The translations under genes were made by a program, and so were the position numbers. The notes under the pieces were generated by a model that saw only the letters and a program-made list of their open reading frames with translations, searched no databases and had not been told where the DNA came from. Shown piece after piece: positions 1 through 64,000 of a stretch of 64,000 bases of DNA; the first letter of the stretch is position 1, and the number at the start of each line of letters is the position of its first letter. Origin of the DNA: Prevotella sp. GTDB lineage: Bacteria > Bacteroidota > Bacteroidia > Bacteroidales > Bacteroidaceae. The stretch is taken from positions 35,116 through 99,115 of the forward strand of contig JAFTFO010000035.1 of assembly GCA_017449495.1 (NCBI GenBank), in the 5' to 3' direction.

Positions 1-153
1 CATACTGAGGGCGATCTCACTCAGGTTGGACGAGCCTTGGGCGTGGACATCACTCGTGTCTATCAGGGCGTCGAGTCCGCGTCCCTTCCCAGTGCCGATG
101 TTGTCCAGACCGCGTCCGAGGACATTACGGTCATATTTCTTCTTAACAGCCAT
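1..153 (-). CDS. parB: ParB chromosome-partitioning protein, N-terminus only
   Basis: Only the first 51 codons are inside the window; the gene continues past base 1. The ATG is at 153 on the minus strand. The residues begin MAVKKKYDRNVLGRGLD and reach GRGLDALI, the lysine/glycine-rich opening typical of ParB/Spo0J proteins; the GRGLD motif occurs twice within about 15 residues. ParB binds parS sites near the origin and stimulates ParA ATPase activity during chromosome segregation. It lies 12 bp downstream of parA on the same strand, the usual parA-parB order. The DNA-binding and CTPase parts are not visible, so the call rests on this short N-terminus and the neighbour. Confidence 0.85.
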   Translation of the reverse strand, partial: MAVKKKYDRNVLGRGLDNIGTGKGRGLDALIDTSDVHAQGSSNLSEIALSM

Positions 154-165
154 ATGGTTATAGGT

Positions 166-930
166 TTATTTGTTTTTGTGAATGATTTCACGAGCTAAGG
201 CGAGGTGGTTCTTCGCTCCAGTAGATTCTGCATCGTAGAGGATGACGGGCAGACCGTGGCTCGGGCTCTCCGACAGTTTGACGTTACGCTGGATGACGGT
301 CTTGAATACCAGCTCCTGGAAGTGGCGCTTCACCTCATCGTAGATCTGGTTGGCCAGACGCAGACGGCTGTCATACATCGTCAGCAAGAACCCCTCGATC
401 TCCAACTGCGGGTTCAGCTTGTTCTTGATGATCTTGATGGTGTTCAGCAGTTTGCTGATACCTTCGAGGGCGAAGTACTCACACTGCACGGGGATGATGA
501 CGGAGTCGGCTGCCGTCAGCGCATTGACGGTAATAAGCCCCAGCGACGGCGAACAGTCGATGAGGATATAATCGTAATCCTTTCTTACAGGCTCAAGGAC
601 CTGCTTCAGGATCTTTTCTCGGTTTTCCAGGTTCAGCATCTCTATCTCTGCACCAACCAGGTCGATGTGGCTGGGGATGATGTCCAGTCCGTCGATGTCT
701 GTCGTATAGATGGCATCCCTGACATCAGACTTATTGATGATACACTCATAGATGGAACTCTCTACTTCCGTGATATCAACACCCAGTCCACTGGAGGCAT
801 TGGCCTGCGGGTCAGCGTCTACTACCAAGACGGTCTTTTCCAGAGTGGCGAGTGAGGCTGCCAGATTAATGGTGGTTGTGGTCTTGCCCACGCCGCCCTT
901 CTGGTTTGCTAATGCTATTATTTTACTCAT
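166..930 (-). CDS. parA: ParA/Soj chromosome-partitioning ATPase
   Basis: 254 residues, full length for a chromosomal ParA/Soj ATPase. The deviant Walker A motif KGGVGKTT is at residues 11-18, with its signature lysine at the start. The Walker A' region VLVVDADPQANASSGLG follows at about 34-50 and the Walker B region YILIDCSPSLGLITVNAL at about 120-137. The protein forms ATP-dependent dimers on the nucleoid and works with ParB to segregate origins. parB follows 12 bp downstream, so the two are probably one operon. A TAACTTTG -7 box on the minus strand at 987-994 gives a leader of roughly 50 nt. Confidence 0.97.
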   Translation of the reverse strand: MSKIIALANQKGGVGKTTTTINLAASLATLEKTVLVVDADPQANASSGLGVDITEVESSIYECIINKSDVRDAIYTTDIDGLDIIPSHIDLVGAEIEMLNLENREKILKQVLEPVRKDYDYILIDCSPSLGLITVNALTAADSVIIPVQCEYFALEGISKLLNTIKIIKNKLNPQLEIEGFLLTMYDSRLRLANQIYDEVKRHFQELVFKTVIQRNVKLSESPSHGLPVILYDAESTGAKNHLALAREIIHKNK

Positions 931-977
931 CTTAATTTCTGATAATCCTTACTTATATATATTGTCCTAAAAAAGAA

Positions 978-1054
978 ATTTGACTGCAAAGTTACAAAAT
1001 TATTGGGAATTAGGGATGAGGAATTAGGAATTATTTGTAACTTTGCAGTCAAAT
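978..1054. promoter_or_regulatory. Divergent parA/surE promoters inside a 21-bp perfect inverted repeat
   Basis: Positions 978-998 and 1034-1054 are exact reverse complements (21 bp). Each arm carries a TAACTTTG -7 box pointing outward: minus strand at 987-994 toward parA, plus strand at 1038-1045 toward surE. The 35-bp spacer contains an AGGAATT-like 7-nt repeat. The -7 match to TAnnTTTG is clear; I see no good -33 box on either side. The two genes probably share this divergent promoter region. Confidence 0.75.
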
Positions 1055-1066
1055 CATTGATATTTT

Positions 1067-1849
1067 ATGGAAATTAAACGACCTTTACTACTTATTTCCA
1101 ATGATGACGGTTATCAGGCGAAAGGTATCCGGCAGTTGGTGGAGATGGTGTATGACTATGGCGATATCATCGTCTGTGCCCCTGACGAGGCCCGCAGCGG
1201 CTTCTCTTGTGCCTTCTCTGCCACGACTCCGTTGAGGCTGCATCTAAGGGAGAAGCGCGAGGGTGTCGAGGTGTGGTCGTGTAACGGCACGCCTGTCGAC
1301 TGTGTGAAGATGGCTCTGGCGGAACTATGTCCCAGAAAACCTGATATGGTCATCGGCGGCATTAATCATGGTGATAATGCTTCTGTCAACACGCATTACA
1401 GCGGAACAATGGGAGTCACGCTCGAGGGCTGTATGAAATATATCCCCTCTGTGGCCTTCTCTCTCTGTGACCATCGCGATGATGCGGACTTCGAACCACT
1501 TCGCCCGCTTGTCAAAACCATTACAGAGAGGGTGCTGGTCGAGGGACTGCCTCAGGGCGTGTGCCTGAATGTGAACTTCCCAGCCTCCACCTTCCAGGGA
1601 GTCCGTGTCTGTCGTATGGCCCATGGCACATGGGGAAGTGAGGTGACCAAGTGCCACCATCCGCGAGGCTACGATTATTGGTGGATGGTGGGCCACTACC
1701 AGAACGATGAGCCGGAGGCGGAGGATACGGACAACTGGGCCTTAAACCACGGTTTTGTAGCCATCACTCCCACCCAGATCGACGTCACCGCCTATTCGGC
1801 CATGGATATCATTAAGGGTTGGAATGTTAATTGTGAAATTGTCAAATAG
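1067..1849 (+). CDS. surE: 5'/3'-nucleotidase SurE
   Basis: 260 residues, normal for SurE, a metal-dependent phosphatase that removes phosphate from nucleoside 5'- and 3'-monophosphates. The N-terminal motif LLISNDDGYQAKGI (residues 8-21) supplies the paired metal-binding aspartates D13 and D14. GGINHGDNASVNTHYSGTMG at about 97-116 carries the conserved Asn and the SGT segment of the active site. The ATG lies about 20 nt after a TAACTTTG -7 box (1038-1045). lpxB follows after 6 bp, so the two genes are probably cotranscribed, an arrangement I recall from other Bacteroidota. Confidence 0.96.
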   Translation: MEIKRPLLLISNDDGYQAKGIRQLVEMVYDYGDIIVCAPDEARSGFSCAFSATTPLRLHLREKREGVEVWSCNGTPVDCVKMALAELCPRKPDMVIGGINHGDNASVNTHYSGTMGVTLEGCMKYIPSVAFSLCDHRDDADFEPLRPLVKTITERVLVEGLPQGVCLNVNFPASTFQGVRVCRMAHGTWGSEVTKCHHPRGYDYWWMVGHYQNDEPEAEDTDNWALNHGFVAITPTQIDVTAYSAMDIIKGWNVNCEIVK

Positions 1850-1855
1850 TAATCT

Positions 1856-2983
1856 ATGCGGTACTATCTCATAGCTGGTGAGGCTTCTGGCGACCTCCAT
1901 GCCTCGCACCTGATGCGGTCATTGAAGGAAATTGACAAGGAGGCAGACTTCCGTTTCTTTGGGGGTGACCTGATGTCTGAGGTCGGAGGCACCCGTGTCC
2001 GCCATTATCGGGAACTGGCATATATGGGACTGATCCCTGTGCTGATGCATCTCCCGACAATCCTGAAGAACATGAGGTTCTGCAAACAGGATATCCAATC
2101 GTGGCAACCCGACTGTGTCATCTTGGTAGACTATCCGGGCTTCAATCTGGATATCGCGAAATATGTACACAGCCAGCGTCAGAAGGCCAACGGTCAGAAG
2201 CCCAAAATATTTTACTATATATCGCCAAAGATATGGGCGTGGAAGGAGTACCGCATCAAGAATATCCGTCGCGACGTCGACGAACTTTTCTCTATCCTCC
2301 CCTTCGAGGTGGACTTCTTTGAGAAGAAGCACCATTATCCCATTCACTATGTGGGGAATCCCACGGCAGATGAGGTCCGCGAGTTTTCTTCCTCCACACT
2401 CATCCCTCCTCCCTCCTCGGAAAAAGTCATCGCCCTGCTGGCAGGCAGTCGCAAACAGGAGATCAAAGATAACCTGCCGGCGATGATCGAGGCCGTGAAA
2501 CCATATGTGAAGGATTATCGTGTTGTCCTTGCCGGGGCACCGGGCATCGAACCTGCCTATTACGAACCGTTTATGGCTGGGAGTGGGGTAGAGGTGGTTC
2601 ATGGCAAGACTTACGACCTACTTTCACAAGCCCATGCTGCCCTTGTCACCAGCGGTACGGCGACGCTCGAGGCGGCTTTGTTCAACGTGCCTCAGGTGGT
2701 GTGCTACAAGTTGCCTCTACCGAAGATTGCTCGTGTAGTGCGCCGCCATCTCATCAAAGTACCTTATATATCACTTGTCAACCTGATTGCCGACCGCGAG
2801 GTGGTCACGGAACTCTTGGCAGACACCTTCACCGTCGGACATATCCGTCACGAACTGGAGAAAATCCTCGACGGACCGGGTCGTGAGCAGATGCTCAACG
2901 GCTATGCCGAAGTGTGGCGTAGGTTGGGCGACCAGAAGGCACCTGATAATGCTGCGAGAATCATGTTCAAATTACTAAAATAA
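1856..2983 (+). CDS. lpxB: Lipid-A-disaccharide synthase LpxB
   Basis: 375 residues, the usual length for LpxB, a GT19 glycosyltransferase. It joins UDP-2,3-diacylglucosamine to lipid X to make lipid A disaccharide at the inner membrane. The protein opens MRYYLIAGEASGDLHASHLM, the hallmark LpxB N-terminus. Further matches are VDYPGFNLDIAKY (about 91-103), YYISPKIWAWKEYRIK (about 121-136), LLAGSRKQEI (about 194-203) and VTSGTATLEAALFNVPQVV (about 264-282). A serine/proline-rich linker around residues 176-190 (SSSTLIPPPSSEK) comes from pyrimidine-rich DNA similar to low-complexity tracts elsewhere in the window. The gene is 6 bp behind surE. Confidence 0.97.
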   Translation: MRYYLIAGEASGDLHASHLMRSLKEIDKEADFRFFGGDLMSEVGGTRVRHYRELAYMGLIPVLMHLPTILKNMRFCKQDIQSWQPDCVILVDYPGFNLDIAKYVHSQRQKANGQKPKIFYYISPKIWAWKEYRIKNIRRDVDELFSILPFEVDFFEKKHHYPIHYVGNPTADEVREFSSSTLIPPPSSEKVIALLAGSRKQEIKDNLPAMIEAVKPYVKDYRVVLAGAPGIEPAYYEPFMAGSGVEVVHGKTYDLLSQAHAALVTSGTATLEAALFNVPQVVCYKLPLPKIARVVRRHLIKVPYISLVNLIADREVVTELLADTFTVGHIRHELEKILDGPGREQMLNGYAEVWRRLGDQKAPDNAARIMFKLLK

Positions 2984-3016
2984 ATAATAGACAAATCAAT
3001 TAATTAGTCAATCATT

Positions 3017-3721
3017 ATGAAAAAGATTTTTGTTTTCGCCCTGATGGCCGTAGCAGCCCTCACGGTCCATGCACAAAACATCCAGTTGCACTACGACTTC
3101 GGTCGTAACCTTTATTCCGATCAGGAGTCAGGACGTCAGAAGGTGACCGTCACCCTCGAGCAGTTCAAGGCCGACAAATGGGGTTCTTGGTACTATTTCG
3201 TCGATGTCGACATGAGCCGTAAGTTTACCGAGAGTGCCTACACTGAGATATCGCGTGAGTTCAACCTCGGCAAGCAGTCGCCCTTCGCCGCCCACATCGA
3301 GTATGATGGCGGACTCAACAAGAGCGGCAGTTTCCAGCAGGCTGGTCTCGCCGGTCTTGCCTATAATGGTCACACAGCAGACTTCTCCAAGACCTGGAGC
3401 GTGCAGTTGTTGTATAAGCGCTACTTCAAGAGCTACGACTACACCTCTGCCTACCACAGCATGCAACTGACAGGCGTCTGGGGCTTGAACTTTGCCCAGA
3501 ACAAATGCACCTTCTCTGGCTTCATTGATTTCTGGCGTGGCGAGAAGGCCGACGGTCACGGACAGCTTGTCATCCTCTCTGAGCCTCAGCTCTGGTACAA
3601 CTTTACTGATCACTTTAGCATCGGCACGGAGATCGAGTTCAGCAACAACTTCATCTACAACACCTACGACGACCAGTCATTCTTTATTAATCCAACACTT
3701 GCACTCAAATGGAACTTCTAA
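3017..3721 (+). CDS. DUF5020-type outer-membrane protein, possibly a nucleoside channel
   Basis: 234 residues with a signal peptide ([20 protein letters not shown], cleavage after about residue 20). The mature part is rich in alternating aromatic residues, as in a small beta-barrel, and ends in WNF, a typical C-terminal outer-membrane signature. The sequence resembles the Bacteroidota DUF5020 family, which I remember as Tsx-like; that link is from memory. The last 13 bases overlap the start of the uracil/xanthine permease, so the two are probably translationally coupled. I infer that it passes nucleosides or nucleobases across the outer membrane for the inner-membrane permease. No substrate-binding residues can be assigned. 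Confidence 0.7.
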
Positions 3722-4911
3722 CCCCAACCCGTAAGACCATCGTCGGCGTACAGTTCCTGTTTGTAGCCTTTGGCTCTACTGTGCTGGTGCCTCTGCTCGT
3801 TGGTCTCGACCCCGCCACCGCCTTGTTCACGGCTGGCGTCGGCACATTTATCTTCCATCTCGTCACCAAGGGGATGGTACCTATCTTCCTCGGCAGTAGC
3901 TTCGCCTTCATCGCGCCGATCATCTCGGCCTCCCAGCAGTGGGGCATGCCCGGCACCATCGCCAGTATTGCAGGTGTGGCGTTGGTCTACTTCCTCATGT
4001 CGGCTCTCATCAAGTGGCAGGGCCGCAAGTTGCTCGACCGTCTCTTCCCGCCTGTGGTGATTGGTCCTGTGATTATCCTCATTGGCCTCTCGCTCTCTCC
4101 TGCTGCCGTGAATATGGCGAAGGAGAACTGGCTGTTGGCCTTCATCTCGCTCATCACGGCCATCGTCGTGCTCACCTTCGGCAAGGGGCTGGTGAAGCTC
4201 GTGCCTGTGGTCATCGGCATCATTGTGGGTTATATCGTCGCCCTCTGCATGGGTGTGGTCGACCTCTCGACCGTTGGCGCCGCCCCGTGGTTCGCATTAC
4301 CCAGTAGCATCGCCCATTTCCAGTTGCCGCAGTTTGCATGGGAGCCCTTCGTATTCATGATCCCAGTGGCCATCGCCCCGGTGATTGAGCATATCGGCGA
4401 TGTTTATGTGGTCTCTGCCGTAGCCGACAAGGACTTTGTCAAGGAGCCCGGTCTTCATCGCACGATGCTTGGCGACGGTCTGGCCTGTCTCTTAGCCTCG
4501 TTCTTCGGTGGCCCTCCTGTAACCACCTATTCTGAGGTGACGGGAGCCATGCAGATCACCCGTGTCACCCATCCGCAGGTCATTCGTATTGCCGCTGCCA
4601 CAGCCATCGTGTTCTCGGTGATTGGCAAGCTGAGTGCCCTCTTGCAGTCCATACCCTCCGCTGTGCTGGGTGGCATCATGCTGCTGCTCTTCGGCACGAT
4701 CGCCGCTGTGGGCGTGCAGAACCTCATTCAGCATAAGGTGGACTTGAACCAGACGCGCAACATCATCATCGTCTCCGTCACGCTGACGATGGGCATCGGC
4801 GGTGCCGTCCTTAGCTTCGGCACCTTCTCCATCAGTGGCATCGGCCTTTCGGCCGTCATCGGTGTGCTGCTCAACCTCTTGCTGCCACAGACCAAAGAGA
4901 AAGCCGCATAG
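3709..4911 (+). CDS. Uracil-xanthine permease (NCS2 family)
   Basis: 400 residues with about 12-14 hydrophobic segments, matching the nucleobase/cation symporter-2 family. Typical segments are [23 protein letters not shown] at the N-terminus (residues about 13-35), and [21 protein letters not shown] and [17 protein letters not shown] in the middle, which hold the family's conserved substrate-site Glu residues. It imports uracil or a related base with protons. The start codon is fixed by the overlap with the preceding DUF5020 gene (13 bp). UraA itself is the nearest familiar homologue, but xanthine specificity cannot be excluded from sequence alone. The stop codon is followed directly by a 22-bp-period repeat region. 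Confidence 0.93.
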
Positions 4912-5451
4912 GCGAATAAAGAAAAATAGAGCTACTGGAGCTACTGAGGCGTGTAAGTTACTGGTAATCAGGCAAAGTACGGTGCAGGATAGACTCAAAA
5001 TCGAGCTACTATCCTGCACCTATCTTGCACCAGATGGCGCTACTGAGCGGTTTTTGATGATGCAAGGGCGCGTTAAAACGCCGTTGCTGATGACTCCCAT
5101 CGTTGTTGCAGGTGCCTTCTTATGTTGTTGCTAATGCCTTGTAACGTTGTTGGTGATGCCTGTTAACAGGGATACTGATGCCTGTTTATAGGGGTTAACA
5201 GGCATTATCACAGGGGGTTTACCCTATCCTTACTACCGTTTGCCTTGGCTCAAATGACCGTTTGCGTATACTCAAACGGTTGTTCGCGTATACTCAAACG
5301 CTAACGCCGATTTTTTTAAGGGCCATTTAGAGGTGTTGCAAGGGGCAGGGTAGGGGCACGATGACGGCACAGTTTTACACGTACTATGCCGTCGTTAAGT
5401 TCTTTAAAACCAGAGCGTTAAACCTAATGACGGCGCAGACGGCATAGTCCT
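4912..5451. repeat. Degenerate 22-bp-period tandem array A, non-coding
   Basis: No convincing gene lies in these 540 bases. Cutting the DNA every 22 bp from 5088 shows neighbours that share one half. Units at 5088, 5110 and 5132 all end GTTGTTG plus C or G. Units at 5132, 5154 and 5176 all begin T(A/G)ATGCCT. Units at 5220 and 5242 both end ACCGTTT. Units at 5264 and 5286 both begin GCGTATACTCAAACG. ATGACGGC recurs at 5361 and 5427, 66 bp apart (3 x 22). Palindromes are also present: CCTGTTAACAGG at 5159-5170, a 12-bp inverted repeat 4981-4992/5009-5020, and an 11-bp one 5383-5393/5438-5448. The array fills the gap between the ends of the permease and hipT genes. Function unknown. Confidence 0.75.
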
Positions 5452-6402
5452 TCACAATTTGTCAGTCCGCTTGCTCAGTAACATGCAGTAGTCGGTCTTC
5501 ATCTTTTCAGGAAGGAATGAATGGCTGATGAGTTCCTGCCATTTGGGTAGGTTGCCTTTCATCCGCTCTATTATCTTGTTGGCTACAGCCATTGGAATAC
5601 CACTCTGTGTAAAGGCGGTCATAAAGGTATTGCGGTCGAAGTTGCTTTTCTCGCCGCCCACAGTAAAGGTCATAGCCATCTCCTCCGTATCCGCAGGGTC
5701 TGCCAGCAGCACCGCCAGCAGGTCGTAGGCAGGAGCCAAGGCATACTCGCCGCCACCGGTATCTATCAGCGAGAAGTTCTTGCAGTGCATGTCGGAGTTG
5801 CCGGTAATCCAAGAGAACAAGACCACTTCCCAATAGCGCTGCACATCGAGCATAGGGGCCGATGAGTACTTTTTGACGGTCTCTGCCAGTTGCTGGTAGG
5901 TGCCGTAGTACTTGTGCTCAGTGAGGCGGTTGGTCAGTTGGCACATATCCAACATTGATATCTTCTCGCCCTTCCGCCCACGGTCCATCCTTAGGGTCAG
6001 GTAGCCCAATTCTCCATCGGCAAGGCGTATTAGCGTGTGGCGGGCTGTGCGGATATGGGCGGCTTCGGCCATCTTCATCGTGAGATCCTCCAGTTCTGGC
6101 AGGCATGGATAGCGGCCACTTTGTGGTTTGAAGATATACTTGCCCCAAAGACCAACGATGGTGAATTTGTCTGGTTCATGCTTCCCACCACGGTTCACGT
6201 CGAGCGACATTTTGGCCTGTACACCCGTCACCGACGAACTGGTGCGAATCACTTGACGGGCCAGTTCCGACATGTTGTCCCGGGTATAGGGGAGAATGGG
6301 GGCTACGTCGCTGCCGAAAAATCTACGGGCACAAGCTGGGTGATAATCCACCTGCCCTTCTTCTAATTCCTGATAGCAATACAAGCACTTACTCATGGTC
6401 AT
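5452..6402 (-). CDS. hipT: HipT-like serine/threonine kinase toxin
   Basis: 316 residues, matching the kinase part of HipA without its N-terminal subdomain. Visible features: a CxxC...HxxxC cluster at residues 6-24 (CLYC, then HPAC), possibly a small metal-binding knuckle; the glycine-rich loop SSSVTGVQAK at about 55-64, whose serines correspond to the autophosphorylation site of HipA kinases; the ATP lysine in YIFKPQ; the catalytic segment GNSDMHCKNFSL at about 205-216; and the metal-binding LAPAYDLL at about 227-234. HipA-family kinases phosphorylate translation factors or aminoacyl-tRNA synthetases and stop growth; the target here is unknown. The start overlaps the end of hipS by 14 bp. 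Chosen start is ATG 6402; ATG 6396 is also possible. Confidence 0.9.
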   Translation of the reverse strand: MTMSKCLYCYQELEEGQVDYHPACARRFFGSDVAPILPYTRDNMSELARQVIRTSSSVTGVQAKMSLDVNRGGKHEPDKFTIVGLWGKYIFKPQSGRYPCLPELEDLTMKMAEAAHIRTARHTLIRLADGELGYLTLRMDRGRKGEKISMLDMCQLTNRLTEHKYYGTYQQLAETVKKYSSAPMLDVQRYWEVVLFSWITGNSDMHCKNFSLIDTGGGEYALAPAYDLLAVLLADPADTEEMAMTFTVGGEKSNFDRNTFMTAFTQSGIPMAVANKIIERMKGNLPKWQELISHSFLPEKMKTDYCMLLSKRTDKL

Positions 6403-6715
6403 CTAATGGTTTTACGCTGATGTTTCCGATACAGTCCTTGCAGCAGGCCATCAGCAGTGACATGCGGTCTCGCGGGTCAATCTTCCACGACGAGGAGGCA
6501 ATGTCTAATAACCAGCCCTCTGGGATGAGTCCGTCGAAGACGGGGAACATCATCTCCTTGTCGTATTGTTGGTTTGTTAGAGGCATGGTAGGACTGACCG
6601 GAGCAGCATCCTGACGGGTCAGATACGCGACATCATAAGAAAAATGAAATCCTTCCTCATCTTCTGTAAGGATACCGCAAAAGTTGTCATTGACATATAT
6701 TCCTGCCTGCTTCAT
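6389..6715 (-). CDS. hipS: HipS-like protein (HipA N-terminal subdomain as a separate gene)
   Basis: 108 residues equivalent to the N-terminal subdomain 1 of HipA (Couple_hipA): MKQAGIYVNDNFCGILTEDEEGFHFSYD, then PVSPTMPLTNQQY and FDGLIPEGWLLDIAS, all familiar from that domain. In the three-gene HipBST system known from pathogenic E. coli, this separate piece acts as the antitoxin that restrains HipT. Here it starts with a 4-bp ATGA overlap after hipB and overlaps hipT by 14 bp, so the three are tightly coupled. Antitoxin activity is inferred from that precedent, not from the sequence. Confidence 0.85.
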   Translation of the reverse strand: MKQAGIYVNDNFCGILTEDEEGFHFSYDVAYLTRQDAAPVSPTMPLTNQQYDKEMMFPVFDGLIPEGWLLDIASSSWKIDPRDRMSLLMACCKDCIGNISVKPLDDHE

Positions 6716-6912
6716 AAGAGTTCATTTTTTACAGGTCCGAGATGTTCGCCAAACAGGGCGAGCACCTCATTGACCTTGTCCATACGCAGGGTCTGCTTCC
6801 CTTGTTCGAGTTCCCTCACGAACCTGAGCCCCACCCCAGCACGCTCAGCCAACTCAATCTGAGTGAGGCCGTTCTTCTTCCGTTTTTCCTTGATATGCTC
6901 CGATAATGTCAT
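6712..6912 (-). CDS. hipB: HipB-like XRE-family repressor
   Basis: 66 residues, almost entirely a helix-turn-helix domain: IKEKRKKNGLTQIELAERAGVGLRFVRELEQGKQTLRMDKVNEVLALFG is the usual Cro/C1 arrangement, with LTQIELAERAGV as helices 2-3. HipB proteins dimerise on short inverted repeats upstream of their own operon and repress it. Three such repeats lie at 6919-7019, the first immediately upstream of this start codon. The gene overlaps hipS by 4 bp (ATGA). Confidence 0.93.
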   Translation of the reverse strand: MTLSEHIKEKRKKNGLTQIELAERAGVGLRFVRELEQGKQTLRMDKVNEVLALFGEHLGPVKNELL

Positions 6913-6918
6913 AGCTAT

Positions 6919-7019
6919 TATACCTTAACGGGTACAAAGGTAAACAATAATTTGAAATAATACACCAAATCGGGTATAAACTTTAGCGGTTTAACTAAAA
7001 TTATACCCGAAGTGGTGTA
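6919..7019. promoter_or_regulatory. Three phased 18-bp operators and promoter of the hipBST operon
   Basis: Three imperfect palindromes share TA(T/C)ACC-N6-GGT(A/G)(T/C)A: 6919-6936 (TATACC/GGTACA), 6961-6978 (TACACC/GGTATA) and 7002-7019 (TATACC/GGTGTA). Their centres are 42 and 41 bp apart, four DNA turns, so bound dimers would sit on one face. A minus-strand -7 box TACCTTTG at 6935-6942 touches the first operator; a TTTG at 6966-6969 inside the second could be the -33 element, though the 23-bp spacing is long. E. coli HipB also binds spaced half-sites of the TATCC type, which supports reading these as autoregulatory operators. Confidence 0.82.
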
Positions 7020-7098
7020 AATGCACAGGGCCTTAATGACTGTGTGGAAGGAATTTTGTTATTTTATGAAGCTTTGCAGAGGCTTCGTTGTCTACTTC

Positions 7099-8478
7099 TT
7101 AATAGCTAATGTCAATCACGGGACGGAGATAAGTACCTGGAGAATAATTCACAGAAATCTTATCAGTTTTGACTTCAACTTCACCTGTGCCTTTCTTACC
7201 TAATTGAACTTCTTTAAGTACAGAATCTATAAGGCAGAAATAATTTCTTGAGCCAACCGGAATGTCATATGCTTCAGGGTAATTTGCTATTGTTTGAATT
7301 TCGATTAGAGTTGGAATTCGCCATGTTCCTGTTACTCCTGTAATAGAAGGCCATGATGAAAGTTGCCCTGTTAAGTATGTTAACCAAACAGACGTTGATG
7401 AGCTATTCGCATTATAATTATTTTGTTCTGTTGGAGAGAGGAGTACTGCTGTGTGGTTCTCTTCATCAACGGAAACGACGTAACAACCTTTATATAGTTG
7501 ACCTGCGACGGGGGGATTGGTTGTCTCTGAGCTACCTGAGCCCGCATTAGGGTCGTCAGTATCTGAGGTGGGGCCTGTGTTGGAATTGTTGGTGGCGTTG
7601 GTTTCGTCGAAGTCGAAGGTGACATCGGAGGGATCGGTGCTCCAGGGTTGGAGGGTGATGGAACCTGAGAGGGTGATGCCAAGGGGTTCGGTATAGGTGC
7701 CGGCGATGTTGTATTTGTTGTTGGCAGACAGGGCATCTTCGGCTGTGCAGGTATAAGTGTGAGGGGTGTCCTCTTCGCTACGGGTGAAGGTGACGGTGAT
7801 GGTGGGGACACCCTTCGAGGGGAAGGTGAGCTGCTGGGGGGTGGCCTGCCAAACGCCTGTGGTGGCGGTAGCGGTGAGGTCGAAGGTGTAGGAGAGGGGA
7901 TTGTCATCCACATAGGTGCCATTAAACTGGATGGCGGAATAGAACGGGGCGATGGAGACGCTGACGCCAATGACATCGGCTGGCACCTGACTGATGGTGA
8001 CAGACGAGAGTTCGAGTACCTTGCGCTGGAGCACCATATCGACGGTTCTTTCGTTGCCGTCAGCGACGGTGACCGTTGAGGTGGCCATGAGAAAATCGCT
8101 CATCGCCTGGCCTTCAGCCAGGGCGATGGCTGATGTAGGCACAGGCGCGGCCGGGAGTCGAAAAAAAGGGAGGTCGCTGGGACTCACGGCACAGAGCGTA
8201 TAGGAACCTTCTGGCAGTTTGACAGACGCTGAGGCCGACGTGTAGTTGCCATCGGCATCCGTCTGGAGGGTACGGACGTACTCGTTGTTGCCATTAAAGA
8301 GGTAGACGGAAGCGATAGGCGATGATGCCTCCTCGCCCTCTCTGGTATGGGTGACGATACGGAGTTGATTGTTGGCTGACTGGTTGACGGACTGGAGGTC
8401 TGACTCCTGTTCGTTACAACTGACAAGACACACAAAGCCACAGATAACTGCGACGGAATGAATCATTAAACTCTTCAT
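7099..8478 (-). CDS. FimB/Mfa2-type fimbrial lipoprotein with lectin-like C-terminus
   Basis: 459 residues with a lipoprotein signal ending LVSC (Cys21). Residues about 40-290 resemble the FimB/Mfa2 fimbrial anchor family: a first beta-domain with SVYLFNGNNEYVRTLQTDADGNY and PEGSYTLCAV, then a domain ending in ITLQPW. A Ser/Thr/Asn/Asp/Gly-rich linker of about 30 residues follows (NNSNTGPTSDTDDPNAGSGS). The last 130 residues contain TWRIPTLIEIQTI and YLRPVIDI, like DUF1566/Lcl-type or FISUMP C-terminal domains. The protein is likely surface-exposed, either anchoring fimbriae or as a tip or accessory subunit. No fimbrial major subunit gene is adjacent, so it stands alone. Confidence 0.72.
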   Translation of the reverse strand: MKSLMIHSVAVICGFVCLVSCNEQESDLQSVNQSANNQLRIVTHTREGEEASSPIASVYLFNGNNEYVRTLQTDADGNYTSASASVKLPEGSYTLCAVSPSDLPFFRLPAAPVPTSAIALAEGQAMSDFLMATSTVTVADGNERTVDMVLQRKVLELSSVTISQVPADVIGVSVSIAPFYSAIQFNGTYVDDNPLSYTFDLTATATTGVWQATPQQLTFPSKGVPTITVTFTRSEEDTPHTYTCTAEDALSANNKYNIAGTYTEPLGITLSGSITLQPWSTDPSDVTFDFDETNATNNSNTGPTSDTDDPNAGSGSSETTNPPVAGQLYKGCYVVSVDEENHTAVLLSPTEQNNYNANSSSTSVWLTYLTGQLSSWPSITGVTGTWRIPTLIEIQTIANYPEAYDIPVGSRNYFCLIDSVLKEVQLGKKGTGEVEVKTDKISVNYSPGTYLRPVIDISY

Positions 8479-8517
8479 AGTTCTGCATTTTTAATAGTAA
8501 GACATGTTAACTCTGGG

Positions 8518-8592
8518 TGGGCGCTGACGGATTCGAACCGCCGACCCTCTGCTTGTAAGGCAGATGCTCTAAACCAGCTGAGCTAAGCGCCC
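8518..8592 (-). tRNA. tRNA-Val (anticodon UAC)
   Basis: The minus strand folds as a tRNA. The acceptor stem is GGGCGCT/AGCGCCC with discriminator A at 8518. The anticodon arm is TCTGC-CTTACAA-GCAGA, giving anticodon TAC. The T arm is GGCGG-TTCGAAT-CCGTC. CCA is not fully encoded. A TACCTTTG -7 box on the minus strand at 8611-8618 lies about 20 bp upstream. All 75 bases are identical to the tRNA at 45302-45376 on the other strand. Confidence 0.97.
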
Positions 8593-8677
8593 CTTTTTTT
8601 AATGCGAGTGCAAAGGTACGAAAAAATGAAAGAATGAAAAAATGAAAGAATGAAAAGTTGCTGCTACTTAACAATCG

Positions 8678-10540
8678 TTAACTCTTTCCGCCAAGAAGTC
8701 GCTCGATTTCAATCTGTGGGAGGATGCTAAGAATGGGTTTGCCGTTGGGGGTATAGTTCACGTTGGAACAGGCAAAGAGTTCGTTGATGAGTTGTTCCAT
8801 CTCGTCGTTGGAAAGCACTTGGCCATAGGGGGTGGCGACGTTCTGGGCGAGGTGGAGGGCAATTTTCGAGGAGTGAGGAGTGTGGAGTGTGGAGTGAGAA
8901 CTATCTGAGGCAGAATCAGAAGTGGAGTCCTCAAGCATCTGCTGGAGTAGGCTGGCTGGGTCGACGCCTTCGAGGCCGGCGGGGATGCCGTTGACGGCGA
9001 AGGTGTTGCCTCCGAGGTCGGAGAGATCAAAGCCGATGGCCGTGAGGTCAGGGAGCATCTGCTGGAGGATGACAGACTCTGCCGGTGAGAAACGGACGGA
9101 CTCAGGGAAGAGCACCTGTTGCGTGGCTGCAGTATGGTTCTCGAGCTGTTGCAGATAACGCTCATAGCGGATACGCACATCGGCCCGGTGCTGGTCGATG
9201 ATCATGAGACCCGACTTGACGGCAGTCATGATGTAACAGCCCTTGTATTGATAGTGTAATGGCGACAAGTCGACATTGAGCGGTGAGGGGTGGGAGGAGA
9301 GGGGAGAGAGATTTGTTTCTTCCTCTGAAAACAGGGCTTGATCTTCCTTGCGAGGAGTGACGAGGCCTTCGTAGAGTTGCTCCCAACCAGAGGGCGTCTT
9401 AGAGGTGAGAGGTTTGTCTAAGCCACCCTGATTGCGGAAGGGGTTGTAGTCAGGGTCGTAGTTGACACGGGGGGCCGAGATGGTCTCTCGAGTGGGATCG
9501 AATACGGGGATGTCTGGCTTACCTTGTACGTCGAAGTCGATAGCTGGCACCTCGCAGAACCGTCCTAAGGCATCCCGAACCGTCGCCGTGAGCACCTGCC
9601 AGATGGCCTGTTCGTTCTCGAACTTGATCTCTGTCTTCGTGGGATGGATGTTCACGTCGACAGCAGCGGGATCGACATCGATATAAAGGAAATACGGCAC
9701 CTGCATGCCTTCCGGGATCATGCGGTCGTAGGCGGTGATGACAGCTTTATGAAAGTACGGATGGCGCATGTAGCGGCCATTGACGAAGAAGAAGTCGTGA
9801 CCGCCCTTCTTACGGGCCGTCTCTGGCTTGCCGACAAAGCCGGTGATGTTGCAGAGCGTGGTCTGTACCTCCACAGGCAACAAATCCTGACTGTACTGCC
9901 GTCCATAGACATCGGCAATACGCTGGCGCAGGCTGACAGGCTTGAGGTTCTGGAGTTCTGCCCCATTGTGATGGAGGATGAAATGGATGTCGGGGTAGAC
10001 AAGCACGATGCGCTCGAAGGCCTGGAGGATGTTACTCAGTTCTGTGGTGTTAGACTTGAGGAACTTTCGCCGTGCGGGGACGTTATAAAATAGGTTGTCC
10101 ACCTTGAAGCTACTACCTACCGCACAGGCGGCAGGCTCATGTGCCACCACCTTTGAAGCCGCGATCTGGAGGCGCGTACCAATCTCCTCATCGGCCATCC
10201 GTGTGAGTAGCTCAACCTGAGCGATGGCAGCGATGGAGGCGAGGGCCTCACCCCGGAATCCCATCGTGTGGAGCGCAAAGAGATCGTCAGCCTGACGGAT
10301 CTTCGATGTCGCGTGCCGCTCAAAGGCCAGACGGGCATCTGTCTCAGACATGCCTCGTCCGTCGTCGATGACTTGGATAGAGGTACGTCCTGCGTCAACG
10401 ATGATGACATGGATGGTCTTTGCCCCGGCATCGACAGCATTCTCGACGAGCTCCTTGACGACAGAGGCAGGGCGCTGGATCACCTCACCAGCAGCAATCT
10501 GGTTGGCGACGCTATCGGGGAGAAGGGAAATCACATCCAT
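8678..10540 (-). CDS. mutL: DNA mismatch repair protein MutL
   Basis: 620 residues. The GHKL ATPase domain is complete: ELVENAVDAGA (about 30-40), DDGRGMSETDARLAFERHATSKI (about 58-80) and GFRGEALASI (about 93-102). The middle contains the long linker usual for MutL. The C-terminal dimerisation domain is present, but the endonuclease motif DQHA-x2-E-x4-E reads DQHRADVRIRYE, so the first metal-site Glu is Val. The later CPHGRP-like motif reads TPNGKP without its cysteine. Two low-complexity inserts (SPLSSHPSPLNVDLSPL and SHSTLHTPHSSK) come from 7-nt-repeat DNA. The protein couples MutS recognition to repair; direct nicking looks doubtful. It lies downstream of ostA on the same strand. Confidence 0.96.
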   Translation of the reverse strand: MDVISLLPDSVANQIAAGEVIQRPASVVKELVENAVDAGAKTIHVIIVDAGRTSIQVIDDGRGMSETDARLAFERHATSKIRQADDLFALHTMGFRGEALASIAAIAQVELLTRMADEEIGTRLQIAASKVVAHEPAACAVGSSFKVDNLFYNVPARRKFLKSNTTELSNILQAFERIVLVYPDIHFILHHNGAELQNLKPVSLRQRIADVYGRQYSQDLLPVEVQTTLCNITGFVGKPETARKKGGHDFFFVNGRYMRHPYFHKAVITAYDRMIPEGMQVPYFLYIDVDPAAVDVNIHPTKTEIKFENEQAIWQVLTATVRDALGRFCEVPAIDFDVQGKPDIPVFDPTRETISAPRVNYDPDYNPFRNQGGLDKPLTSKTPSGWEQLYEGLVTPRKEDQALFSEEETNLSPLSSHPSPLNVDLSPLHYQYKGCYIMTAVKSGLMIIDQHRADVRIRYERYLQQLENHTAATQQVLFPESVRFSPAESVILQQMLPDLTAIGFDLSDLGGNTFAVNGIPAGLEGVDPASLLQQMLEDSTSDSASDSSHSTLHTPHSSKIALHLAQNVATPYGQVLSNDEMEQLINELFACSNVNYTPNGKPILSILPQIEIERLLGGKS

Positions 10541-10586
10541 ATTTATTGTAAATTGATAATTGACAATTGATAATTATGGGGGCGGC

Positions 10587-12182
10587 TCAATTATTTACCT
10601 TTTTAACTTTTTCTCTCCAGTTGAAGATGTCGTAGCGGTTGAGGGGACGGATGTAGTCATACCATGCGAAGCCGGGAAGGCGGCGACGGTCTGCAGGAAT
10701 CTGGTTCAGCGGGTACATCGTGCCGGTGGTCTTGGGCGTCCAGACACTCTCGAGCTTCTGGTCCTTGAGGAACATCCGGAGCTCGGTGGTCTCCTGGTAG
10801 TTATATATAATAGGTAATGTGTCACCCTCCTCGAAGAAGTAACCGATGAGCACATTGTCTTTCGCCCTGGCCTCTCGTATCTTGCCCTCGACGAAGTAAG
10901 AGAACATCTCTCTTGAGGACACCTGATTGTAGCAGGCCGTATCGGACTTCAGCTGCTGGATGGAGAAGCAGTTGCCGATGATGTGGGTATGGTCGATGAC
11001 GGAGTCACGCATATAGACATTGACAAGGTCGCCCACCAGTTGCTGGCCGTTGTTCCACAGGATGGGGTCGTAGTAAAGGGTCATGCAGGAGTCTTTCGAG
11101 TTGTAGACAAGTGAGTCGCAGACGGCCTGCACGTCCGTGCGGAATGCCCTGACGTGGTGGTAGGCATGGATCTTGCGATAGACGGAGTCGGTCTCGATGT
11201 TGAAGGTGACGACCTTAAACGTGTCAGCATGCATGAAGAGGGAGTCGCCCTGCGAGTAGTCGATAGCCACAGCACTGTCTGTACACATGGCATAGCCCGT
11301 GTTCTCGTAGTACTCACCATAGTTGCCTGTGAGCTTGTTTCGATTGATGGAGTCGACATAGACCACATCGTAGAAAGCCTGGCTGAATCCCATCTTACTG
11401 TCGTAGTAGACACTGTCGCCCACAAGCATTTTCCCTTCGTTGGTCAGCACAGAGCGATTCATCAGGCGTGCCCGTTCAAGTTTTGTGTCGTAGAAGCCTA
11501 ACTCAGAGTAGATATGATTGTTGCCGGAGATGATGTCGGAAGGGCCGACGATGTGGGCCATCGAGTTGTGATTGTCGTAATAGAGGGTGTCGGTGGTGAG
11601 GAAGAAGTCCGGGTTCTTCATCTTCACGTCGTAGTTGAATACCGACATCTTCGTTTTTGTGTTATACTCTCCCCAATCGGAGGTGAGCGTCGTATTCCCG
11701 TCAATCATCTTACCACCCTCGAAGAAATAGGCGTTGTCGTAGATACGGTCGAAGTCGAGACTGTCGGTATAGAGGACGGTCTTGCGATGCTTCAGGACTA
11801 CATTGTATCTGGCACGCGCCATCTGCTCATTACCGTCGTAGTAGGCGTAGTCGCTGAAGAGTGACAGGGTGTCGCCCTGATACATCTTGACATGTCCAAA
11901 GGCCTCGAAAGAGTTGGAGGCTTCATAGAAATAGGCGCTGTCGCAGTAGAGGCGCGCCCCCTGATGGGTGAAGTGTACCTTACCGTTGAGGATGGTGGCA
12001 TCGGCGTTGATGCGCTGGTCATAATGGAGCACGTCGGCGTGGACGAGGTAGACACGGCTGTCTTGTACCTTGGCCCTGCGGGCAGGGCGCCTCGTCTTTC
12101 CTTTCTGGGCATAAGCATCGAGACTGGTGTAACACACCAGTATACACAATAGGCTCAGCAGATATAGAAAAGATCGTTTCAC
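10587..12182 (-). CDS. OstA/LptA-like outer-membrane biogenesis protein
   Basis: 531 residues with a signal peptide (SFLYLLSLLCILVCYTSLDAYA). The mature region has repeated short beta-strand units such as LHYDQRINADATILNGKVHFTHQGARLYCDSAYFYEASNSFEAFG, characteristic of OstA-like_N repeats that form the beta-jellyroll bridge for lipopolysaccharide. At 531 residues it is much longer than enterobacterial LptA and appears to be the Bacteroidota-type periplasmic LPS transport component. It starts 2 bp after the surA-like gene ends, and with ppiC and mutL it forms a tight minus-strand cluster. Function in LPS transport is inferred from the family. The LptB ATPase at 22441-23247 would be a partner elsewhere in the window. 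Confidence 0.83.
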   Translation of the reverse strand: MKRSFLYLLSLLCILVCYTSLDAYAQKGKTRRPARRAKVQDSRVYLVHADVLHYDQRINADATILNGKVHFTHQGARLYCDSAYFYEASNSFEAFGHVKMYQGDTLSLFSDYAYYDGNEQMARARYNVVLKHRKTVLYTDSLDFDRIYDNAYFFEGGKMIDGNTTLTSDWGEYNTKTKMSVFNYDVKMKNPDFFLTTDTLYYDNHNSMAHIVGPSDIISGNNHIYSELGFYDTKLERARLMNRSVLTNEGKMLVGDSVYYDSKMGFSQAFYDVVYVDSINRNKLTGNYGEYYENTGYAMCTDSAVAIDYSQGDSLFMHADTFKVVTFNIETDSVYRKIHAYHHVRAFRTDVQAVCDSLVYNSKDSCMTLYYDPILWNNGQQLVGDLVNVYMRDSVIDHTHIIGNCFSIQQLKSDTACYNQVSSREMFSYFVEGKIREARAKDNVLIGYFFEEGDTLPIIYNYQETTELRMFLKDQKLESVWTPKTTGTMYPLNQIPADRRRLPGFAWYDYIRPLNRYDIFNWREKVKKVNN

Positions 12183-12184
12183 CT

Positions 12185-13603
12185 CTATTTAATCCACCCT
12201 TCGTATTCGAACTTGCAGTCCTGATAACCGTTGTTCAGACGGGTATAGACGCTCTTGATCTTGTCGACCACCCACTGATGGATGCGGTCGTTCTGACGGC
12301 GTTGTAACACCACGTCTTTCAGCGTCTGGAAATCCTCAGAGATGGAGGCCTTATGTCCCTCAATGCGATTCTTCAGCTTAGCGATGACACAGACAGTCTT
12401 TCCTCGCTGGTTGATCAGCTGGAAAGCGCGTGACACCTGACCAACCTGCATCGTATCGACCACCTTAGCCACCTCTGGGGGTAGGTCTTGCATCTTAAAC
12501 CGTGAGGTGACGCGCCCTGCCTGATCGCTGTTTGACATCAGACCTTTGTTGTTGCGTGTATCCTTATCGTCGGAGAGCATCGAGGCGGCATCCTCGAAAG
12601 TGAACTTCTCTGCCCGGATATCATCGGCAATGGAGTCGAGGCGGGCCAGGGTACTCTCGATGGCCTCGTCAGAGACGATGGGCTTGCGGAGGATATGACG
12701 CACGTTGACCTTATCACCGCGTTTCTCGATGAGCTGGATGATGTGGAAGCCAAATTCAGACTCCACGATCTTCGACACTTTCTTAGGGTCAGTGAGGTTG
12801 AAGGCTACGGATGCAAAAGCGGGGTCGAGCATGCCACGTCCCGAGAAACCCAGCTCGCCACCACGGCGGGCAGTACCGGGGTCTTCGGAATAGAGTCGGG
12901 CCAATGTGGAGAACGAAGCGTCGCCACGGTTCACACGGTCGGTGTACTCACGGAGCTCGTCTTTCACACGGTTCAGCTCCTCTGCTGGAATCTTCGGCGT
13001 GTTCTGTACAATCTCCACCTCTACCTCTGTGGGAATGAAGGGCAGACTGTCCTGAGGCAGGTCCTTGAAATAGCGGCGCACCTCAGCAGGTGTGACGGCG
13101 ATATCCTCCACCAGCTTCTGCTTCATCTTCTGTACCATCTGACGGTCTTTCAACTCCTCACGCAGGTCGTTGCGGATCTGTGACAGGGGCTTGTGGCGAT
13201 ACTCTTCAAGACGCTCACGAGAACCGTCGACCATCTCGAGCCAGTAGTTGATGTGCTGCTCTACCTCAGGTGCCACGTCGGCATCAGTCACCTCGATACT
13301 ATCGATCTGGGCCTGGTGCTTGAACAGTTTCTGGACAGCGATCTGCTCGGGAATCATGCAGTCAGGATCTCCCGTCCATTTCACACCTTCCATCGCTGCC
13401 TGCATACGGTATGCCTCCACATCAGACTTCAGAATAGCTTCGTCACCCACGACCCAAATGACTTCGTCGATGACCGTACCCATGTGGATGGAATCGCTGT
13501 CTGTGAGACTAGTATAACTAGCACTACTAGAAAAACCTGAGGCCGCTCCCATAAAGGGGATACCTATGAGCAGGGCTACTATCAGATTCCTTGTTGTCTT
13601 CAT
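12185..13603 (-). CDS. surA: SurA-like periplasmic peptidyl-prolyl isomerase/chaperone
   Basis: 472 residues: signal peptide (LIVALLIGIPFMGAASG), an N-terminal SurA-like helical domain (VIWVVGDEAILKSDVEAYRMQAAMEG at about 48-73), and two parvulin (PpiC) domains. The first is around residues 174-285 (RRYFKDLPQDSLPF, SEDPGTARRGGELGFSGRGMLDPAFA). The second is around 300-400 (VNVRHILRKP, MSDDKDTRNNKGLM). SurA carries unfolded outer-membrane proteins across the periplasm. The start codon overlaps the stop of the upstream ppiC gene (TGATG), so the two are coupled, and ostA follows after 2 bp. Confidence 0.88.
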   Translation of the reverse strand: MKTTRNLIVALLIGIPFMGAASGFSSSASYTSLTDSDSIHMGTVIDEVIWVVGDEAILKSDVEAYRMQAAMEGVKWTGDPDCMIPEQIAVQKLFKHQAQIDSIEVTDADVAPEVEQHINYWLEMVDGSRERLEEYRHKPLSQIRNDLREELKDRQMVQKMKQKLVEDIAVTPAEVRRYFKDLPQDSLPFIPTEVEVEIVQNTPKIPAEELNRVKDELREYTDRVNRGDASFSTLARLYSEDPGTARRGGELGFSGRGMLDPAFASVAFNLTDPKKVSKIVESEFGFHIIQLIEKRGDKVNVRHILRKPIVSDEAIESTLARLDSIADDIRAEKFTFEDAASMLSDDKDTRNNKGLMSNSDQAGRVTSRFKMQDLPPEVAKVVDTMQVGQVSRAFQLINQRGKTVCVIAKLKNRIEGHKASISEDFQTLKDVVLQRRQNDRIHQWVVDKIKSVYTRLNNGYQDCKFEYEGWIK

Positions 13604-15030
13604 CAGTGTTGGTTTACTGTTTTCAATGTGTCCTTGTATATCTTCACGTCATAGCGCTGACGGAGGGCTGCCACCCACTGCTGTTCAAGTGCCTGCTGGT
13701 AGTCCTCAACCACCTGGCTGCGCACGTCCGTATAATCCTCCGGCTTCTTTAATTTCTTGCCATAGACCGCATCGATGGGGTAGTCCTTATTGACTTCGAT
13801 GGGCTGGTCGAGGGCTGTACGGAATATCTTGTGATCGACCAGACGACTGTCGCCAGGTTTGAAGAGACCCTGTTCCACACGGATGCGGATAATCGAGTCG
13901 GGATTGAAGGTTGAGCGCAACACATCAGCCCACTGGCCAAAGGGCAGTCCCTTCACGCAGCGTTTTACTGCCTTGACGTCGGCTTGGTCCTTCACGTGGT
14001 AGGCGATGCCCTTGAAACGAGGTTCAGAGAACGTATAATCCTTCTTGTGAGCGCGGAACCAGGCGTCGAGTCCTGCCTCGTCCTTGGCAGCTTTCTCCCA
14101 CACATGGCGGTTGCTGATCTCATAGACCAGCAGTCCGTCGTGATATTCCTGGATGAGGTATTTCATCTCCGTGTCGACAGCACCTAAGGAATCAGCGCGG
14201 CGCGTCATATACTGCTCTGCCGTCATCTGTCCACAGGCTGCGACACTCTGGATTTTCTGACGGGCGATGGCCTCACGGATCCCCTGTTGCTCGAAAGACC
14301 GCACGATGTTGTCTTTGAGTTCCTCGAAGGGCTCGAGTTGCTTACGGTCTTTCATCAGTATGATATGGTAGCCGTCGGGGGCTAAGACAGGACGACTCAC
14401 CTCTCCCGTCTGGAGGGCATAGGCAGCTTCCTCGAACTCAGGAAAAACCTGATTGGGAGCTATCCAAGCCAACTGACCACCATTGGCCGCACTGCGACGA
14501 TCCTGAGACACCTTCTTGCAGAGTTCTGCGAAGTCTGCCCCCTGTTGGATGGCCTGCCATATGGAGTCTGCCCGCTGTGCGACCACTCTCTGCTCCTCTG
14601 CCGTTGCCTTGGTGGAGAGACGGAGGAAGATATGGGCTGGAAGAATGAGTCCCTTCGGACCGATCTGCTCCTTTGCCCGGTCGTAGGCCTTGCGAGCCTC
14701 AGACAGCACCTCTTCATCGGTTGTCATCGTAGGCAGCACCTGCTGATCGCGGTAGGTGGCAAACTCATTCTTGAAAGAGGTCAGCGTGTCGAGCTTTGCA
14801 TCGAGGGCTGCTGCCACCTTCATCTTATAGACGGCATAGAGGTCGGCATATTCGTCGACGTTCTTCTTGTCGATCACACCATCGGTGTTGTTCTTGTTGA
14901 AAGAGTACTCGAACTCAGAACGCGTCACGTCCACTCCATTGACGGTCATCACCACAGGATCAGACTGAGCCTTCACCGTGAGGGCCGACAGGCACAAGGC
15001 TGCACACAAAACAGTTTTTTTCATTTTCAA
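13603..15030 (-). CDS. PpiC-type peptidyl-prolyl isomerase
   Basis: 475 residues with a signal peptide (KKTVLCAALCLSALTVKAQ). A parvulin domain spans about residues 126-235: PAHIFLRLSTKATAEEQRVVAQRADSIWQAIQQGADFAELCKKVSQDRRSAANGGQLAWIAPNQVFPEFEEAAYALQ includes the conserved HI, GADF and GGxLxW elements. The C-terminal half has a second, weaker PpiC-like or SurA-N-like region. It probably folds outer-membrane or periplasmic proteins alongside the next gene's SurA. It overlaps that gene by one base and follows guaB on the same strand, 36 bp away. Confidence 0.85.
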   Translation of the reverse strand: MKMKKTVLCAALCLSALTVKAQSDPVVMTVNGVDVTRSEFEYSFNKNNTDGVIDKKNVDEYADLYAVYKMKVAAALDAKLDTLTSFKNEFATYRDQQVLPTMTTDEEVLSEARKAYDRAKEQIGPKGLILPAHIFLRLSTKATAEEQRVVAQRADSIWQAIQQGADFAELCKKVSQDRRSAANGGQLAWIAPNQVFPEFEEAAYALQTGEVSRPVLAPDGYHIILMKDRKQLEPFEELKDNIVRSFEQQGIREAIARQKIQSVAACGQMTAEQYMTRRADSLGAVDTEMKYLIQEYHDGLLVYEISNRHVWEKAAKDEAGLDAWFRAHKKDYTFSEPRFKGIAYHVKDQADVKAVKRCVKGLPFGQWADVLRSTFNPDSIIRIRVEQGLFKPGDSRLVDHKIFRTALDQPIEVNKDYPIDAVYGKKLKKPEDYTDVRSQVVEDYQQALEQQWVAALRQRYDVKIYKDTLKTVNQH

Positions 15031-15066
15031 TTGTCAATTATCCATTTATCGATATCAACATCGATA

Positions 15067-16608
<1,542 letters not shown>

Positions 16609-16689
16609 TTAAGAATGAAGAATTAAGAAATTCGATACCGCTCGATATTTTTTCTTAATTCTTAACTCTTAACTCTTCATTCTTAACAC

Positions 16690-18870
16690 TTAGTTCGCCA
16701 TTTCTGAGATGAATTTGATCCTTACCAGACGGATCTCATCCTCTGAGTATTCGTCGCCCAATTCCTTCTGAGCCACGCTCAGACGGTCGGTGTCTGACTC
16801 ACAGAAATAGTCGTAGATGTCGTCGACATGATCCTCGTCCATCACTTCGTCGAGGAAGTAGTCGATGTTGAGTTTTGTGCCGCTGTAGACGATGGCCTCC
16901 ACCTCGTCGAGCAGTTCATCGAAATCGATGCCCTGTGCAGTTGCGATGTCGTCGAGGGCGATCTGACGGTCTATGCTCTGAATGATCTTTACCTTCAGCA
17001 TTGACTTCTTTGCCACAGTACGGACACGCATGTCCACCTGTCGCTCGATCTCGTTCTCCTCACAATAGTTGCGGATCAGGTCGACGAACTCCTTGGCATA
17101 GGGTTGCTTGACCTTGCCCTCACCCACACCCTGGATGTTCTTCAACTCCTCAAGGGTGACAGGATAGTCTGTCGCCATCTGTTCGAGCGACACATCCTGG
17201 AAGATCACGTAAGGCGGACGCTCCAACCGCTTCGACACCTTCTTGCGCAGTTCACGCAGCATCGCACTTAGCGTGGGGTCGAGGGCACTGATGCCACCCT
17301 CCTGGTCGGGCACCTCGTCGTCGCCTGCAAACTCTGCATCTTTCACAATCATGAACGACTTGGGCGACTTCAAGAATTTCTTTCCTGCGGCAGTCACCTT
17401 CAGCAGACCATAGTTCTCTACCTCCTTGAGCAGATAGCCTGCAATGAGGGCTTGGCGGATGACGGGATTCCATATTTTCTCGTCGTCGTCAGCACCAGCT
17501 CCGAAGTTTTCAAAGTCCTCATGGTGGTGGGCGAGAATCTCGTCGGTCTCCTTGCCTGTGATGAAGTCGATGACATAGTCGGCGCGGAAGTTCTCCTTGA
17601 TCTCAAGGATGGCTTTCAAAACGGTTACCAACTGGTCCTTTGCCTCGATTTCCGTCTTTGGATGCAGGCAGTTGTCACAGTTCCCGCAGTTGTCTTTCGG
17701 ATAGGTCTCTCCAAAGTAGTGCAGTAGCATCTTTCTTCGGCAGATAGAAGTCTCTGCATAGGCAGCTGTCTCCACCAGCAGTTGTCGGCCGATATCCTGT
17801 TCTGCTACAGGCTTGCCCTCCATGAACTTATCCAGTTTCTGAAGGTCCTTATTTGAGTAGAAGGCGATACACAGACCTTCGCCTCCGTCTCGGCCCGCGC
17901 GACCAGTCTCCTGATAGTAGCCCTCCAAAGATTTGGGAATGTCATAGTGGATCACGAAGCGCACATCGGGCTTGTCGATACCCATGCCAAAGGCAATGGT
18001 GGCCACAATCACGTCGATATTCTCCATCAGGAAGTCGTCTTGTGTCTGTGTCCTTGTGGCAGAGTCGAGGCCTGCGTGATAAGCTGCCGCCTTGATCTCG
18101 TTGGCCTGAAGCACAGCCGCCAGTTCCTCGACCTTCTTGCGCGACAGGCAGTAGATAATACCACTCTTGCCCGGATGCTGCTTGATGAACTTGATGATGT
18201 CCTTATCAACATCCTTCGTTTTCGGACGCACCTCATAATAGAGGTTCGGACGGTTGAATGAACTCTTGAACTCCTTGGCGTCGATGATGCCAAGGTTCTT
18301 CTTGATATCTGAGCGCACTTTGTCAGTGGCTGTGGCCGTCAGGGCGATGATGGGTGCTTTGCCGATCTCGTTGACGATAGGTCGGATACGACGGTATTCT
18401 GGTCGGAAGTCATGTCCCCACTCAGAGATACAATGGGCCTCGTCGACGGCATAGAAGGATATCTTCACCGTTTTCAGGAACTCGACATTGTCCTCCTTCG
18501 TCAGTGACTCTGGAGCGACGTATAGCAGTTTGGTGTGTCCAGAGAGAATGTCTGCCTTCACCTGATCGATGGCGGCTTTGTTCAGCGACGAGTTCAGATA
18601 GTGGGCCGTTCCCTCGTGTTCGCTCAAGTTTGTGATGACATCCACCTGATTCTTCATCAGGGCTATCAAGGGTGAGATGACAATGGCTGTTCCTTCCATC
18701 AGTAACGAGGGTAGTTGGTAGCACAGCGATTTTCCGCCACCTGTGGGCATGAGAACAAACGTGTCGTTACCATCCAACAGGTTTTGGATGATTTGTTCTT
18801 GGTCTCCCTTGAACTTGTCGAAACCAAAGTATTTCTTCAGGGCTTCAGTCAGATTTTTCTTTTCGCTCAT
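16690..18870 (-). CDS. recQ: ATP-dependent DNA helicase RecQ
   Basis: 726 residues. The 3'-to-5' RecQ helicase core shows Walker A in MPTGGGKSLCYQLP (about 41-54), the DEAH box with the aromatic loop in VDEAHCISEWGHDFRPEYR (about 137-155), SAT-like ALTATATDKV, and motif VI QETGRAGRDG (about 309-318). The RQC zinc site CRRKMLLHYFG...CGNCDNC follows at about 368-395. An HRDC-like domain sits around 540-620. The roughly 100-residue acidic tail is a Bacteroidota extension. It acts in recombination repair and replication restart. It is the last gene of a likely tig-clpP-clpX-recQ unit, 24 bp behind clpX. Confidence 0.96.
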   Translation of the reverse strand: MSEKKNLTEALKKYFGFDKFKGDQEQIIQNLLDGNDTFVLMPTGGGKSLCYQLPSLLMEGTAIVISPLIALMKNQVDVITNLSEHEGTAHYLNSSLNKAAIDQVKADILSGHTKLLYVAPESLTKEDNVEFLKTVKISFYAVDEAHCISEWGHDFRPEYRRIRPIVNEIGKAPIIALTATATDKVRSDIKKNLGIIDAKEFKSSFNRPNLYYEVRPKTKDVDKDIIKFIKQHPGKSGIIYCLSRKKVEELAAVLQANEIKAAAYHAGLDSATRTQTQDDFLMENIDVIVATIAFGMGIDKPDVRFVIHYDIPKSLEGYYQETGRAGRDGGEGLCIAFYSNKDLQKLDKFMEGKPVAEQDIGRQLLVETAAYAETSICRRKMLLHYFGETYPKDNCGNCDNCLHPKTEIEAKDQLVTVLKAILEIKENFRADYVIDFITGKETDEILAHHHEDFENFGAGADDDEKIWNPVIRQALIAGYLLKEVENYGLLKVTAAGKKFLKSPKSFMIVKDAEFAGDDEVPDQEGGISALDPTLSAMLRELRKKVSKRLERPPYVIFQDVSLEQMATDYPVTLEELKNIQGVGEGKVKQPYAKEFVDLIRNYCEENEIERQVDMRVRTVAKKSMLKVKIIQSIDRQIALDDIATAQGIDFDELLDEVEAIVYSGTKLNIDYFLDEVMDEDHVDDIYDYFCESDTDRLSVAQKELGDEYSEDEIRLVRIKFISEMAN

Positions 18871-18894
18871 ATAGTTGTCATTAGGCTTTTTCCT

Positions 18895-20115
18895 TTACAT
18901 ACGTGACTGCGCCAGTTGCTCATTCACATACTCAGGCGTCACTGTAAATTTCTTTACTTTCTGTGAGGGTGTTGAGTACATGGCTTCCATCATGACGTTC
19001 TCTACGATTGAACGCAGTCCACGGGCGCCGAGCTTGAATTCTATGGCCTTGTCCACGATTACGTCAAGTGCCTCCTGTGTGAACTCCAGCTCTACACCAT
19101 CCAACTCAAAGAGTTTCTTATATTGTTTTACAATCGAGTTCTTTGGCTCGGTCAGAATCTGTTGGAGTGCGGCCTTGTCAAGCGGGTTCAGATAGGTGAG
19201 CACGGGCAGACGTCCGATAATCTCCGGGATCATACCAAACGCCTTCAGATCCTGTGGCTGCACATATTTCATCAAGTCCTTCTTGTCGATCTTCAGCACG
19301 TTCTGGACAGAGTTATATCCCACCACATGGGTGTTCAGCCGTTGGGCAATCTTCCGCTCGATGCCGTCGAAGGCACCGCCACAGATGAACAGGATATTCC
19401 TTGTGTCCACATGGATATAATCCTGGTCAGGATGCTTGCGGCCTCCCTTGGGCGGCACATTTACGATGGTACCCTCTAATAATTTCAGTAGTCCCTGCTG
19501 CACGCCTTCACCACTGACGTCACGGGTGATGGAGGGATTGTCGGACTTCCGGGCAATCTTGTCGATCTCGTCGATGAACACGATACCTTGCTGGGCGCGC
19601 TCCACATTGTAGTCGGCCACTTGTAGTAGACGGGTGAGGATACTCTCCACGTCTTCGCCTACATAGCCAGCCTCTGTGAGTACTGTCGCGTCAACGATGG
19701 TAAAGGGCACGTCGAGCATCTTCGCAATGGTACGTGCCAGCAGTGTCTTGCCCGTACCTGTAGAGCCTACCATGATGATGTTGCTCTTCTCGATCTCCAC
19801 CCCGTCCTTATCTGGTGCCTGTCCGAGTCGTTTATAGTGGTTGTACACCGCCACCGATAGATATCGCTTTGCCTCATCTTGCCCGATCACATATTCGTCG
19901 AGGTAGGCCTTTATCTCCTTCGGTTTCGGCGTCTTGCTCTGCTCCTGCTTGCCAGGGGTGGCCGTGTCGTTCAGTGATGGCATGTTCTCCAGCACGATCC
20001 GGTTAGCTTGCTGTGCACAGTCCTCACAGATATAACCGTTGAGGCCAGTAATCAGCAGTCTTACTTCCCTTTCGCTCCGTCCACAGAAGCTACATTCCTT
20101 TCTCAGTTTCGCCAT
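18895..20115 (-). CDS. clpX: ATP-dependent protease ATP-binding subunit ClpX
   Basis: 406 residues, standard length. The N-terminal C4 zinc domain is present ([14 protein letters not shown]...[10 protein letters not shown], residues 9-37). The AAA+ module has Walker A GSTGTGKT (about 117-124), Walker [11 protein letters not shown] (about 180-189), the pore loop GYVGED (about 149-154) and the sensor-2 region [10 protein letters not shown] near residue 368. ClpX recognises and unfolds tagged substrates and threads them into ClpP. clpP lies directly upstream with a 5-bp gap, so the subunits are made together. Confidence 0.98.
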
Positions 20116-20120
20116 ATTCC

Positions 20121-20795
20121 TTATTGCTTCCTGCTCAGCACCATATCGATCATGCCGTAGGCCTTAGCCTCCTCGGCAGTCATCCAGTAGTTACGGTCCG
20201 AGTCGGCATACACCTTGTCATAAGGTGTGTGCGAGTGTTCTGATATGATGGTGTAGAGTTCCTTCTTGAATTTCAGGATCTCCTTGGCTTCAATCTCGAT
20301 ATCTGAAGCCTGTCCCTGTACGCCTCCGAGGGGCTGGTGGATCATCACACGGCTGTGGGGCAGTGCTGAGCGCTTACCCTCCTTGCCGGCCACGAGCAGC
20401 ACGGCTCCCATTGAGGCGGCCATACCTGTGCAAATCGTCGCCACATCGCTGGAGATGAACTGCATCGTGTCATAGATGCCCAGTCCGGCAGTGACGCTGC
20501 CACCAGGCGAGTTGATGTAGATGCTAATGTCCTTGCCGGAATCCACGGAGTCGAGGTAGAGCAACTGGGCCTGCAACGTGTTGGCGGTATAGTCGTCAAT
20601 CTGCGTGCCGAGGAAGATGATGCGATCCATCATCAGACGTGAAAAGACATCCATCTGCGTCACATTCAACTGGCGCTCTTCGAGGATATAGGGGTTCAGG
20701 TACTGGGCCTGAGCCTTCATCACTTCGTCAACGGTCAGCCCGTCCATTCCTAAATGCCGGACTGCATACTTTCTAAAATCGTTTCTATCGTTCAT
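20121..20795 (-). CDS. clpP: ATP-dependent Clp protease proteolytic subunit ClpP
   Basis: 224 residues. The catalytic serine is in [14 protein letters not shown] (about residue 120), the histidine in [13 protein letters not shown] (about 145), and the aspartate in the following helix region; [20 protein letters not shown] at about 90-109 is the conserved oxyanion-loop segment. ClpP forms the 14-subunit chamber fed by ClpX. It lies between tig and clpX. A TAACTTTG -7 box at 20859-20866 provides its own promoter, inside the loop of a terminator-like repeat. Confidence 0.98.
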
Positions 20796-20823
20796 AATTC
20801 AATATCATTTTAATGGAAAAAGA

Positions 20824-20887
20824 GCGGTTACCGACCTTTTTCACTTGTGTTTGGGACACAAAGTTACATAAAAAAGTCGATAACCGC
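20824..20887 (-). terminator. tig terminator-like hairpin containing the clpP promoter
   Basis: Positions 20824-20835 and 20876-20887 form a 12-bp inverted repeat with one mismatch, and on the minus strand the second arm is followed by TCTTTTT. The 40-bp loop contains the clpP -7 box TAACTTTG (minus strand, 20859-20866). It would partly terminate tig transcripts and restart transcription for clpP. The large loop makes the terminator call tentative. Confidence 0.5.
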
Positions 20888-20920
20888 CCTAATTAAGTGG
20901 TTATTTTTTCCTAAAAATAC

Positions 20921-22282
20921 TTATTTTTCTTGCATCATCTTGTTAAAGTCCTCCAAACTGACCTCTTTCTTCGTCAGTTTAACGACTGTTTTGAGCTTTT
21001 CAACGAGTTTCTGGTCGACAGCGCGATCCACGAAACCGTCGATGTTCTCGCGTTTCTTCAGCTGCTCAGCAGCATAGTTCTCCAGCACATCGTCAGGCAC
21101 GTTTGACATGCCGTACTGGGCGAACTGCTGACGGATGGCATCCTTGGCAATGGCCTTCACGTCGGCATCCTCGACCTTGATCTCGTTGGCAGCGACGAGC
21201 TGCTCTTTGATCAGATGCCATTTCAGTTCCTTGATACTGCCCTCGAAGTTCTTTTCCACATAGTCAGCACCCTTGTCTTGGTTGTTCTGCAGCATCACGC
21301 GCTTCAGCAGAGCCTCAGGGAATGTCACCTCGCCCACCTTTTTCTCCATGTATGCACGCAGGTCGAGCAAGAACTTATAGTCGCTGTTGCTCTCGAGCTG
21401 AGGCTTGATGGTCTCTGCAATCTTCTCACGGAAGGCCTTCTCGTCCTTCACCGTTCCCTCACCGAACACGCGGTCAAACAGCTGTTGGTTCAGCTCTGCG
21501 GGCTGGAAGTGGCGGATCTCGTTGATCTGATAGCTGAAGTCGCTCTTCAGGTCCTTCACGTCGTCCTTCTGTACCTTCAGCAGGGCAGCTACCTCAGCAT
21601 CGTTATCGGGGTATGCCTTCTTTGGGTTGAAGGTGATAATATCACCCTTCTTCGCACCGTCGAAGAGCTTGCGCTGCTTCTCTTCCTTGATATAGGCGGG
21701 CATAATCATCGCAGCCTCGTTGGAGAGACCGTCCTCTTTGGTGTTCCCCTTCTTGTCGAGTTCGCGCAGCTCGCCTGTCAACGTATCATTGCCGCTGAAG
21801 GTCTCTGCCTCCTTGAACTCACCGGCCTGAGAGCAGTACATCTGCACCTGGTCATCGACAAGTTTGTCGTCAACCTTGATGTCATAATAGGTGATCTTGT
21901 CCTTTGCTGTCAGCTCGGCCTTCATCTCAGGAGCTACGGCGATGTCGAACACGAACTCTAGGTCGCCCTCCTTCTCGAAGTCCTGCGGCTTCTGTTTCTC
22001 CTGATTCGGCAGGGGCTCACCTAGCATCTGTATCTTGTTCTCCTGGATATATCCATAGAGCTTTTCGCTGATCAGGCGGTTCACTTCCTCCACCTTCACG
22101 GCGGTTCCATACTGACGCTTGATCAGTCCCATTGGCACCTGTCCTGGACGGAAGCCAGGCACCTGGGCCTTCTTACGATAGTCTTTCAGTGTTTTCTCAA
22201 CCTTCTCCTGATAGTCGGCAGGCTCAATGACCATAGTCATGATGCCATTGATTTTATCAGGGCAATCAAATGTAATTTTCAT
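20921..22282 (-). CDS. tig: Trigger factor-type ribosome-associated chaperone
   Basis: 453 residues. The N-terminal ribosome-binding domain has the expected PGFRPGQVPMGLIKRQYG (about 42-59, the signature-loop equivalent of GFRxGKxP). The middle carries an FKBP-like PPIase region, and the C-terminal helical arms are rich in Lys/Glu. Trigger factor binds nascent chains at the exit tunnel; some Bacteroidota members have weak PPIase domains, which cannot be judged here. It is the first gene of the tig-clpP-clpX-recQ group, and a TATCTTTG -7 box sits at 22327-22334 on the minus strand. Confidence 0.95.
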   Translation of the reverse strand: MKITFDCPDKINGIMTMVIEPADYQEKVEKTLKDYRKKAQVPGFRPGQVPMGLIKRQYGTAVKVEEVNRLISEKLYGYIQENKIQMLGEPLPNQEKQKPQDFEKEGDLEFVFDIAVAPEMKAELTAKDKITYYDIKVDDKLVDDQVQMYCSQAGEFKEAETFSGNDTLTGELRELDKKGNTKEDGLSNEAAMIMPAYIKEEKQRKLFDGAKKGDIITFNPKKAYPDNDAEVAALLKVQKDDVKDLKSDFSYQINEIRHFQPAELNQQLFDRVFGEGTVKDEKAFREKIAETIKPQLESNSDYKFLLDLRAYMEKKVGEVTFPEALLKRVMLQNNQDKGADYVEKNFEGSIKELKWHLIKEQLVAANEIKVEDADVKAIAKDAIRQQFAQYGMSNVPDDVLENYAAEQLKKRENIDGFVDRAVDQKLVEKLKTVVKLTKKEVSLEDFNKMMQEK

Positions 22283-22326
22283 CTTTCTTTATACCTTATT
22301 ATATTATATATTCAAATTTTGGGGTG

Positions 22327-22334
22327 CAAAGATA
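22327..22334 (-). promoter_or_regulatory. tig -7 promoter box
   Basis: TATCTTTG on the minus strand matches TAnnTTTG and lies 44 bp upstream of the tig ATG. Just upstream, 22341-22385 is an AATTAAG 7-nt repeat tract of the type found at several other gene junctions in this window. Confidence 0.65.
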
Positions 22335-22440
22335 CTACTTTTAATTAAGAATTGAGAATTAAGAATTAAGAATTAAATTAAATTAAGGTTTAAAGTTTTC
22401 CTGATTGAAACGAAGGCCCTTAATTAAACCCCTAAATAGT

Positions 22441-23247
22441 TCAACTATCCGTTTCTTCCTTTGCCTTGCGCTCCTCTTCCAGCTCCTGGAAGTCTTTCTT
22501 GCGCAAAACGAATGAATTGGTGAGGTATTTTTCGCGTACCACCTTGTTCTCAGCCAGTTCCTCGGGCGAACCCTGGAAGAGGATGCGTCCCTCGAAGAGC
22601 AGATAGGCGCGGTCGGTGATGGTCAGTGTCTCGTCCACGTTATGGTCTGTAATCAGGATGCCGATATTCCTGTACTTCAACTTCCATACAATCTGCTGGA
22701 TGTCCTCCACGGCAATGGGGTCGACACCAGCGAAAGGCTCGTCGAGCATGATGAACTTCGGCTCGATGGCCAGACAACGGGCAATCTCCGTTCTGCGTCG
22801 CTCACCACCCGAGAGCTGGTCGCCCTTGTTCTTGCGCACTTTACCCAGACGGAACTCCTTGATCAGTTCCTCGAGTTTTTCCAACTGGTAGTCGCGTGGC
22901 TTACCCGTCATCTCGAGCACCGAGAGAATATTGTCTTCGACGCTCATCTTACGGAACACGCTCGCCTCCTGCGCCAGATAGCCGATCCCGGCACGGGCAC
23001 GCTTGTAGACAGGATATTTCGTCACTTCCTCGTCGCCCAGATAGATATGACCGCCGTTGGGTACGATCAGACCTGTGGTCATATAGAACGAAGTGGTCTT
23101 GCCGGCACCGTTGGGACCCAAAAGTCCCACGATCTCACCCTGCTTCACATCGAAACTCACGTCGTTCACTACGGTACGCTTACCATACCGCTTCACCAGA
23201 CCCTCCGTCCGTAATACCAGTCGTTCTTGTTGCTGACTTTCTTCCAT
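22441..23247 (-). CDS. lptB: LPS export ABC transporter ATP-binding protein LptB
   Basis: 268 residues from ATG 23247. ABC signature elements: Walker [11 protein letters not shown]-loop in [13 protein letters not shown], signature LSGGERRR, Walker [14 protein letters not shown] and switch His [10 protein letters not shown]. The sequence and the [19 protein letters not shown] stretch are typical of LptB, which powers extraction of LPS from the inner membrane with LptFG. The frame is open back to an upstream start at 23349, but a TAACTTTG -7 box at 23256-23263 falls within that extension, so translation starts at 23247, only 8 bp after the box. That makes the message nearly leaderless. Confidence 0.94.
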
Positions 23248-23255
23248 TTCGACCG

Positions 23256-23263
23256 CAAAGTTA
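23256..23263 (-). promoter_or_regulatory. lptB -7 promoter box, 8 bp before the ATG
   Basis: TAACTTTG on the minus strand matches TAnnTTTG. With the usual transcription start a few bases downstream, the lptB mRNA would have almost no 5' leader. The box also rejects in-frame starts farther upstream. Confidence 0.7.
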
Positions 23264-23338
23264 CGCATTTTCAATGAAAAGTCATGTGCTTTAACTCCCT
23301 TTAACTCCTTTAATTTCTTCAACTCTCTAAAAATGTTG

Positions 23339-23346
23339 TACCTTTG
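23339..23346 (+). promoter_or_regulatory. -7 promoter box of the clostripain-family gene
   Basis: TACCTTTG on the plus strand matches TAnnTTTG, 21 bp before ATG 23368. It faces away from the lptB promoter, so the two genes are divergently transcribed. Confidence 0.65.
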
Positions 23347-23367
23347 CATCGACTTTAGAAGAATTTG

Positions 23368-24564
23368 ATGAAGAAACTATTGTTTTTGACAACCTTGGCG
23401 CTGTTATGCTCCTGCCACAAGGACGATGACGAGAAGACGCCACAGACGCGGACTGTGCTCATCTACATGTCGGCAGAAAACACGCTGTCGTCTATTTCGG
23501 AGAGTGACCTACAGGAGATTCGCGATGGCTCTATGTCGCTGACGGAAGACGACTATCTGTTAGTATACTACGACCGTGCTAGACGGGACGAGATGCCTTG
23601 GCTGGCTCGCATTGTGAACGGAGACCTGAGGGATTCTGTCTCGATTGTTGACATGCAGATCAGCGACAAGGATGACTATGCCAGCGACCCGCATGTGTTC
23701 GAAAAGGTACTGAGCTATGCTTACAGTCATTATCCTGCTACGGCTGGTTACGGACTGACGTTCTGGGGGCATGCCTCTGGCTGGCTGAAGGCTGATTCCA
23801 TCGCATACACCAGAGCCTATGGCATCGACAACGGCGTGAACAGTACCAACCAAGATATGGGTTACTGGATGAACATTCCAACGTTGCGACGTGTGCTGGA
23901 GAAACAGCCCCACCTGGAGTTCATACTGGGCGACTGCTGTAACTTCATGTGCCTTGAGACGGTCTATGAGCTGCGGAAGGTGACGGACTATGTCGTGGGC
24001 TCCCCAGCTGAGATCCCCGATTGGGGTGCTCCCTACGACAAGATCGTGCCTGAGATGTTCAAACGACAGGACGCAGCGAAGGGTATTTTGACTAAATATG
24101 CTGATGCCTATAAGAACTATTTGCCGTTGTCATTGGCAAAAACGAGTGAGATGGACGCGCTGGCAGAGGCTACACGTACTGTGCTGGAGGCCATCTACGG
24201 CCGGCAAGAAACGGACTATCCCGATATGACGGGGTTGATTTATTATTATAATGAGAGCTCGAGGTCGAAGTTCTTGCCTCAGTACAATATTTTTTACGAT
24301 GCGGGCGACTTTGTGAAAAAGTATGCCACGGCAACGGAGTATGCCCAGTGGAAAGAGGCGTTCGACCGTGTGGTCACCGACAAGGTGTTTTCCAAGACTT
24401 GGACTACAAACAAGACCTGGAATAGCCACTATACAGCCTTTGATATGACGGAGGAGAAATATCATGGTGTGTCTATGTTCGTGCCGCAAGAGGCGCTGGG
24501 GTACTATGGACGGTACAATGAGGACATCAAGATGATGGAGTGGTATTGGAGAATTAACAACTAA
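23368..24564 (+). CDS. Clostripain-family (C11) cysteine peptidase lipoprotein
   Basis: 398 residues with a lipoprotein signal ending LCSC (Cys16), so it is probably anchored to a membrane. The catalytic pair of peptidase family C11 is visible: His in [13 protein letters not shown] (about 130-142) and Cys in [21 protein letters not shown] (about 187-207). C11 peptidases cleave after Arg or Lys. [14 protein letters not shown] near the N-terminus is the usual first beta-strand. Start ATG 23368 is preferred over TTG 23365. It is followed after 14 bp by the mlaE-like gene, but no functional link is clear. Confidence 0.88.
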
Positions 24565-24578
24565 GAGTTAATAGAAGC

Positions 24579-25325
24579 GTGATCATTACAAAATATCTGG
24601 CCATTCTGGGCCGCTATCTGATGCTTATGGGGCGCGTGTTCTCCGTGCCTGAACGGATGCGCATGTTCTTCAAACAATATGTGAAGGAGATGGCGCAGTT
24701 GGGTGTGAACTCCATCGGTATCGTGCTGCTCATCTCGTTCTTCATCGGTGCTGTGATCTGTATCCAGATGAAACTGAACATCCAGAGTCCGTGGATGCCC
24801 CGCTGGGTGAGTGGCTATACGACGCGTGAAATTCTGCTGCTGGAATTCTCGAGCTCGATCATGTGTCTGATCTTGGCTGGCAAGGTGGGATCGAACATCG
24901 CCTCGGAGATAGGTACGATGCGTGTCACCCAACAGATCGACGCCTTGGAGATTATGGGCGTGAATTCGGCCTGCTACCTCATTCTGCCAAAGATTATGGG
25001 TATGCTGACGATCATGCCGTTCCTCGTGATCTTCTCTTCGGCAACGGGTATCATGGGCGCTTATGCCACAGCCTATGTCGGCCATGTGCTACCCCCCGAC
25101 GACTTGACGCTCGGCCTGCAGCATGCGTTTAACCCCTGGTTCATGTGGATGTCGATCATCAAGAGCCAGTTCTTTGCCTTTATTATATCGAGTGTGCCTG
25201 CCTTTTGTGGCTATACCGTTGAGGGCGGATCGGTTAATGTGGGCAAGGCATCGACAGATGCCGTCGTGTCATCGAGTGTGCTTATCCTCTTCAGTGATGT
25301 GTTCCTAACCCAGTTACTGTCATGA
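24579..25325 (+). CDS. mlaE: MlaE-family ABC transporter permease
   Basis: 248 residues starting with GTG at 24579. The protein begins MIITKYLAILGRYLMLMGRVFSVPERMRMFFKQ, which matches the usual MlaE N-terminus in Bacteroidota and supports the GTG start. About five hydrophobic segments follow, with the family's conserved cytoplasmic stretch MRVTQQIDALEIMGVN (about 114-129). MlaE is the permease that moves phospholipid between the outer and inner membranes. It overlaps mlaF by 4 bp (ATGA). No MlaD-type substrate-binding gene follows here. Confidence 0.92.
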   Translation: MIITKYLAILGRYLMLMGRVFSVPERMRMFFKQYVKEMAQLGVNSIGIVLLISFFIGAVICIQMKLNIQSPWMPRWVSGYTTREILLLEFSSSIMCLILAGKVGSNIASEIGTMRVTQQIDALEIMGVNSACYLILPKIMGMLTIMPFLVIFSSATGIMGAYATAYVGHVLPPDDLTLGLQHAFNPWFMWMSIIKSQFFAFIISSVPAFCGYTVEGGSVNVGKASTDAVVSSSVLILFSDVFLTQLLS

Positions 25326-26098
25326 TAGAAGTCAAGAACCTGTATAAGAGTTTTGAGGACAAAGAGGTGCTGGTGGATATCAGTACGACCTTTGAGGACG
25401 GTAAGACGAACCTGATTATCGGCCAGAGCGGATCGGGTAAGACGGTGCTGATGAAGAACCTCGTGGGACTACTCGACCCGACGAGTGGACAGGTACTCTA
25501 CGACGGGCGTGACTTCGTACAGATGTCGAAGCATGAGAAGGTGAGGATGCGCCGCGAGATGGGCATGATCTTTCAGAGTGCAGCTCTCTTTGACTCGCTG
25601 ACGGTGCTGGAGAATGTGATGTTCCCCCTCGACATGTTCTCGACAATGAACCTACGGGAGCGTACGAAACGGGCGATGGACTGTCTGGATCGTGTAAACC
25701 TTGTGGGGGCTGAGGAGAAGTTCCCAGGCGAGATATCGGGTGGTATGCAGAAGCGTGTCGCCATCGCCAGAGCCATTGCACTGAATCCCAAATATCTTTT
25801 CTGCGACGAGCCCAACTCGGGTCTTGATCCCAAGACATCGCTCGTCATCGACGACTTGTTGCAGGGCATCACGCGAGAGTTTAATATTACCACCATCATC
25901 AATACTCATGACATGAACTCCGTCATGGGTATCGGTGAGAATATCATCTTCATCTATGAAGGCCACAAGGAGTGGCAGGGTGTGAGTAGTGAGATATTAC
26001 ATTCGCCGAACACCCGACTGACAGATTTTATTTTTGCCAGCGATTTGCTGAAGAACATGCGTCAGTTGGTGATAGAGAAGGAAAACACCAGTCTATAG
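25322..26098 (+). CDS. mlaF: MlaF-family ABC transporter ATP-binding protein
   Basis: 258 residues with all ABC ATPase motifs: Walker A GQSGSGKT (about 38-45), Q-loop in MIFQSAALFDSLTV, signature ISGGMQKR (about 139-146), Walker B YLFCDEPNSGLDP (about 160-172) and the switch histidine in INTHDMNSV. The GGMQKR signature and SGLDP ending are typical of MlaF. With MlaE it would power phospholipid trafficking that maintains outer-membrane asymmetry. Its last 6 bp overlap the convergent carboxypeptidase gene. Confidence 0.93.
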   Translation: MIEVKNLYKSFEDKEVLVDISTTFEDGKTNLIIGQSGSGKTVLMKNLVGLLDPTSGQVLYDGRDFVQMSKHEKVRMRREMGMIFQSAALFDSLTVLENVMFPLDMFSTMNLRERTKRAMDCLDRVNLVGAEEKFPGEISGGMQKRVAIARAIALNPKYLFCDEPNSGLDPKTSLVIDDLLQGITREFNITTIINTHDMNSVMGIGENIIFIYEGHKEWQGVSSEILHSPNTRLTDFIFASDLLKNMRQLVIEKENTSL

Positions 26099-27037
26099 GT
26101 TCTTCATCACATTGAAGCCGTAGTCGAGCAGAATGGCAGACTCCGTAAAGCGTGACCGCATTGAGCGGCTGTTGAGCAGTACGCAGTACAGTGTCTTGCC
26201 GTCGCGGGTGGCAACGGAGGCGAGGCAGTTACCCGCTTGTCGGGTATAACCAGTCTTAATGCCAAAACACCCTTCATAGGTTCTGAGTAGAACGTTGGTG
26301 TTTTGGCAGTCCATGTGGCGCCCGTCGGTCATGGGGACTTTCCTTTCGGGAGTACCTACGATGTCTGCAAACAGACTGTCGTGCATCGCATACCGGGCCA
26401 ATCGTACTATATCACTCGCCGTGCTGTAGTTGTCGGGGGCAGGCATGCCGTTGGGGTTGGCGAAGTGAGTGTTCTCCATGCCGAGGTAGGCCGCCTTCTC
26501 ATTCATCATCTCACAGAACTGGATGGTATCGCCCCCGATGTGCTTTGCTAAGGCGTAGGCTGCGTCATTATCACTCTGGAGCATCATCTCATAGAGAAGA
26601 TCGCCCAGCAGATAGCTTTCGCCCAGGCGGACTCTGGAGTCACGACAGACGAAAACATCGTCTGTGATGCTGATGGTATCTGACAGATTGCCATTCTCGA
26701 TGGCCAGCAGACAAGTCATCATCTTTGTAAGTGAAGCCATGAAGCGTGGCTCGTTGGCGTATTTCTGGCTGATGACGCAGCCAGTGGCATCGTCGATAAG
26801 CATCCATGCATCGGCAGAGAGCGTACGAAGCGGCTCTTTGTCTACAGTCGTATCGGAGTTAAGAATGGTGAGAAGCATAGTACTGTCGATGTCGCTGATG
26901 TGTTCGAGGCGTATCTGCTCAGGGGTGAGGGCAATGCGGGTGCCCGTCGAATCACTCCAGTGGCAGGATACGACGACGAGTAGGAGGGTCAGAAGACAAC
27001 TCCAATGGAAAAGAGACTTTTGTGTCATATTCATCAT
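26093..27037 (-). CDS. D-alanyl-D-alanine carboxypeptidase (S11, PBP5/6-like)
   Basis: 314 residues with a lipoprotein-like signal (LLTLLLVVVSC, Cys25). The three active-site motifs of the S11 penicillin-binding proteins are present: SLTK in RFMASLTKMM (about 103-112), SDND in LQSDNDAAYAL (about 154-164), and KTG in GIKTGYTRQ (about 258-266). It trims the terminal D-Ala from peptidoglycan stem peptides in the periplasm. A TAATTTTG -7 box on the minus strand at 27048-27055 lies 10 bp before the ATG. The end overlaps mlaF by 6 bp in convergent orientation. Confidence 0.94.
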   Translation of the reverse strand: MMNMTQKSLFHWSCLLTLLLVVVSCHWSDSTGTRIALTPEQIRLEHISDIDSTMLLTILNSDTTVDKEPLRTLSADAWMLIDDATGCVISQKYANEPRFMASLTKMMTCLLAIENGNLSDTISITDDVFVCRDSRVRLGESYLLGDLLYEMMLQSDNDAAYALAKHIGGDTIQFCEMMNEKAAYLGMENTHFANPNGMPAPDNYSTASDIVRLARYAMHDSLFADIVGTPERKVPMTDGRHMDCQNTNVLLRTYEGCFGIKTGYTRQAGNCLASVATRDGKTLYCVLLNSRSMRSRFTESAILLDYGFNVMKNL

Positions 27038-27047
27038 ATTTTCGCTA

Positions 27048-27095
27048 CAAAATTAGTGAAAAAGTTGCAAATATCACTGATATTATGTACTTTTG
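27048..27095. promoter_or_regulatory. Divergent promoters of the carboxypeptidase and MATE genes
   Basis: Minus-strand TAATTTTG (27048-27055) faces the carboxypeptidase gene. Plus-strand TACTTTTG (27088-27095) faces the MATE gene, 16 bp before its ATG. GTTGCAAA (27064-27071) and TTTGCAAC (27092-27099) form a small 8-bp inverted repeat between them. Confidence 0.6.
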
Positions 27096-27111
27096 CAACA
27101 TTGTTTAAGAA

Positions 27112-28497
27112 ATGCAGAAAGTGAAGAACAGCGAATTGCTGCTTTCCTACATCAGGGAAGGGCGTACGATGACGCAGCGCGAGAAGTTGTGGCTCATCGT
27201 CAGTTTGAGTATTCCCTCCATTCTGGCACAGATATCGGCTACAGTGATGTTCTTTATCGACGCCTCAATGGTGGGGCATCTGGGTGCGAAGGCCTCAGCG
27301 GCCATCGGACTGGTAGAGACGTCGGGCTGGCTGATGGGGGGATTAGGCTCTGCTGCGAACATGGGGTTCTCTGTACAGGTGGCCCACTTCATTGGTGCCA
27401 ACGACATGGAGGCGGCCCGGCGGGTGCTGCGCCAGTCGATCGTATGCTGTTCCGTCTGGGCGCTTATCATCACCATCGTATCGCTTTGCGTCGCCCCCTC
27501 CCTGCCATACTGGTTGGGGGGTAGCGAAGAGATTGCCCATGATGCCTCGCTCTATTTCGCTATCTTCGGCGTGAGTGGCATCTTCTTCCAGATGGAGGGG
27601 CTGGCGGGCTCGATGTTGAAGTGCTCTGGCAACATGAAGATCCCTTCCCTCCTCAATATTGGCATGTGTGTGATGGACGTGATTTTCAACTACCTATTTA
27701 TATATATACTCGGACTGGGTGTGATGGGAGCCGCCATAGGAACGGGTCTTGCCATGCTGGTAACGGCCTGTCTGATGATGTACTTCCTGATTGTGAGGTC
27801 GAAGATGCTCTCGCTGGTGGGGCGTCCTGGCTCGTTCAAACCAAAGTCGGACACCATTCTCACGGCCTTTAAGATAGGCGCGCCGATGGGACTACAGCAT
27901 CTGTTGATGGGGTCAGCACAAATCGTCAGCACCTTGATTGTCGCCCCTTTAGGTACCATCGCCATCGCTGCCCACTCGCTGGCCATTACCGTCGAGAGCC
28001 TGTGCTACATGCCGGGCTATGGCATTGCTGAGGCTGCCACCACCCTTGTAGGACAGGGTATCGGGGCAGGACAAAGGCTACTGACACGGTCGTTTGCCCG
28101 TATGTCCGTTGGGCTGGGCATAGGCGTGATGACGATGATGGGTGTGCTGATGTGGATATTCGCTCCAGAGCTGATGGCCCTAATGTCGCCCGTCGAGGAG
28201 GTAATTGACCTGGGTACGCAGGTGCTCCGTATCGAAGCTTGGGCAGAACCAATGTTTGCTGCGGCTATCGTCTGCAATGGTGTGTTTATCGGTGCTGGTG
28301 ACACTCTCATCCCTGCCGTCATGAGTCTCTGTTCGATGTGGTTTGTCCGCTTGACACTCGCTGCCTCCTTGGCACCTAAGTTCGGCCTGAAGGGTGTCTG
28401 GACAGCTATGGCCATCGAACTAATCTTCCGTGGCAGCATCTTCCTGATGAGGCTCTTCAAGGGCAGTTGGGCTGAGAAACTGAAGATAAAGGGATAA
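27112..28497 (+). CDS. MATE-family multidrug/cation efflux transporter
   Basis: 461 residues with about 12 hydrophobic segments in two related halves (IPSILAQISATVMFFIDASMVGHLG in the first, APMGLQHLLMGSAQIVSTLIV in the second), the MATE fold. MATE pumps export drugs and toxic metabolites in exchange for Na+ or H+. This one resembles the NorM/DinF group in length and start; the substrate cannot be predicted. The frame ends at 28497 against the terminator of the opposing RNA at 28503-28536. Confidence 0.93.
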   Translation: MQKVKNSELLLSYIREGRTMTQREKLWLIVSLSIPSILAQISATVMFFIDASMVGHLGAKASAAIGLVETSGWLMGGLGSAANMGFSVQVAHFIGANDMEAARRVLRQSIVCCSVWALIITIVSLCVAPSLPYWLGGSEEIAHDASLYFAIFGVSGIFFQMEGLAGSMLKCSGNMKIPSLLNIGMCVMDVIFNYLFIYILGLGVMGAAIGTGLAMLVTACLMMYFLIVRSKMLSLVGRPGSFKPKSDTILTAFKIGAPMGLQHLLMGSAQIVSTLIVAPLGTIAIAAHSLAITVESLCYMPGYGIAEAATTLVGQGIGAGQRLLTRSFARMSVGLGIGVMTMMGVLMWIFAPELMALMSPVEEVIDLGTQVLRIEAWAEPMFAAAIVCNGVFIGAGDTLIPAVMSLCSMWFVRLTLAASLAPKFGLKGVWTAMAIELIFRGSIFLMRLFKGSWAEKLKIKG

Positions 28498-28536
28498 AAA
28501 AAGCCGCTCAAGGGTCATCAACGACTCAAGGGCGGC
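28496..28536 (-). terminator. Intrinsic terminator of the minus-strand RNA
   Basis: Read on the minus strand, GCCGC (28536-28532) pairs with GCGGC (28507-28503), with an inner GTC/GAC stem, and is followed by a run of seven T bases (28502-28496). CCTTGAG occurs twice within the hairpin. It ends a transcript that begins near 28790. Confidence 0.7.
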
Positions 28537-28790
28537 ACCAACAATCTATGAATAACTAAAAACCTTTTCTAAGAAAAACGGAGTGTCACCACTGCGTCTG
28601 TTATCCTTACTTGCAATCTTCTTCCTAACGCCTTAGAAATACCTATTGCCAATCAAAAATTATAAACCTAAAACCTAAATCTAACTAACAATTAACTCTA
28701 ACTAACTATAACTAAACTAAAACTTATTTCAATCTTTTACCTTACTAATACCTCTGTATTGTATCTTTGAAGATCTTTTTGTCTTTTGAC
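28496..28790 (-). ncRNA. Candidate non-coding RNA of about 290 nt, unidentified
   Basis: A minus-strand unit with a clear Bacteroidota promoter at 28795-28826 and an intrinsic terminator at its end, and no reading frame of useful length. The first half is AT-rich and full of TTAGTTA-like repeats (28640-28740); the second half contains a G/C-balanced block (around 28560-28640) that looks conserved in character. It lies between the 3' ends of the MATE and rsmA genes, neither of which it could lead into. It may be a known Bacteroidales RNA family, but I could not match it from memory. The 28498-28931 gap otherwise holds nothing recognisable. Confidence 0.6.
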
Positions 28791-28794
28791 ACTG

Positions 28795-28826
28795 CAAAGG
28801 TACGACGATTTCCAGAAAGGCGCAAT
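28795..28826 (-). promoter_or_regulatory. Promoter of the minus-strand RNA
   Basis: On the minus strand, TTG (about 28826-28823) is followed after 20 bp by TACCTTTG (28802-28795). Both boxes and the spacing match the Bacteroidota -33/-7 consensus. Nothing coding lies downstream before the terminator at 28536-28496. Confidence 0.75.
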
Positions 28827-28931
28827 ATTTTTATTCCTTTTTTATTCAAAAAGGAGCTTTCTTTTGATATAAGTCAATCGATTGTGTGCGAACACATGTT
28901 GTTTGTGTGCGAAAACAACACACTTTAACAC

Positions 28932-29720
28932 TTAAAGTGCCTCAGCCACTTTATTGGTCAGATCGACAAACTCTGGGATGGAGAGTTGCTCTGGTCGACG
29001 GGTGAGGAGAGAGGCATGGGTTTCGAAGAAAGGAGACTCCTGTGGCAGGAGTTGGCGGAGGGAGACGCGCAGCATCTTACGGCGCTGGCCAAAGACGGTC
29101 TTCACCACACGACGGAAGAGTTGTTCGTCGCAGCCAAGGTCAGTGACGTCGTTGCGGGCCATGCGGATGACGGCACTCTGCACCTTTGGGGGAGGGTTGA
29201 AGACACCAGGTTCGACGGTGAAGAGATAGTCGACGTGATACCAGGCCTGAATCAGAACGGAGAGGATGCCATACTGCTTGTTGCCAGGCTGTGAGGCCAT
29301 CCGCAGGGCTACCTCGTGCTGGATCATGCCCGTGCAGCAGGGAATCAGGTCCTTGTTGTCGAGCATCTTGAAGAAGATCTGTGAGGAGATGTCGTAGGGA
29401 TAGTTGCCTGTCAGCACGAAAGGCTGTCCGTCGAAAACCTCATGGAGGTCCATCCTCAGGAAGTCGCCACCTATTATATTATTATATAGACGAGGAAACT
29501 GTGCCTGAAGGTATGCCACCGACTCACGGTCGATCTCCACGACCTTCAGCGGACGAGGCTTCTCCACCAGATACTGCGTCATCACTCCCATGCCGGGCCC
29601 CACTTCGAGTACGGGCAACTCGGCAAAAGGCTCGTCAACGGTATCGGCTATTCTCTTGGCAATGCTCAGGTCAGTCAGGAAGTGCTGGCCGAGATTTTTC
29701 TTTGGTCTTACTTGTTTCAT
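28932..29720 (-). CDS. rsmA: 16S rRNA dimethyladenosine transferase RsmA (KsgA)
   Basis: 262 residues. It opens MKQVRPKKNLGQHFLTDLSI, the standard RsmA beginning. The SAM-binding motif is LEVGPGMGVMTQYL (about 39-52). The catalytic N(L/Y)PY motif appears as GNYPYDISSQI (about 105-115). It dimethylates two adjacent adenines near the 3' end of 16S rRNA. The frame is open to an ATG at 29750, but a TAACTTTG -7 box at 29726-29733 with a TTTG 21 bp farther upstream places the transcription start after that codon. ATG 29720 is therefore the start, 5 bp from the box. Confidence 0.96.
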   Translation of the reverse strand: MKQVRPKKNLGQHFLTDLSIAKRIADTVDEPFAELPVLEVGPGMGVMTQYLVEKPRPLKVVEIDRESVAYLQAQFPRLYNNIIGGDFLRMDLHEVFDGQPFVLTGNYPYDISSQIFFKMLDNKDLIPCCTGMIQHEVALRMASQPGNKQYGILSVLIQAWYHVDYLFTVEPGVFNPPPKVQSAVIRMARNDVTDLGCDEQLFRRVVKTVFGQRRKMLRVSLRQLLPQESPFFETHASLLTRRPEQLSIPEFVDLTNKVAEAL

Positions 29721-29725
29721 GGCCC

Positions 29726-29733
29726 CAAAGTTA
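29726..29733 (-). promoter_or_regulatory. rsmA -7 promoter box, 5 bp before the ATG
   Basis: TAACTTTG on the minus strand, preceded 21 bp upstream by TTTG on that strand, a strong Bacteroidota promoter. Only GGGCC separates it from the ATG, so the mRNA is probably leaderless. Confidence 0.75.
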
Positions 29734-29827
29734 CGAAAAATATACCACATTCATCAAAAAAAGTCACTATTTTAGATAAAATGGAGAAAAAAAAGCCAGA
29801 AAGTGTATTCGAATCAAATTTATTTTA

Positions 29828-29835
29828 TATATTTG
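29828..29835 (+). promoter_or_regulatory. -7 promoter box of the OmpA-like gene
   Basis: TATATTTG on the plus strand matches TAnnTTTG and lies 40 bp upstream of the ATG at 29876. The -33 element is not clear. Confidence 0.55.
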
Positions 29836-29875
29836 CAAAGAAAAACGCCTCTAAGAAATTGAAAAAACTAGAAAT

Positions 29876-31012
29876 ATGCGAAGACTGCTTATCACATTAT
29901 CTATTATTGCCGGTGCTGTCTTGTCTGTCAGTGCCCAGAAAGACACTATCGTAGAGCGCAAGTTAGTCTATGCGTCGCGACCGTTTTTCGTGCCCCATTG
30001 GTATATCAAAGCCCAAGGAGGAGCTGCTTATGACGTCGGTGAGGCGATATTCTCACAGTTATTATCACCCGCCATTCAACTCGTCGCAGGCTATCAGTTT
30101 GATGAACTTTGGGGTCTGAGAGGAAGCCTAAGTGGAATATGGGCTAAAAACCGCTATGCGTACCCCGAGGCGAAATACAAATGGAACTTCATCCAGCCTT
30201 CCTTAGAAGCAGAGGTAGAACTTCTGCCCCTGTTTTTGGGTAGGAATCCAGAAAGAGTGGCAAGTCTTTTTGCTTTTGCAGGATTGGGGGTAGCCTACTC
30301 TTTCAACAATGACGAAGCTGTGGAAGCCGACAAACGCTATGGCATCGATTTCAAGAAACTTTGGACGGGCCAACGTTGGAATCCCGTCGCCAAATTCGGT
30401 CTTGGCGCAGACTATAAAGTGACGGAAAATCTGTCTTTTGGTGCAGAGGTGAACGTCAATATGCTTCCTGACCATTTCAATTCGAAGCTAGGGCGTAACG
30501 ACAATCGTGACTGGCATTTCAATGCTCTTATCAGTCTGAAGTATTCCATTGGCAAAAGCCATGGACGGACAGAGGATGTCTACGAAGAGATATATCATCT
30601 GCCTATGCCAGAGCCCGTCAAACAAGAAGAGTTCGTGGATGTCCCTGTGGAGAAGATTTCCTTCAATGTTAATATTCACTTCCTTATCAACCAAAGTGTC
30701 ATCCGTTCTAACCAAATACCCAAATTGTCGCGTCTGCTTCAGTATCTAAGAGAGCATCCGAAGGCCTTTATACGCCTTTCCGGCTATGCAGACAAAGAAA
30801 CGGGAACGCCGCTAATTAACATGCGACTCTCGAGGGAACGTGCTCAAGTGGTGTCACAATATCTACAGGATGCAGGCATTCAGGAGTGGCGTATCCGGCG
30901 CTTCGCTAAGGGCGATAAGGTTCAGCCTTTCGACATCCCTGAAGACAACCGCGTATGTATCTGCTATGTCTATGATCCGGACAACCCTGTCCCACAAGCA
31001 TTTGATTATTAA
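29876..31012 (+). CDS. OmpA-family outer-membrane protein
   Basis: 378 residues with a signal peptide (LLITLSIIAGAVLSVSAQ). Residues about 25-225 alternate hydrophobic and polar residues as an outer-membrane beta-barrel. The C-terminal 120 residues form an OmpA-like peptidoglycan-binding domain: FNVNIHFLINQSVIRSNQIPKLSRLLQYLREHP, then IRLSGYADKETGTPLINMRLSRERAQVVSQYL with the usual GYAD and LSxxRA segments. It probably links the outer membrane to peptidoglycan. The next two genes encode collagen-like lipoproteins on the same strand within 20 bp, so a three-gene operon is likely. Confidence 0.85.
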   Translation: MRRLLITLSIIAGAVLSVSAQKDTIVERKLVYASRPFFVPHWYIKAQGGAAYDVGEAIFSQLLSPAIQLVAGYQFDELWGLRGSLSGIWAKNRYAYPEAKYKWNFIQPSLEAEVELLPLFLGRNPERVASLFAFAGLGVAYSFNNDEAVEADKRYGIDFKKLWTGQRWNPVAKFGLGADYKVTENLSFGAEVNVNMLPDHFNSKLGRNDNRDWHFNALISLKYSIGKSHGRTEDVYEEIYHLPMPEPVKQEEFVDVPVEKISFNVNIHFLINQSVIRSNQIPKLSRLLQYLREHPKAFIRLSGYADKETGTPLINMRLSRERAQVVSQYLQDAGIQEWRIRRFAKGDKVQPFDIPEDNRVCICYVYDPDNPVPQAFDY

Positions 31013-31031
31013 TATAAATGATATATAGCAT

Positions 31032-31814
31032 ATGAAAGCAATCAAATCAATTCTGCTGACGGCCATTCTTACACTAATGGCACCAGCATTCACAGCCTGT
31101 ACAGACTATCAGGACGAAATTGACGCCCTTGACTATCGTATCACAGTCTTGGAGAATCTGGTCAATCAAATGAATCTCGACTTGGAATCTATGCAGACTA
31201 TCGTTGAAGTCATGGAGACAAATGATTACATCACCAATGTAACAGAGAATAGTGAAGGTTATATCATCACCTTCAACAAAGCAGGTGCCATCGTGATTAA
31301 AGACGGCACAGATGGGCGTGACGGCAGGGACGGCACAGACGCTCAGACACCAAACATCTCTGTCAAACAAGGTGAAGATGGGCTATGGTACTGGGCTCTT
31401 AATGGGGAATGGATTACCAATACCAACGGGGAGAAGATCCGTGCTAATGGCAAAGACGGTAAGGACGGCCGGGACGGTAAGGATGGCAAAGACGCTGTTT
31501 CGCCTCAGGTACGCATCAATGAAGAGACGAGTGTCTGGGAGATATCCGTTGACGGAGGTGTGTCTTGGATGACGACGGGAACATCTGCCACCGGCAAAGA
31601 TGGCAAAGACGGAGCTGACGGTAAAGATGGCAAGGACGGTAAGGACGGAGCTGATGGTAAGGACGGAGCCAACGGTAAAGACGGTGCTGACGGTAAAAAC
31701 GGCAACCAGTTCTTTTCGTCTATCAATTATGAGGTCAACGAAGAAGGTGAGTTCATGGTTATTGTCACCAAATCAGGGCAGACCTTTAGAATACCTATTT
31801 ACAAGAACTCCTAA
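31032..31814 (+). CDS. Collagen-like lipoprotein with N-terminal coiled coil (paralogue 1)
   Basis: 260 residues. The lipoprotein signal ends FTAC (Cys23). Residues about 28-65 form a heptad-patterned coiled coil (DALDYRITVLENLVNQMNLD), resembling the DUF4988 N-terminal module of Bacteroidota surface proteins. Short Gly-X-Y runs then flank two small domains, each with a WEISVDGG-like or WYWALNGEW segment. The main run, about residues 200-236, has 12 consecutive triplets, mostly Gly-Lys-Asp and Gly-Ala-Asp, with no proline. A trimeric coiled coil next to Gly-X-Y repeats suggests a collagen-like trimer on the cell surface. Function beyond that is unknown. Confidence 0.78.
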   Translation: MKAIKSILLTAILTLMAPAFTACTDYQDEIDALDYRITVLENLVNQMNLDLESMQTIVEVMETNDYITNVTENSEGYIITFNKAGAIVIKDGTDGRDGRDGTDAQTPNISVKQGEDGLWYWALNGEWITNTNGEKIRANGKDGKDGRDGKDGKDAVSPQVRINEETSVWEISVDGGVSWMTTGTSATGKDGKDGADGKDGKDGKDGADGKDGANGKDGADGKNGNQFFSSINYEVNEEGEFMVIVTKSGQTFRIPIYKNS

Positions 31815-31825
31815 ACACCACGACA

Positions 31826-32629
31826 ATGAATACTGTCACTAAAAGCATTACTGTGTCGCTCATACTTCTAACAAGCGTGATGGTGACATCATGTAATGAC
31901 TATAACTATACCGAACAGTTGCAAAACCTTGGTCGGCGTGTGGAAGTCTTAGAAGAGACGCTGAGCGACTACAACGCAGACCTGAGTGCTCTTCAAGTCA
32001 TCGTCAACACGTTAGAGACACAAGGCTATATCACCCACATTACGAACCATAATGACGGCAGCTATACCTTGACGTTTAATACAAATGAGACTATAACCAT
32101 CCGTGATGGCAAACAAGGTCGTGATGGACAAGACGGACGCGATGGGCAGGTATTAGATTTTATGATCAGTGTTGCAAAAGACGCTGACGGTATCTGGTAT
32201 TGGACTATGAACGGCGAGTGGATGCTTGACGCAGAAGGCAACAAGTTCCCCGCATCAGCTACTGACGGCAAGGACGGGCGAGATGGCAAGGACGGGCACG
32301 ACGGACAGAATAATCCTGACAACCCTGCTATCATTCCACAGGTTCGCATCAATGAGGATACCCGTCTCTGGGAGATATCCACAGATGGTGGTAAGACTTG
32401 GCAAAACACAGGCGTTTCTGCTGACGGAAAGGATGGCATAAATGGTCAGAATGGCAAGGATGGCAAAGATGGTAAGGATGGAGTAGATGGATCTGACGGC
32501 AAAGATGGTAAGGACGGTGCGGACGGTCTTGATGATATCTTTGAGACAATCGTAGAATCGGAAGATGGAAAATCTATTACGATTACCCTTACAGACGGTC
32601 AAGCCTTCACGGTTCCCATCATTAACTAA
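31826..32629 (+). CDS. Collagen-like lipoprotein with N-terminal coiled coil (paralogue 2)
   Basis: 267 residues, organised as its upstream neighbour: lipoprotein signal ending VTSC (Cys23), coiled coil (LQNLGRRVEVLEETLSDYNA, about 32-51), a short Gly-Arg-Asp run, WYWTMNGEWMLDAEGNKFPA, a second Gly-X-Y run, WEISTDGGKTW, then 13 or so triplets (GKDGINGQNGKDGKDG and onward) before a short C-terminal segment. It starts 11 bp after the first paralogue. The pair arose by tandem duplication; the repeat number and the N-rich insert HDGQNNPDNPA differ. Copy number is probably variable because the DNA of these runs is strongly repetitive. Confidence 0.78.
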   Translation: MNTVTKSITVSLILLTSVMVTSCNDYNYTEQLQNLGRRVEVLEETLSDYNADLSALQVIVNTLETQGYITHITNHNDGSYTLTFNTNETITIRDGKQGRDGQDGRDGQVLDFMISVAKDADGIWYWTMNGEWMLDAEGNKFPASATDGKDGRDGKDGHDGQNNPDNPAIIPQVRINEDTRLWEISTDGGKTWQNTGVSADGKDGINGQNGKDGKDGKDGVDGSDGKDGKDGADGLDDIFETIVESEDGKSITITLTDGQAFTVPIIN

Positions 32630-32651
32630 GGTACCAATAGAATAAAAAGCA

Positions 32652-32671
32652 GGCTGGATTCACATCCAGCC
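32652..32671 (-). terminator. Terminator of the 30-residue peptide gene
   Basis: GGCTGGAT (32652-32659) and ATCCAGCC (32664-32671) form a perfect 8-bp stem with a 4-base loop. On the minus strand it is followed by TGCTTTTTATT. On the plus strand T-rich sequence follows only later, so the minus reading is stronger, though it may also help end the collagen-like operon. Confidence 0.75.
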
Positions 32672-32707
32672 CGCCTTCGTCTATGCTTTCTTTCTCTTTT
32701 TTACTTT

Positions 32708-32800
32708 CTACTTAAGTCCTAAATTCATGTCGTTGTTCACCTTAACGGCCTCGGCAATACATACTGCAACAACGAATGTTACCATAAATCCTAATACCAT
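32708..32800 (-). CDS. 30-residue single-span membrane peptide, unknown function
   Basis: A 31-codon frame on the minus strand starting ATG 32800. The peptide begins MVLGFMVTFVVAVCIAEA, one hydrophobic helix, and ends in a polar tail VKVNNDMNLGLK. An AGGA sequence (AAAGGAAAAG) lies about 8-12 nt upstream. It has its own promoter (TACCTTTG at 32856-32863, TTG 20 bp upstream of that) and its own terminator (32652-32671), so it is an independent gene. The frame is open upstream, but the promoter lies inside that extension. I do not recognise the family. The rest of 32630-33046 holds no other gene. Confidence 0.65.
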   Translation of the reverse strand: MVLGFMVTFVVAVCIAEAVKVNNDMNLGLK

Positions 32801-32855
32801 AATCTTTTCCTTTCTCAAATCTTTAAATGTTATCCTGTTTGTCTTAACGACGGTG

Positions 32856-32887
32856 CAAAGGTACGGCTGTTTGCGTACACAGCCAAG
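32856..32887 (-). promoter_or_regulatory. Promoter of the 30-residue peptide gene
   Basis: On the minus strand, TTG is followed after 20 bp by TACCTTTG (32863-32856), matching both consensus elements. The predicted leader to ATG 32800 is about 50 nt. Confidence 0.75.
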
Positions 32888-33034
32888 AAAAAGGCCGAGA
32901 AAGGGCAAAAAAGGGAGGTTTCATTGACACGTATCAATTAAAAAGTTTGGTTATTAGCCCAATTTGAATAGCTTTCTCATGCTCAAGAATACAAAATATA
33001 TTTGATTTCTTTTCGCCATATGGAAATTTTGCAC

Positions 33035-33042
33035 TATCTTTG
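33035..33042 (+). promoter_or_regulatory. -7 promoter box, 4 bp before the flippase-like ATG
   Basis: TATCTTTG on the plus strand, followed by CACC and ATG at 33047. The -33 region is only TTTC, 20 bp upstream. The message would start at or just before the ATG. Confidence 0.65.
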
Positions 33043-33046
33043 CACC

Positions 33047-34057
33047 ATGGAAATGAAGACCATTCTCACCAATGCCGCTAAGATCATCTTCCCTATCTTG
33101 CTGGGAGGTGCCATCCTCTATTGGATGTACAGAGGCGAGGATTTCGACCGTATCCGTCAGGTGATGATGGAGGAGATGGACTGGACGTGGATGCTGCTCT
33201 CGTTTCCTTTCGGCATTCTGGCCCAGATGTTCCGTGGTTGGAGATGGAAGCAGACGCTGGAACCGCTCGGCGAAACCCCGCGCACCTCGACGACCATCAA
33301 CGCCATCTTCATCAGTTACGCCGCCAGTCTGGTAATTCCCCGTATCGGTGAGTTCTCCCGTTGCGCCGTGCTGAAGCGCTATGAGGGCATCTCCTTCACC
33401 AAGGCATTAGGCACAGTGGTGACGGAGCGGGCCGTCGACACCCTGATCGTGATGCTCTACTCGGGCCTGATTCTGTTGTTGGCCATGAGCACCTTTGGTA
33501 CCTTCTTCCAGAAGACGGGCACCTCGCTCGACCATATCCTGAGCGGCTTCTCGTTGACGGGATGGCTCGTGACAGCCGTCTGCGCCGTCGCCGTGCTTAT
33601 CTTGCTGCACCTGTTGCTGAAGAACTTCTCTATATATAATAAGGTGAAGATGACGTTGAGTGGCATTTGGGAGGGCGTGCTCTCGCTGAAGGGTGTCAGG
33701 AACCTGCCGCTCTATCTGTTTTTCTCCATCGGCATCTGGGTGTGCTACTTCCTGCACTACTACCTTACGTTCTTCTGCTTCGACTTCACGGTGCACTTGG
33801 GCATCGGCTGTGCGTTGGTATCATTCGTGGTGGCCAACTTTGCCGTCATCGTACCTACGCCTAACGGTGCAGGCCCCTGGCACTTCGCCATCAAGACGAT
33901 GCTCATCCTCTATGGTGTCGTTGACGAGCAGGCCCTCTGGTTCGTACTCATCGTGCACACCGTCCAGACGATGCTCGTCATTGCCCTCGGCATCTATGCC
34001 TGGGCCGCACTCTCATTTACGAAACGTAACAATCCTAAGATACAAAACTATGAGTGA
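33047..34057 (+). CDS. LPG synthase/flippase-like membrane protein (UPF0104 family)
   Basis: 336 residues with about 8 transmembrane segments. The pattern resembles the lysylphosphatidylglycerol synthase transmembrane domain: MFRGWRWKQTLEPLG near the N-terminus, ISYAASLVIPRIGEFSRCAVLKRYEGISFTKALGTVVTERAVDTL (about 85-129), and VVANFAVIVPTPNGAGPWHFAIKTMLILYG (about 262-291). These are the conserved PxRxGE, ERxxD and PxPGGxG-type motifs of the family. It lacks a catalytic aminoacyltransferase domain, so it may flip a lipid rather than make one. The frame is open to 33002, but a TATCTTTG -7 box at 33035-33042 makes ATG 33047 or 33053 the start. Its end overlaps pepD by 8 bp. Confidence 0.85.
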   Translation: MEMKTILTNAAKIIFPILLGGAILYWMYRGEDFDRIRQVMMEEMDWTWMLLSFPFGILAQMFRGWRWKQTLEPLGETPRTSTTINAIFISYAASLVIPRIGEFSRCAVLKRYEGISFTKALGTVVTERAVDTLIVMLYSGLILLLAMSTFGTFFQKTGTSLDHILSGFSLTGWLVTAVCAVAVLILLHLLLKNFSIYNKVKMTLSGIWEGVLSLKGVRNLPLYLFFSIGIWVCYFLHYYLTFFCFDFTVHLGIGCALVSFVVANFAVIVPTPNGAGPWHFAIKTMLILYGVVDEQALWFVLIVHTVQTMLVIALGIYAWAALSFTKRNNPKIQNYE

Positions 34058-35507
34058 AATTAAGAATCTGAACCCAGCGTGCATCTGGAAGAACTTCTAT
34101 GCACTGACACAAGTTCCACGTCCCAGCGGACATCTGGAAAAAGTACAGCAATTCCTGCTCGACTTCGCTAAGGCAGCAGGTGTCGAGGCCTTCAAGGATC
34201 CCGCCGACAACATCGTGATGCGCAAGCCGGCCTCCCCAGGAATGGAGGGCAAGAAGGGCGTCATCCTACAGGCCCACATGGACATGGTGCCCCAGAAGAC
34301 GCCAGAGTCGACCCACAACTTCGAGACCGATCCCATTCAGCCTTGGATCGACGGCGAGTGGGTGAAGGCCAAGGGTACGACCCTCGGAGCCGACAACGGC
34401 CTCGGCGTAGCAGCCATCATGGCCGTGATGGAGGACAAGACGCTGAAGCACGGCCCCATCGAAGCCCTGATTACTGCCGACGAAGAGACGGGTATGTTTG
34501 GTGCCAACGCCCTGCCCGCAGGCGAACTCAACGGCGACATCCTGATGAACCTCGACTCTGAAACCTGGGGCAAGTTCGTGATTGGCTCTGCCGGAGGCAT
34601 CGACGTGACTGCCACCCTCGACTATCAGGAGGCTGAGACCGACCCCGAAGATGCTGCCGTGAAGGTGACGGTAAAAGGTCTGCGTGGCGGACACTCTGGT
34701 CTGGAGATCCACGAAGGTCGTGGCAATGCTAACAAACTGCTTGTCCGTCTGGTGCGTGAGGCCATTGAGGAACTCGACGCCCGTCTGGCCTGCTGGCAGG
34801 GTGGTAATATGCGTAACGCCATCCCCTTCAAGGCCGAGGCCGTGTTGACGCTGCCGAAGGAGAACGTCGAAGCCCTGAAGGAACTCGCTCAGGACTGGCT
34901 CGAGGACTTCACCGACGAGTACAAAGGCATCGAGAGCGGTATCGAAGTTATCTGCGAAGACGTGGAGACACCCGCCAAGGAGGTGCCCGTTGAGATTCAG
35001 GACAACCTCATCAATGCCATCTACGGCTGCCACGACGGCGTGATTCGCATGATCCCCTCGTACCCCAGCGTCGTAGAGACATCCTCGAACCTCGCCATCA
35101 TCAACATCGGTGGCGGCAAGGCCTCGCTGCAGATCCTGGCCCGCAGTAGCCGTGAGGATATGAAGGACTACATCGTGAAGACCCTCGAGAGTTGTTTCAA
35201 CATGGCAGGCATGAAGGTGGAGACCGCTGGCTCGTATGGCGGCTGGGACCCCAACCCCGAGTCCCCCATCCTGCACCTGTTGCTGAAGGAGTACAAGGAA
35301 CTGTTCGGACAGGACGGCATCATCCAGGTAGACCATGCAGGTCTGGAGTGTTCGATTATCCTCGGCAAGTATCCACATCTCGATGTTGTCAGCCTCGGCC
35401 CCACGATGAAGTCACCCCACACCACCACGGAGCGCGCCCTCATCGCCACCGTCGAACCCTTCTGGCAACTACTGAAGAAGACGTTGGAAGACATTCCTGA
35501 GAAATAA
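34050..35507 (+). CDS. pepD: Aminoacyl-histidine dipeptidase PepD (M20)
   Basis: 485 residues from ATG 34050; the frame extends upstream through the flippase gene, but MSEIKNLNPACIWKNFYALTQVPRPSGHLEKV is the family start. Metal-site segments of M20 peptidases are present: ILQAHMDMVPQ (His, about 73-83), TTLGADNGLGVAAIM (Asp), TADEETGMFGANAL (Glu pair), and LDSETWGKFVIGSAGG. The enzyme releases N-terminal residues from X-His dipeptides such as carnosine. It overlaps the preceding gene by 8 bp and ends at a strong terminator (35512-35552). Confidence 0.95.
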   Translation: MSEIKNLNPACIWKNFYALTQVPRPSGHLEKVQQFLLDFAKAAGVEAFKDPADNIVMRKPASPGMEGKKGVILQAHMDMVPQKTPESTHNFETDPIQPWIDGEWVKAKGTTLGADNGLGVAAIMAVMEDKTLKHGPIEALITADEETGMFGANALPAGELNGDILMNLDSETWGKFVIGSAGGIDVTATLDYQEAETDPEDAAVKVTVKGLRGGHSGLEIHEGRGNANKLLVRLVREAIEELDARLACWQGGNMRNAIPFKAEAVLTLPKENVEALKELAQDWLEDFTDEYKGIESGIEVICEDVETPAKEVPVEIQDNLINAIYGCHDGVIRMIPSYPSVVETSSNLAIINIGGGKASLQILARSSREDMKDYIVKTLESCFNMAGMKVETAGSYGGWDPNPESPILHLLLKEYKELFGQDGIIQVDHAGLECSIILGKYPHLDVVSLGPTMKSPHTTTERALIATVEPFWQLLKKTLEDIPEK

Positions 35508-35511
35508 GCTG

Positions 35512-35552
35512 ATAGGAGGCGTCCGAGTAAGGGATGCCTCCTATTTTTTTTT
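35512..35552 (+). terminator. Intrinsic terminator of pepD
   Basis: ATAGGAGGCGTCC and GGATGCCTCCTAT form a 13-bp stem with one G-T pair around a 7-nt loop, followed by eight T bases. It starts 5 bp after the pepD stop. Confidence 0.9.
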
Positions 35553-35614
35553 GGATTATTTCAAGTCCAAGAGGTTAACTTTTCCACTTCTCAATTGTAC
35601 TATTAAAAAAGGAA

Positions 35615-36097
35615 ATGCAAGACGAACGACTCATCGAAACACTATTTCGCCGGCACTATGAGCGGATGCTGCTAACGGCACGGACGCTACTCCGCGATCC
35701 AGAAGAAGCCCGTGATGTGGTGAGCGATGTGTTTGCTGAACTGATAGAGAGTGACCGCCGCCTGGATCCGGAACGGACGGAGAGTTATCTGCTGGTCAGT
35801 GTGCGCAACAAATGTCTGAATCTGGTAAAGCACAAGATGATGGCTGAACGTGTCGAAGAGTTGCTGCCTCGCGACAGCATCGATGACGGTTATACAGAAC
35901 TGCCATTGGACGACATCCTTCACTACATCAAGCACAACCTGACTCCACGTAACCGCGAAGTGATGCTCCGCCGATACGATGAGAACCAGAAGTATGAGGA
36001 GATCGCCGATGGCCTCGGCATCAGCCGCATCGCCGTCTATAAGCACATTACCCAATCATTAACGAAACTCAAAAAGCATTTTGTATGGAAAAGTTAA
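35615..36097 (+). CDS. ECF-type RNA polymerase sigma factor
   Basis: 160 residues with the two sigma-70 regions of ECF factors. Region 2 is LIETLFRRHYERMLLTARTLLRDPEEARDVVSDVFAELIE (about 5-44). Region 4 is LTPRNREVMLRRYDENQKYEEIADGLGISRIAVYKHITQSLTKLKK (about 110-155), with the expected helix-turn-helix. It probably directs transcription of the two downstream genes and perhaps others, under control of the anti-sigma-like protein whose start overlaps it by 13 bp. Confidence 0.92.
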   Translation: MQDERLIETLFRRHYERMLLTARTLLRDPEEARDVVSDVFAELIESDRRLDPERTESYLLVSVRNKCLNLVKHKMMAERVEELLPRDSIDDGYTELPLDDILHYIKHNLTPRNREVMLRRYDENQKYEEIADGLGISRIAVYKHITQSLTKLKKHFVWKS

Positions 36098-36636
36098 GAA
36101 AACTGACGCAGATGACTGAACACCCTGAGCTGTATAGCGACGAAGAGTGGCAGGAGATATTCGATGGAGAGACCGTCAGCGACGAGCAGGTTGAAGCAGA
36201 ATGGGAGCGCTTTGAGCAACAGCACTTCTCCCAACATAACCGCCAATGGCTGAAGATTGCGGCCTCGTTCATTGGCGTGCTGATACTCTCTGGCGTCGCA
36301 TTGGCGGCTATACACCTCGCCAGCAGTCACCACGATGATGACAATAGTACGATGCCGGCCACTACCATCAGTACTCAAGGTGTTGGCGAAGCACAACCTG
36401 AGATGGGAGAGAGGCCCCACACGGTAGTCTTTGAGAATGCCGAACTACAGCAGATCGTCGACAGTCTCACCTATTATTATAATATAAAGCCAGTCTACCG
36501 CTACGATGCCCCCCGTCACCTACGGTTGTACTACGAGTGGGATCAGCGCAACAGCATCGACGACATCGCCAGTCAGATCAGTCAGTTCGACCGCGTCAGC
36601 ATCAGCCTGAAGGGTGATAGTATCATCATTGAGTAA
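36085..36636 (+). CDS. Short anti-sigma-like membrane protein with DUF4974-type C-terminus
   Basis: 183 residues. A cytoplasmic N-terminus of about 70 residues precedes one transmembrane segment (KIAASFIGVLILSGVALAAIHLA, about 56-78). The periplasmic C-terminus HTVVFENAELQQIVDSLTYYYNIKPVYRYDAPRHLRLYYEWDQRNSIDDIASQISQ resembles the DUF4974 domain that closes Bacteroidota FecR-type anti-sigma factors. The FecR domain usually found between the membrane span and DUF4974 is absent, so the protein is about half the usual length. It overlaps the sigma gene by 13 bp and lies just before the receptor gene, as in sigma/anti-sigma/receptor sets. Confidence 0.75.
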   Translation: MEKLRKLTQMTEHPELYSDEEWQEIFDGETVSDEQVEAEWERFEQQHFSQHNRQWLKIAASFIGVLILSGVALAAIHLASSHHDDDNSTMPATTISTQGVGEAQPEMGERPHTVVFENAELQQIVDSLTYYYNIKPVYRYDAPRHLRLYYEWDQRNSIDDIASQISQFDRVSISLKGDSIIIE

Positions 36637-36652
36637 AGGAGGTCTGTCAATC

Positions 36653-39163
36653 ATGAAGAGAATGATGATTCTGCTGCTGTTCTGCACGATAGTACAGGCA
36701 GCAAACTCTCAGCGCGTGTCTCGTAACTATAAGGACAAGTCGATGTCCAAAGTACTCATGGACCTGCGTCGCAGTACCAAGCACTACAAAATTGCCTTTA
36801 TTCACAACGAACTGGAGGACTACACCGTGACGAAGCAATTTGACGGACTGACTATCCCCGAGGCTATCAAAGAGTGCATCGGTTATTATCCCATCGCGAT
36901 GAAGAACGTGGGTGACAGTCTCATCTTCGTTGAAGCCATGCTGAAAGTGGAAGGCAAACTCATTGGGCGGCTTGTCGACACGAAGAAACGCCCCGTGGTC
37001 TATGCCAATATCGCACTGCTGAATATCAGCGACTCCGCTATCGTCAGCAGCGGTGTGAGCAATGAGAACGGCGACTTCGTGATACCTACGACAGAACGCC
37101 AGTTACGCATCCGCATCAGTTGTATAGGCTATCAGACCCAAATACTGAACTGCGAGACGGGTGATATTGGCACCATCGTCATGCATGAGACCACCGAGCA
37201 TATCGACGAGGTAGTGGTAGAAGGCAATCTGCACACGGCCAAACAGGATAAGGATGTCTACATACCCAACCAGCGTCAGCGCAACGCTGCCAATGGAGGT
37301 ATCAGCCTGTTGGAGAATCTGATGATCCCACAATTGGATGTCAATCGTATGACAGGCAAGGTGAAAAGCCTGACGAACAGAAGTATCACCTTCGCCATCG
37401 ACGAGCGTGTGGTGGACAAAGAGGAGATTGAACAGATTCGACCCAAAGATGTGCTTCGCGTGGAATATATCGACATGCCGTCAGGCAAGTTTGCCGACAA
37501 GGAAATAGTCATCAACTTCGTCATGCGCCACTACGACTATGGCGGCTACGTGGAAGCAAAGAATCACAGCCGCTTCTTGCATGTTCTGGGCGAGAACAGC
37601 ATCCAGGCCAGCCTCGACCACAAGAAGATGAACTACACGCTGCTGGTGGGTAACGGCTACAAGAACGAACGTGGAGCCACAGAAGAGAAGGAAGAAGACC
37701 TGCTGACAGATAAGCGATTCCACAAATCGACCACCAGCGAGTATGACCATATCAAGGAATGGCGCAACTATGGTGTATTCCGTACTCGATATCGCACAGA
37801 GAAGTTGTCCGTGACAGGCGAGGTTGGCATTACGCAGCAAAGGACACCTGAATACGGCTACACAGAAGACCTGACCTACAGCGGTGACATCACAGCCAAG
37901 AATACGGCCAAGAGTACGACTGGCGAAAAAAGCACGACGACATACGCTGAGACATCGATAGACTGGAATATCACCGACAGGCAACGGCTTTTCTATGACG
38001 CCAGTATCTCCATTGGACGTAACTATTACGACAACACCTATCTTGAGAGCGACGGCTACGACATCATTTCGCATACCAAAGAGAATACCTTTGGCATATT
38101 TGGCACCATAGGCTACGTGAACAACCTCAACCCGAGAAACAGCCTTTCCTTGCGTGTCATGGAATTCTATCGCCATTACGACGACGAATATCGGGGCACC
38201 CTGCCTGCAGACAAGAACACCAGTCAGTCGGAGACCATCGTATGGCCCGTCTATACCTATAAGCCCAATCAGAAGTGGATGTTCAACTTCCGCCCGTTAG
38301 GCTTCAGCGTAGCCTACTGGAAAACCCAGACCAACAGCGAGACTTATCTTTCCTCAAGGGGAGCCGTTACCATGAAGTATCTGATAGACAAGCACAATAG
38401 TCTGGAATACGGCATCTATGTAGGCAACAGTAATCCGAATGCCGCCGCGAGAAGCGAGGTGGAGCAGATTGTCAACCGCTATGAGGTTGTCAGGGGAAAT
38501 CCTGAATTGAAAAAGACGATTTTCAGTACAAACTATATAGACTATAGCCTGACACAAAGAAACTGGCAACTGATGGCACATCTGGAATACGAACGGTTGG
38601 ATAACATGACGGTTGACACATATACCCCAGAAGGAGAAAGGCTGGTCCACTCCTTCGGCAACGATGGCTGCCTGCATAACCTGAGTCTGAATATCCAGCA
38701 GACGCTGTTTCTCCTGAACAGGAACCTTCAACTGAAAGGCGGCATTAATCTGGAGCGCAACATTCTGGCCACAAAAGAAGGAGCCACCCTGAGCCACATC
38801 GATTGTAACCTGAAGGCCATCTATCATATCGGCAACTTCTCACTGAACGGCTATTATCAGACGCCGCAGAAAAAACTCTTCGAAAACTTCAGCAAATCAG
38901 CAGCCGACTATGGCATCAGCGCCGCATACGGCAATAAAGGCTTTTATGCAGAAATAGGTGCCCGACGGATGTTCCTGCAAGACAAGGCCCGCCAGTCCTA
39001 CTTTGACCACGACTACTATCATTACGACATCAAGAATCTGCGCGATGCCAACGGTCCCTGGCTCTACCTGCGCCTTTCCTATTCGATAGACTATGGTCGC
39101 AAGAGCAGCCGTCAGGACATAGAGGCTGGCAGCACAGGGGGATCTGCCATCCTGCACAAATAG
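36653..39163 (+). CDS. Outer-membrane receptor with STN and carboxypeptidase-like domains
   Basis: 836 residues from ATG 36653, which has a strong AAAGGAGGT ribosome-binding site 10 bp upstream; the in-frame ATG 36614 is less likely. A signal peptide (MMILLLFCTIVQAANSQ) leads to an STN-like domain (SMSKVLMDLRRSTKHYKIAF, about 30-49), a carboxypeptidase-regulatory-like domain (GRLVDTKKRPVVYANIALLNI), a plug-like region (DEVVVEGNLHTAK ... NRMTGKVKSLTNRSITFAIDE), and a large beta-barrel ending in SIDYGRKS. An STN domain signals to an anti-sigma factor, which fits the two genes upstream. The ligand is unknown. A 15-bp terminator follows (39176-39212). Confidence 0.85.
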   Translation: MKRMMILLLFCTIVQAANSQRVSRNYKDKSMSKVLMDLRRSTKHYKIAFIHNELEDYTVTKQFDGLTIPEAIKECIGYYPIAMKNVGDSLIFVEAMLKVEGKLIGRLVDTKKRPVVYANIALLNISDSAIVSSGVSNENGDFVIPTTERQLRIRISCIGYQTQILNCETGDIGTIVMHETTEHIDEVVVEGNLHTAKQDKDVYIPNQRQRNAANGGISLLENLMIPQLDVNRMTGKVKSLTNRSITFAIDERVVDKEEIEQIRPKDVLRVEYIDMPSGKFADKEIVINFVMRHYDYGGYVEAKNHSRFLHVLGENSIQASLDHKKMNYTLLVGNGYKNERGATEEKEEDLLTDKRFHKSTTSEYDHIKEWRNYGVFRTRYRTEKLSVTGEVGITQQRTPEYGYTEDLTYSGDITAKNTAKSTTGEKSTTTYAETSIDWNITDRQRLFYDASISIGRNYYDNTYLESDGYDIISHTKENTFGIFGTIGYVNNLNPRNSLSLRVMEFYRHYDDEYRGTLPADKNTSQSETIVWPVYTYKPNQKWMFNFRPLGFSVAYWKTQTNSETYLSSRGAVTMKYLIDKHNSLEYGIYVGNSNPNAAARSEVEQIVNRYEVVRGNPELKKTIFSTNYIDYSLTQRNWQLMAHLEYERLDNMTVDTYTPEGERLVHSFGNDGCLHNLSLNIQQTLFLLNRNLQLKGGINLERNILATKEGATLSHIDCNLKAIYHIGNFSLNGYYQTPQKKLFENFSKSAADYGISAAYGNKGFYAEIGARRMFLQDKARQSYFDHDYYHYDIKNLRDANGPWLYLRLSYSIDYGRKSSRQDIEAGSTGGSAILHK

Positions 39164-39175
39164 CACCACTCTCCT

Positions 39176-39213
39176 AAAAAATCCGCAGATTACTTGCATC
39201 TGCGGATTTTTTT
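39176..39213 (+). terminator. Terminator whose loop contains the next promoter's -33 box
   Basis: AAAAAATCCGCAGAT (39176-39190) and ATCTGCGGATTTTTT (39198-39212) form a perfect 15-bp stem; the 7-nt loop is TACTTGC. The TTG in the loop (39194-39196) is 20 bp from the TATCTTTG -7 box at 39217-39224 that serves the HU-type gene. Terminator and promoter share sequence. Confidence 0.9.
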
Positions 39214-39224
39214 AATTATCTTTG
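39194..39224 (+). promoter_or_regulatory. Promoter of the HU-type gene
   Basis: TTG (39194-39196)-N20-TATCTTTG (39217-39224), a good -33/-7 match. The -33 box is inside the loop of the preceding terminator. Leader to ATG 39285 is about 50 nt. Confidence 0.8.
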
Positions 39225-39284
39225 CACCCTCATCTACCAAATTAGTAACATAATACAAACGACAACGAAAAAATACTGATTCTT

Positions 39285-39959
39285 ATGGCACAGGGACTGA
39301 CAATCAATTTCACCGTACACGCCAATCCGCTGAAGAATGAGGATGGCGAGACCACCTATCAGGTACGACAGGACACGCGAGGGTCGCTCAGCACGAAGGG
39401 GCTCAAAGACTATATGAAGACTTTCCACATCCTGCCGACTGTGGAACTGGGCGGCGTCATCGAAGAACTTGGCGAACTGCTGGCCGAGAAGATGGTGGGA
39501 AACGCGAAAGTCCACCTGGAGGGACTCGGCGTATTCTCGCTGACCTTAGGGCTGAAGCCCGAGGTCGACGAGGAGGGCAAGAAGCACAAAAGGGTGGTGA
39601 CTGCCCCAGAGAAGATCACGGGCAACGATGTGGAGATAACGGGTGTCAGCTTCGTGCCCGACAAGGAGTTCATGGACAAGATCAGAAGCAGGCATCCCCA
39701 CTTCTCGCAGACAGGCGGCAAAGGCGCCGTAGGCCATTCACTTGGCTACACGGAGGAGCAGATGAAAACATTCCTGACAGGCTATCTCAACGAAAACGGC
39801 TACATCAACCGTCGCATGCTGCGCTTCTGTACCCATGTCACGAGATACATGGCCGCCCAATGGCTCACTAAGCTCTCCAGCGGCGACAACCCCCTGCTGA
39901 TAGAGGACAACCGCATGGGAAGCCTCTACTACACGCTGAATCCCGCCTATCAGCCTTGA
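39285..39959 (+). CDS. HU-family DNA-binding protein (Bacteroidota HU-extended type)
   Basis: 224 residues. Residues about 1-135 follow the pattern of the HU/IHF-like domain found in Bacteroidota (GLKDYMKTFHILPTVELGGVIEELGELLAEKMVGNAKVHLEGLGVFSLTLG), with a basic insertion KKHKRVVTAPEKI. The remaining part, SLGYTEEQMKTFLTGYLNENGYINRRMLRFCTHVTRYMAAQWLTKLSSGDNPLL, looks like a small winged-helix or helical module. Such proteins coat and bend DNA; a specific role is unknown. The 3' end runs directly into the second 22-bp-period array. Confidence 0.82.
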   Translation: MAQGLTINFTVHANPLKNEDGETTYQVRQDTRGSLSTKGLKDYMKTFHILPTVELGGVIEELGELLAEKMVGNAKVHLEGLGVFSLTLGLKPEVDEEGKKHKRVVTAPEKITGNDVEITGVSFVPDKEFMDKIRSRHPHFSQTGGKGAVGHSLGYTEEQMKTFLTGYLNENGYINRRMLRFCTHVTRYMAAQWLTKLSSGDNPLLIEDNRMGSLYYTLNPAYQP

Positions 39960-40240
39960 TGCCCTCGCCGCTGCATAGCCTGCAGACTGCATGAGAGCAG
40001 CCTGCGGACTGCAAAAGAACAGCCTTGTGTCTATCTAAGAGTAGCCTTGTGTCTACCTATCCGACTAAAGTCAGCCAGGTGGCTGACTTTAGTCGTTCAC
40101 CTGTCTGACTATAGTCAGCCGACTGTCCGACTATAGTCAGACACATAGCTTCCTGCCTGATTCAAGGTAGAGAGCAGCCATCTTCGAGGTAGAGACGAGC
40201 CTATATCGTGATAAAGAGCAAGTTGTAAAACAATCGCAGA
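39955..40240. repeat. Degenerate 22-bp-period tandem array B, non-coding
   Basis: Units fall at 39977, 39999, 40021, 40043, 40065, 40087, 40109, 40131, 40153, 40175 and 40197, exactly 22 bp apart. Neighbours share halves: 39977 and 39999 both start AGCCTGC; 40021 and 40043 both start AGCCTTGTGTCTA; 40065, 40087 and 40109 start CT(A/T)(A/T)AGTC and end in (T/C)(C/T)GA; 40109 and 40131 start CTATAGTCAG; 40153 and 40175 end GGTAGAGA. A 15-bp inverted repeat (40062-40076/40081-40095) and palindromes CTGACTATAGTCAG (40105-40118) and GACTATAGTC (40129-40138) arise where units meet. No gene is present in the 39960-40284 gap. Confidence 0.75.
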
Positions 40241-40284
40241 TTCTGCTCAAACCACACGACGAAGCAAAATAATACCCGAAAAAC

Positions 40285-40315
40285 TTGCAGATTTCAGGAA
40301 AAAAGCGTATCTTTG
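40285..40315 (+). promoter_or_regulatory. corA promoter
   Basis: TTG (40285-40287)-N20-TATCTTTG (40308-40315), a strong -33/-7 match. Transcription would start near 40322, giving a leader of about 138 nt to the corA ATG at 40460. Confidence 0.82.
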
Positions 40316-40346
40316 CAGCCGAAATAACCAAAATATTTACAAACAA

Positions 40347-40382
40347 ATGGACGATTACCCGGCGGATTATTACGAACAGTAA
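40347..40382 (+). CDS. corA leader peptide MDDYPADYYEQ
   Basis: An 11-codon frame in the corA leader, ATG 40347 to TAA at 40380-40382. The peptide is MDDYPADYYEQ: four acidic residues, a proline at position 5 and three tyrosines. It lies 32 nt after the -7 box and is preceded by A-rich AAACAA, as is usual for starts in this phylum. Acidic and proline-rich nascent N-termini destabilise ribosomes at low Mg2+, and such peptides control Mg2+ transporters in Salmonella (mgtL before mgtA, corL before corA). Here it sits before corA, and codons 6-8 overlap the first arm of a possible anti-sequestering hairpin. Confidence 0.7.
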   Translation: MDDYPADYYEQ

Positions 40383-40456
40383 TGGCGGGGGATGGCGAGC
40401 AAGGCTGCTAATCCCTTTGCCGCTAAAACCATTTCACGAACGAAAAAAGGATTAGC
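40364..40456 (+). promoter_or_regulatory. Attenuator-like leader with two mutually exclusive hairpins
   Basis: Segment 1 is GGATTA (40364-40369) inside the leader peptide gene. Segment 2 is GCTAATCC (40407-40414). Segment 3 is GGATTAGC (40449-40456), which follows AAAAAA and ends 3 bp before the corA ATG (40460). Segments 2 and 3 form an 8-bp stem, extended by TTT/AAA after one mismatch, that would hide the corA ribosome-binding region. Segment 1 pairs with TAATCC of segment 2 (6 bp, plus GGC/GCC across a 4-nt bulge) and would free it. The pairings were read by eye, not folded. Confidence 0.65.
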
Positions 40457-40459
40457 AAA

Positions 40460-41386
40460 ATGAAGACTTTCTGGAACACCCAAGGCGGACTGACCCAGCT
40501 CCAAGAGTGGCAGCCCAATTGCTGGATACAGGTGACTTGCCCCACCGAAGACGACCAGCACGAACTCGAAGAGAAGTTCAACATCCCCGACTACTTCATG
40601 TCGGACATCAGCGATACCGACGAGCGTGCCCGTTATGAGTACGACGACGGCTGGATGCTGATCATCCTGCGTATCCCTTACGTCAAGGAGATACGTTCGC
40701 GGACACCTTATACCACCGTGCCTCTGGGTATCATCCACAAGCGCGACGTGACGATCACCGTGTGTTACTACGAGACGAACATGATGATCGACTTCGTGTC
40801 GTTCCAGCAGAAGCGGGGGACGGGCTTCACCGATCATGTCGACATGATCTTCCGTCTGTTCCTCTCATCTGCCGTCTGGTACCTGAAGCGCCTGAAGCAG
40901 ATATCGATGCTCATCGACAAGGCCAAGCGTAACCTGGACCGCGAGGTGAACAACGAGAGCCTGATCGGCCTCAGTCGCCTGCAGGATTCGCTTACTTACT
41001 TCCAGACTTCCATCCGTGGCAACGAGAACTTGTTGCAGAAACTGAAGTTCAAACTCCAGATCGACGAACTGGACGCAGACCTGATCGAGGACGTGAACAT
41101 CGAGATGTCGCAGGCTCGGGAGACCACTTCCATCTACTCCGACATTCTGGAGTCGACGATGGACACCTATTCTTCTATTATTAATAATAATATGAATACG
41201 GTGATGCGTACGCTGACCTCGGTGACGATTATCATGATGTTCCCCACGCTGATAGCCTCATTGTTCGGTATGAACCTTATCAACGGTATGGAGGAAAAAT
41301 CGTGGGGATTTGTCTTTGCACTGTGCATTTCGGTGGTCGTATCGGTCATCTGCTGGTGGATTTTCCGCCATAAACGGCTTGTTTAG
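40460..41386 (+). CDS. corA: CorA-family magnesium/divalent cation transporter
   Basis: 308 residues. The large N-terminal cytoplasmic part ends in long helices (DADLIEDVNIEMSQARETTSIYSDILESTMDTYSSIINNNMNTVMRTLTSVTII). Two C-terminal transmembrane segments follow (TIIMMFPTLIASLFGM and WGFVFALCISVVVSVICWWIF). The pore signature GMN is present in LFGMNLINGMEEKSW (about 268-282), defining the CorA family. It forms a pentameric Mg2+ channel in the inner membrane. The 138-nt leader upstream contains a small acidic peptide gene and pairable segments, so expression is probably controlled after transcription begins. Confidence 0.93.
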   Translation: MKTFWNTQGGLTQLQEWQPNCWIQVTCPTEDDQHELEEKFNIPDYFMSDISDTDERARYEYDDGWMLIILRIPYVKEIRSRTPYTTVPLGIIHKRDVTITVCYYETNMMIDFVSFQQKRGTGFTDHVDMIFRLFLSSAVWYLKRLKQISMLIDKAKRNLDREVNNESLIGLSRLQDSLTYFQTSIRGNENLLQKLKFKLQIDELDADLIEDVNIEMSQARETTSIYSDILESTMDTYSSIINNNMNTVMRTLTSVTIIMMFPTLIASLFGMNLINGMEEKSWGFVFALCISVVVSVICWWIFRHKRLV

Positions 41387-41430
41387 CATCTTTTAACTTT
41401 GTTTCAGACGCCTATCTTTACTTTTTTTTG

Positions 41431-41438
41431 TAATTTTG
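41431..41438 (+). promoter_or_regulatory. -7 promoter box of the DUF349 gene
   Basis: TAATTTTG on the plus strand matches TAnnTTTG, 64 bp upstream of the DUF349 ATG at 41503. Confidence 0.55.
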
Positions 41439-41502
41439 ACGCCAAATGTGACGATGCCCCGCATCGTTGATAAGAATTTGTGTCAGTAACTAAAGAAGTT
41501 AA

Positions 41503-43437
41503 ATGATGGACTCTCAAGAGAATGCCCCCGTAATCGGCAATGCCGTTTCGCCAAGCGAAGAACCGGGCAACAGTGAAGTGATGAAGGAAGAAGTGACTCT
41601 CCAGCCAGAGGAAACGACGGCAGAGGAGCCTGCCACTACAGTAGAAACAACCGTCGAGGAGCCAACACCCGAGACGGAACTGGCAGAAGAGGAAGCCGCT
41701 TCTCAAGTGGAAACGCCCCGCAAGGTCTACGAGACCAAAGCCGAGATTCTTGAGCGTATCAGGGAGATCGCCCATGGCGACGAGGCTCCCCAGAAGGAGG
41801 AAGTGGACTATCTGAAGACCTCCTTCTACAAGTTGCATATCGCCGAGCGCGAAGCCAGCTTCAAGGCATACGTCGATGGTGGCGGCGATCCAGAGCAATA
41901 TCAAATCACTCCCGATGAACAGGAAGAGGCCTTCAAGGCCGAGATGGGCATTGTCAAGGAGAAGCGCGCCAAGCTCTTCAAGGAGCAGGAGGCCGAGAAA
42001 CAGGCCAACCTGGCTAAGAAGCTCGAGATTATCGAGAAGATCAAGGCCATGATCACCACTCCTGAGGAGGCCAACAAGAGCTATCAGGAGTTCAAGGCCT
42101 TGCAGCAGCAGTGGCGTGAGATCAAGAACGTGCCGGCCGAGAAGGCCAGTGAACTGTGGCGTAACTATCAGCTCTACGTGGAGCAGTTCTACGATATGCT
42201 TCGCCTGAACAGCGAGGCCCGCGAATACGACTTCCGCAAGAACAAGGAACAGAAGATACGCCTCTGTGAGGCAGCAGAGAAGTTGGCTGACGAGGCAGAT
42301 ATCATCAGCGCCTTCCATCAGTTGCAGAAACTCCATCAGGAATACCGTGAGATCGGTCCTGTGGCCAAGGAGGAGCGTGAAGAGATCTGGAATCGTTTCA
42401 AGGCTGCCAGCACGGTTATCAACAAGCGCCATCAGCAGCACTTCGAGGGCATCCGTGCCAAAGAAGAGGAGAATCTGGCCCGTAAGACTGAGCTCTGTGA
42501 GAAGGTTGAGGCTATCGCTGCCGAGAAAAACAAGGGTAGCGGCGACTGGGAGAAGCACACCAAGCAGATCATTGAGTTGCAGGCCGAATGGAAGACCATC
42601 GGATTTGCGCCCCAGAAGATGAACGTGAAGATCTTCGAACGTTTCCGTGCTGCCTGCGACGACTTCTTCGGACGTAAAGCTGAGTACTTCAAGACGCTGA
42701 AGGACTCCTTCAAGGAGAACGCAGACAAGAAGCGGGCGCTGATCGAGAAAGCCAAGGCCCTGCAAGACTCCACCGAGTGGAAGTCGACTGCCGATAAACT
42801 CATCGCCCTCCAGAAGGAGTGGAAGACCATCGGTATGGTGCCCAAGAAACTGGGCGACCAGCTGTGGGAAGAGTTCCTTGGCGCCTGCAACAAGTTCTTC
42901 GAGGCCCGTAAGGCTGCTGGCGTTGGTCAGCACAGTGAGGAATATGCTAATCTGGAAAAGAAGAAGGAAGTCGTTGAGAAACTGAAAGGTATCGCAGAAG
43001 AGGCTGGTGACAATATTCAGGAGAAGGTACAGGCACTCGTCGAGGAGTATCAGTCCATCGGTCATGTGCCCTTCAAGGAGAAGGATAAGCTTTATGCAGA
43101 ATACCATGAGGTGCTTGACCGTCTCTATAAGGATCTGAATATCTCTGTGGCCAAGCGTCGTCTGAACAACTTCAAACAGAACCTCAAGCAAGTGGCTGAA
43201 CGTGGCGAGAACGCCCTCGACACGGAGCGTGCAAGACTGTTCCGTCAGTACGAGACACTCAAGCAGGAGATTCAGACTTACGAGAACAATCTGGGCTTCC
43301 TGAATGCCAGCTCGAAGAAGGGTAGTAGCCTTATCGACGAGATGAACCGTAAGGTGCAGAAGCTGAAGGACGATCTGAACCTCGTCAAGGAGAAGATCAA
43401 GGCTATCGACGCAGAAAACAAGCCTCAACAGGGTTGA
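41503..43437 (+). CDS. DUF349-repeat protein
   Basis: 644 residues, strongly charged. The first 75 residues are acidic and low-complexity (EEVTLQPEETTAEEPATTVETT). The rest contains several DUF349 units, each about 70-75 residues, marked by motifs such as LQQQWREIKNVPAEKASELW, HQEYREIGPVAKEEREEIWNRFK, LQAEWKTIGFAPQ and LQKEWKTIGMVPKKLGDQLWEEF. These form helical bundles with coiled-coil stretches. The family is widespread in bacteria but its role is not established; a cytoplasmic structural or DNA-damage-related function has been suggested elsewhere, which I cannot confirm. The protein has no signal peptide. Confidence 0.88.
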   Translation: MMDSQENAPVIGNAVSPSEEPGNSEVMKEEVTLQPEETTAEEPATTVETTVEEPTPETELAEEEAASQVETPRKVYETKAEILERIREIAHGDEAPQKEEVDYLKTSFYKLHIAEREASFKAYVDGGGDPEQYQITPDEQEEAFKAEMGIVKEKRAKLFKEQEAEKQANLAKKLEIIEKIKAMITTPEEANKSYQEFKALQQQWREIKNVPAEKASELWRNYQLYVEQFYDMLRLNSEAREYDFRKNKEQKIRLCEAAEKLADEADIISAFHQLQKLHQEYREIGPVAKEEREEIWNRFKAASTVINKRHQQHFEGIRAKEEENLARKTELCEKVEAIAAEKNKGSGDWEKHTKQIIELQAEWKTIGFAPQKMNVKIFERFRAACDDFFGRKAEYFKTLKDSFKENADKKRALIEKAKALQDSTEWKSTADKLIALQKEWKTIGMVPKKLGDQLWEEFLGACNKFFEARKAAGVGQHSEEYANLEKKKEVVEKLKGIAEEAGDNIQEKVQALVEEYQSIGHVPFKEKDKLYAEYHEVLDRLYKDLNISVAKRRLNNFKQNLKQVAERGENALDTERARLFRQYETLKQEIQTYENNLGFLNASSKKGSSLIDEMNRKVQKLKDDLNLVKEKIKAIDAENKPQQG

Positions 43438-43465
43438 GAGATTATAATAAACTAGATAACAAACT

Positions 43466-44764
43466 ATGATTTGGAACGAAAGCATTGAATGCATGGATCG
43501 CGAACAGCTTCGTGAGATCCAAAGTCGCCGTCTGGTCAAGATGGCAGAGTATGTGTATCATAACACACCGTTCTACCGGAACAAGTTCCAGGAGATGGGA
43601 CTGGAGCCAGGAGACATCAAGAGTATTGACGACATCACCAAACTGCCGTTTACCAACAAGCTCGACCTGCGCGACAACTATCCTTTCGGACTGGCTGCTG
43701 TGCCTATGAGCCAGATTGTGCGTATCCACGCTTCATCTGGTACAACGGGAAAGCCCGTGGTGGTGCTTCATACCCGTAAGGACCTGGCCATGTGGGCCGA
43801 GTCGATCTCGCGAGCCTTCACGGCCTATGGCGCTACGAAGGATGACATCTTCCAAGTGAGTTATGGCTATGGCCTGTTTACGGGTGGTCTCGGTGCCCAC
43901 GACGGTGCTACGAATATCGGTGCATCGGTCATCCCGATGTCGTCGGGTAACACCCAGAAGCAGATTACGCTGATGCACGACTTCGGAGCAACGGTGCTCT
44001 GCTGCACACCTTCGTATGCCATGTTCCTCGGCGAGGCCATGAACGAGTGCGGGTGGCCGCGCAGTGAGTTCAAGTTGAAGATCGGTGCCTTCGGTGCAGA
44101 GCCTTGGACGGAGAAGATGCGCGTGAAGTTGGAGGAGGTTATGGGCATCAAGGCCTATGATATCTACGGACTGAGCGAGATTGCCGGCCCTGGCGTAGGA
44201 TACGAATGTCAGTGCCAGAACGGTACTCACCTGAATGAAGACTACTTCTATCCAGAAATCCTCGACCCGAATACCGGTGAACCCTTGCCAGAGGGAACCC
44301 TGGGCGAACTGACCTTCACCCATCTGACGAAGGAGGGTATGCCGCTGTTGCGCTATCGTACCCACGATCTGACGGCCTTACACTATGAGAAGTGTGAGTG
44401 TGGACGAACACTTGTCCGTATGGACCGCATCCTGGGCCGTTGCGATGATATGCTGATCATCCGTGGTGTGAACGTATTCCCGTCGCAGATCGAGGATGTC
44501 ATCCTGAAGTTGCCCGAGTACGAGCCGCACTTCCTGCTGATCGTCGACCGTGTGAACAACACCGATACTTCGGAACTGAAGGTGGAGGTGAAGGAAGAGT
44601 ACTTCACCGACGACATGGCTACGATGGTTGGCTTGCAGAAGAAACTGGAAGCCGAGTTGCGTAGTGTCATCGGCCTCGGATTCAAGGTGAAACTCGTTGA
44701 GCCGAAGGGTATCGAGCGCTCTACTGGCAAGGCTAAGCGCGTCATCGACAACCGCCAACTCTAA
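43466..44764 (+). CDS. paaK: Phenylacetate-CoA ligase PaaK
   Basis: 432 residues. PaaK activates phenylacetate (or another aryl acid) with ATP and CoA. The AMP-forming signature is HASSGTTGKPVVVLHTRKDL (about 90-109), and the adenylation motif YDIYGLSEIAGPGVGYEC is at about 230-247. TGKAKRVIDNR near the C-terminus is the conserved end. In Bacteroidota the gene is typically paired with a small ACT-domain gene, as here (30 bp downstream), and often with an indolepyruvate ferredoxin oxidoreductase, which is absent from this window. The true substrate may be another aromatic acid from amino-acid fermentation. Confidence 0.94.
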   Translation: MIWNESIECMDREQLREIQSRRLVKMAEYVYHNTPFYRNKFQEMGLEPGDIKSIDDITKLPFTNKLDLRDNYPFGLAAVPMSQIVRIHASSGTTGKPVVVLHTRKDLAMWAESISRAFTAYGATKDDIFQVSYGYGLFTGGLGAHDGATNIGASVIPMSSGNTQKQITLMHDFGATVLCCTPSYAMFLGEAMNECGWPRSEFKLKIGAFGAEPWTEKMRVKLEEVMGIKAYDIYGLSEIAGPGVGYECQCQNGTHLNEDYFYPEILDPNTGEPLPEGTLGELTFTHLTKEGMPLLRYRTHDLTALHYEKCECGRTLVRMDRILGRCDDMLIIRGVNVFPSQIEDVILKLPEYEPHFLLIVDRVNNTDTSELKVEVKEEYFTDDMATMVGLQKKLEAELRSVIGLGFKVKLVEPKGIERSTGKAKRVIDNRQL

Positions 44765-44793
44765 TATATAGAATAATGTAATAAATATATGAT

Positions 44794-45219
44794 ATGAAAG
44801 CAAAACAACTATCCGTGTTCCTTGAGAACAAGTCTGGTCGTCTGACTGAGGTCACCGACGCATTAGGTGCCGCTGGCATCAACCTGTCGGCTATGAGTAT
44901 TGCAGACAACAGTGATTTTGGTATCCTGCGCTGTATCGTTTCTGATCCTGATAAGGCTTATCAGGTGCTGAAGGAACAGCACTTTGCCGTTAAGATTACC
45001 GATGTCATCGGCTTCGTCTGCCCCAATACCAGTGGGTCGCTGGCTGTGGTGCTCCGTCATCTCTCAGACAATGGCGTGTTTATTGAGTATATGTATTCAT
45101 TTGCCAATGGCGACGTGGCAACGGTGGTGATTCGCCCCTCCGACCTGGACGCCTGCGAGAAGATTCTGGCAGCCAAGAAGGTGGAGCTGATGGCAGCAAA
45201 CGACCTCTATCAGTTATAA
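44794..45219 (+). CDS. Tandem ACT-domain protein
   Basis: 141 residues that form two ACT-like units: KQLSVFLENKSGRLTEVTDALGAAGINLSAMSIADNSDFGILRCIVSDPDKA (residues about 3-54) and VVLRHLSDNGVFIEYMYSFANGDVATVVIRPSD (about 87-120). ACT domains bind amino acids and regulate enzymes. This one follows paaK after 30 bp, a pairing common in Bacteroidota, so it may sense an aromatic or branched amino acid and adjust that pathway. No enzyme domain is attached. Confidence 0.88.
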   Translation: MKAKQLSVFLENKSGRLTEVTDALGAAGINLSAMSIADNSDFGILRCIVSDPDKAYQVLKEQHFAVKITDVIGFVCPNTSGSLAVVLRHLSDNGVFIEYMYSFANGDVATVVIRPSDLDACEKILAAKKVELMAANDLYQL

Positions 45220-45230
45220 AAACGACGGGA

Positions 45231-45273
45231 ACTGCAAAATTTCCGTCTGGAAATTTTGCAGTCTCGTTTTTTT
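45231..45273 (+). terminator. Terminator of paaK-ACT, overlapping the tRNA-Val promoter
   Basis: ACTGCAAAATTTCC (45231-45244) and GGAAATTTTGCAGT (45249-45262) form a perfect 14-bp stem with loop GTCT, then CTCG and a run of T bases. The TTG in the second arm (45256-45258) is the -33 box of the following tRNA promoter. Confidence 0.9.
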
Positions 45274-45285
45274 AGCTTACCTTTG
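45256..45285 (+). promoter_or_regulatory. tRNA-Val promoter
   Basis: TTG (45256-45258)-N19-TACCTTTG (45278-45285). The -33 box lies within the 3' arm of the preceding terminator. The tRNA starts 16 bp after the -7 box. Confidence 0.75.
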
Positions 45286-45301
45286 CAGCCGCAATTCGAC
45301 A

Positions 45302-45376
45302 GGGCGCTTAGCTCAGCTGGTTTAGAGCATCTGCCTTACAAGCAGAGGGTCGGCGGTTCGAATCCGTCAGCGCCCA
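45302..45376 (+). tRNA. tRNA-Val (anticodon UAC)
   Basis: Acceptor stem GGGCGCT/AGCGCCC with discriminator A at 45376, anticodon arm TCTGC-CTTACAA-GCAGA giving TAC, and T arm GGCGG-TTCGAAT-CCGTC. All 75 bases are identical to the copy at 8518-8592 on the other strand. CCA is not encoded. It may be cotranscribed with purB, whose start is 95 bp downstream. Confidence 0.97.
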
Positions 45377-45470
45377 CAACACAAAGAAAGACTCGTCCGC
45401 AGCCGTGGAGGTTGCGGTTTTGGGTTAAGATATAGTATAAGCGCTTATATATTATTGGATTATTTAGAAC

Positions 45471-46826
45471 ATGGAATTGAATGCACTGACAGCCGTCTCG
45501 CCTATTGACGGCCGTTACAGAAGTAAAACCGAACCATTGGCAGGCTATTTCTCCGAATACGCCCTGATCCGTTATAGGGTACGTGTGGAAATAGAGTATT
45601 TCATTGCCTTGTGCGAACTGCCCCTGCCGCAATTGCAACACGTCGACCATCTTCTGTTTGAACCGCTCCGTGACATCTATCGTCACCTCACTCCTGCCGA
45701 CGCCCAGCGTGTCAAGGACATTGAGAAAGTGACCAACCACGATGTCAAGGCAGTGGAGTACTTTATCAAGGAACAGATAGACCAGCAGCCACAGCTTTCA
45801 GAGTTGACAGCCTACAAGGAGTTCATCCATTTCGGACTGACTTCTCAGGACATCAACAACACCAGCGTGCCCTTGAGCATCAAGGAGGCACTCGACGAGG
45901 TGTACGTCCCGCTGATTGAGGAACTGATCGAACAGCTCAATGACTATGCTGAGCAGTGGAAGAACATCCCGATGCTCGCCAAGACACACGGGCAGCCTGC
46001 TTCTCCTACTCGTTTGGGAAAAGAGATCATGGTCTATGTGTATCGCCTGGAGGAACAACTGCGCGGACTGAAAGAAACACCTATCACGGCGAAGTTCGGC
46101 GGGGCCACCGGCAATTTTAATGCTCATCACGTGGCCTATCCCCAGTACGATTGGCGAGAGTTTGGTAACAGTTTTGTCAGTGAGAAACTCGGACTGGAGC
46201 GTGAGCAGTTTACAACGCAGATATCCAATTACGACTGGCTTGGAGGCCTGTTCGACGCCATGCGTCGCATCAATACGATCGTCATTGATCTCGACCGTGA
46301 CTTCTGGATGTATATCTCCATGGACTACTTCAAGCAGAAGATCAAGGCTGGAGAGGTGGGAAGCAGTGCCATGCCGCATAAGGTGAACCCCATCGACTAC
46401 GAAAACTCTGAGGGAAACCTTGGCATTGCCAATGCGATACTGCAGTTCTTGGCTGCCAAGTTACCCGTCAGCAGACTACAGCGTGACCTCACAGACTCTA
46501 CCGTGCTGCGTAACGTAGGCGTTCCCATGGGCCATGCCCTGATAGCCTTCCAGAGTACTCTGAAAGGACTTCGTAAATTGATCCTTAATGAGGAGAAGCT
46601 TCAGGAAGACCTCGACAATACGTGGGCTGTGGTGGCTGAGGCCATCCAGACTATCCTGCGCCGTGAGGCCTATCCCAATCCCTATGAGACACTGAAGGCG
46701 CTGACAAGAACGAATGAGAAACTGACGGCCGAGAAGATTCACAACTTTATTGAGACCCTTGAGGTCAGTGAGGATGTGAAGGAGGAACTCCGTGCCATCA
46801 GCCCCTTGACATATACAGGAATTTAA
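45471..46826 (+). CDS. purB: Adenylosuccinate lyase PurB
   Basis: 451 residues. PurB releases fumarate from SAICAR and from adenylosuccinate in purine synthesis. N-terminus MELNALTAVSPIDGRYRSKTEPLAGYFSEYALIRYRV is typical of the enzyme's longer class. The catalytic signature of the aspartase/fumarase superfamily is GSSAMPHKVNPIDYENSEGN (about 299-318), with the flexible-loop serine, and TSQDINNTSV and KTHGQPASPT are the other conserved blocks. The gene follows a tRNA-Val gene on the same strand. Confidence 0.97.
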   Translation: MELNALTAVSPIDGRYRSKTEPLAGYFSEYALIRYRVRVEIEYFIALCELPLPQLQHVDHLLFEPLRDIYRHLTPADAQRVKDIEKVTNHDVKAVEYFIKEQIDQQPQLSELTAYKEFIHFGLTSQDINNTSVPLSIKEALDEVYVPLIEELIEQLNDYAEQWKNIPMLAKTHGQPASPTRLGKEIMVYVYRLEEQLRGLKETPITAKFGGATGNFNAHHVAYPQYDWREFGNSFVSEKLGLEREQFTTQISNYDWLGGLFDAMRRINTIVIDLDRDFWMYISMDYFKQKIKAGEVGSSAMPHKVNPIDYENSEGNLGIANAILQFLAAKLPVSRLQRDLTDSTVLRNVGVPMGHALIAFQSTLKGLRKLILNEEKLQEDLDNTWAVVAEAIQTILRREAYPNPYETLKALTRTNEKLTAEKIHNFIETLEVSEDVKEELRAISPLTYTGI

Positions 46827-46857
46827 ATCATTATCAACATAAAAACATATAAGAGAA

Positions 46858-48210
46858 ATGGATTTCGAGAATAACGAGAAGAAGCAAGAGGAAACAACAC
46901 AACAGGAAGGTTTTCAGAGAGAAGCAAGACGCAGTCCGCGTCCCCGTATACATACCACCCGTCCTTCTTTTGAGCGTCAGGACTATCGTCGTCATGACGA
47001 TGAAGAAGGCGGGTTCCGTCCCGAAGGATTCGGAGCAGCCCTTCATGACAGCTCGGCCCAGCATGAGGATTTCCGTCCACGTAACAACTACGGTGGTGGC
47101 TATCGTCCCCGTCAGGGTCAAGGTGGTTACCAACCTCGTCAGGGTGGTTATCAGCCCCGTCAGGGTGGCTACCAGCGTCAGGGAGGCTATCAGCGCCAGG
47201 GACAGGAAGGCGGCTATCAGCCCCGTCAGGGCTACCAGCCTCGTCAGGGCGGTTATCAGCGTCAGGGACAGGATGGAGAATACGGAGGACAGTCTCGTCA
47301 GGGTTATCAGCCCCGTCAAGGACAGGGTGGCTATCAGCGTCCCGGCGGGTACAAACCGTATCAGAAGCCTTATGGCAAGCCCGGCAGTCCCTATAAGAAA
47401 GGTCCCCGCCAACATTCAGCCGACTATGATCCGAATGCCAAGTATAGCATGAAGAAGCGTATTGAGTATAAGGAGACGAATTTTGATCCAAACGAGCCCC
47501 TTCGTCTGAATAAGTTCTTGGCTAATGCTGGCATTTGCAGCCGTCGTGAGGCTGATGAGTTCATCCAGGCTGGTGTCGTAACTGTCAATGGAGAGGTGGT
47601 GACTGAACTGGGAACAAAGGTGCTGCGCACAGACTCGGTGATGTTCCATGATCAGCCCGTCAAGATAGAGAAGAAGGTCTACGTGCTGCTCAACAAGCCC
47701 AAGGACTATGTGACTACCAGCGATGATCCGCAGCAGCGTAAGACTGTGATGGACCTCGTGAAGAACGCTTGTCCTGAGCGCATCTATCCTGTAGGTCGTC
47801 TGGACCGTAACACGACAGGTGTGCTCCTGCTCACCAACGACGGTGATTTGGCTTCAAAGCTGACCCATCCTAAGTATCTGAAGAAAAAGATATACCATGT
47901 GTTCCTCGACAAGAACGTGACGGCTCACGACCTGCAGCAGATTGCTGATGGCATCCAACTTGAGGATGGCGAGATCAAGGCCGACGACGTGCAGTATGCC
48001 AGCCCGACGGACAAGAAGCAGGTGGGTATCGAGATTCACAGTGGTAAGAATCGTATCGTGCGCCGTATCTTCGAGTCGCTTGGCTATCGGGTACAGAAGC
48101 TTGACCGCGTACAGTTCGCTGGTCTGACTAAGAAAAACCTGAAGCGCGGCGACTGGCGTTATCTGACCGAGGAAGAGGTGGATCGTCTGAGAATGGGTGC
48201 TTACGAGTAA
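46858..48210 (+). CDS. RluB/RsuA-family rRNA pseudouridine synthase with repetitive N-terminus
   Basis: 450 residues. Residues about 80-190 are a low-complexity Gly/Gln/Arg/Tyr repeat (GGYQPRQG and related units, roughly ten copies), a disordered RNA-binding-type tail. The S4 domain follows (LRLNKFLANAGICSRREADEFI, about 215-236), then the catalytic domain with YPVGRLDRNTTGVLLLTNDG (catalytic Asp, about 312-331) and KNRIVRRIFESLGY near the end. The core enzyme makes pseudouridine in rRNA. The tail is unusual in length and composition relative to enterobacterial RluB. asnS follows after 34 bp of a 16-nt repeat. Confidence 0.9.
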   Translation: MDFENNEKKQEETTQQEGFQREARRSPRPRIHTTRPSFERQDYRRHDDEEGGFRPEGFGAALHDSSAQHEDFRPRNNYGGGYRPRQGQGGYQPRQGGYQPRQGGYQRQGGYQRQGQEGGYQPRQGYQPRQGGYQRQGQDGEYGGQSRQGYQPRQGQGGYQRPGGYKPYQKPYGKPGSPYKKGPRQHSADYDPNAKYSMKKRIEYKETNFDPNEPLRLNKFLANAGICSRREADEFIQAGVVTVNGEVVTELGTKVLRTDSVMFHDQPVKIEKKVYVLLNKPKDYVTTSDDPQQRKTVMDLVKNACPERIYPVGRLDRNTTGVLLLTNDGDLASKLTHPKYLKKKIYHVFLDKNVTAHDLQQIADGIQLEDGEIKADDVQYASPTDKKQVGIEIHSGKNRIVRRIFESLGYRVQKLDRVQFAGLTKKNLKRGDWRYLTEEEVDRLRMGAYE

Positions 48211-48244
48211 AAGTAAAAAGGTAAAAAAGTAAAAAGGTAAAAAA

Positions 48245-49684
48245 GTGAAACGCACAAAGATTATCGATGTGCTGAAAAGCACGGAATATGGCAAGGAGGT
48301 CTGTGTGAAAGGTTGGGTGCGTACGCACCGTAACAGTAAGGCTGTAGACTTCATCGCCCTCAATGACGGCTCAACGATTAAGAATGTCCAGATTGTTGTT
48401 GATCTTGGGAAATTCGACGATGAGCTCTTGAAACAAATTACGACAGGATCATGTATTTGTGCCATAGGTACGCTGGTGGAGAGCCAGGGTGCCGGACAGG
48501 CCAGTGAGATTCAGGCAACATCACTTGAGGTCTATGGCCTCTGTGACAATGAGTATCCCATGCAGAAGAAGGGTCAGTCGTTCGAGGTGATGCGTAAGAA
48601 TGCCCACATGCGTCTTCGTACCAACACCTTCGGAGCTGTCATGCGTATCCGTCACAACATGGCCATGGCCATCCACACCTATTTCCATGAGCATGGATTC
48701 TTCTATTTCCATACACCGCTGATTACAGCCAGCGACTGTGAGGGTGCTGGAAACATGTTCCAGGTAACCACGAAGAACTTGTACGACCTGAAGAAAGACG
48801 AGAACGGAAAGATTATCTACGATGACGACTTCTTCGGTGAGCAGACTTCGCTGACGGTTTCTGGTCAGTTGGAGGGTGAACTGGGTGCTACGGCACTGGG
48901 AGCTATCTATACATTTGGTCCGACTTTCCGTGCCGAGAACTCCAATACGCCCCGCCATCTGGCAGAGTTCTGGATGGTAGAGCCTGAGGTGGCCTTCCTC
49001 GATCAGGAGGAACTGATGGATCTTGAGGAAGACTTCATCAAGTACTGTGTCCGCTGGGCACTGGATAACTGCAAGGATGACCTGGCCTTCCTTAATCAGA
49101 TGATCGATAAGACGCTGATAGCTCGTCTGGAGGGTGTGTTGAAGGAAACTTTTGTTCGTCTGCCTTATACAGAAGGAATCAACATCTTGCAGGAGGCTAT
49201 CAAGAACGGCAAGAAATTCGAGTTCCCTTGCAACTGGGGCGACGATCTGGCTTCCGAGCATGAGCGTTTCCTTGTGGAGGAGCATTTCAAAAAGCCAGTC
49301 ATCATGACCGACTATCCGCGTGCCTTCAAGTCGTTCTATATGAAACAGAACCAGGATACAGCCGACGGAGGCTCTGTAGGTTACAAGGGTGCAGTGGCTC
49401 CTGGACCTACGATGCAGGGTACTGATGTGCTGTTCCCGCAGATTGGTGAGATCATCGGAGGCTCTGTCCGTGAAGAGAGCTATGACAAGCTGGTGGGTGA
49501 GATTAAACGCCGCGAGATGGATCAGACCCACTTATGGTGGTATATCGACACCCGCCGCTGGGGTACATGCCCCCATGCCGGCTTCGGCCTGGGCTTTGAG
49601 CGCCTCATCCTGTTCGTCACAGGTATGCAGAACATCCGCGACGTCATCCCCTTCCCGAGAACGCCGAAGAGCGCAGAGTTCTAA
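48245..49684 (+). CDS. asnS: Asparaginyl-tRNA synthetase
   Basis: 479 residues, class II synthetase. It starts at GTG 48245; the next residues [28 protein letters not shown] match the family N-terminus, so GTG is the real start. An OB-fold anticodon domain (about 18-115) precedes the catalytic core with motif 2 [21 protein letters not shown] (about 222-242) and motif 3 [27 protein letters not shown] (about 447-473). The DNA before the start, 48211-48244, is an A-rich tandem repeat (GTAAAAAGGTAAAAAA type) that may contribute to initiation. Confidence 0.97.
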
Positions 49685-49718
49685 AGAAAATATAGGAACA
49701 TTTTATTATAATATAGGT

Positions 49719-52172
49719 ATGAAAAGGTTTTTAATGATTGTTCTACTGTCTGTGAGCACAGCAGTTATGGCATTCGGGCAGAGCATGAGCGACACCCAGG
49801 TGCTCCAGTTCATTATGAAGGAGAAGAAGTCTGGAACGGCAGATAACAACATTGCTACCAAGCTTCTTCAGCAGGGTGCAACTATTGACCAGATCCAGCG
49901 CCTCCGCCAAAAGTACAGCAAGCAGCTGGAAAGCAGAAGTCTTGGTGGTACAGCAGATAAGGCTATCAATGATGCCTCTAATCGCATGCGTATCAATAAT
50001 GGCCCTCTGCGTGAGTCTGATGACAATCAAAAGAAGAACCAATTAGGCCAAAGAGTTCCGTCAGAATTGTTATATGGAGATGCCTATCCTTTGACGGTTG
50101 ACTCACTCATTAGTCAACAGGAAACGACAGGAAAGAAAGTGTTTGGTCGTGACATCTTTAATAATAAGTCACTTACCTTTGAACCCCAGATGAATATCGC
50201 CACCCCACAGAATTATGTGCTTGGCCCTGGCGACCAACTCATCGTTGATGTCTATGGGGCGTCTCAAGAATCTATGTCGCTTACCATTAGTCCTGATGGT
50301 GACATCACGGTGCCTGATTTCGGTCCTGTTCATGTCAGCGGTTTGACAGTCTCTGCCGCTCAAAGCCGTATCCGCAGTAAACTTGGCAGCTATTATGAGA
50401 GTTCGAGTATCAAGGCATCACTCGGACAGACCCGTACCATTCTGGTTAATGTCATGGGTGAGGTAAAGACTCCCGGTACTTATACGTTGAGCGCTTTTGC
50501 CACTGTATTCCATGCGCTTTATATGGCTGGTGGCGTGAGCGATCTCGGAACACTTCGAAATATTAAGGTTTTCCGTCAAGGCAAACTTATTTCTACCGTA
50601 GATATTTATGAGTTTATCCTCAATGGTCGTTTAGCAGGAAATGTCCGGTTGGCTGACAATGACGTGGTTCAGGTAGGGACCTATGATTGTATCGTCGATA
50701 TTACAGGTCGTGTGAAACGCCCTATGGCATATGAGTTGCGTAAAACAGAGAGTCTGTCCACATTGCTCAAGTATAGTGGCGGATTTGCAGGTGATGCTTA
50801 TAAAAAGTCGTTGCGCGTCCTCCGTAAGAGTGGTCGCATGAAGAGTGTCTATAATGTGGAGGAGTTCGAACTGGCAGACTTTAAGATGGCAGATTGTGAT
50901 TCTGTTATAGTCGACTCTATTATCGACCGTTTCGAGAATATGGTTGAAGTCAAGGGTGCTATTTTCCGTCCAGGCATGTATAGACTGGGTGAAAAAGTCA
51001 ATAGCGTGCGCTCTTTGATAGAAAGTGCCGATGGCTTGACAGAGGAGGCGATGATTACAAGAGCCGTGATGCGGCGAATGAAAGCAAACCGTACACAAGA
51101 AGTCCTCTCTATCGATTTGGAGGGCATCATGAATGGTTCTGTAGCCGATGTGCCCTTGGAGAATGAGGATGTTCTTTTCATCCCCACCTTGGCTGATCAC
51201 CAGAACTTCCGTACATTGACCATTGATGGAGAGGTTATCTTCCCGGGAACCTATGAATATGCGGCTGGCATGACCATCGAGGATCTGATTCTACAGGCTG
51301 GTGGACTGACAGATGCCGCCTCTACTGTGAAAGTTGACGTGTCGCGTCGGATTCATAACCCGGAAGCTGTTGATGCTGATATGGAGATAGCCAAGACGTT
51401 CAGCTTCTCTCTGAAGAAAGACTTCTCTACTGATGGTGATCGTAGCTTTACCCTTGAACCTTACGATATCGTTCAAGTCCGTAGGAGTCCAGTTTATCAA
51501 AATCCTATCCGCGTGTCCGTAGAAGGTGAGGTCGCCTTTGCTGGTAGATACACCATGGAGCAGAAGAATCAACGACTCTCCGATGTGATTAAGTCAGCGG
51601 GTGGTGTCATTCCTGGTGGTTATGTGAGAGGCGCTCGTTTGGTACGAGTGATGAGTGAGGATGAAAAAGCACGTATGCAGGCGGTTATCAAACTGGCTAA
51701 ACAGAGCGCTACTGGCAAGGATTCCATCAATCTGGAACAACTGGAACTGGAAAATACTTATAGTGTAGGTATCCATTTGGATGAGGCTCTTGCCAACCCA
51801 GGTTCTACACAGGATATTGAATTGATGGACGGGGATCGTTTGATTGTTCCACGCTTCAACCATACTGTGCGTATCAGTGGTAGTGTGAATGCTCCTAACA
51901 CGGTTGCTTATGCTGATGGCGAAAAATATAAGTACTACATTCGTCAGGCTGGTGGTTTCGCAGAACGTTCTAAGAAAGGCCATGCTTATATCGTCTATCA
52001 GAACGGAACGATTGCTTTGGCTAAGAAAGGTAAGGTAGAACCTGGTTGCGAAATAGTTGTGCCGACCAAGGCACCGCGTGATGCCAGTGCTCTCCAGCAA
52101 TGGCTTAGCGTAGCAACAACAGCTGCATCACTTGGAACGATGGCTGCGTCTATTGCAAACCTCATTAAATAA
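49719..52172 (+). CDS. Polysaccharide export outer-membrane protein with multiple SLBB domains
   Basis: 817 residues from ATG 49719 (the frame is open upstream through asnS, but the signal peptide MKRFLMIVLLSVSTAVMAFGQ starts here). An N-terminal segment precedes a Poly_export domain (NYVLGPGDQLIVDVYGASQESMSLTISPDGDITVPDFGPVHVSGLT, about 168-213). Five or six SLBB-like units follow, each with a VxGEVxxPGTY-type motif (VMGEVKTPGTYTLS, VKGAIFRPGMYRL, IDGEVIFPGTYEY, VEGEVAFAGRYTM, ISGSVNAPNTVAY). It is a Wza-like exporter of capsule or exopolysaccharide. The Wzz-type partner follows by 2 bp. No glycosyltransferase genes adjoin, so this pair may serve capsule loci elsewhere. Confidence 0.92.
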   Translation: MKRFLMIVLLSVSTAVMAFGQSMSDTQVLQFIMKEKKSGTADNNIATKLLQQGATIDQIQRLRQKYSKQLESRSLGGTADKAINDASNRMRINNGPLRESDDNQKKNQLGQRVPSELLYGDAYPLTVDSLISQQETTGKKVFGRDIFNNKSLTFEPQMNIATPQNYVLGPGDQLIVDVYGASQESMSLTISPDGDITVPDFGPVHVSGLTVSAAQSRIRSKLGSYYESSSIKASLGQTRTILVNVMGEVKTPGTYTLSAFATVFHALYMAGGVSDLGTLRNIKVFRQGKLISTVDIYEFILNGRLAGNVRLADNDVVQVGTYDCIVDITGRVKRPMAYELRKTESLSTLLKYSGGFAGDAYKKSLRVLRKSGRMKSVYNVEEFELADFKMADCDSVIVDSIIDRFENMVEVKGAIFRPGMYRLGEKVNSVRSLIESADGLTEEAMITRAVMRRMKANRTQEVLSIDLEGIMNGSVADVPLENEDVLFIPTLADHQNFRTLTIDGEVIFPGTYEYAAGMTIEDLILQAGGLTDAASTVKVDVSRRIHNPEAVDADMEIAKTFSFSLKKDFSTDGDRSFTLEPYDIVQVRRSPVYQNPIRVSVEGEVAFAGRYTMEQKNQRLSDVIKSAGGVIPGGYVRGARLVRVMSEDEKARMQAVIKLAKQSATGKDSINLEQLELENTYSVGIHLDEALANPGSTQDIELMDGDRLIVPRFNHTVRISGSVNAPNTVAYADGEKYKYYIRQAGGFAERSKKGHAYIVYQNGTIALAKKGKVEPGCEIVVPTKAPRDASALQQWLSVATTAASLGTMAASIANLIK

Positions 52173-52174
52173 AC

Positions 52175-53308
52175 ATGAGCAGTATGGATATGATACAGAA
52201 CAACGAATCTCAGCAGACTACAAGGACAGAACGTCCAAGTTTTGCGAAGCTTTGGGCTGATGTCAAGAAGTATAAGCGCCTATATTATAAGGTGTTACCT
52301 ATCACCTTTGTCGTGGCTGCCATTATCACGCTCAGCATGCCCAACTATTATAGTTGTACAGTGATGTTGGCCCCAGAACTTTCCGGAGCAAAAGCTGGTG
52401 GTTCTCTCTCCAGCCTTGCCAGCAGTTTTGGAATCAACTTGGGTGGCGCTTCAGCCGGAGCAGACGCTCTGATGCCTACGCTTTATCCAGACTTGATGAA
52501 CAGTGTCACCTTCCGGGCGTCTCTTTTCCCCGTGAAAGTCTATCGTGAAGATGATAGCACTAAGACAGAGATGACTTACTATGACTATCTGAAGGATGGC
52601 CAGAAGGCACCTTGGTGGTCAGAAGGCAAGAAGGCTATCGGTGAGGCTATTAAATCATTGTTTGGAAAAGAGGAGATGGAGGTTGATGAGGTAAACACTT
52701 TCAAGCTGACAAAAGAGCAGTCTCAAATAGTAAAGGCCATTGGGGAGAAGGTGGTCTGCGATGTCGACAAGAAGACGATGGTCATTACTATCAACGTCAC
52801 AGACCAGGATCCGTTGATTGCAGCGATGATGGCAGATTCTGTTCAGATGCGCCTACAGCGCTTCATCACTGACTATCGTACTCGTAAGGCTCGTATCGAT
52901 CTTGAGTATAATCAGAAGATCTGTGCAGAGGCGAAGGAACGTTATGACAATGCTCGAAAGAAGTATGCTGCCTTCACCGATGCCAACCAGAAGATTTTCC
53001 TTGAGAGCGTGCGCAGTCGCCAGTCCGAACTGGAGAATGAGCTTCAACTCCAACAGCGTGCCTACTCACAGATTGCTGCACAGTTGCAATTGGCTGAAGC
53101 AAAAGTTCAGGAAGATACGCCAGCCTTTACCACGCTTCAGCCCGCCACTGTACCTATTTTGAAAGACGGTCCTAAACGTTCACGTATTTGTCTGATATTC
53201 TTGTTCCTGGCATTCCTCGCCACAACAGCCTATGCTTTCCACAAAGAGGGAGACCTCATACCTCTCTTTACGGCTGATGACGAAGAACCGGAGCCAAGAG
53301 TTAGCTGA
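52175..53308 (+). CDS. Wzz-type polysaccharide chain-length determinant
   Basis: 377 residues. A first transmembrane segment (VLPITFVVAAIITLSMPNYY, about 39-58) is followed by a beta-sheet and coiled-coil periplasmic domain. A long helical region (ICAEAKERYDNARKKYAAFTDANQ ... QSELENELQLQQRAYSQIAAQLQLAEAKVQED) leads to PATVPILKDGPKRSRICLIFLFLAFLATTAYAF near the C-terminus with the second transmembrane segment, the PxxP-containing Wzz signature. It would set the chain length of polysaccharide exported by the upstream SLBB protein. Its last 8 bp overlap the convergent S1-domain gene. Confidence 0.9.
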   Translation: MSSMDMIQNNESQQTTRTERPSFAKLWADVKKYKRLYYKVLPITFVVAAIITLSMPNYYSCTVMLAPELSGAKAGGSLSSLASSFGINLGGASAGADALMPTLYPDLMNSVTFRASLFPVKVYREDDSTKTEMTYYDYLKDGQKAPWWSEGKKAIGEAIKSLFGKEEMEVDEVNTFKLTKEQSQIVKAIGEKVVCDVDKKTMVITINVTDQDPLIAAMMADSVQMRLQRFITDYRTRKARIDLEYNQKICAEAKERYDNARKKYAAFTDANQKIFLESVRSRQSELENELQLQQRAYSQIAAQLQLAEAKVQEDTPAFTTLQPATVPILKDGPKRSRICLIFLFLAFLATTAYAFHKEGDLIPLFTADDEEPEPRVS

Positions 53309-53927
53309 CTAACTGAATACCATCTTCAGAGATAGTGATAAGCCGTCGGCGATAGAGATCGCCGATGGCTTTTTTATAGTCTTTCTTCGAGACCTGAAAA
53401 CGTTCGTAGATCAACTCGGCAGGCGATTTGTCGCCAAGTTCACACTTGCCGTCATGCTCATAAAGATAACGGAGTAGCACCTCTGCAAAATCCAATATAC
53501 GCTGACGCCCGTCATCTTTCTGATAACGCTCCACCTTCGCGGTTGCCATCAGGCGATGGGTCTTCTCGTCCTCCATGATATAGACATAATAAGTCTTTCC
53601 TATTTCCATCCGCTGTTTCTGTTCACGGAAGGGACAGAAAAGGTCCTTCATCAGCCCCCATTTAAGAAAGGCCCCATATTCATTTGTCCAGGCGCACTCC
53701 AGATAAGCAAACTCACCCACCTTGGCAATAGGATGCTCTGTAGTGGCAATGGTCCGCTCATCTTGGTCAAGATAGATGAACACTTCCAGTTCGTCACCAA
53801 TGTGCATGTCTCGTGTGACATAACGGTTTGGTAATAGGATATTTCCCTCGTCGCCACCGTCTAAATACAGACCATAGTCTGTACGTTTCTTTATTCTGAG
53901 GGTGTTGTAGTCTCCAAGTCTGAGCAT
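53301..53927 (-). CDS. S1-like RNA-binding protein (CvfB type)
   Basis: 208 residues. Two S1-like beta-barrel units: [59 protein letters not shown] (about 5-63) and [33 protein letters not shown] (about 71-103). A C-terminal winged-helix ([34 protein letters not shown]) follows. This matches CvfB-type proteins, which are usually about 280 residues, so one S1 unit may be missing. It binds RNA; the target is unknown. It overlaps the end of the upstream LolD-like gene by 37 bp. Confidence 0.85.
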
Positions 53928-54610
53928 TCTTCCGCGTTTTGTGGGGTTTCAATGGATGGAATCTCTATAAGGCCGTCACGCAGATGGATGGTACGGTCTG
54001 TAATAGCTGCGAGCGACTCGTCATGTGTGACGATGACAAAGGTCTGTCCGAACTGATCACGTAAATCAAAGAACAACCGATGCAGGTCCTCCTTGTTTCT
54101 CGTGTCAAGTGAACCGGAAGGTTCATCAGCCAGAATAACTGCAGGGTTATTGACAAGTGCTCGGGCTACGGCTATACGCTGTTTCTCACCTCCCGACAGT
54201 TCATTGGGCTTATGGGTGGCACGATCGCTCAGCCCCATGAAACTTAGTAGTTCATCAGCCCGAGCCCTGGCAGTCTTCTGGGACTTTCCTGCTATATAGG
54301 CTGGAATCATGATATTCTCAATAGCTGTGAACTCAGGCAACAACTGATGAAACTGGAACACAAAGCCTAAATGGGCATTCCTGAAATCAGAAAGACGTTT
54401 CGATGACAGAGATGTCACATCAATACCATCCACAAGCACAGTACCTGTGTCCGGGCGGTCAAGGGTTCCGATAATCTGCAGTAAGGTGGTCTTTCCTGCA
54501 CCACTGGGACCAACGATACTGACCACCTCTCCTTTGTCAATATGGAGGTCGATGCCCTTCAGTACCTGTAGTGCTCCAAAGCTTTTTGTTATATTCTTAA
54601 TGTCAATCAT
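53891..54610 (-). CDS. LolD-like ABC transporter ATP-binding protein
   Basis: 239 residues with Walker [10 protein letters not shown] (about 35-43), Q-loop in [22 protein letters not shown], signature LSGGEKQR (about 138-145), Walker [13 protein letters not shown] (about 158-169) and the switch histidine in VTHDESLA. The short loop and [12 protein letters not shown] are characteristic of LolD, which powers lipoprotein release with LolCE. MacB-type ATPases are close relatives, so the exact partner is uncertain; no permease gene is adjacent. The last 37 bp overlap the S1-domain gene. Confidence 0.9.
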
Positions 54611-54622
54611 AATTCTTACCTT

Positions 54623-56749
54623 TCACTTCTTATGCATCCACTTTGATATGGTATCATAGATGCTGTTTTCCTCATGGTGCTGTGCTTCTGTGAAGCTCAT
54701 ACGGTCTTCCTTCGTATCACCAAACTGGTCAGGGAAGATAATCATGAGATTCTTGCCGGAGAAGTGCCTCTGTAACTCATCTGGCAAACGTTCCAGGGCT
54801 GACTTATAAGAAATAGTCCCTTTACGTGCAGTGACCACTACAAACAGATGATCTACTGATATGCCAGCCGCCAGCTTCGGCAACTCATTCCAGTGCTCCA
54901 TTGATGTGTATTCAGCCCTCACATGAGGGTGGCGGTTGTTGATGTACTCGGCAATCAGCACCAGAGACTCGTTTCTTCCATGGAACTGAATCCGGCAGTC
55001 CAGCTGTCCTGCCACACGGCTTAAACGTTCCATCCAGCGATGGAAACCAGGTTCAAACTCAGCCCTTGAGGGCACCGCCACTTGGATGCGCCTGAGTGTC
55101 GACAGGGGTTGTACGAAGCGCGTCAGGATGATCTGGCGGTTCAAGCCGTTGTAGAGGCTTTGGATGAATTCTCCCCAGAACCGTGGGTTGACATCAGTAT
55201 GGATATGCATGCCCATGATAATCTCTGAACAGCCGAACTCCTTGAAAGCATGTTTGATGCCGTTGGCGATGTTGGTCGATAGTCGCACCTGTGTCAATAG
55301 CTTCACCTCCGAGGCACTGGCTTGCTGTTGCAGACTCTCCAGCAGTCGTAACCCCTGTTCTCTGGCATGGGAACTGTTCTGATCATCGTATACTACATTC
55401 AGTGCTACGATATCGCGGTTCAGCCGGTCGTTACGCAGCAAGATGGAGAAATACAGCAGTTGCGGTGCAATCTCTGGATACTTCACGCACAACAGAATCT
55501 TCTCATCATCATCCCCTATGAAATCTCTGTCCTCTTTCCACTTTCCTCTTTCCTCTAAGACAATCTGCTTCGAAGCATGTTCTGTCATGAGGGTACTGAT
55601 GACGCAGGTGAAAAGAATCATCATCACGACACCGTTCAGCATATCATCATTGATGAGATACACGCCAGGCGACACTTCCAGGCGCATACCCACCATCACC
55701 ATGGCAATGGCACCGGCAGCATGGGCTGAGGTCAGACCGAACATCATGTTCCCGTCCGCCTTTGTCAGGCGGAACAGCAGGCTCGACAGATAGGCGGCAG
55801 CAGCCTTTCCAAAAGTTCCTATAAATACTATCAGGAACACTGTCCACAGCACATCAAGGCCAGAGAAGAGTGTGCGCACATTGATAAGCATGCCTACACC
55901 AATCAGGAAATAAGGAATAAACAGGGCATTACCGATAAACTCAATACGGTTCATCAGTGGCGACACACGAGGGATGTATCTGTTAAGGATCAGTCCGGAA
56001 AAGAAAGCACCAACGATACCTTCGATACCAATCATCGAGGTCAGGGCTGCACTTAGGAACATGATGCCAAGTACAAAGATATACTGCATGACAGCGTCGC
56101 TATACCGTCGAAGGAAGTAGCGGGTCAGTTTCGGGATCAGCCATATACTGCCGATACAGTATATAGCGAACTTAAAGAGGAATAGCGGCCAGAACCACCA
56201 TCCACTATCTTCATTGAAGGAGCCTGAGAGAGCTGCCAACATCATCAGTGCGATAAACAAGGAGATCATCGAAGACCCGACGCTGAGCATGACACTCTGA
56301 TGGCGTTGCAGGCCATACCGTCCGATAATAGGGTAGGCGATCAATGTGTTCGATGCCATGATACAGCCTAATAGGAAAGATGCTGATGAGGAGTACCCGA
56401 GTACGGTGATGGCCATGACATACGTAAGGATCAGCGGAACGAAACAGGTGAGCAGGCCAAAGATGACAAACGAGCGTGTTTGTTTCTTGACACTCTCCAT
56501 GTCCATTTCCAGTCCAGCCAGAAACATGATATAATAGAGTCCCACCCTGCCAAACAATTCAAAAGAATTGTCACGCACCAAGATATTAAAGCCATACTGA
56601 CCGATAATCACACCCGCCAGCACCATGCCGATGATATGTGGGATACGCAACTTACTCATCACGATCGGTGCAACGAGGATAATCAGCAACACCACAAAGA
56701 AGACCAACGTGGGGTCGGTGATGGGTAAATATGATACCAATAATGTCAT
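54623..56749 (-). CDS. CPA2-type cation/H+ antiporter with a USP-like C-terminus
   Basis: 708 residues from ATG 56749; the frame is open to 56812, but a TAACTTTG -7 box (56758-56765) falls within that part. About 12-13 transmembrane segments span residues 10-400. They include IGMVLAGVIIGQYG and LFLAGLEMD, the conserved features of the Na+/H+ exchanger/KefB group, and VGAFFSGLILNRYIP. The C-terminal 280 residues resemble universal stress protein domains, with ILLCVKYPEIAPQLLYFSILL and GCSEIIMGMHIHTD, likely regulatory. The ion is not predictable. The 7-nt repeat TTTCCTC tract around 55537-55562 encodes the charged linker EERGKWKEDRDF. Confidence 0.88.
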   Translation of the reverse strand: MTLLVSYLPITDPTLVFFVVLLIILVAPIVMSKLRIPHIIGMVLAGVIIGQYGFNILVRDNSFELFGRVGLYYIMFLAGLEMDMESVKKQTRSFVIFGLLTCFVPLILTYVMAITVLGYSSSASFLLGCIMASNTLIAYPIIGRYGLQRHQSVMLSVGSSMISLFIALMMLAALSGSFNEDSGWWFWPLFLFKFAIYCIGSIWLIPKLTRYFLRRYSDAVMQYIFVLGIMFLSAALTSMIGIEGIVGAFFSGLILNRYIPRVSPLMNRIEFIGNALFIPYFLIGVGMLINVRTLFSGLDVLWTVFLIVFIGTFGKAAAAYLSSLLFRLTKADGNMMFGLTSAHAAGAIAMVMVGMRLEVSPGVYLINDDMLNGVVMMILFTCVISTLMTEHASKQIVLEERGKWKEDRDFIGDDDEKILLCVKYPEIAPQLLYFSILLRNDRLNRDIVALNVVYDDQNSSHAREQGLRLLESLQQQASASEVKLLTQVRLSTNIANGIKHAFKEFGCSEIIMGMHIHTDVNPRFWGEFIQSLYNGLNRQIILTRFVQPLSTLRRIQVAVPSRAEFEPGFHRWMERLSRVAGQLDCRIQFHGRNESLVLIAEYINNRHPHVRAEYTSMEHWNELPKLAAGISVDHLFVVVTARKGTISYKSALERLPDELQRHFSGKNLMIIFPDQFGDTKEDRMSFTEAQHHEENSIYDTISKWMHKK

Positions 56750-56757
56750 TCTGAGTG

Positions 56758-56805
56758 CAAAGTTACGACTTTTTTTTCTTATTACGAAAAATATTCGTAA
56801 CTTTG
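56758..56805. promoter_or_regulatory. Divergent antiporter/asd promoters with a 13-bp inverted repeat
   Basis: Minus-strand TAACTTTG (56758-56765) faces the antiporter, 8 bp before its ATG; plus-strand TAACTTTG (56798-56805) faces asd. TGCAAAGTTACGA (56757-56769) and TCGTAACTTTGCA (56795-56807) are exact reverse complements, so the repeat is formed by the two promoters. -33 boxes are weak (TTC) on both sides. Confidence 0.7.
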
Positions 56806-56842
56806 CAGCCAAAATGTAACCATTTAAAGAATTTAAGGTAAG

Positions 56843-57856
56843 ATGAAAGTAGCAATTGTAGGTGCAAGTGGAGCCGTAGGACAGGAGTTCTTGCGGATTC
56901 TTGACGAGAGGAATTTTCCGATGGATGAACTGGTATTGTTCGGTTCAGAGCGCAGTGCGGGCAGGAAATACACCTTCAAGGGGAAGGAGATTGAGGTGAA
57001 GTTACTCCAGCATAACGATGACTTCAAGGATGTAGACATCGCCTTTACCTCTGCAGGTGCAGGCACATCTAAGGAGTTCGCCGAGACAATCACGAAGTAC
57101 GGTGCCGTGATGATTGATAACTCCAGTGCCTTCCGTATGGACGAAGACGTCCCCCTCGTAGTGCCAGAGTGCAATGCCGAGGATGCCCTGAATAGGCCTC
57201 GTGGTATCATCGCCAATCCGAATTGTACGACAATTATGATGGTTGTGGTGCTTCAGCCGTTAGAGAACATCTCTCATATCAAGCGCATCCACGTGGCATC
57301 CTACCAGAGTGCTTCTGGTGCTGGCGCTGCTGCTATGGCAGAACTCCAGCAACAATATAAGGAGATGGTTGAGGATGGTGAGGTGAAAACCGTCAAGAAG
57401 TTCGCCCATCAGTTGGCCTACAATGTGATTCCCCAGATTGACGTGTTCCAGCCCAACGGTTATACGAAGGAGGAGATGAAGATGTACAATGAGACGCGCA
57501 AGATTATGCATACCGATGCCAAGTGCTCGGCCATGTGTGTCCGTGTCAGTTCTTTGCGCTCCCACTCAGAGTCCGTATGGATTGAGACAGAGCGCCCCAT
57601 CAGTGTTGAGGAGGCACAGAAGGCTATTGCCGCTGCTCCTGGTTGTACACTGAAAGATGATCCTGCCACGCTGACCTATCCCATGCCTCTCGAGACGGCA
57701 GGTAAGGATGATGTCTTCGTTGGTCGTATCCGTAAGGATCTCACCGATGACTGCGGTCTTACGTTCTGGCTCTCAGGTGATCAGATCCGTAAGGGTGCTG
57801 CCCTGAATGCTGTACAGATAGCAGAGTACCTCGTGAAGGTCGGTAATGTTAAGTAA
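56843..57856 (+). CDS. asd: Aspartate-semialdehyde dehydrogenase
   Basis: 337 residues. The NADP-binding start is [20 protein letters not shown], with the GASGAVG loop at residues 7-13. The catalytic cysteine is in [16 protein letters not shown] (about residue 131), and the substrate-binding DNSSAFR is at about 96-102. The enzyme makes aspartate semialdehyde for lysine, threonine, methionine and diaminopimelate synthesis. The leader has no lysine-riboswitch-like feature that I could see. Its 3' end overlaps the next, lipoprotein-encoding gene by 11 bp if that gene starts at 57846. Confidence 0.97.
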
Positions 57857-58292
57857 GATGATATATAAGGCAGCCTTTCTGGCTGCCCTTTTATTTGTCC
57901 TTGCCTGTGGTGGGGGCGATGACGATGGGCGACGGTTGGGTGAGATCATAGTAGGCACCTGGCAGCGTGGCTGGGGAGAAGGTGATGTCATCATCGAAGG
58001 TAACCCGGAACTGCAACCTGAGAACTTCGCCTACGATCTCTTCGTGTTCCACGACGATGGTAGCTATAATGGCATGGTGCGTAAAGGCACTTTTGTCGCT
58101 TATGACACTTATGGCAGTATCGTCTACGAAGGCAATTACCAGTGTGATAATCACAACCTGAAATTGGAGCCCTCTACTGGTGAGGGGAAGATGCTGGCAC
58201 AAGTGGTAACCTTTACCGACGACACTCTCCAGCTGCGCTATGAGAACGAGGATTACAACATCACGGTTACCTTCATTGTCCGCAAGCTCTAA
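57846..58292 (+). CDS. Small lipoprotein, lipocalin-like, unknown function
   Basis: 148 residues if it starts at ATG 57846; ATG 57858 (144 residues) is equally plausible and avoids overlapping asd. A lipoprotein signal ends LLFVLAC (Cys21), followed by a Gly/Asp spacer. The rest is predicted beta-rich: [74 protein letters not shown]. The GTW start and the FxxDGxY segment resemble Bacteroidota lipocalin-like (lipocalin_4/5) lipoproteins. Ligand and partners are unknown; it is probably cotranscribed with asd. Confidence 0.6.
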
Positions 58293-58318
58293 GCTTTCCA
58301 CTTCTTTCTTTCCACTAC

Positions 58319-59116
58319 TTACTCATCCTCTTCCACTTCTGCGAGATGGAAGACATAGTCGATGGTCACCTGATTAAAAGCAGAGAAATAGCCCAGACAT
58401 CCGCCTGTAAAGTTGGGGACGGGATTCGTATTGGTGTTGTCCATGATCTGCATGGAGTACAGATAGTCGTAGGCCCGTTGGTCAATGGCGCGCAACTCAA
58501 GATGGAGTCTGTCACCTTCCACAAGCATGTCCTTGTCGTTGTCGCCTTCTCTGGCAATGGAAAACAGTTGTTGCAGCTCTTTGTTTGGATTCTGGTCATC
58601 TCGCTTTACGGCCCAACGGAAGCCGAGGGAGTTACGGTAGATATGCGTGAAATACCAGTTGTCCTCATTGGGAATATCCTGAAACAGCAGTTCTCCTGTC
58701 AGGAATCGTTCACTTAACACTTTCTTCCAGATAAAATGGAAGCGGTTGATTTTCGGCATACGCTGCATTGTTGAGGTTGAGGTGAAATGGCGACCGTCCA
58801 CATCTACATCAATCTGATATGTCACCCCCTCCTTGCCTTTGGCTGTCGACAGGTAGTTGCCATTCTTCTGATGGGTGAGTATCGACTCGCTGCCGTCATT
58901 GCCTGTCACAATGATATGGGCATCTGTCACGTCACTCGTCGTATTGTTATCGTCCATATCCTGTGTCCGGCTGACGCGTGCCTTCATCCCGTCGGTGGAG
59001 ACAGAAGCCTCTACCACGTAGATTGGCTCCACGTTGCGATAGTCGATGTCGATCTCCTTCTCACACCCTACCAGCCCTAACAGTCCTATTAACCCTAACA
59101 GCCCTAATCTCCTCAT
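58319..59116 (-). CDS. DUF4249-family lipoprotein
   Basis: 265 residues. The lipoprotein signal LGLLGLIGLLGLVGC (Cys18) is encoded by a 9-nt repeat (AGCCCTAAC-type on the plus strand, about 59067-59107). Residues about 25-125 form a beta-sandwich-like region (YVVEASVSTDGMKARVSRTQDMDDNN, AHIIVTGNDGSESILTH, YQIDVDVDGRHFTSTSTM) and the rest matches DUF4249. Such proteins are encoded next to TonB-dependent receptors; here the receptor gene lies 3 bp upstream. It may help the receptor bind a substrate on the outer face of the membrane. Confidence 0.82.
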   Translation of the reverse strand: MRRLGLLGLIGLLGLVGCEKEIDIDYRNVEPIYVVEASVSTDGMKARVSRTQDMDDNNTTSDVTDAHIIVTGNDGSESILTHQKNGNYLSTAKGKEGVTYQIDVDVDGRHFTSTSTMQRMPKINRFHFIWKKVLSERFLTGELLFQDIPNEDNWYFTHIYRNSLGFRWAVKRDDQNPNKELQQLFSIAREGDNDKDMLVEGDRLHLELRAIDQRAYDYLYSMQIMDNTNTNPVPNFTGGCLGYFSAFNQVTIDYVFHLAEVEEDE

Positions 59117-59119
59117 ATC

Positions 59120-61198
59120 TCACCACTGAATGTTAAACGCTACCGACGGTACAATGCCAAATAGCGAGTACTGCTTTGCCTTGGTGCGGGCTCCGTCAGC
59201 ACTATCCTCAAAATTAATCAGGAAAGGATTATACCTATTATATATATTATAGATACCAAACACCCATTCCGTCTCCACTTTTCTCTTTCCGCCTTTCTTC
59301 TTTCCGCTTTTCCAAACGGCACTGACATCCAGATGATGATAGTCCGGTGCCCGATAGCCATTGCGCTCGGCATAATAGTAGATCCAGTTGTCGATGATCT
59401 GATATTTGCCACTGGGAGCCGTGAAGGCCTGTCCGCTGTTGAACACCCAGGAGGCGTTGAAGGTCCAGCGCCTGTTCAGGCGGAATATGCCTACGATGTT
59501 GATATCATGGCGGCGGTCGTTGTTGGCATCATACCACTGTCCACCGTTGATGCCGTCGATACGGGTCTTCGACCAGGAGAGGGTATAGCCGATCCAGCCT
59601 GTCAGACGTCCACTGTTCTTACGAGCGCAGAACTCCACGCCATAGCTCTTACCGTCGCCAGCCAATACCAGACGCTCAATCTCTATCTCACTGCTAAACG
59701 ACTTACCGTCTTTATAGTCCAGCACGTTCCGTATCTTCCTATAGTAGCCCTCCACACTGAAGTCATAGTCCTGCTGAGGTGTCATCATATAGACTCCTGC
59801 ACTCCATTGGTCTGCCAACTCTGGCTCCACGATGTTACTGCTCATGGTGTAGCGGTCGAAAGGTGTTGAGGTACTTTGGTTCCTGAGGGCGTGCAGATTC
59901 TGTGAGGTCCTCGCATAGCCTAACTTGATGCTGGTCTGCGACGTGGGTTGCCAGCTGATGCTGGCGCGTGGCTCCAGTGTCAGGTGCGTCTTCACAATCT
60001 CATTCGTGCCGTAGTTGTAGTACCAGCCAATATCGCCGTTGTCCTCGACGTCGTAGTAGAGTGAGCCACCAAGGGGTGAGAAGGCGTTAATCCTCAGTCC
60101 TACGGAGGCTTGCAAGTCTGGGCGCAGGTTGAATGTACCGTTTATCCAGCCAGTGTTCTCCCAGGCACGGCGCTGCTCCTTGTCATATTTGGTAAGCACC
60201 TGCCATTCTGCTGACTTCACGTTGAAGAGCGAGGTCTGCAGACCAGCCCTAAGTTGGAGGGAGGCGGGAAGGAACTGGAGGGCAAAGTCCTGACGAAGGG
60301 AGAGCTGACGGATATGACCTTTATACCACAGGTTCATCCGCAGGAAGTCCACGCCGTTCTCCGTCTGGTAGTTGCTGAGGTAGGCGGTAGTCTGGGCGTA
60401 GGAGTCGCCGTTGAAGTGGTGCAGCCATTTCAGATTGGCCGTCATATTGCTCCAGCGGATATCTGCCATCTTCTCCACCGAGGTACGGTCGTGGCTGGTG
60501 AAGAATGTCAGATAGAGTTGATTCCTCCTGTTGAGCGACCAGTCGAGTTTCGCGTTGACGTCGTAGAAATAGAGAGTATTGTCCCTGAAGTCTTTCGATG
60601 CTTTCAGGAAGAGGTCCATGTAGGATCGGCGGGCCGTCACCAACAGCGAGGCCTTGTCTTTCACAATGGGTCCCTCGAGCGTACCCTTGGCAGACAACAG
60701 TCCGACGTTCGCCCCACCATGCCATTCATTCCTGTTGCCAGTCTTGCCTGTGATGTCGAGCACTGCCGACGAGGCACCCCCATACTGGGCGGGTAGCAGT
60801 CCCTTGTAAAGGGTCGCAGAGACCAAGGCGTCGTCGTTGAAGGCAGAGAAGAGTCCTGCCAGATGACCAGAGTTATAGACAGGTGCCAGGTCAAACAGCA
60901 CTTGATTCTGTGCCGACGTACCACCACGCACCTGGAAACTGCTCGATGCGTCGCTCTCCGCCTTCACGCCTGGCAACAGCTGGATGCTCCGCATGATGTC
61001 GGCCTGGCCAAACAGTTGCGGGGCCGATGTCAGGTCCTCCAGTTGAATGACCTCAGCACCAGTCTGTACATTCTGGATGCGTTGGCGGGCAGAATTGGAC
61101 GTGACGACCACCTCGTCCAGATGCTCTGTGCGAATGGTGTCTCCCTCTGCCAATGGCAGAACCAGAAATGCCGAAAGCAGGATGTTAAGTAAAAACAT
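59120..61198 (-). CDS. TonB-dependent outer-membrane receptor
   Basis: 692 residues from ATG 61198; an upstream in-frame ATG (61270) is excluded by a TAATTTTG -7 box at 61204-61211. A signal peptide (MFLLNILLSAFLVLPLAEGD) is followed directly by the plug domain (LDEVVVTSNSARQRIQNVQTGAEVIQLEDLTSAPQLFGQADIMRSIQLLPGV, with the R-G-G loop SFQVRGGTSAQNQVLFDLAPVY). A 22-strand barrel then runs to a final phenylalanine-rich end (GIVPSVAFNIQW). No carboxypeptidase-like domain is present. It is paired with the DUF4249 lipoprotein 3 bp downstream. The ligand is unknown. The gene is nearly leaderless (5 bp from box to ATG). Confidence 0.9.
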   Translation of the reverse strand: MFLLNILLSAFLVLPLAEGDTIRTEHLDEVVVTSNSARQRIQNVQTGAEVIQLEDLTSAPQLFGQADIMRSIQLLPGVKAESDASSSFQVRGGTSAQNQVLFDLAPVYNSGHLAGLFSAFNDDALVSATLYKGLLPAQYGGASSAVLDITGKTGNRNEWHGGANVGLLSAKGTLEGPIVKDKASLLVTARRSYMDLFLKASKDFRDNTLYFYDVNAKLDWSLNRRNQLYLTFFTSHDRTSVEKMADIRWSNMTANLKWLHHFNGDSYAQTTAYLSNYQTENGVDFLRMNLWYKGHIRQLSLRQDFALQFLPASLQLRAGLQTSLFNVKSAEWQVLTKYDKEQRRAWENTGWINGTFNLRPDLQASVGLRINAFSPLGGSLYYDVEDNGDIGWYYNYGTNEIVKTHLTLEPRASISWQPTSQTSIKLGYARTSQNLHALRNQSTSTPFDRYTMSSNIVEPELADQWSAGVYMMTPQQDYDFSVEGYYRKIRNVLDYKDGKSFSSEIEIERLVLAGDGKSYGVEFCARKNSGRLTGWIGYTLSWSKTRIDGINGGQWYDANNDRRHDINIVGIFRLNRRWTFNASWVFNSGQAFTAPSGKYQIIDNWIYYYAERNGYRAPDYHHLDVSAVWKSGKKKGGKRKVETEWVFGIYNIYNRYNPFLINFEDSADGARTKAKQYSLFGIVPSVAFNIQW

Positions 61199-61203
61199 GG
61201 GCA

Positions 61204-61261
61204 CAAAATTAAAAAAAAACTTTGATATTCTGTGTAATCTGGGGCTTTTTTTGTAATTTTG
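61204..61261. promoter_or_regulatory. Divergent TonB-receptor/lipoprotein -7 boxes
   Basis: Minus-strand TAATTTTG (61204-61211) faces the TonB receptor, 5 bp before its ATG. Plus-strand TAATTTTG (61254-61261) faces the lipoprotein gene at 61290. The two boxes are reverse complements (CAAAATTA/TAATTTTG), the same layout as the asd and parA divergent promoters. No -33 boxes are clear. Confidence 0.6.
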
Positions 61262-61289
61262 CCCCATCAATCATTAAATGTTACCGATT

Positions 61290-61757
61290 ATGAAGAAGTA
61301 TTTTGTGGCCTTAGTAGCCGTGATGGCATTATATGCCTGCAGCAGTGGAGAGAAAGATTTGAAGTATCGCGGCTTGTCGATGGCCCTGCCTTTCCAGACC
61401 TTCTGCGACTCTCTCGCAGGTCGTGGCTATGCCATTGACTCTGCCAAGACCGACTCTGCCTTTACCCGTGTGGTGATGGCGCGTACTGGCGACCACTACC
61501 GCTTGATGCTTGCCCAGCAGAACGGACAGCTTCAGGCCTTGCAGGAGAACTATACCCTCTCTACCAACGACAGCACGCGCCGCTTCTGGCAGCAGTTGCG
61601 CGATGGCTTTGAGAAAGAGCTTGATGCCTGGCCCAACATGCCCAAGCATGGCGATGACCATAAGATTGCGAAGTTCGAGACCGATGGCGGCTTCATCACC
61701 ATCACCCTTGAGAATACATACAAGCCCACGCTCAGCGTACTATACGAGAGGAAATAA
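61290..61757 (+). CDS. Small lipoprotein, unknown function
   Basis: 155 residues from ATG 61290 (ATG 61278 is in frame but adds MLPI before a normal signal). The lipoprotein signal is MKKYFVALVAVMALYAC (Cys17). The mature protein has GLSMALPFQTFCDSLAGRGYAIDS, DHYRLMLAQQNGQLQAL, and ends in TLENTYKPTLSVLYERK. I do not recognise a named family. A hairpin at 61788-61825 follows the stop after 30 bp. Confidence 0.7.
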   Translation: MKKYFVALVAVMALYACSSGEKDLKYRGLSMALPFQTFCDSLAGRGYAIDSAKTDSAFTRVVMARTGDHYRLMLAQQNGQLQALQENYTLSTNDSTRRFWQQLRDGFEKELDAWPNMPKHGDDHKIAKFETDGGFITITLENTYKPTLSVLYERK

Positions 61758-61787
61758 ATTACCACCTTCCTCTTTCCACTTTCCACA

Positions 61788-61825
61788 AATTAATCCCGAA
61801 ATGCTTGGTCGTTTCGGGATTAATT
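61788..61825 (+). terminator. Terminator-like hairpin holding the upx promoter's -33 box
   Basis: AATTAATCCCGAAA (61788-61801) and TTTCGGGATTAATT (61812-61825) form a perfect 14-bp stem with a 10-nt loop TGCTTGGTCG. The TTG in the loop (61805-61807) is the -33 box of the upxY promoter. The T-tract after the stem is short, so termination strength is uncertain. Confidence 0.65.
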
Positions 61826-61835
61826 TGTACCTTTG
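61805..61835 (+). promoter_or_regulatory. upxYZ/capsule promoter
   Basis: TTG (61805-61807)-N20-TACCTTTG (61828-61835). It starts a leader of about 490 nt before upxY. The -33 box is in the loop of the preceding hairpin. Confidence 0.75.
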
Positions 61836-61841
61836 CAGCCG

Positions 61842-62331
61842 AGTTCACGCCGTACGTGCCTTGTGAGGCCGTGAAGGTGTGGGCCATGACATAGTGGAAC
61901 AGCGTCTTACAACGCTTTGTTTTTGGTTTCTTGAACCTGAGAAATTCAAATGTGCTATCAAGAACATTGCAGAGTGGATGCTACGGGTGGTATATACATC
62001 TCCCGTTAGTGTGCGGAGGCTCGTGCAGCCTCAAGCACACTTTACGGGGTGTACCATATATACCGGCGTGGGCGTCATCTTCTGTTTGTTATAGCACAGG
62101 TTTTCTCAGGACCTAAGAGACAAACAAGCAGAATGAGGGTTCACGCTCTTTTTGTATCCTGCTGTTTCCGGCGAATTTCTGGCATCAACAGCCAGGAAAT
62201 GTGTGAAATAGCTTCAGTATGTCACTGTCTTTTCAGGCAAAACGAGCGATTTCTTTATTTAGGTTCAATGAGTGTCTCCACCATCTTCATGGTGGTGACC
62301 CCAAGGAGTGTTCGCTCCGTAGCGCAGGATT
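61842..62331 (+). promoter_or_regulatory. Long structured 5' leader of the capsule locus
   Basis: No convincing gene lies here, though several short frames are open. The central element is a large nested hairpin: GGTATATA (61989-61996) with TATATACC (62057-62064), CCCGT with ACGGG, GTGTGC with GCACAC, and GAGGCT with AGCCTC around loop CGTGC. A second hairpin, CCACCAT (62278-62284)/ATGGTGG (62289-62295), lies 37 nt before the upxY ATG. In Bacteroides capsule loci UpxY acts on the long leader upstream of its own gene to prevent early termination, so this is the expected target region. The folds were drawn by eye. Confidence 0.65.
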
Positions 62332-62901
62332 ATGATCGATCGAAATCAGCAGTTATGGTTCCCTCTGCGGGTCAGCTATTCCCACATGACCCGTTTGATG
62401 AGTCTTAAGCAAGAGTTCGATAAGCTTCAGCTTGAGAACTACGTGGCGATGACCTATAAGAAGGTTGGTTTCTCCATGCAGTTGGTGCCTGCCATCAGCA
62501 ATCTCATCTTCGTCAGGTCCTCCTACCAGACCCTCAGTGAAGTGAAGCATGAGTCACGTTTCGACCACATCCGTTACATCATGCATGAGGTCTATGACGA
62601 CCATAGTTCCTATTCCGAACCCCTCTATGTCCCCGACCGTCAGATGAACGACTTTATCCGGGTTTCCTCTGTCCACGACAACCGTATCGCCTATATGGAC
62701 AATCTCGAATACGCCTTCCGTGAAGGTATCTATGTCGAGATTATGGATGGTTATTTCACAGGTGTTCGTGGTATTGTAAAGCGCATCAATGGCAGCAAGG
62801 GTGTGGTGATTCCCATCCACGAAGTTGCCGCTGTCGCCATCCGAAATGTTCCCTCCCGTTATCTCCGTATCCTCAACCCCGAAGAACTCAACGAATTATG
62901 A
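62332..62901 (+). CDS. UpxY-type transcription antiterminator (NusG-like)
   Basis: 189 residues. It opens MIDRNQQLWFPLRVSYSHMTRLMSLKQEFDKLQLENYVAMTYKK, the NGN domain start of the UpxY family. LVPAISNLIFVRSSYQTLSEVK (about 52-73) completes it, and IYVEIMDGYFTGVRGIVKRINGSKGVVIPIHEVAAVAI (about 133-170) is the C-terminal KOW-like domain. UpxY proteins bind RNA polymerase in the leader of their own capsule locus and allow full transcription. An AGGA ribosome-binding sequence lies 5 bp before the ATG. It overlaps upxZ by 4 bp. Which capsule it serves is not visible. Confidence 0.9.
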   Translation: MIDRNQQLWFPLRVSYSHMTRLMSLKQEFDKLQLENYVAMTYKKVGFSMQLVPAISNLIFVRSSYQTLSEVKHESRFDHIRYIMHEVYDDHSSYSEPLYVPDRQMNDFIRVSSVHDNRIAYMDNLEYAFREGIYVEIMDGYFTGVRGIVKRINGSKGVVIPIHEVAAVAIRNVPSRYLRILNPEELNEL

Positions 62902-63380
62902 CACTCGATTCTGCCACTCTAACCGCCTTCCGCATGCGGTGCTGGTGTGAGTTGGGCGACACAGCCCACGACCACTATATCCAAGACTACGACCAGTTGC
63001 TCCGCGACGCCTGTGTTATGCGCCAACACATCTTCAAGAAACTGCGGGCCGAATACCCTTCCATGAAGCGTCCACCAGCCAATAAGGCCGATACCCTGGC
63101 AGAACTTCTGGTCACAGCCTTCTTGGCCGACTTCTACGGCCGGCCCTACAACGACAACCCGATTGATCTGGTAGGTCGTTCCTATGCAATTCTCCCTAAG
63201 GTCGATAACCACACCCTCCAGTGCTACCTGTCCGTCCTCCTCTTCTGGCTCGATGCCCCCACGCCTGAGCTCAAATCCCAGATTGACGGTCTTATGTCCA
63301 CCTGGTCTCCCGACGCCCTCACCCCTGAAGACAAATACGTCCAGTCCCTCTACCACGCCCTCACCACCCCCATCAGCTGA
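62898..63380 (+). CDS. UpxZ-type antiterminator antagonist
   Basis: 160 residues, the length of UpxZ proteins. It contains CVMRQHIFKKLRAEYPSMKRPPANKADTLAELLVTAFLADFYGRPYNDNPIDLVGRSYAILPKVDNHTLQCYLSVLLFWLDAPTPEL, the family pattern. UpxZ blocks the UpxY proteins of other capsule loci so that one capsule predominates. It follows upxY with a 4-bp ATGA overlap, as in Bacteroides capsule loci. No known domain beyond this family is seen. Confidence 0.85.
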   Translation: MTLDSATLTAFRMRCWCELGDTAHDHYIQDYDQLLRDACVMRQHIFKKLRAEYPSMKRPPANKADTLAELLVTAFLADFYGRPYNDNPIDLVGRSYAILPKVDNHTLQCYLSVLLFWLDAPTPELKSQIDGLMSTWSPDALTPEDKYVQSLYHALTTPIS

Positions 63381-63458
63381 ATATCTACGGTCATATAGTT
63401 TGGACGATCCTGAGTTGGATCTCTTTGGGCTATTTCTTCGAATCTTAGCGTTATAATA

Positions 63459-63488
63459 ATGAAACAATACGATTACTTGATAGTAGGG
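63459..63488 (+). pseudogene. glf: UDP-galactopyranose mutase (glf) fragment cut by an IS66-type element
   Basis: ATG 63459 begins MKQYDYLIVG, the exact N-terminus expected for UDP-galactopyranose mutase with its FAD-binding start, in the position of the first capsule-synthesis gene after upxZ. After GTAGG the sequence becomes GTAAGC (63488), the start of an IS66-type end, and the frame stops immediately (TAA). The rest of glf presumably resumes beyond the element, outside the window. Ten residues is a short match, so another gene with the same start is possible. Confidence 0.65.
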
Positions 63489-64000
63489 TAAGCATCCAAC
63501 CCCTTTTTAGGAGGTATAAGATGAGAAGATGAAGGTGTCGCCCCAGACGATCTTGAACTGGCTGAAGGAAGGCTCAGAGTTTCTAAAGGGTGGTATGAGT
63601 CACATCAAGAGGCGTCTTCTGAAGAAAGGAACAGCCATCTATGTTGACGAAACGTGGGTAGACACAAAGGTCAAGCAGCCGGATGGCTCATTCAGATATG
63701 AGAAGCGTTATATGTGGGTGATTGTGAACCTGGCCACAAAGGTTTGCTATTACCTTTTTGGTCGTAGAAAGCGTGAGGTGATAGAGAAATTCCTTGGTGA
63801 CTTCCAGGGTACTTTGATGACCGATGCTTACAATGCGTATGCTTATTTCAGCAAACTGGATGGCTGTACGCATGCATGCTGTTGGGCACATGTCCGCAGA
63901 ATATTTTGGTCAGCTCTTAAGGACTATAAAGATCCTTTCGCTCAGGAATATATAAAGAAAATAGGTGTACTATATAAGGTTGAGTTGGAGAGCATTCTTC
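63488..64000 (+). mobile_element. IS66-type element (left end and partial transposase; runs off the window)
   Basis: The element begins GTAAGCATCC at 63488, like IS66-family inverted ends. A ribosome-binding-like AGGAGGT (63509-63515) is followed by a transposase frame at 63529. The region usually filled by tnpA, tnpB and the first half of tnpC is missing between this end and the frame, so it looks internally deleted. A short AGATGAGAAG/AGATGAAGG near-repeat at the join (about 63519-63534) could be the deletion site. The right end is not in the window. Confidence 0.75.
63529..64000 (+). pseudogene. IS66-family transposase, 5'-truncated, 3' end outside the window
   Basis: Open from ATG 63529 to the window end. 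The protein begins KVSPQTILNWLKEG, which aligns with the middle of IS66 TnpC. Conserved catalytic blocks follow: AIYVDETWVDTKV (first Asp), RYMWVIVNLATKVCYYLF, LMTDAYNAYAYF (second Asp) and HACCWAHVRRIFW. The N-terminal zinc-finger and leucine-zipper parts of TnpC, normally about 200 residues, are absent. It is probably not autonomous. Confidence 0.8.

Follow-up and report, generated by a model that had tools for sequence, protein, structure and literature searches.

The corA gene of the Prevotella sp. DNA analysed here (the window, a stretch of 64,000 nucleotides) is preceded by a short upstream open reading frame (uORF) with an acidic N-terminus and by three RNA segments able to form two competing pairings, one of which takes in the translation start region of corA. 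The arrangement probably functions as a translational attenuator in which the ribosome itself is the sensor: completion of the leader peptide would close corA and early loss of the ribosome, at low Mg2+, would open it. The parts of the locus, all on the forward strand, are as follows.

40285..40315, + strand: putative Bacteroidota-type promoter, with TTG at 40285-40287 and the -7 element TATCTTTG at 40308-40315.
40347..40382, + strand: leader uORF MDDYPADYYEQ (11 codons, read from the sequence) and its stop codon.
40384..40393, + strand: segment 1 as revised here, GGCGGGGGAT, the 5' hairpin arm after the uORF stop, located by the minimum-energy fold and the swap test.
40407..40414, + strand: segment 2, GCTAATCC, the partner of segment 3, and part of the 3' half of the 1:2 hairpin (40404-40421).
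40411..40421, + strand: 3' arm of the 1:2 hairpin, ATCCCTTTGCC, from folds of the window.
40422..40448, + strand: spacer from the hairpin to segment 3, variable among relatives.
40449..40456, + strand: segment 3, GGATTAGC, part of the corA translation start region, three bases upstream of the corA ATG (40460).
40460..41386, + strand: corA, 308 aa, a CorA-family divalent cation transporter with a GMN motif (Pfam CorA, 1.5e-50).

The GMN motif, present in the translation of the window corA, is taken here to be the signature of the CorA family; with the NCBIfam corA equivalog the product scores 98.3 bits, which is under the cut-off of 200.75 bits. In 97 of 115 divergent leaders the 75 nt upstream of the uORF contain the motif TANNTTTG, presumably the Bacteroidota -7 consensus, versus 6.4 leaders expected from shuffled sequences; the motif ends a median of 29 nt from the uORF ATG. 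With a promoter element at this distance, no other frame is likely to precede the uORF on the mRNA, the start of which would be situated about 25-30 nt 5' of the uORF. Since a simple consensus scan of positions 40250-40520 revealed no terminator-like site, control is more likely exerted at translation. The interval between an HU-like gene and the corA promoter contains imperfect repeats of the GACTATAGTCAG type (40040-40150).

The uORF of the window consists of the codons ATG GAC GAT TAC CCG GCG GAT TAT TAC GAA CAG TAA, which encode the peptide given in the preliminary description, and relatives have retained the frame. Its occurrence was determined upstream of corA by a rule that demanded ATGGANGAN, a length of 5-20 codons and an end at least 25 nt upstream of corA. 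The genus was represented by 30 loci, the window included, and 40 placed loci from 130 genomes; a further 80 loci, the best of at least 572 confirmed contig matches, were counted with the genus, the name of which is attached to only part of them. The family contributed 30 and 46 loci of 96 genomes (nine of the first 30 belong to the genus and one is the window), other families of the order 32 loci, all among the stronger matches, and the phylum 26 loci with an E value of 1e-40 or better. A second, weak CorA family of about 20-30% identity was left out, except for one member included by chance (L309). Removal of 23 duplicate sequences and 4 regions that were too short left 260 distinct regions, from which representatives were chosen at an 80% identity cut without tree weighting.

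A uORF in which Met is followed by two acidic residues was present in 223 of the 260 regions; shuffled sequences yielded 2.65 on average and at most 7 in 20 rounds. This excess argues against a complete lack of regulation, in which the uORF and the hairpins would be by-products of start-region preferences and low-complexity upstream DNA, a reading to which we assign almost no weight. The uORF was found in 216 of 234 regions within the order (genus 132/136, other genera of the family 57/66, other families 27/32) and in 7 of 26 outside it, such that 18 corA genes of the order lack a uORF by the rule. When short uORFs were collected without presupposing acidic residues, DD followed Met in 217 of the 260 regions, the next most frequent pair being AG with 21. 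Several of the 37 negatives were near misses, namely L030 with MIDDYPA, L158, and L242 and L314, both with longer frames (that of L314 judged by eye); for L128 and L145, inspection by eye suggests that the sequence upstream of corA is the end of another gene. L158 (G111) has kept the uORF, the stop of which is 1 nt before corA, and has no hairpin, due either to a natural deletion or to an assembly error; in L308, which is from another genome, the leader is complete.

Beyond its start, the peptide is specific for each clade, as exemplified by MDDYPA.., MDDYHAEN.., MDDYYAE.., MDDSNPRTYS.., MDDYHPE.. (8-10 codons), MDEGPYH.. and MDDYYSEMLN. Acidic residues 2 and 3 in all 129 representatives are a consequence of the search rule. 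Lys and Arg are almost missing from residues 1-6 (2 of the 129), and proline is found at residues 4-7 in 68, hence not generally. The uORFs end with TAA (63), TAG (46) or TGA (20), are 8-19 codons long within the 5-20 allowed by the rule, and their stop is mostly about 46 to over 200 nt from the corA ATG. A stop codon was located 0-10 nt 5' of segment 1 in the coding frame of 79 of 116 leaders and in the other two frames of 10 and 16; for this test the entire leader was folded and whatever paired with the start-complementary stretch was taken as segment 1, a procedure that in about one-quarter of the leaders places it before the stop. With the search for segment 1 confined to the sequence past the stop, the counts were 113, 9 and 8 of 115, a construction that favours the coding frame. 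The stop tends to stand in register with segment 1 despite the varying length of the uORF.

A peculiarity of the frame is codon 6. Wherever it encodes Ala it is GCG (80 of 80 cases among 116 representatives; positions 40362-40364 of the window), a codon that accounts for 4% of the 194 Ala codons in seven window genes and for 5.9% of those in 58 corA genes, of which the first 850 nt were counted. CCG or TCG stands at this place in other leaders, and of all 129 leaders 103 have xCG as codon 6. The pairing tests described below do not account for this constraint; a slow step that promotes ribosome loss is one guess. The use of so rare a codon hints at a paced step and fits an alternative to which we give a minor though real chance, in which the same switch responds to a signal other than Mg2+, be it tRNA charging (His, Tyr, Pro or Ala codons), a slow rare codon, ribosome inhibitors, or how active a factor such as EF-P or an EttA-like ABC-F protein is, and in which early stalling rather than drop-off opens corA. 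EttA acts on early acidic residues, including those of MgtL, according to passages in PMC11282234. Arguing against such a signal is the variation of residues 5 and 6 between clades (P-A, H-A, Y-A, H-P, H-S, N-P) while the DD start is nearly constant, as well as the nature of the target genes, which belong to Mg2+ transporter families.

The pairings that would enable the ribosome to act as a switch were evaluated by comparing the pairing energy of the true partners with that of partners exchanged between 129 leaders less than 80% alike. The 1:2 pairing had a mean of -13.97 kcal/mol versus -9.67 kcal/mol after swapping; in 104 of 129 leaders the true partners were superior to the mean of their own swaps, and in 37 they were among the best 5%. 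The corresponding values for 2:3 were -12.63 versus -8.18 kcal/mol, 118 of 129 and 42. Control combinations remained at or near the level of the swaps: uORF with segment 1 was stronger than the mean swap in 72 of 129 leaders (11 in the best 5%, 6.5 expected), uORF with segment 3 in 56 (4 in the best 5%, 6.5 expected) and segment 1 with segment 3 in 58 (10 in the best 5%, 6.5 expected). In an earlier run with 116 leaders, 2:3 ranked within the best 5% of shuffles for 87. Judged from these comparisons, 1:2 and 2:3 both covary. For 104 of 116 representatives, the 3' arm of a local hairpin contains or overlaps the stretch complementary to the corA start, and it is there that 1:2 and 2:3 compete.

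Segments 2 and 3, which the preliminary description had placed correctly, are conserved in the clade of the window: among 109 distinct MDDYPA leaders, 92 contain GCTAATCC and 91 GGATTAGC without change, and 89 contain both (105 of 125 when duplicates are included). One relative, L098, has compensatory changes, with GCUAUUCC in segment 2 and GGAAUAGC in segment 3. Between clades the letters are unrelated and the complementarity is kept, as in CGCUAUUCCUCC/GGAGGAAUAGC (L098), GGUUGUUUUCCUC/GAGGAAAACAGCC (L150), GUCUGAAUCUUU/AAGAUUCAGAC (L193), GUUCUGUUCUUUG/CAAAGAACAGAAC (L205) and GACUAAUCUUCA/UGGAGAUUAGUC (L155). GGAGG-like stretches before corA in many clades, perhaps serving ribosome binding, could pair with any CCUCC and would in that respect agree with an absence of regulation. 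Swapped partners, however, retain such generic pairing and yet are on average the weaker ones in 118 of 129 leaders, and segment 3 of Prevotella is GGATTAGC, with both sides altered in L098. The spacer between segments 2 and 3 has been enlarged, for example in L086, L018 and L105, by short repeats (CGTACCACGTACCT arrays and AATTATCAATTGTCAATT-like); such insertions extend the loop to more than 100 nt in some leaders and leave segments 2 and 3 untouched.

The outcome for segment 1 is different from what had been proposed. GGATTA, which was assigned this role, is indeed found at 40364-40369, but it is contained in the uORF of only 4 of the 109 distinct MDDYPA leaders (5 of 125 with duplicates), and pairing of the uORF with downstream RNA is near chance over the 129 leaders. 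Two mutually exclusive pairings that compete, one of them masking the corA start, survive from that proposal, with segment 1 now being the 5' arm after the stop; in the window, GGCGGGGGAT starts two bases past the stop. Codons 4-9 of the uORF, compared with any downstream stretch, were in the best 5% for 8 of 116 leaders against shuffles and for 4 of 116 against swaps, both near chance. A four-segment design resembling that of trp, in which the uORF pairs with segment 1, was prompted by L119 and L123 (UCACGC/GCGUGA) and was discarded in view of its near-chance result over all leaders. The idea that segment 3 repeats segment 1 letter by letter was likewise rejected, the longest shared words measuring 4.52 versus 4.23 after swapping.

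Alternative hairpins upstream of a Mg2+ transporter, with a segment 2 that can sit in a compact hairpin, might also be expected of an RNA that binds Mg2+ directly, with the uORF as a mere accessory. Such a riboswitch is very improbable. Between clades segments 1-3 conserve their complementarity and not their letters, which is unlike an aptamer, the start and frame of the uORF are the most conserved feature, and a search with the 4227 models of Rfam 15 identified no family at gathering score in the leader of the window or in 11 relatives; below that score the window leader gave weak, unrelated matches only.

Segment 2 of the window is contained, by minimum-energy folding of the leader, in a hairpin that extends from 40384 to 40421. 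Folding of positions 40316-40470, suggested at the outset as a check together with conservation and covariation in relatives, gave a z score of -1.96, with 6 of 200 shuffles equally good; the other two checks had a strongly positive outcome. Blocking of the uORF and the following 10 nt converted the 1:2 hairpin of the window to 2:3, for which 6 nt were insufficient, and in the open fold GCTAA (40422-40426) offers segment 3 a further, weak pairing partner. The loss of accessibility that a ribosome at the stop is predicted to impose on the start region was in the top 5% of shuffles in only 27 of 116 leaders, and the window leader displayed no drop (delta -0.02, rank 0.65). Equilibrium folding, as modelled here, backs the switch only partly; two-state equilibrium folding was rejected as proof of the switch, and the 27 of 116 were counted as evidence against it. 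In many of 23 folded leaders, 2:3 belongs to the minimum-energy fold although no ribosome is present, and the open state would therefore need to be kinetic. From the lack of a clean switch at equilibrium we infer that the decision is made by the order of folding during transcription.

According to the scenario that we favour, a ribosome starts the synthesis of MDDYPADYYEQ while the leader is being transcribed. On reaching the stop codon its leading edge would mask segment 1 and block 1:2, segment 2, transcribed next, would pair with segment 3, and the corA start would be shut. The medians over the leaders put segment 1, the 5' arm, at about +5 to +14 relative to the stop; in the window it occupies +2 to +11. 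A ribosome with a stop codon in the A site covers roughly 9-11 nt past the stop, and much of segment 1 would therefore be unzipped. It had been proposed that the ribosome masks segment 1 while finishing the peptide; masking can be retained, but since segment 1 begins a few bases past the stop (median 5 nt), it would have to be imposed by the ribosome at the stop codon. If instead the ribosome drops off, or is held, at the acidic codons with which the uORF begins, segment 1 would be free, 1:2 would form first and consume segment 2, and corA would be translated. Loss or arrest at codons 3-6 would leave segment 1 uncovered, given a uORF of at least 8 codons. Low Mg2+ would increase ribosome loss at the acidic start and thereby raise corA expression.

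Mg2+ as the signal, with low Mg2+ opening corA, is suggested by the target genes, by the acidic and acidic-proline starts and by precedents in Salmonella and E. coli. As stated in parts of PMC8092293, PMC11552253 and PMC11282234, nascent chains with early acidic or acidic-proline residues shed ribosomes in both organisms, where mgtA and mgtB are controlled by leaders of this type and corA by a related one. In E. coli the loss is greater at low Mg2+. By analogy, the ribosomes of the bacteria studied here would drop off at MDD.

An acidic-proline uORF and a similar switch are also found upstream of mgtE at three loci. In 500 shuffles each, the leader MKDDPYSCCLINH (L338) gave p values of 0.004 for 2:3 and 0.0 for 1:2, MEEDPYRSYSREKETMC (L328) 0.112 and 0.016, and MDEGPYHLCSNRTHL (L359; Pfam MgtE_N 1.6e-20) 0.026 and 0.138. 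As far as the pairings indicate, the evidence for an mgtE switch is strong for L338; 2:3 of L328 and 1:2 of L359 are not above shuffles. Since MgtE is an unrelated Mg2+ transporter family, a similar design before its gene lends independent support to Mg2+. A leader of this kind as a general rule for mgtE was rejected, as only 2 of 24 loci in a survey of 60 genomes had it, one of them (L338) recognized by eye; the script of this survey sought only ATGGA starts, 110 nt per locus were inspected by eye, and L359 came from a separate pattern search.

The pattern ATGGAYGAYTAYYMBSCGGA matched eight times in 247 genomes of the order, once per genome, and six of the matches were upstream of corA. A similar pattern occurred in 91 of 120 genomes of the genus at 93 places, with second matches in G004 and G078; of 30 places that were fetched, 29 had corA just downstream and one ran off the contig end. 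The remaining two of the eight matches concern a CNNM/CBS/CorC_HlyC gene (L277) and an overlap with the start of ksgA (L274, L309). In L277:1501-1628 (G223) a frame of about 41 codons, as counted by eye, starts with MDDYHAE, has a TTTG-type promoter element just upstream and ends immediately before the CNNM/CBS/CorC_HlyC gene (Pfam), which may be a further Mg2+ gene governed by an acidic leader, although one of different layout. In L274:1501-1523 and L309 (G394) an MDDYHAE uORF overlaps the ksgA start, and the next gene encodes a second, distant CorA with the GMN motif. That the Bacteroidota possess a phylum-wide Mg2+ regulon, composed of corA, some mgtE and perhaps the CNNM/CorC-type gene and the ksgA-corA operon, in which uORF completion shuts the gene, has in our estimate a little less than an even chance.

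The switch is common across the order and is seen in some members of other orders. Control by Mg2+ of this sort in Bacteroidota was not found described in the open-licence literature of PubMed Central (PMC), which does not contradict the earlier statement that none is known to have been described in the phylum; the main text of a transcriptome paper on B. thetaiotaomicron (PMC7366714) does not contain the word corA, and corA, magnesium and Bacteroid- are all absent from the uORF4u paper (PMC10219788). Those acidic leader peptides linked to Mg2+ that were found in this literature are from Proteobacteria. The kind of system is known from mgtL, corL and mgtQ; the phylum and the layout are new. 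If such a phylum-wide regulon exists, acidic uORFs that exploit the Mg2+ dependence of the ribosome would have arisen independently in Proteobacteria and Bacteroidota with different RNA logic, and the translating ribosome would be a general sensor of Mg2+. A covarying start-masking switch with an acidic uORF upstream of two unrelated transporter families would make ribosome loss on acidic nascent chains a widely used Mg2+ gauge. The more than 100 divergent uORFs constitute a natural panel for determining which nascent chains lose the ribosome. They exemplify regulatory reading frames of 8-19 codons, a size under that usually reported by gene callers.

In a trp-type attenuator, the position of the ribosome on the leader selects between competing hairpins. 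The corA leader resembles it in that the choice would be made by ribosome position and differs from it in having no terminator-like site in the region scanned. E. coli mgtL-mgtA shares with the leaders described here an acidic or acidic-proline start (EPDP in MgtL; MDEGP, MDDYP, MKDDP and MEEDP here), and in the relevant passages of PMC11282234 EPDP causes ribosome drop-off and ribosome loss raises the synthesis of the Mg2+ transporter, the direction proposed here for corA. In the same passages mgtL controls Rho-dependent transcription termination, whereas here the translation start would be masked. The corL uORF of E. coli and Salmonella, like ours, is located upstream of corA (excerpts of PMC11552253 and PMC6429828), and in E. 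coli its translation is inversely related to that of corA (PMC11552253, in part). According to that portion of PMC11552253 it is part of a three-way junction and involves Rho-dependent termination; in our case the corA start itself would be masked. The corA motif is reported in the part of PMC6429828 concerned with it only from Gammaproteobacteria and metagenomic DNA. A corL-like pairing of the uORF with downstream RNA was near chance, both for codons 1-9 with segments 1 and 3 and for codons 4-9 with the whole leader after the stop.

The nearest known system is mgtQ-mgtB of Salmonella because mgtQ also masks a translation start, as far as described in sections of PMC8092293. There, Asp2 and Glu5 of the 8-residue uORF raise the translation of mgtB via a stem-loop that frees the mgtB start. 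Both systems combine early acidic residues with a Mg2+ transporter, assigned to CorA by Pfam in the window, and with alternative stem-loops that mask or free the start, which in the corA leaders are indicated by pairing and covariation and partially by equilibrium folding. Control is translational in mgtQ and probably also in the corA leaders, and in mgtQ, on the evidence of those sections, better translation of the uORF is accompanied by less transporter, as proposed here for corA. They differ in gene family and phylum, and the corA uORF resides in a 5' leader, that of mgtQ, as presented there, between genes. In that account mgtQ has four segments, the first of which is part of the uORF, a position seen in some Prevotella leaders (L119, L123) and not in general; the Bacteroidota leader has three general segments, of which segment 1 lies past the stop. 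This difference in location leads to opposite expectations: loss of the uORF start lowers mgtB, as reported in the same part of the source, and should raise corA.
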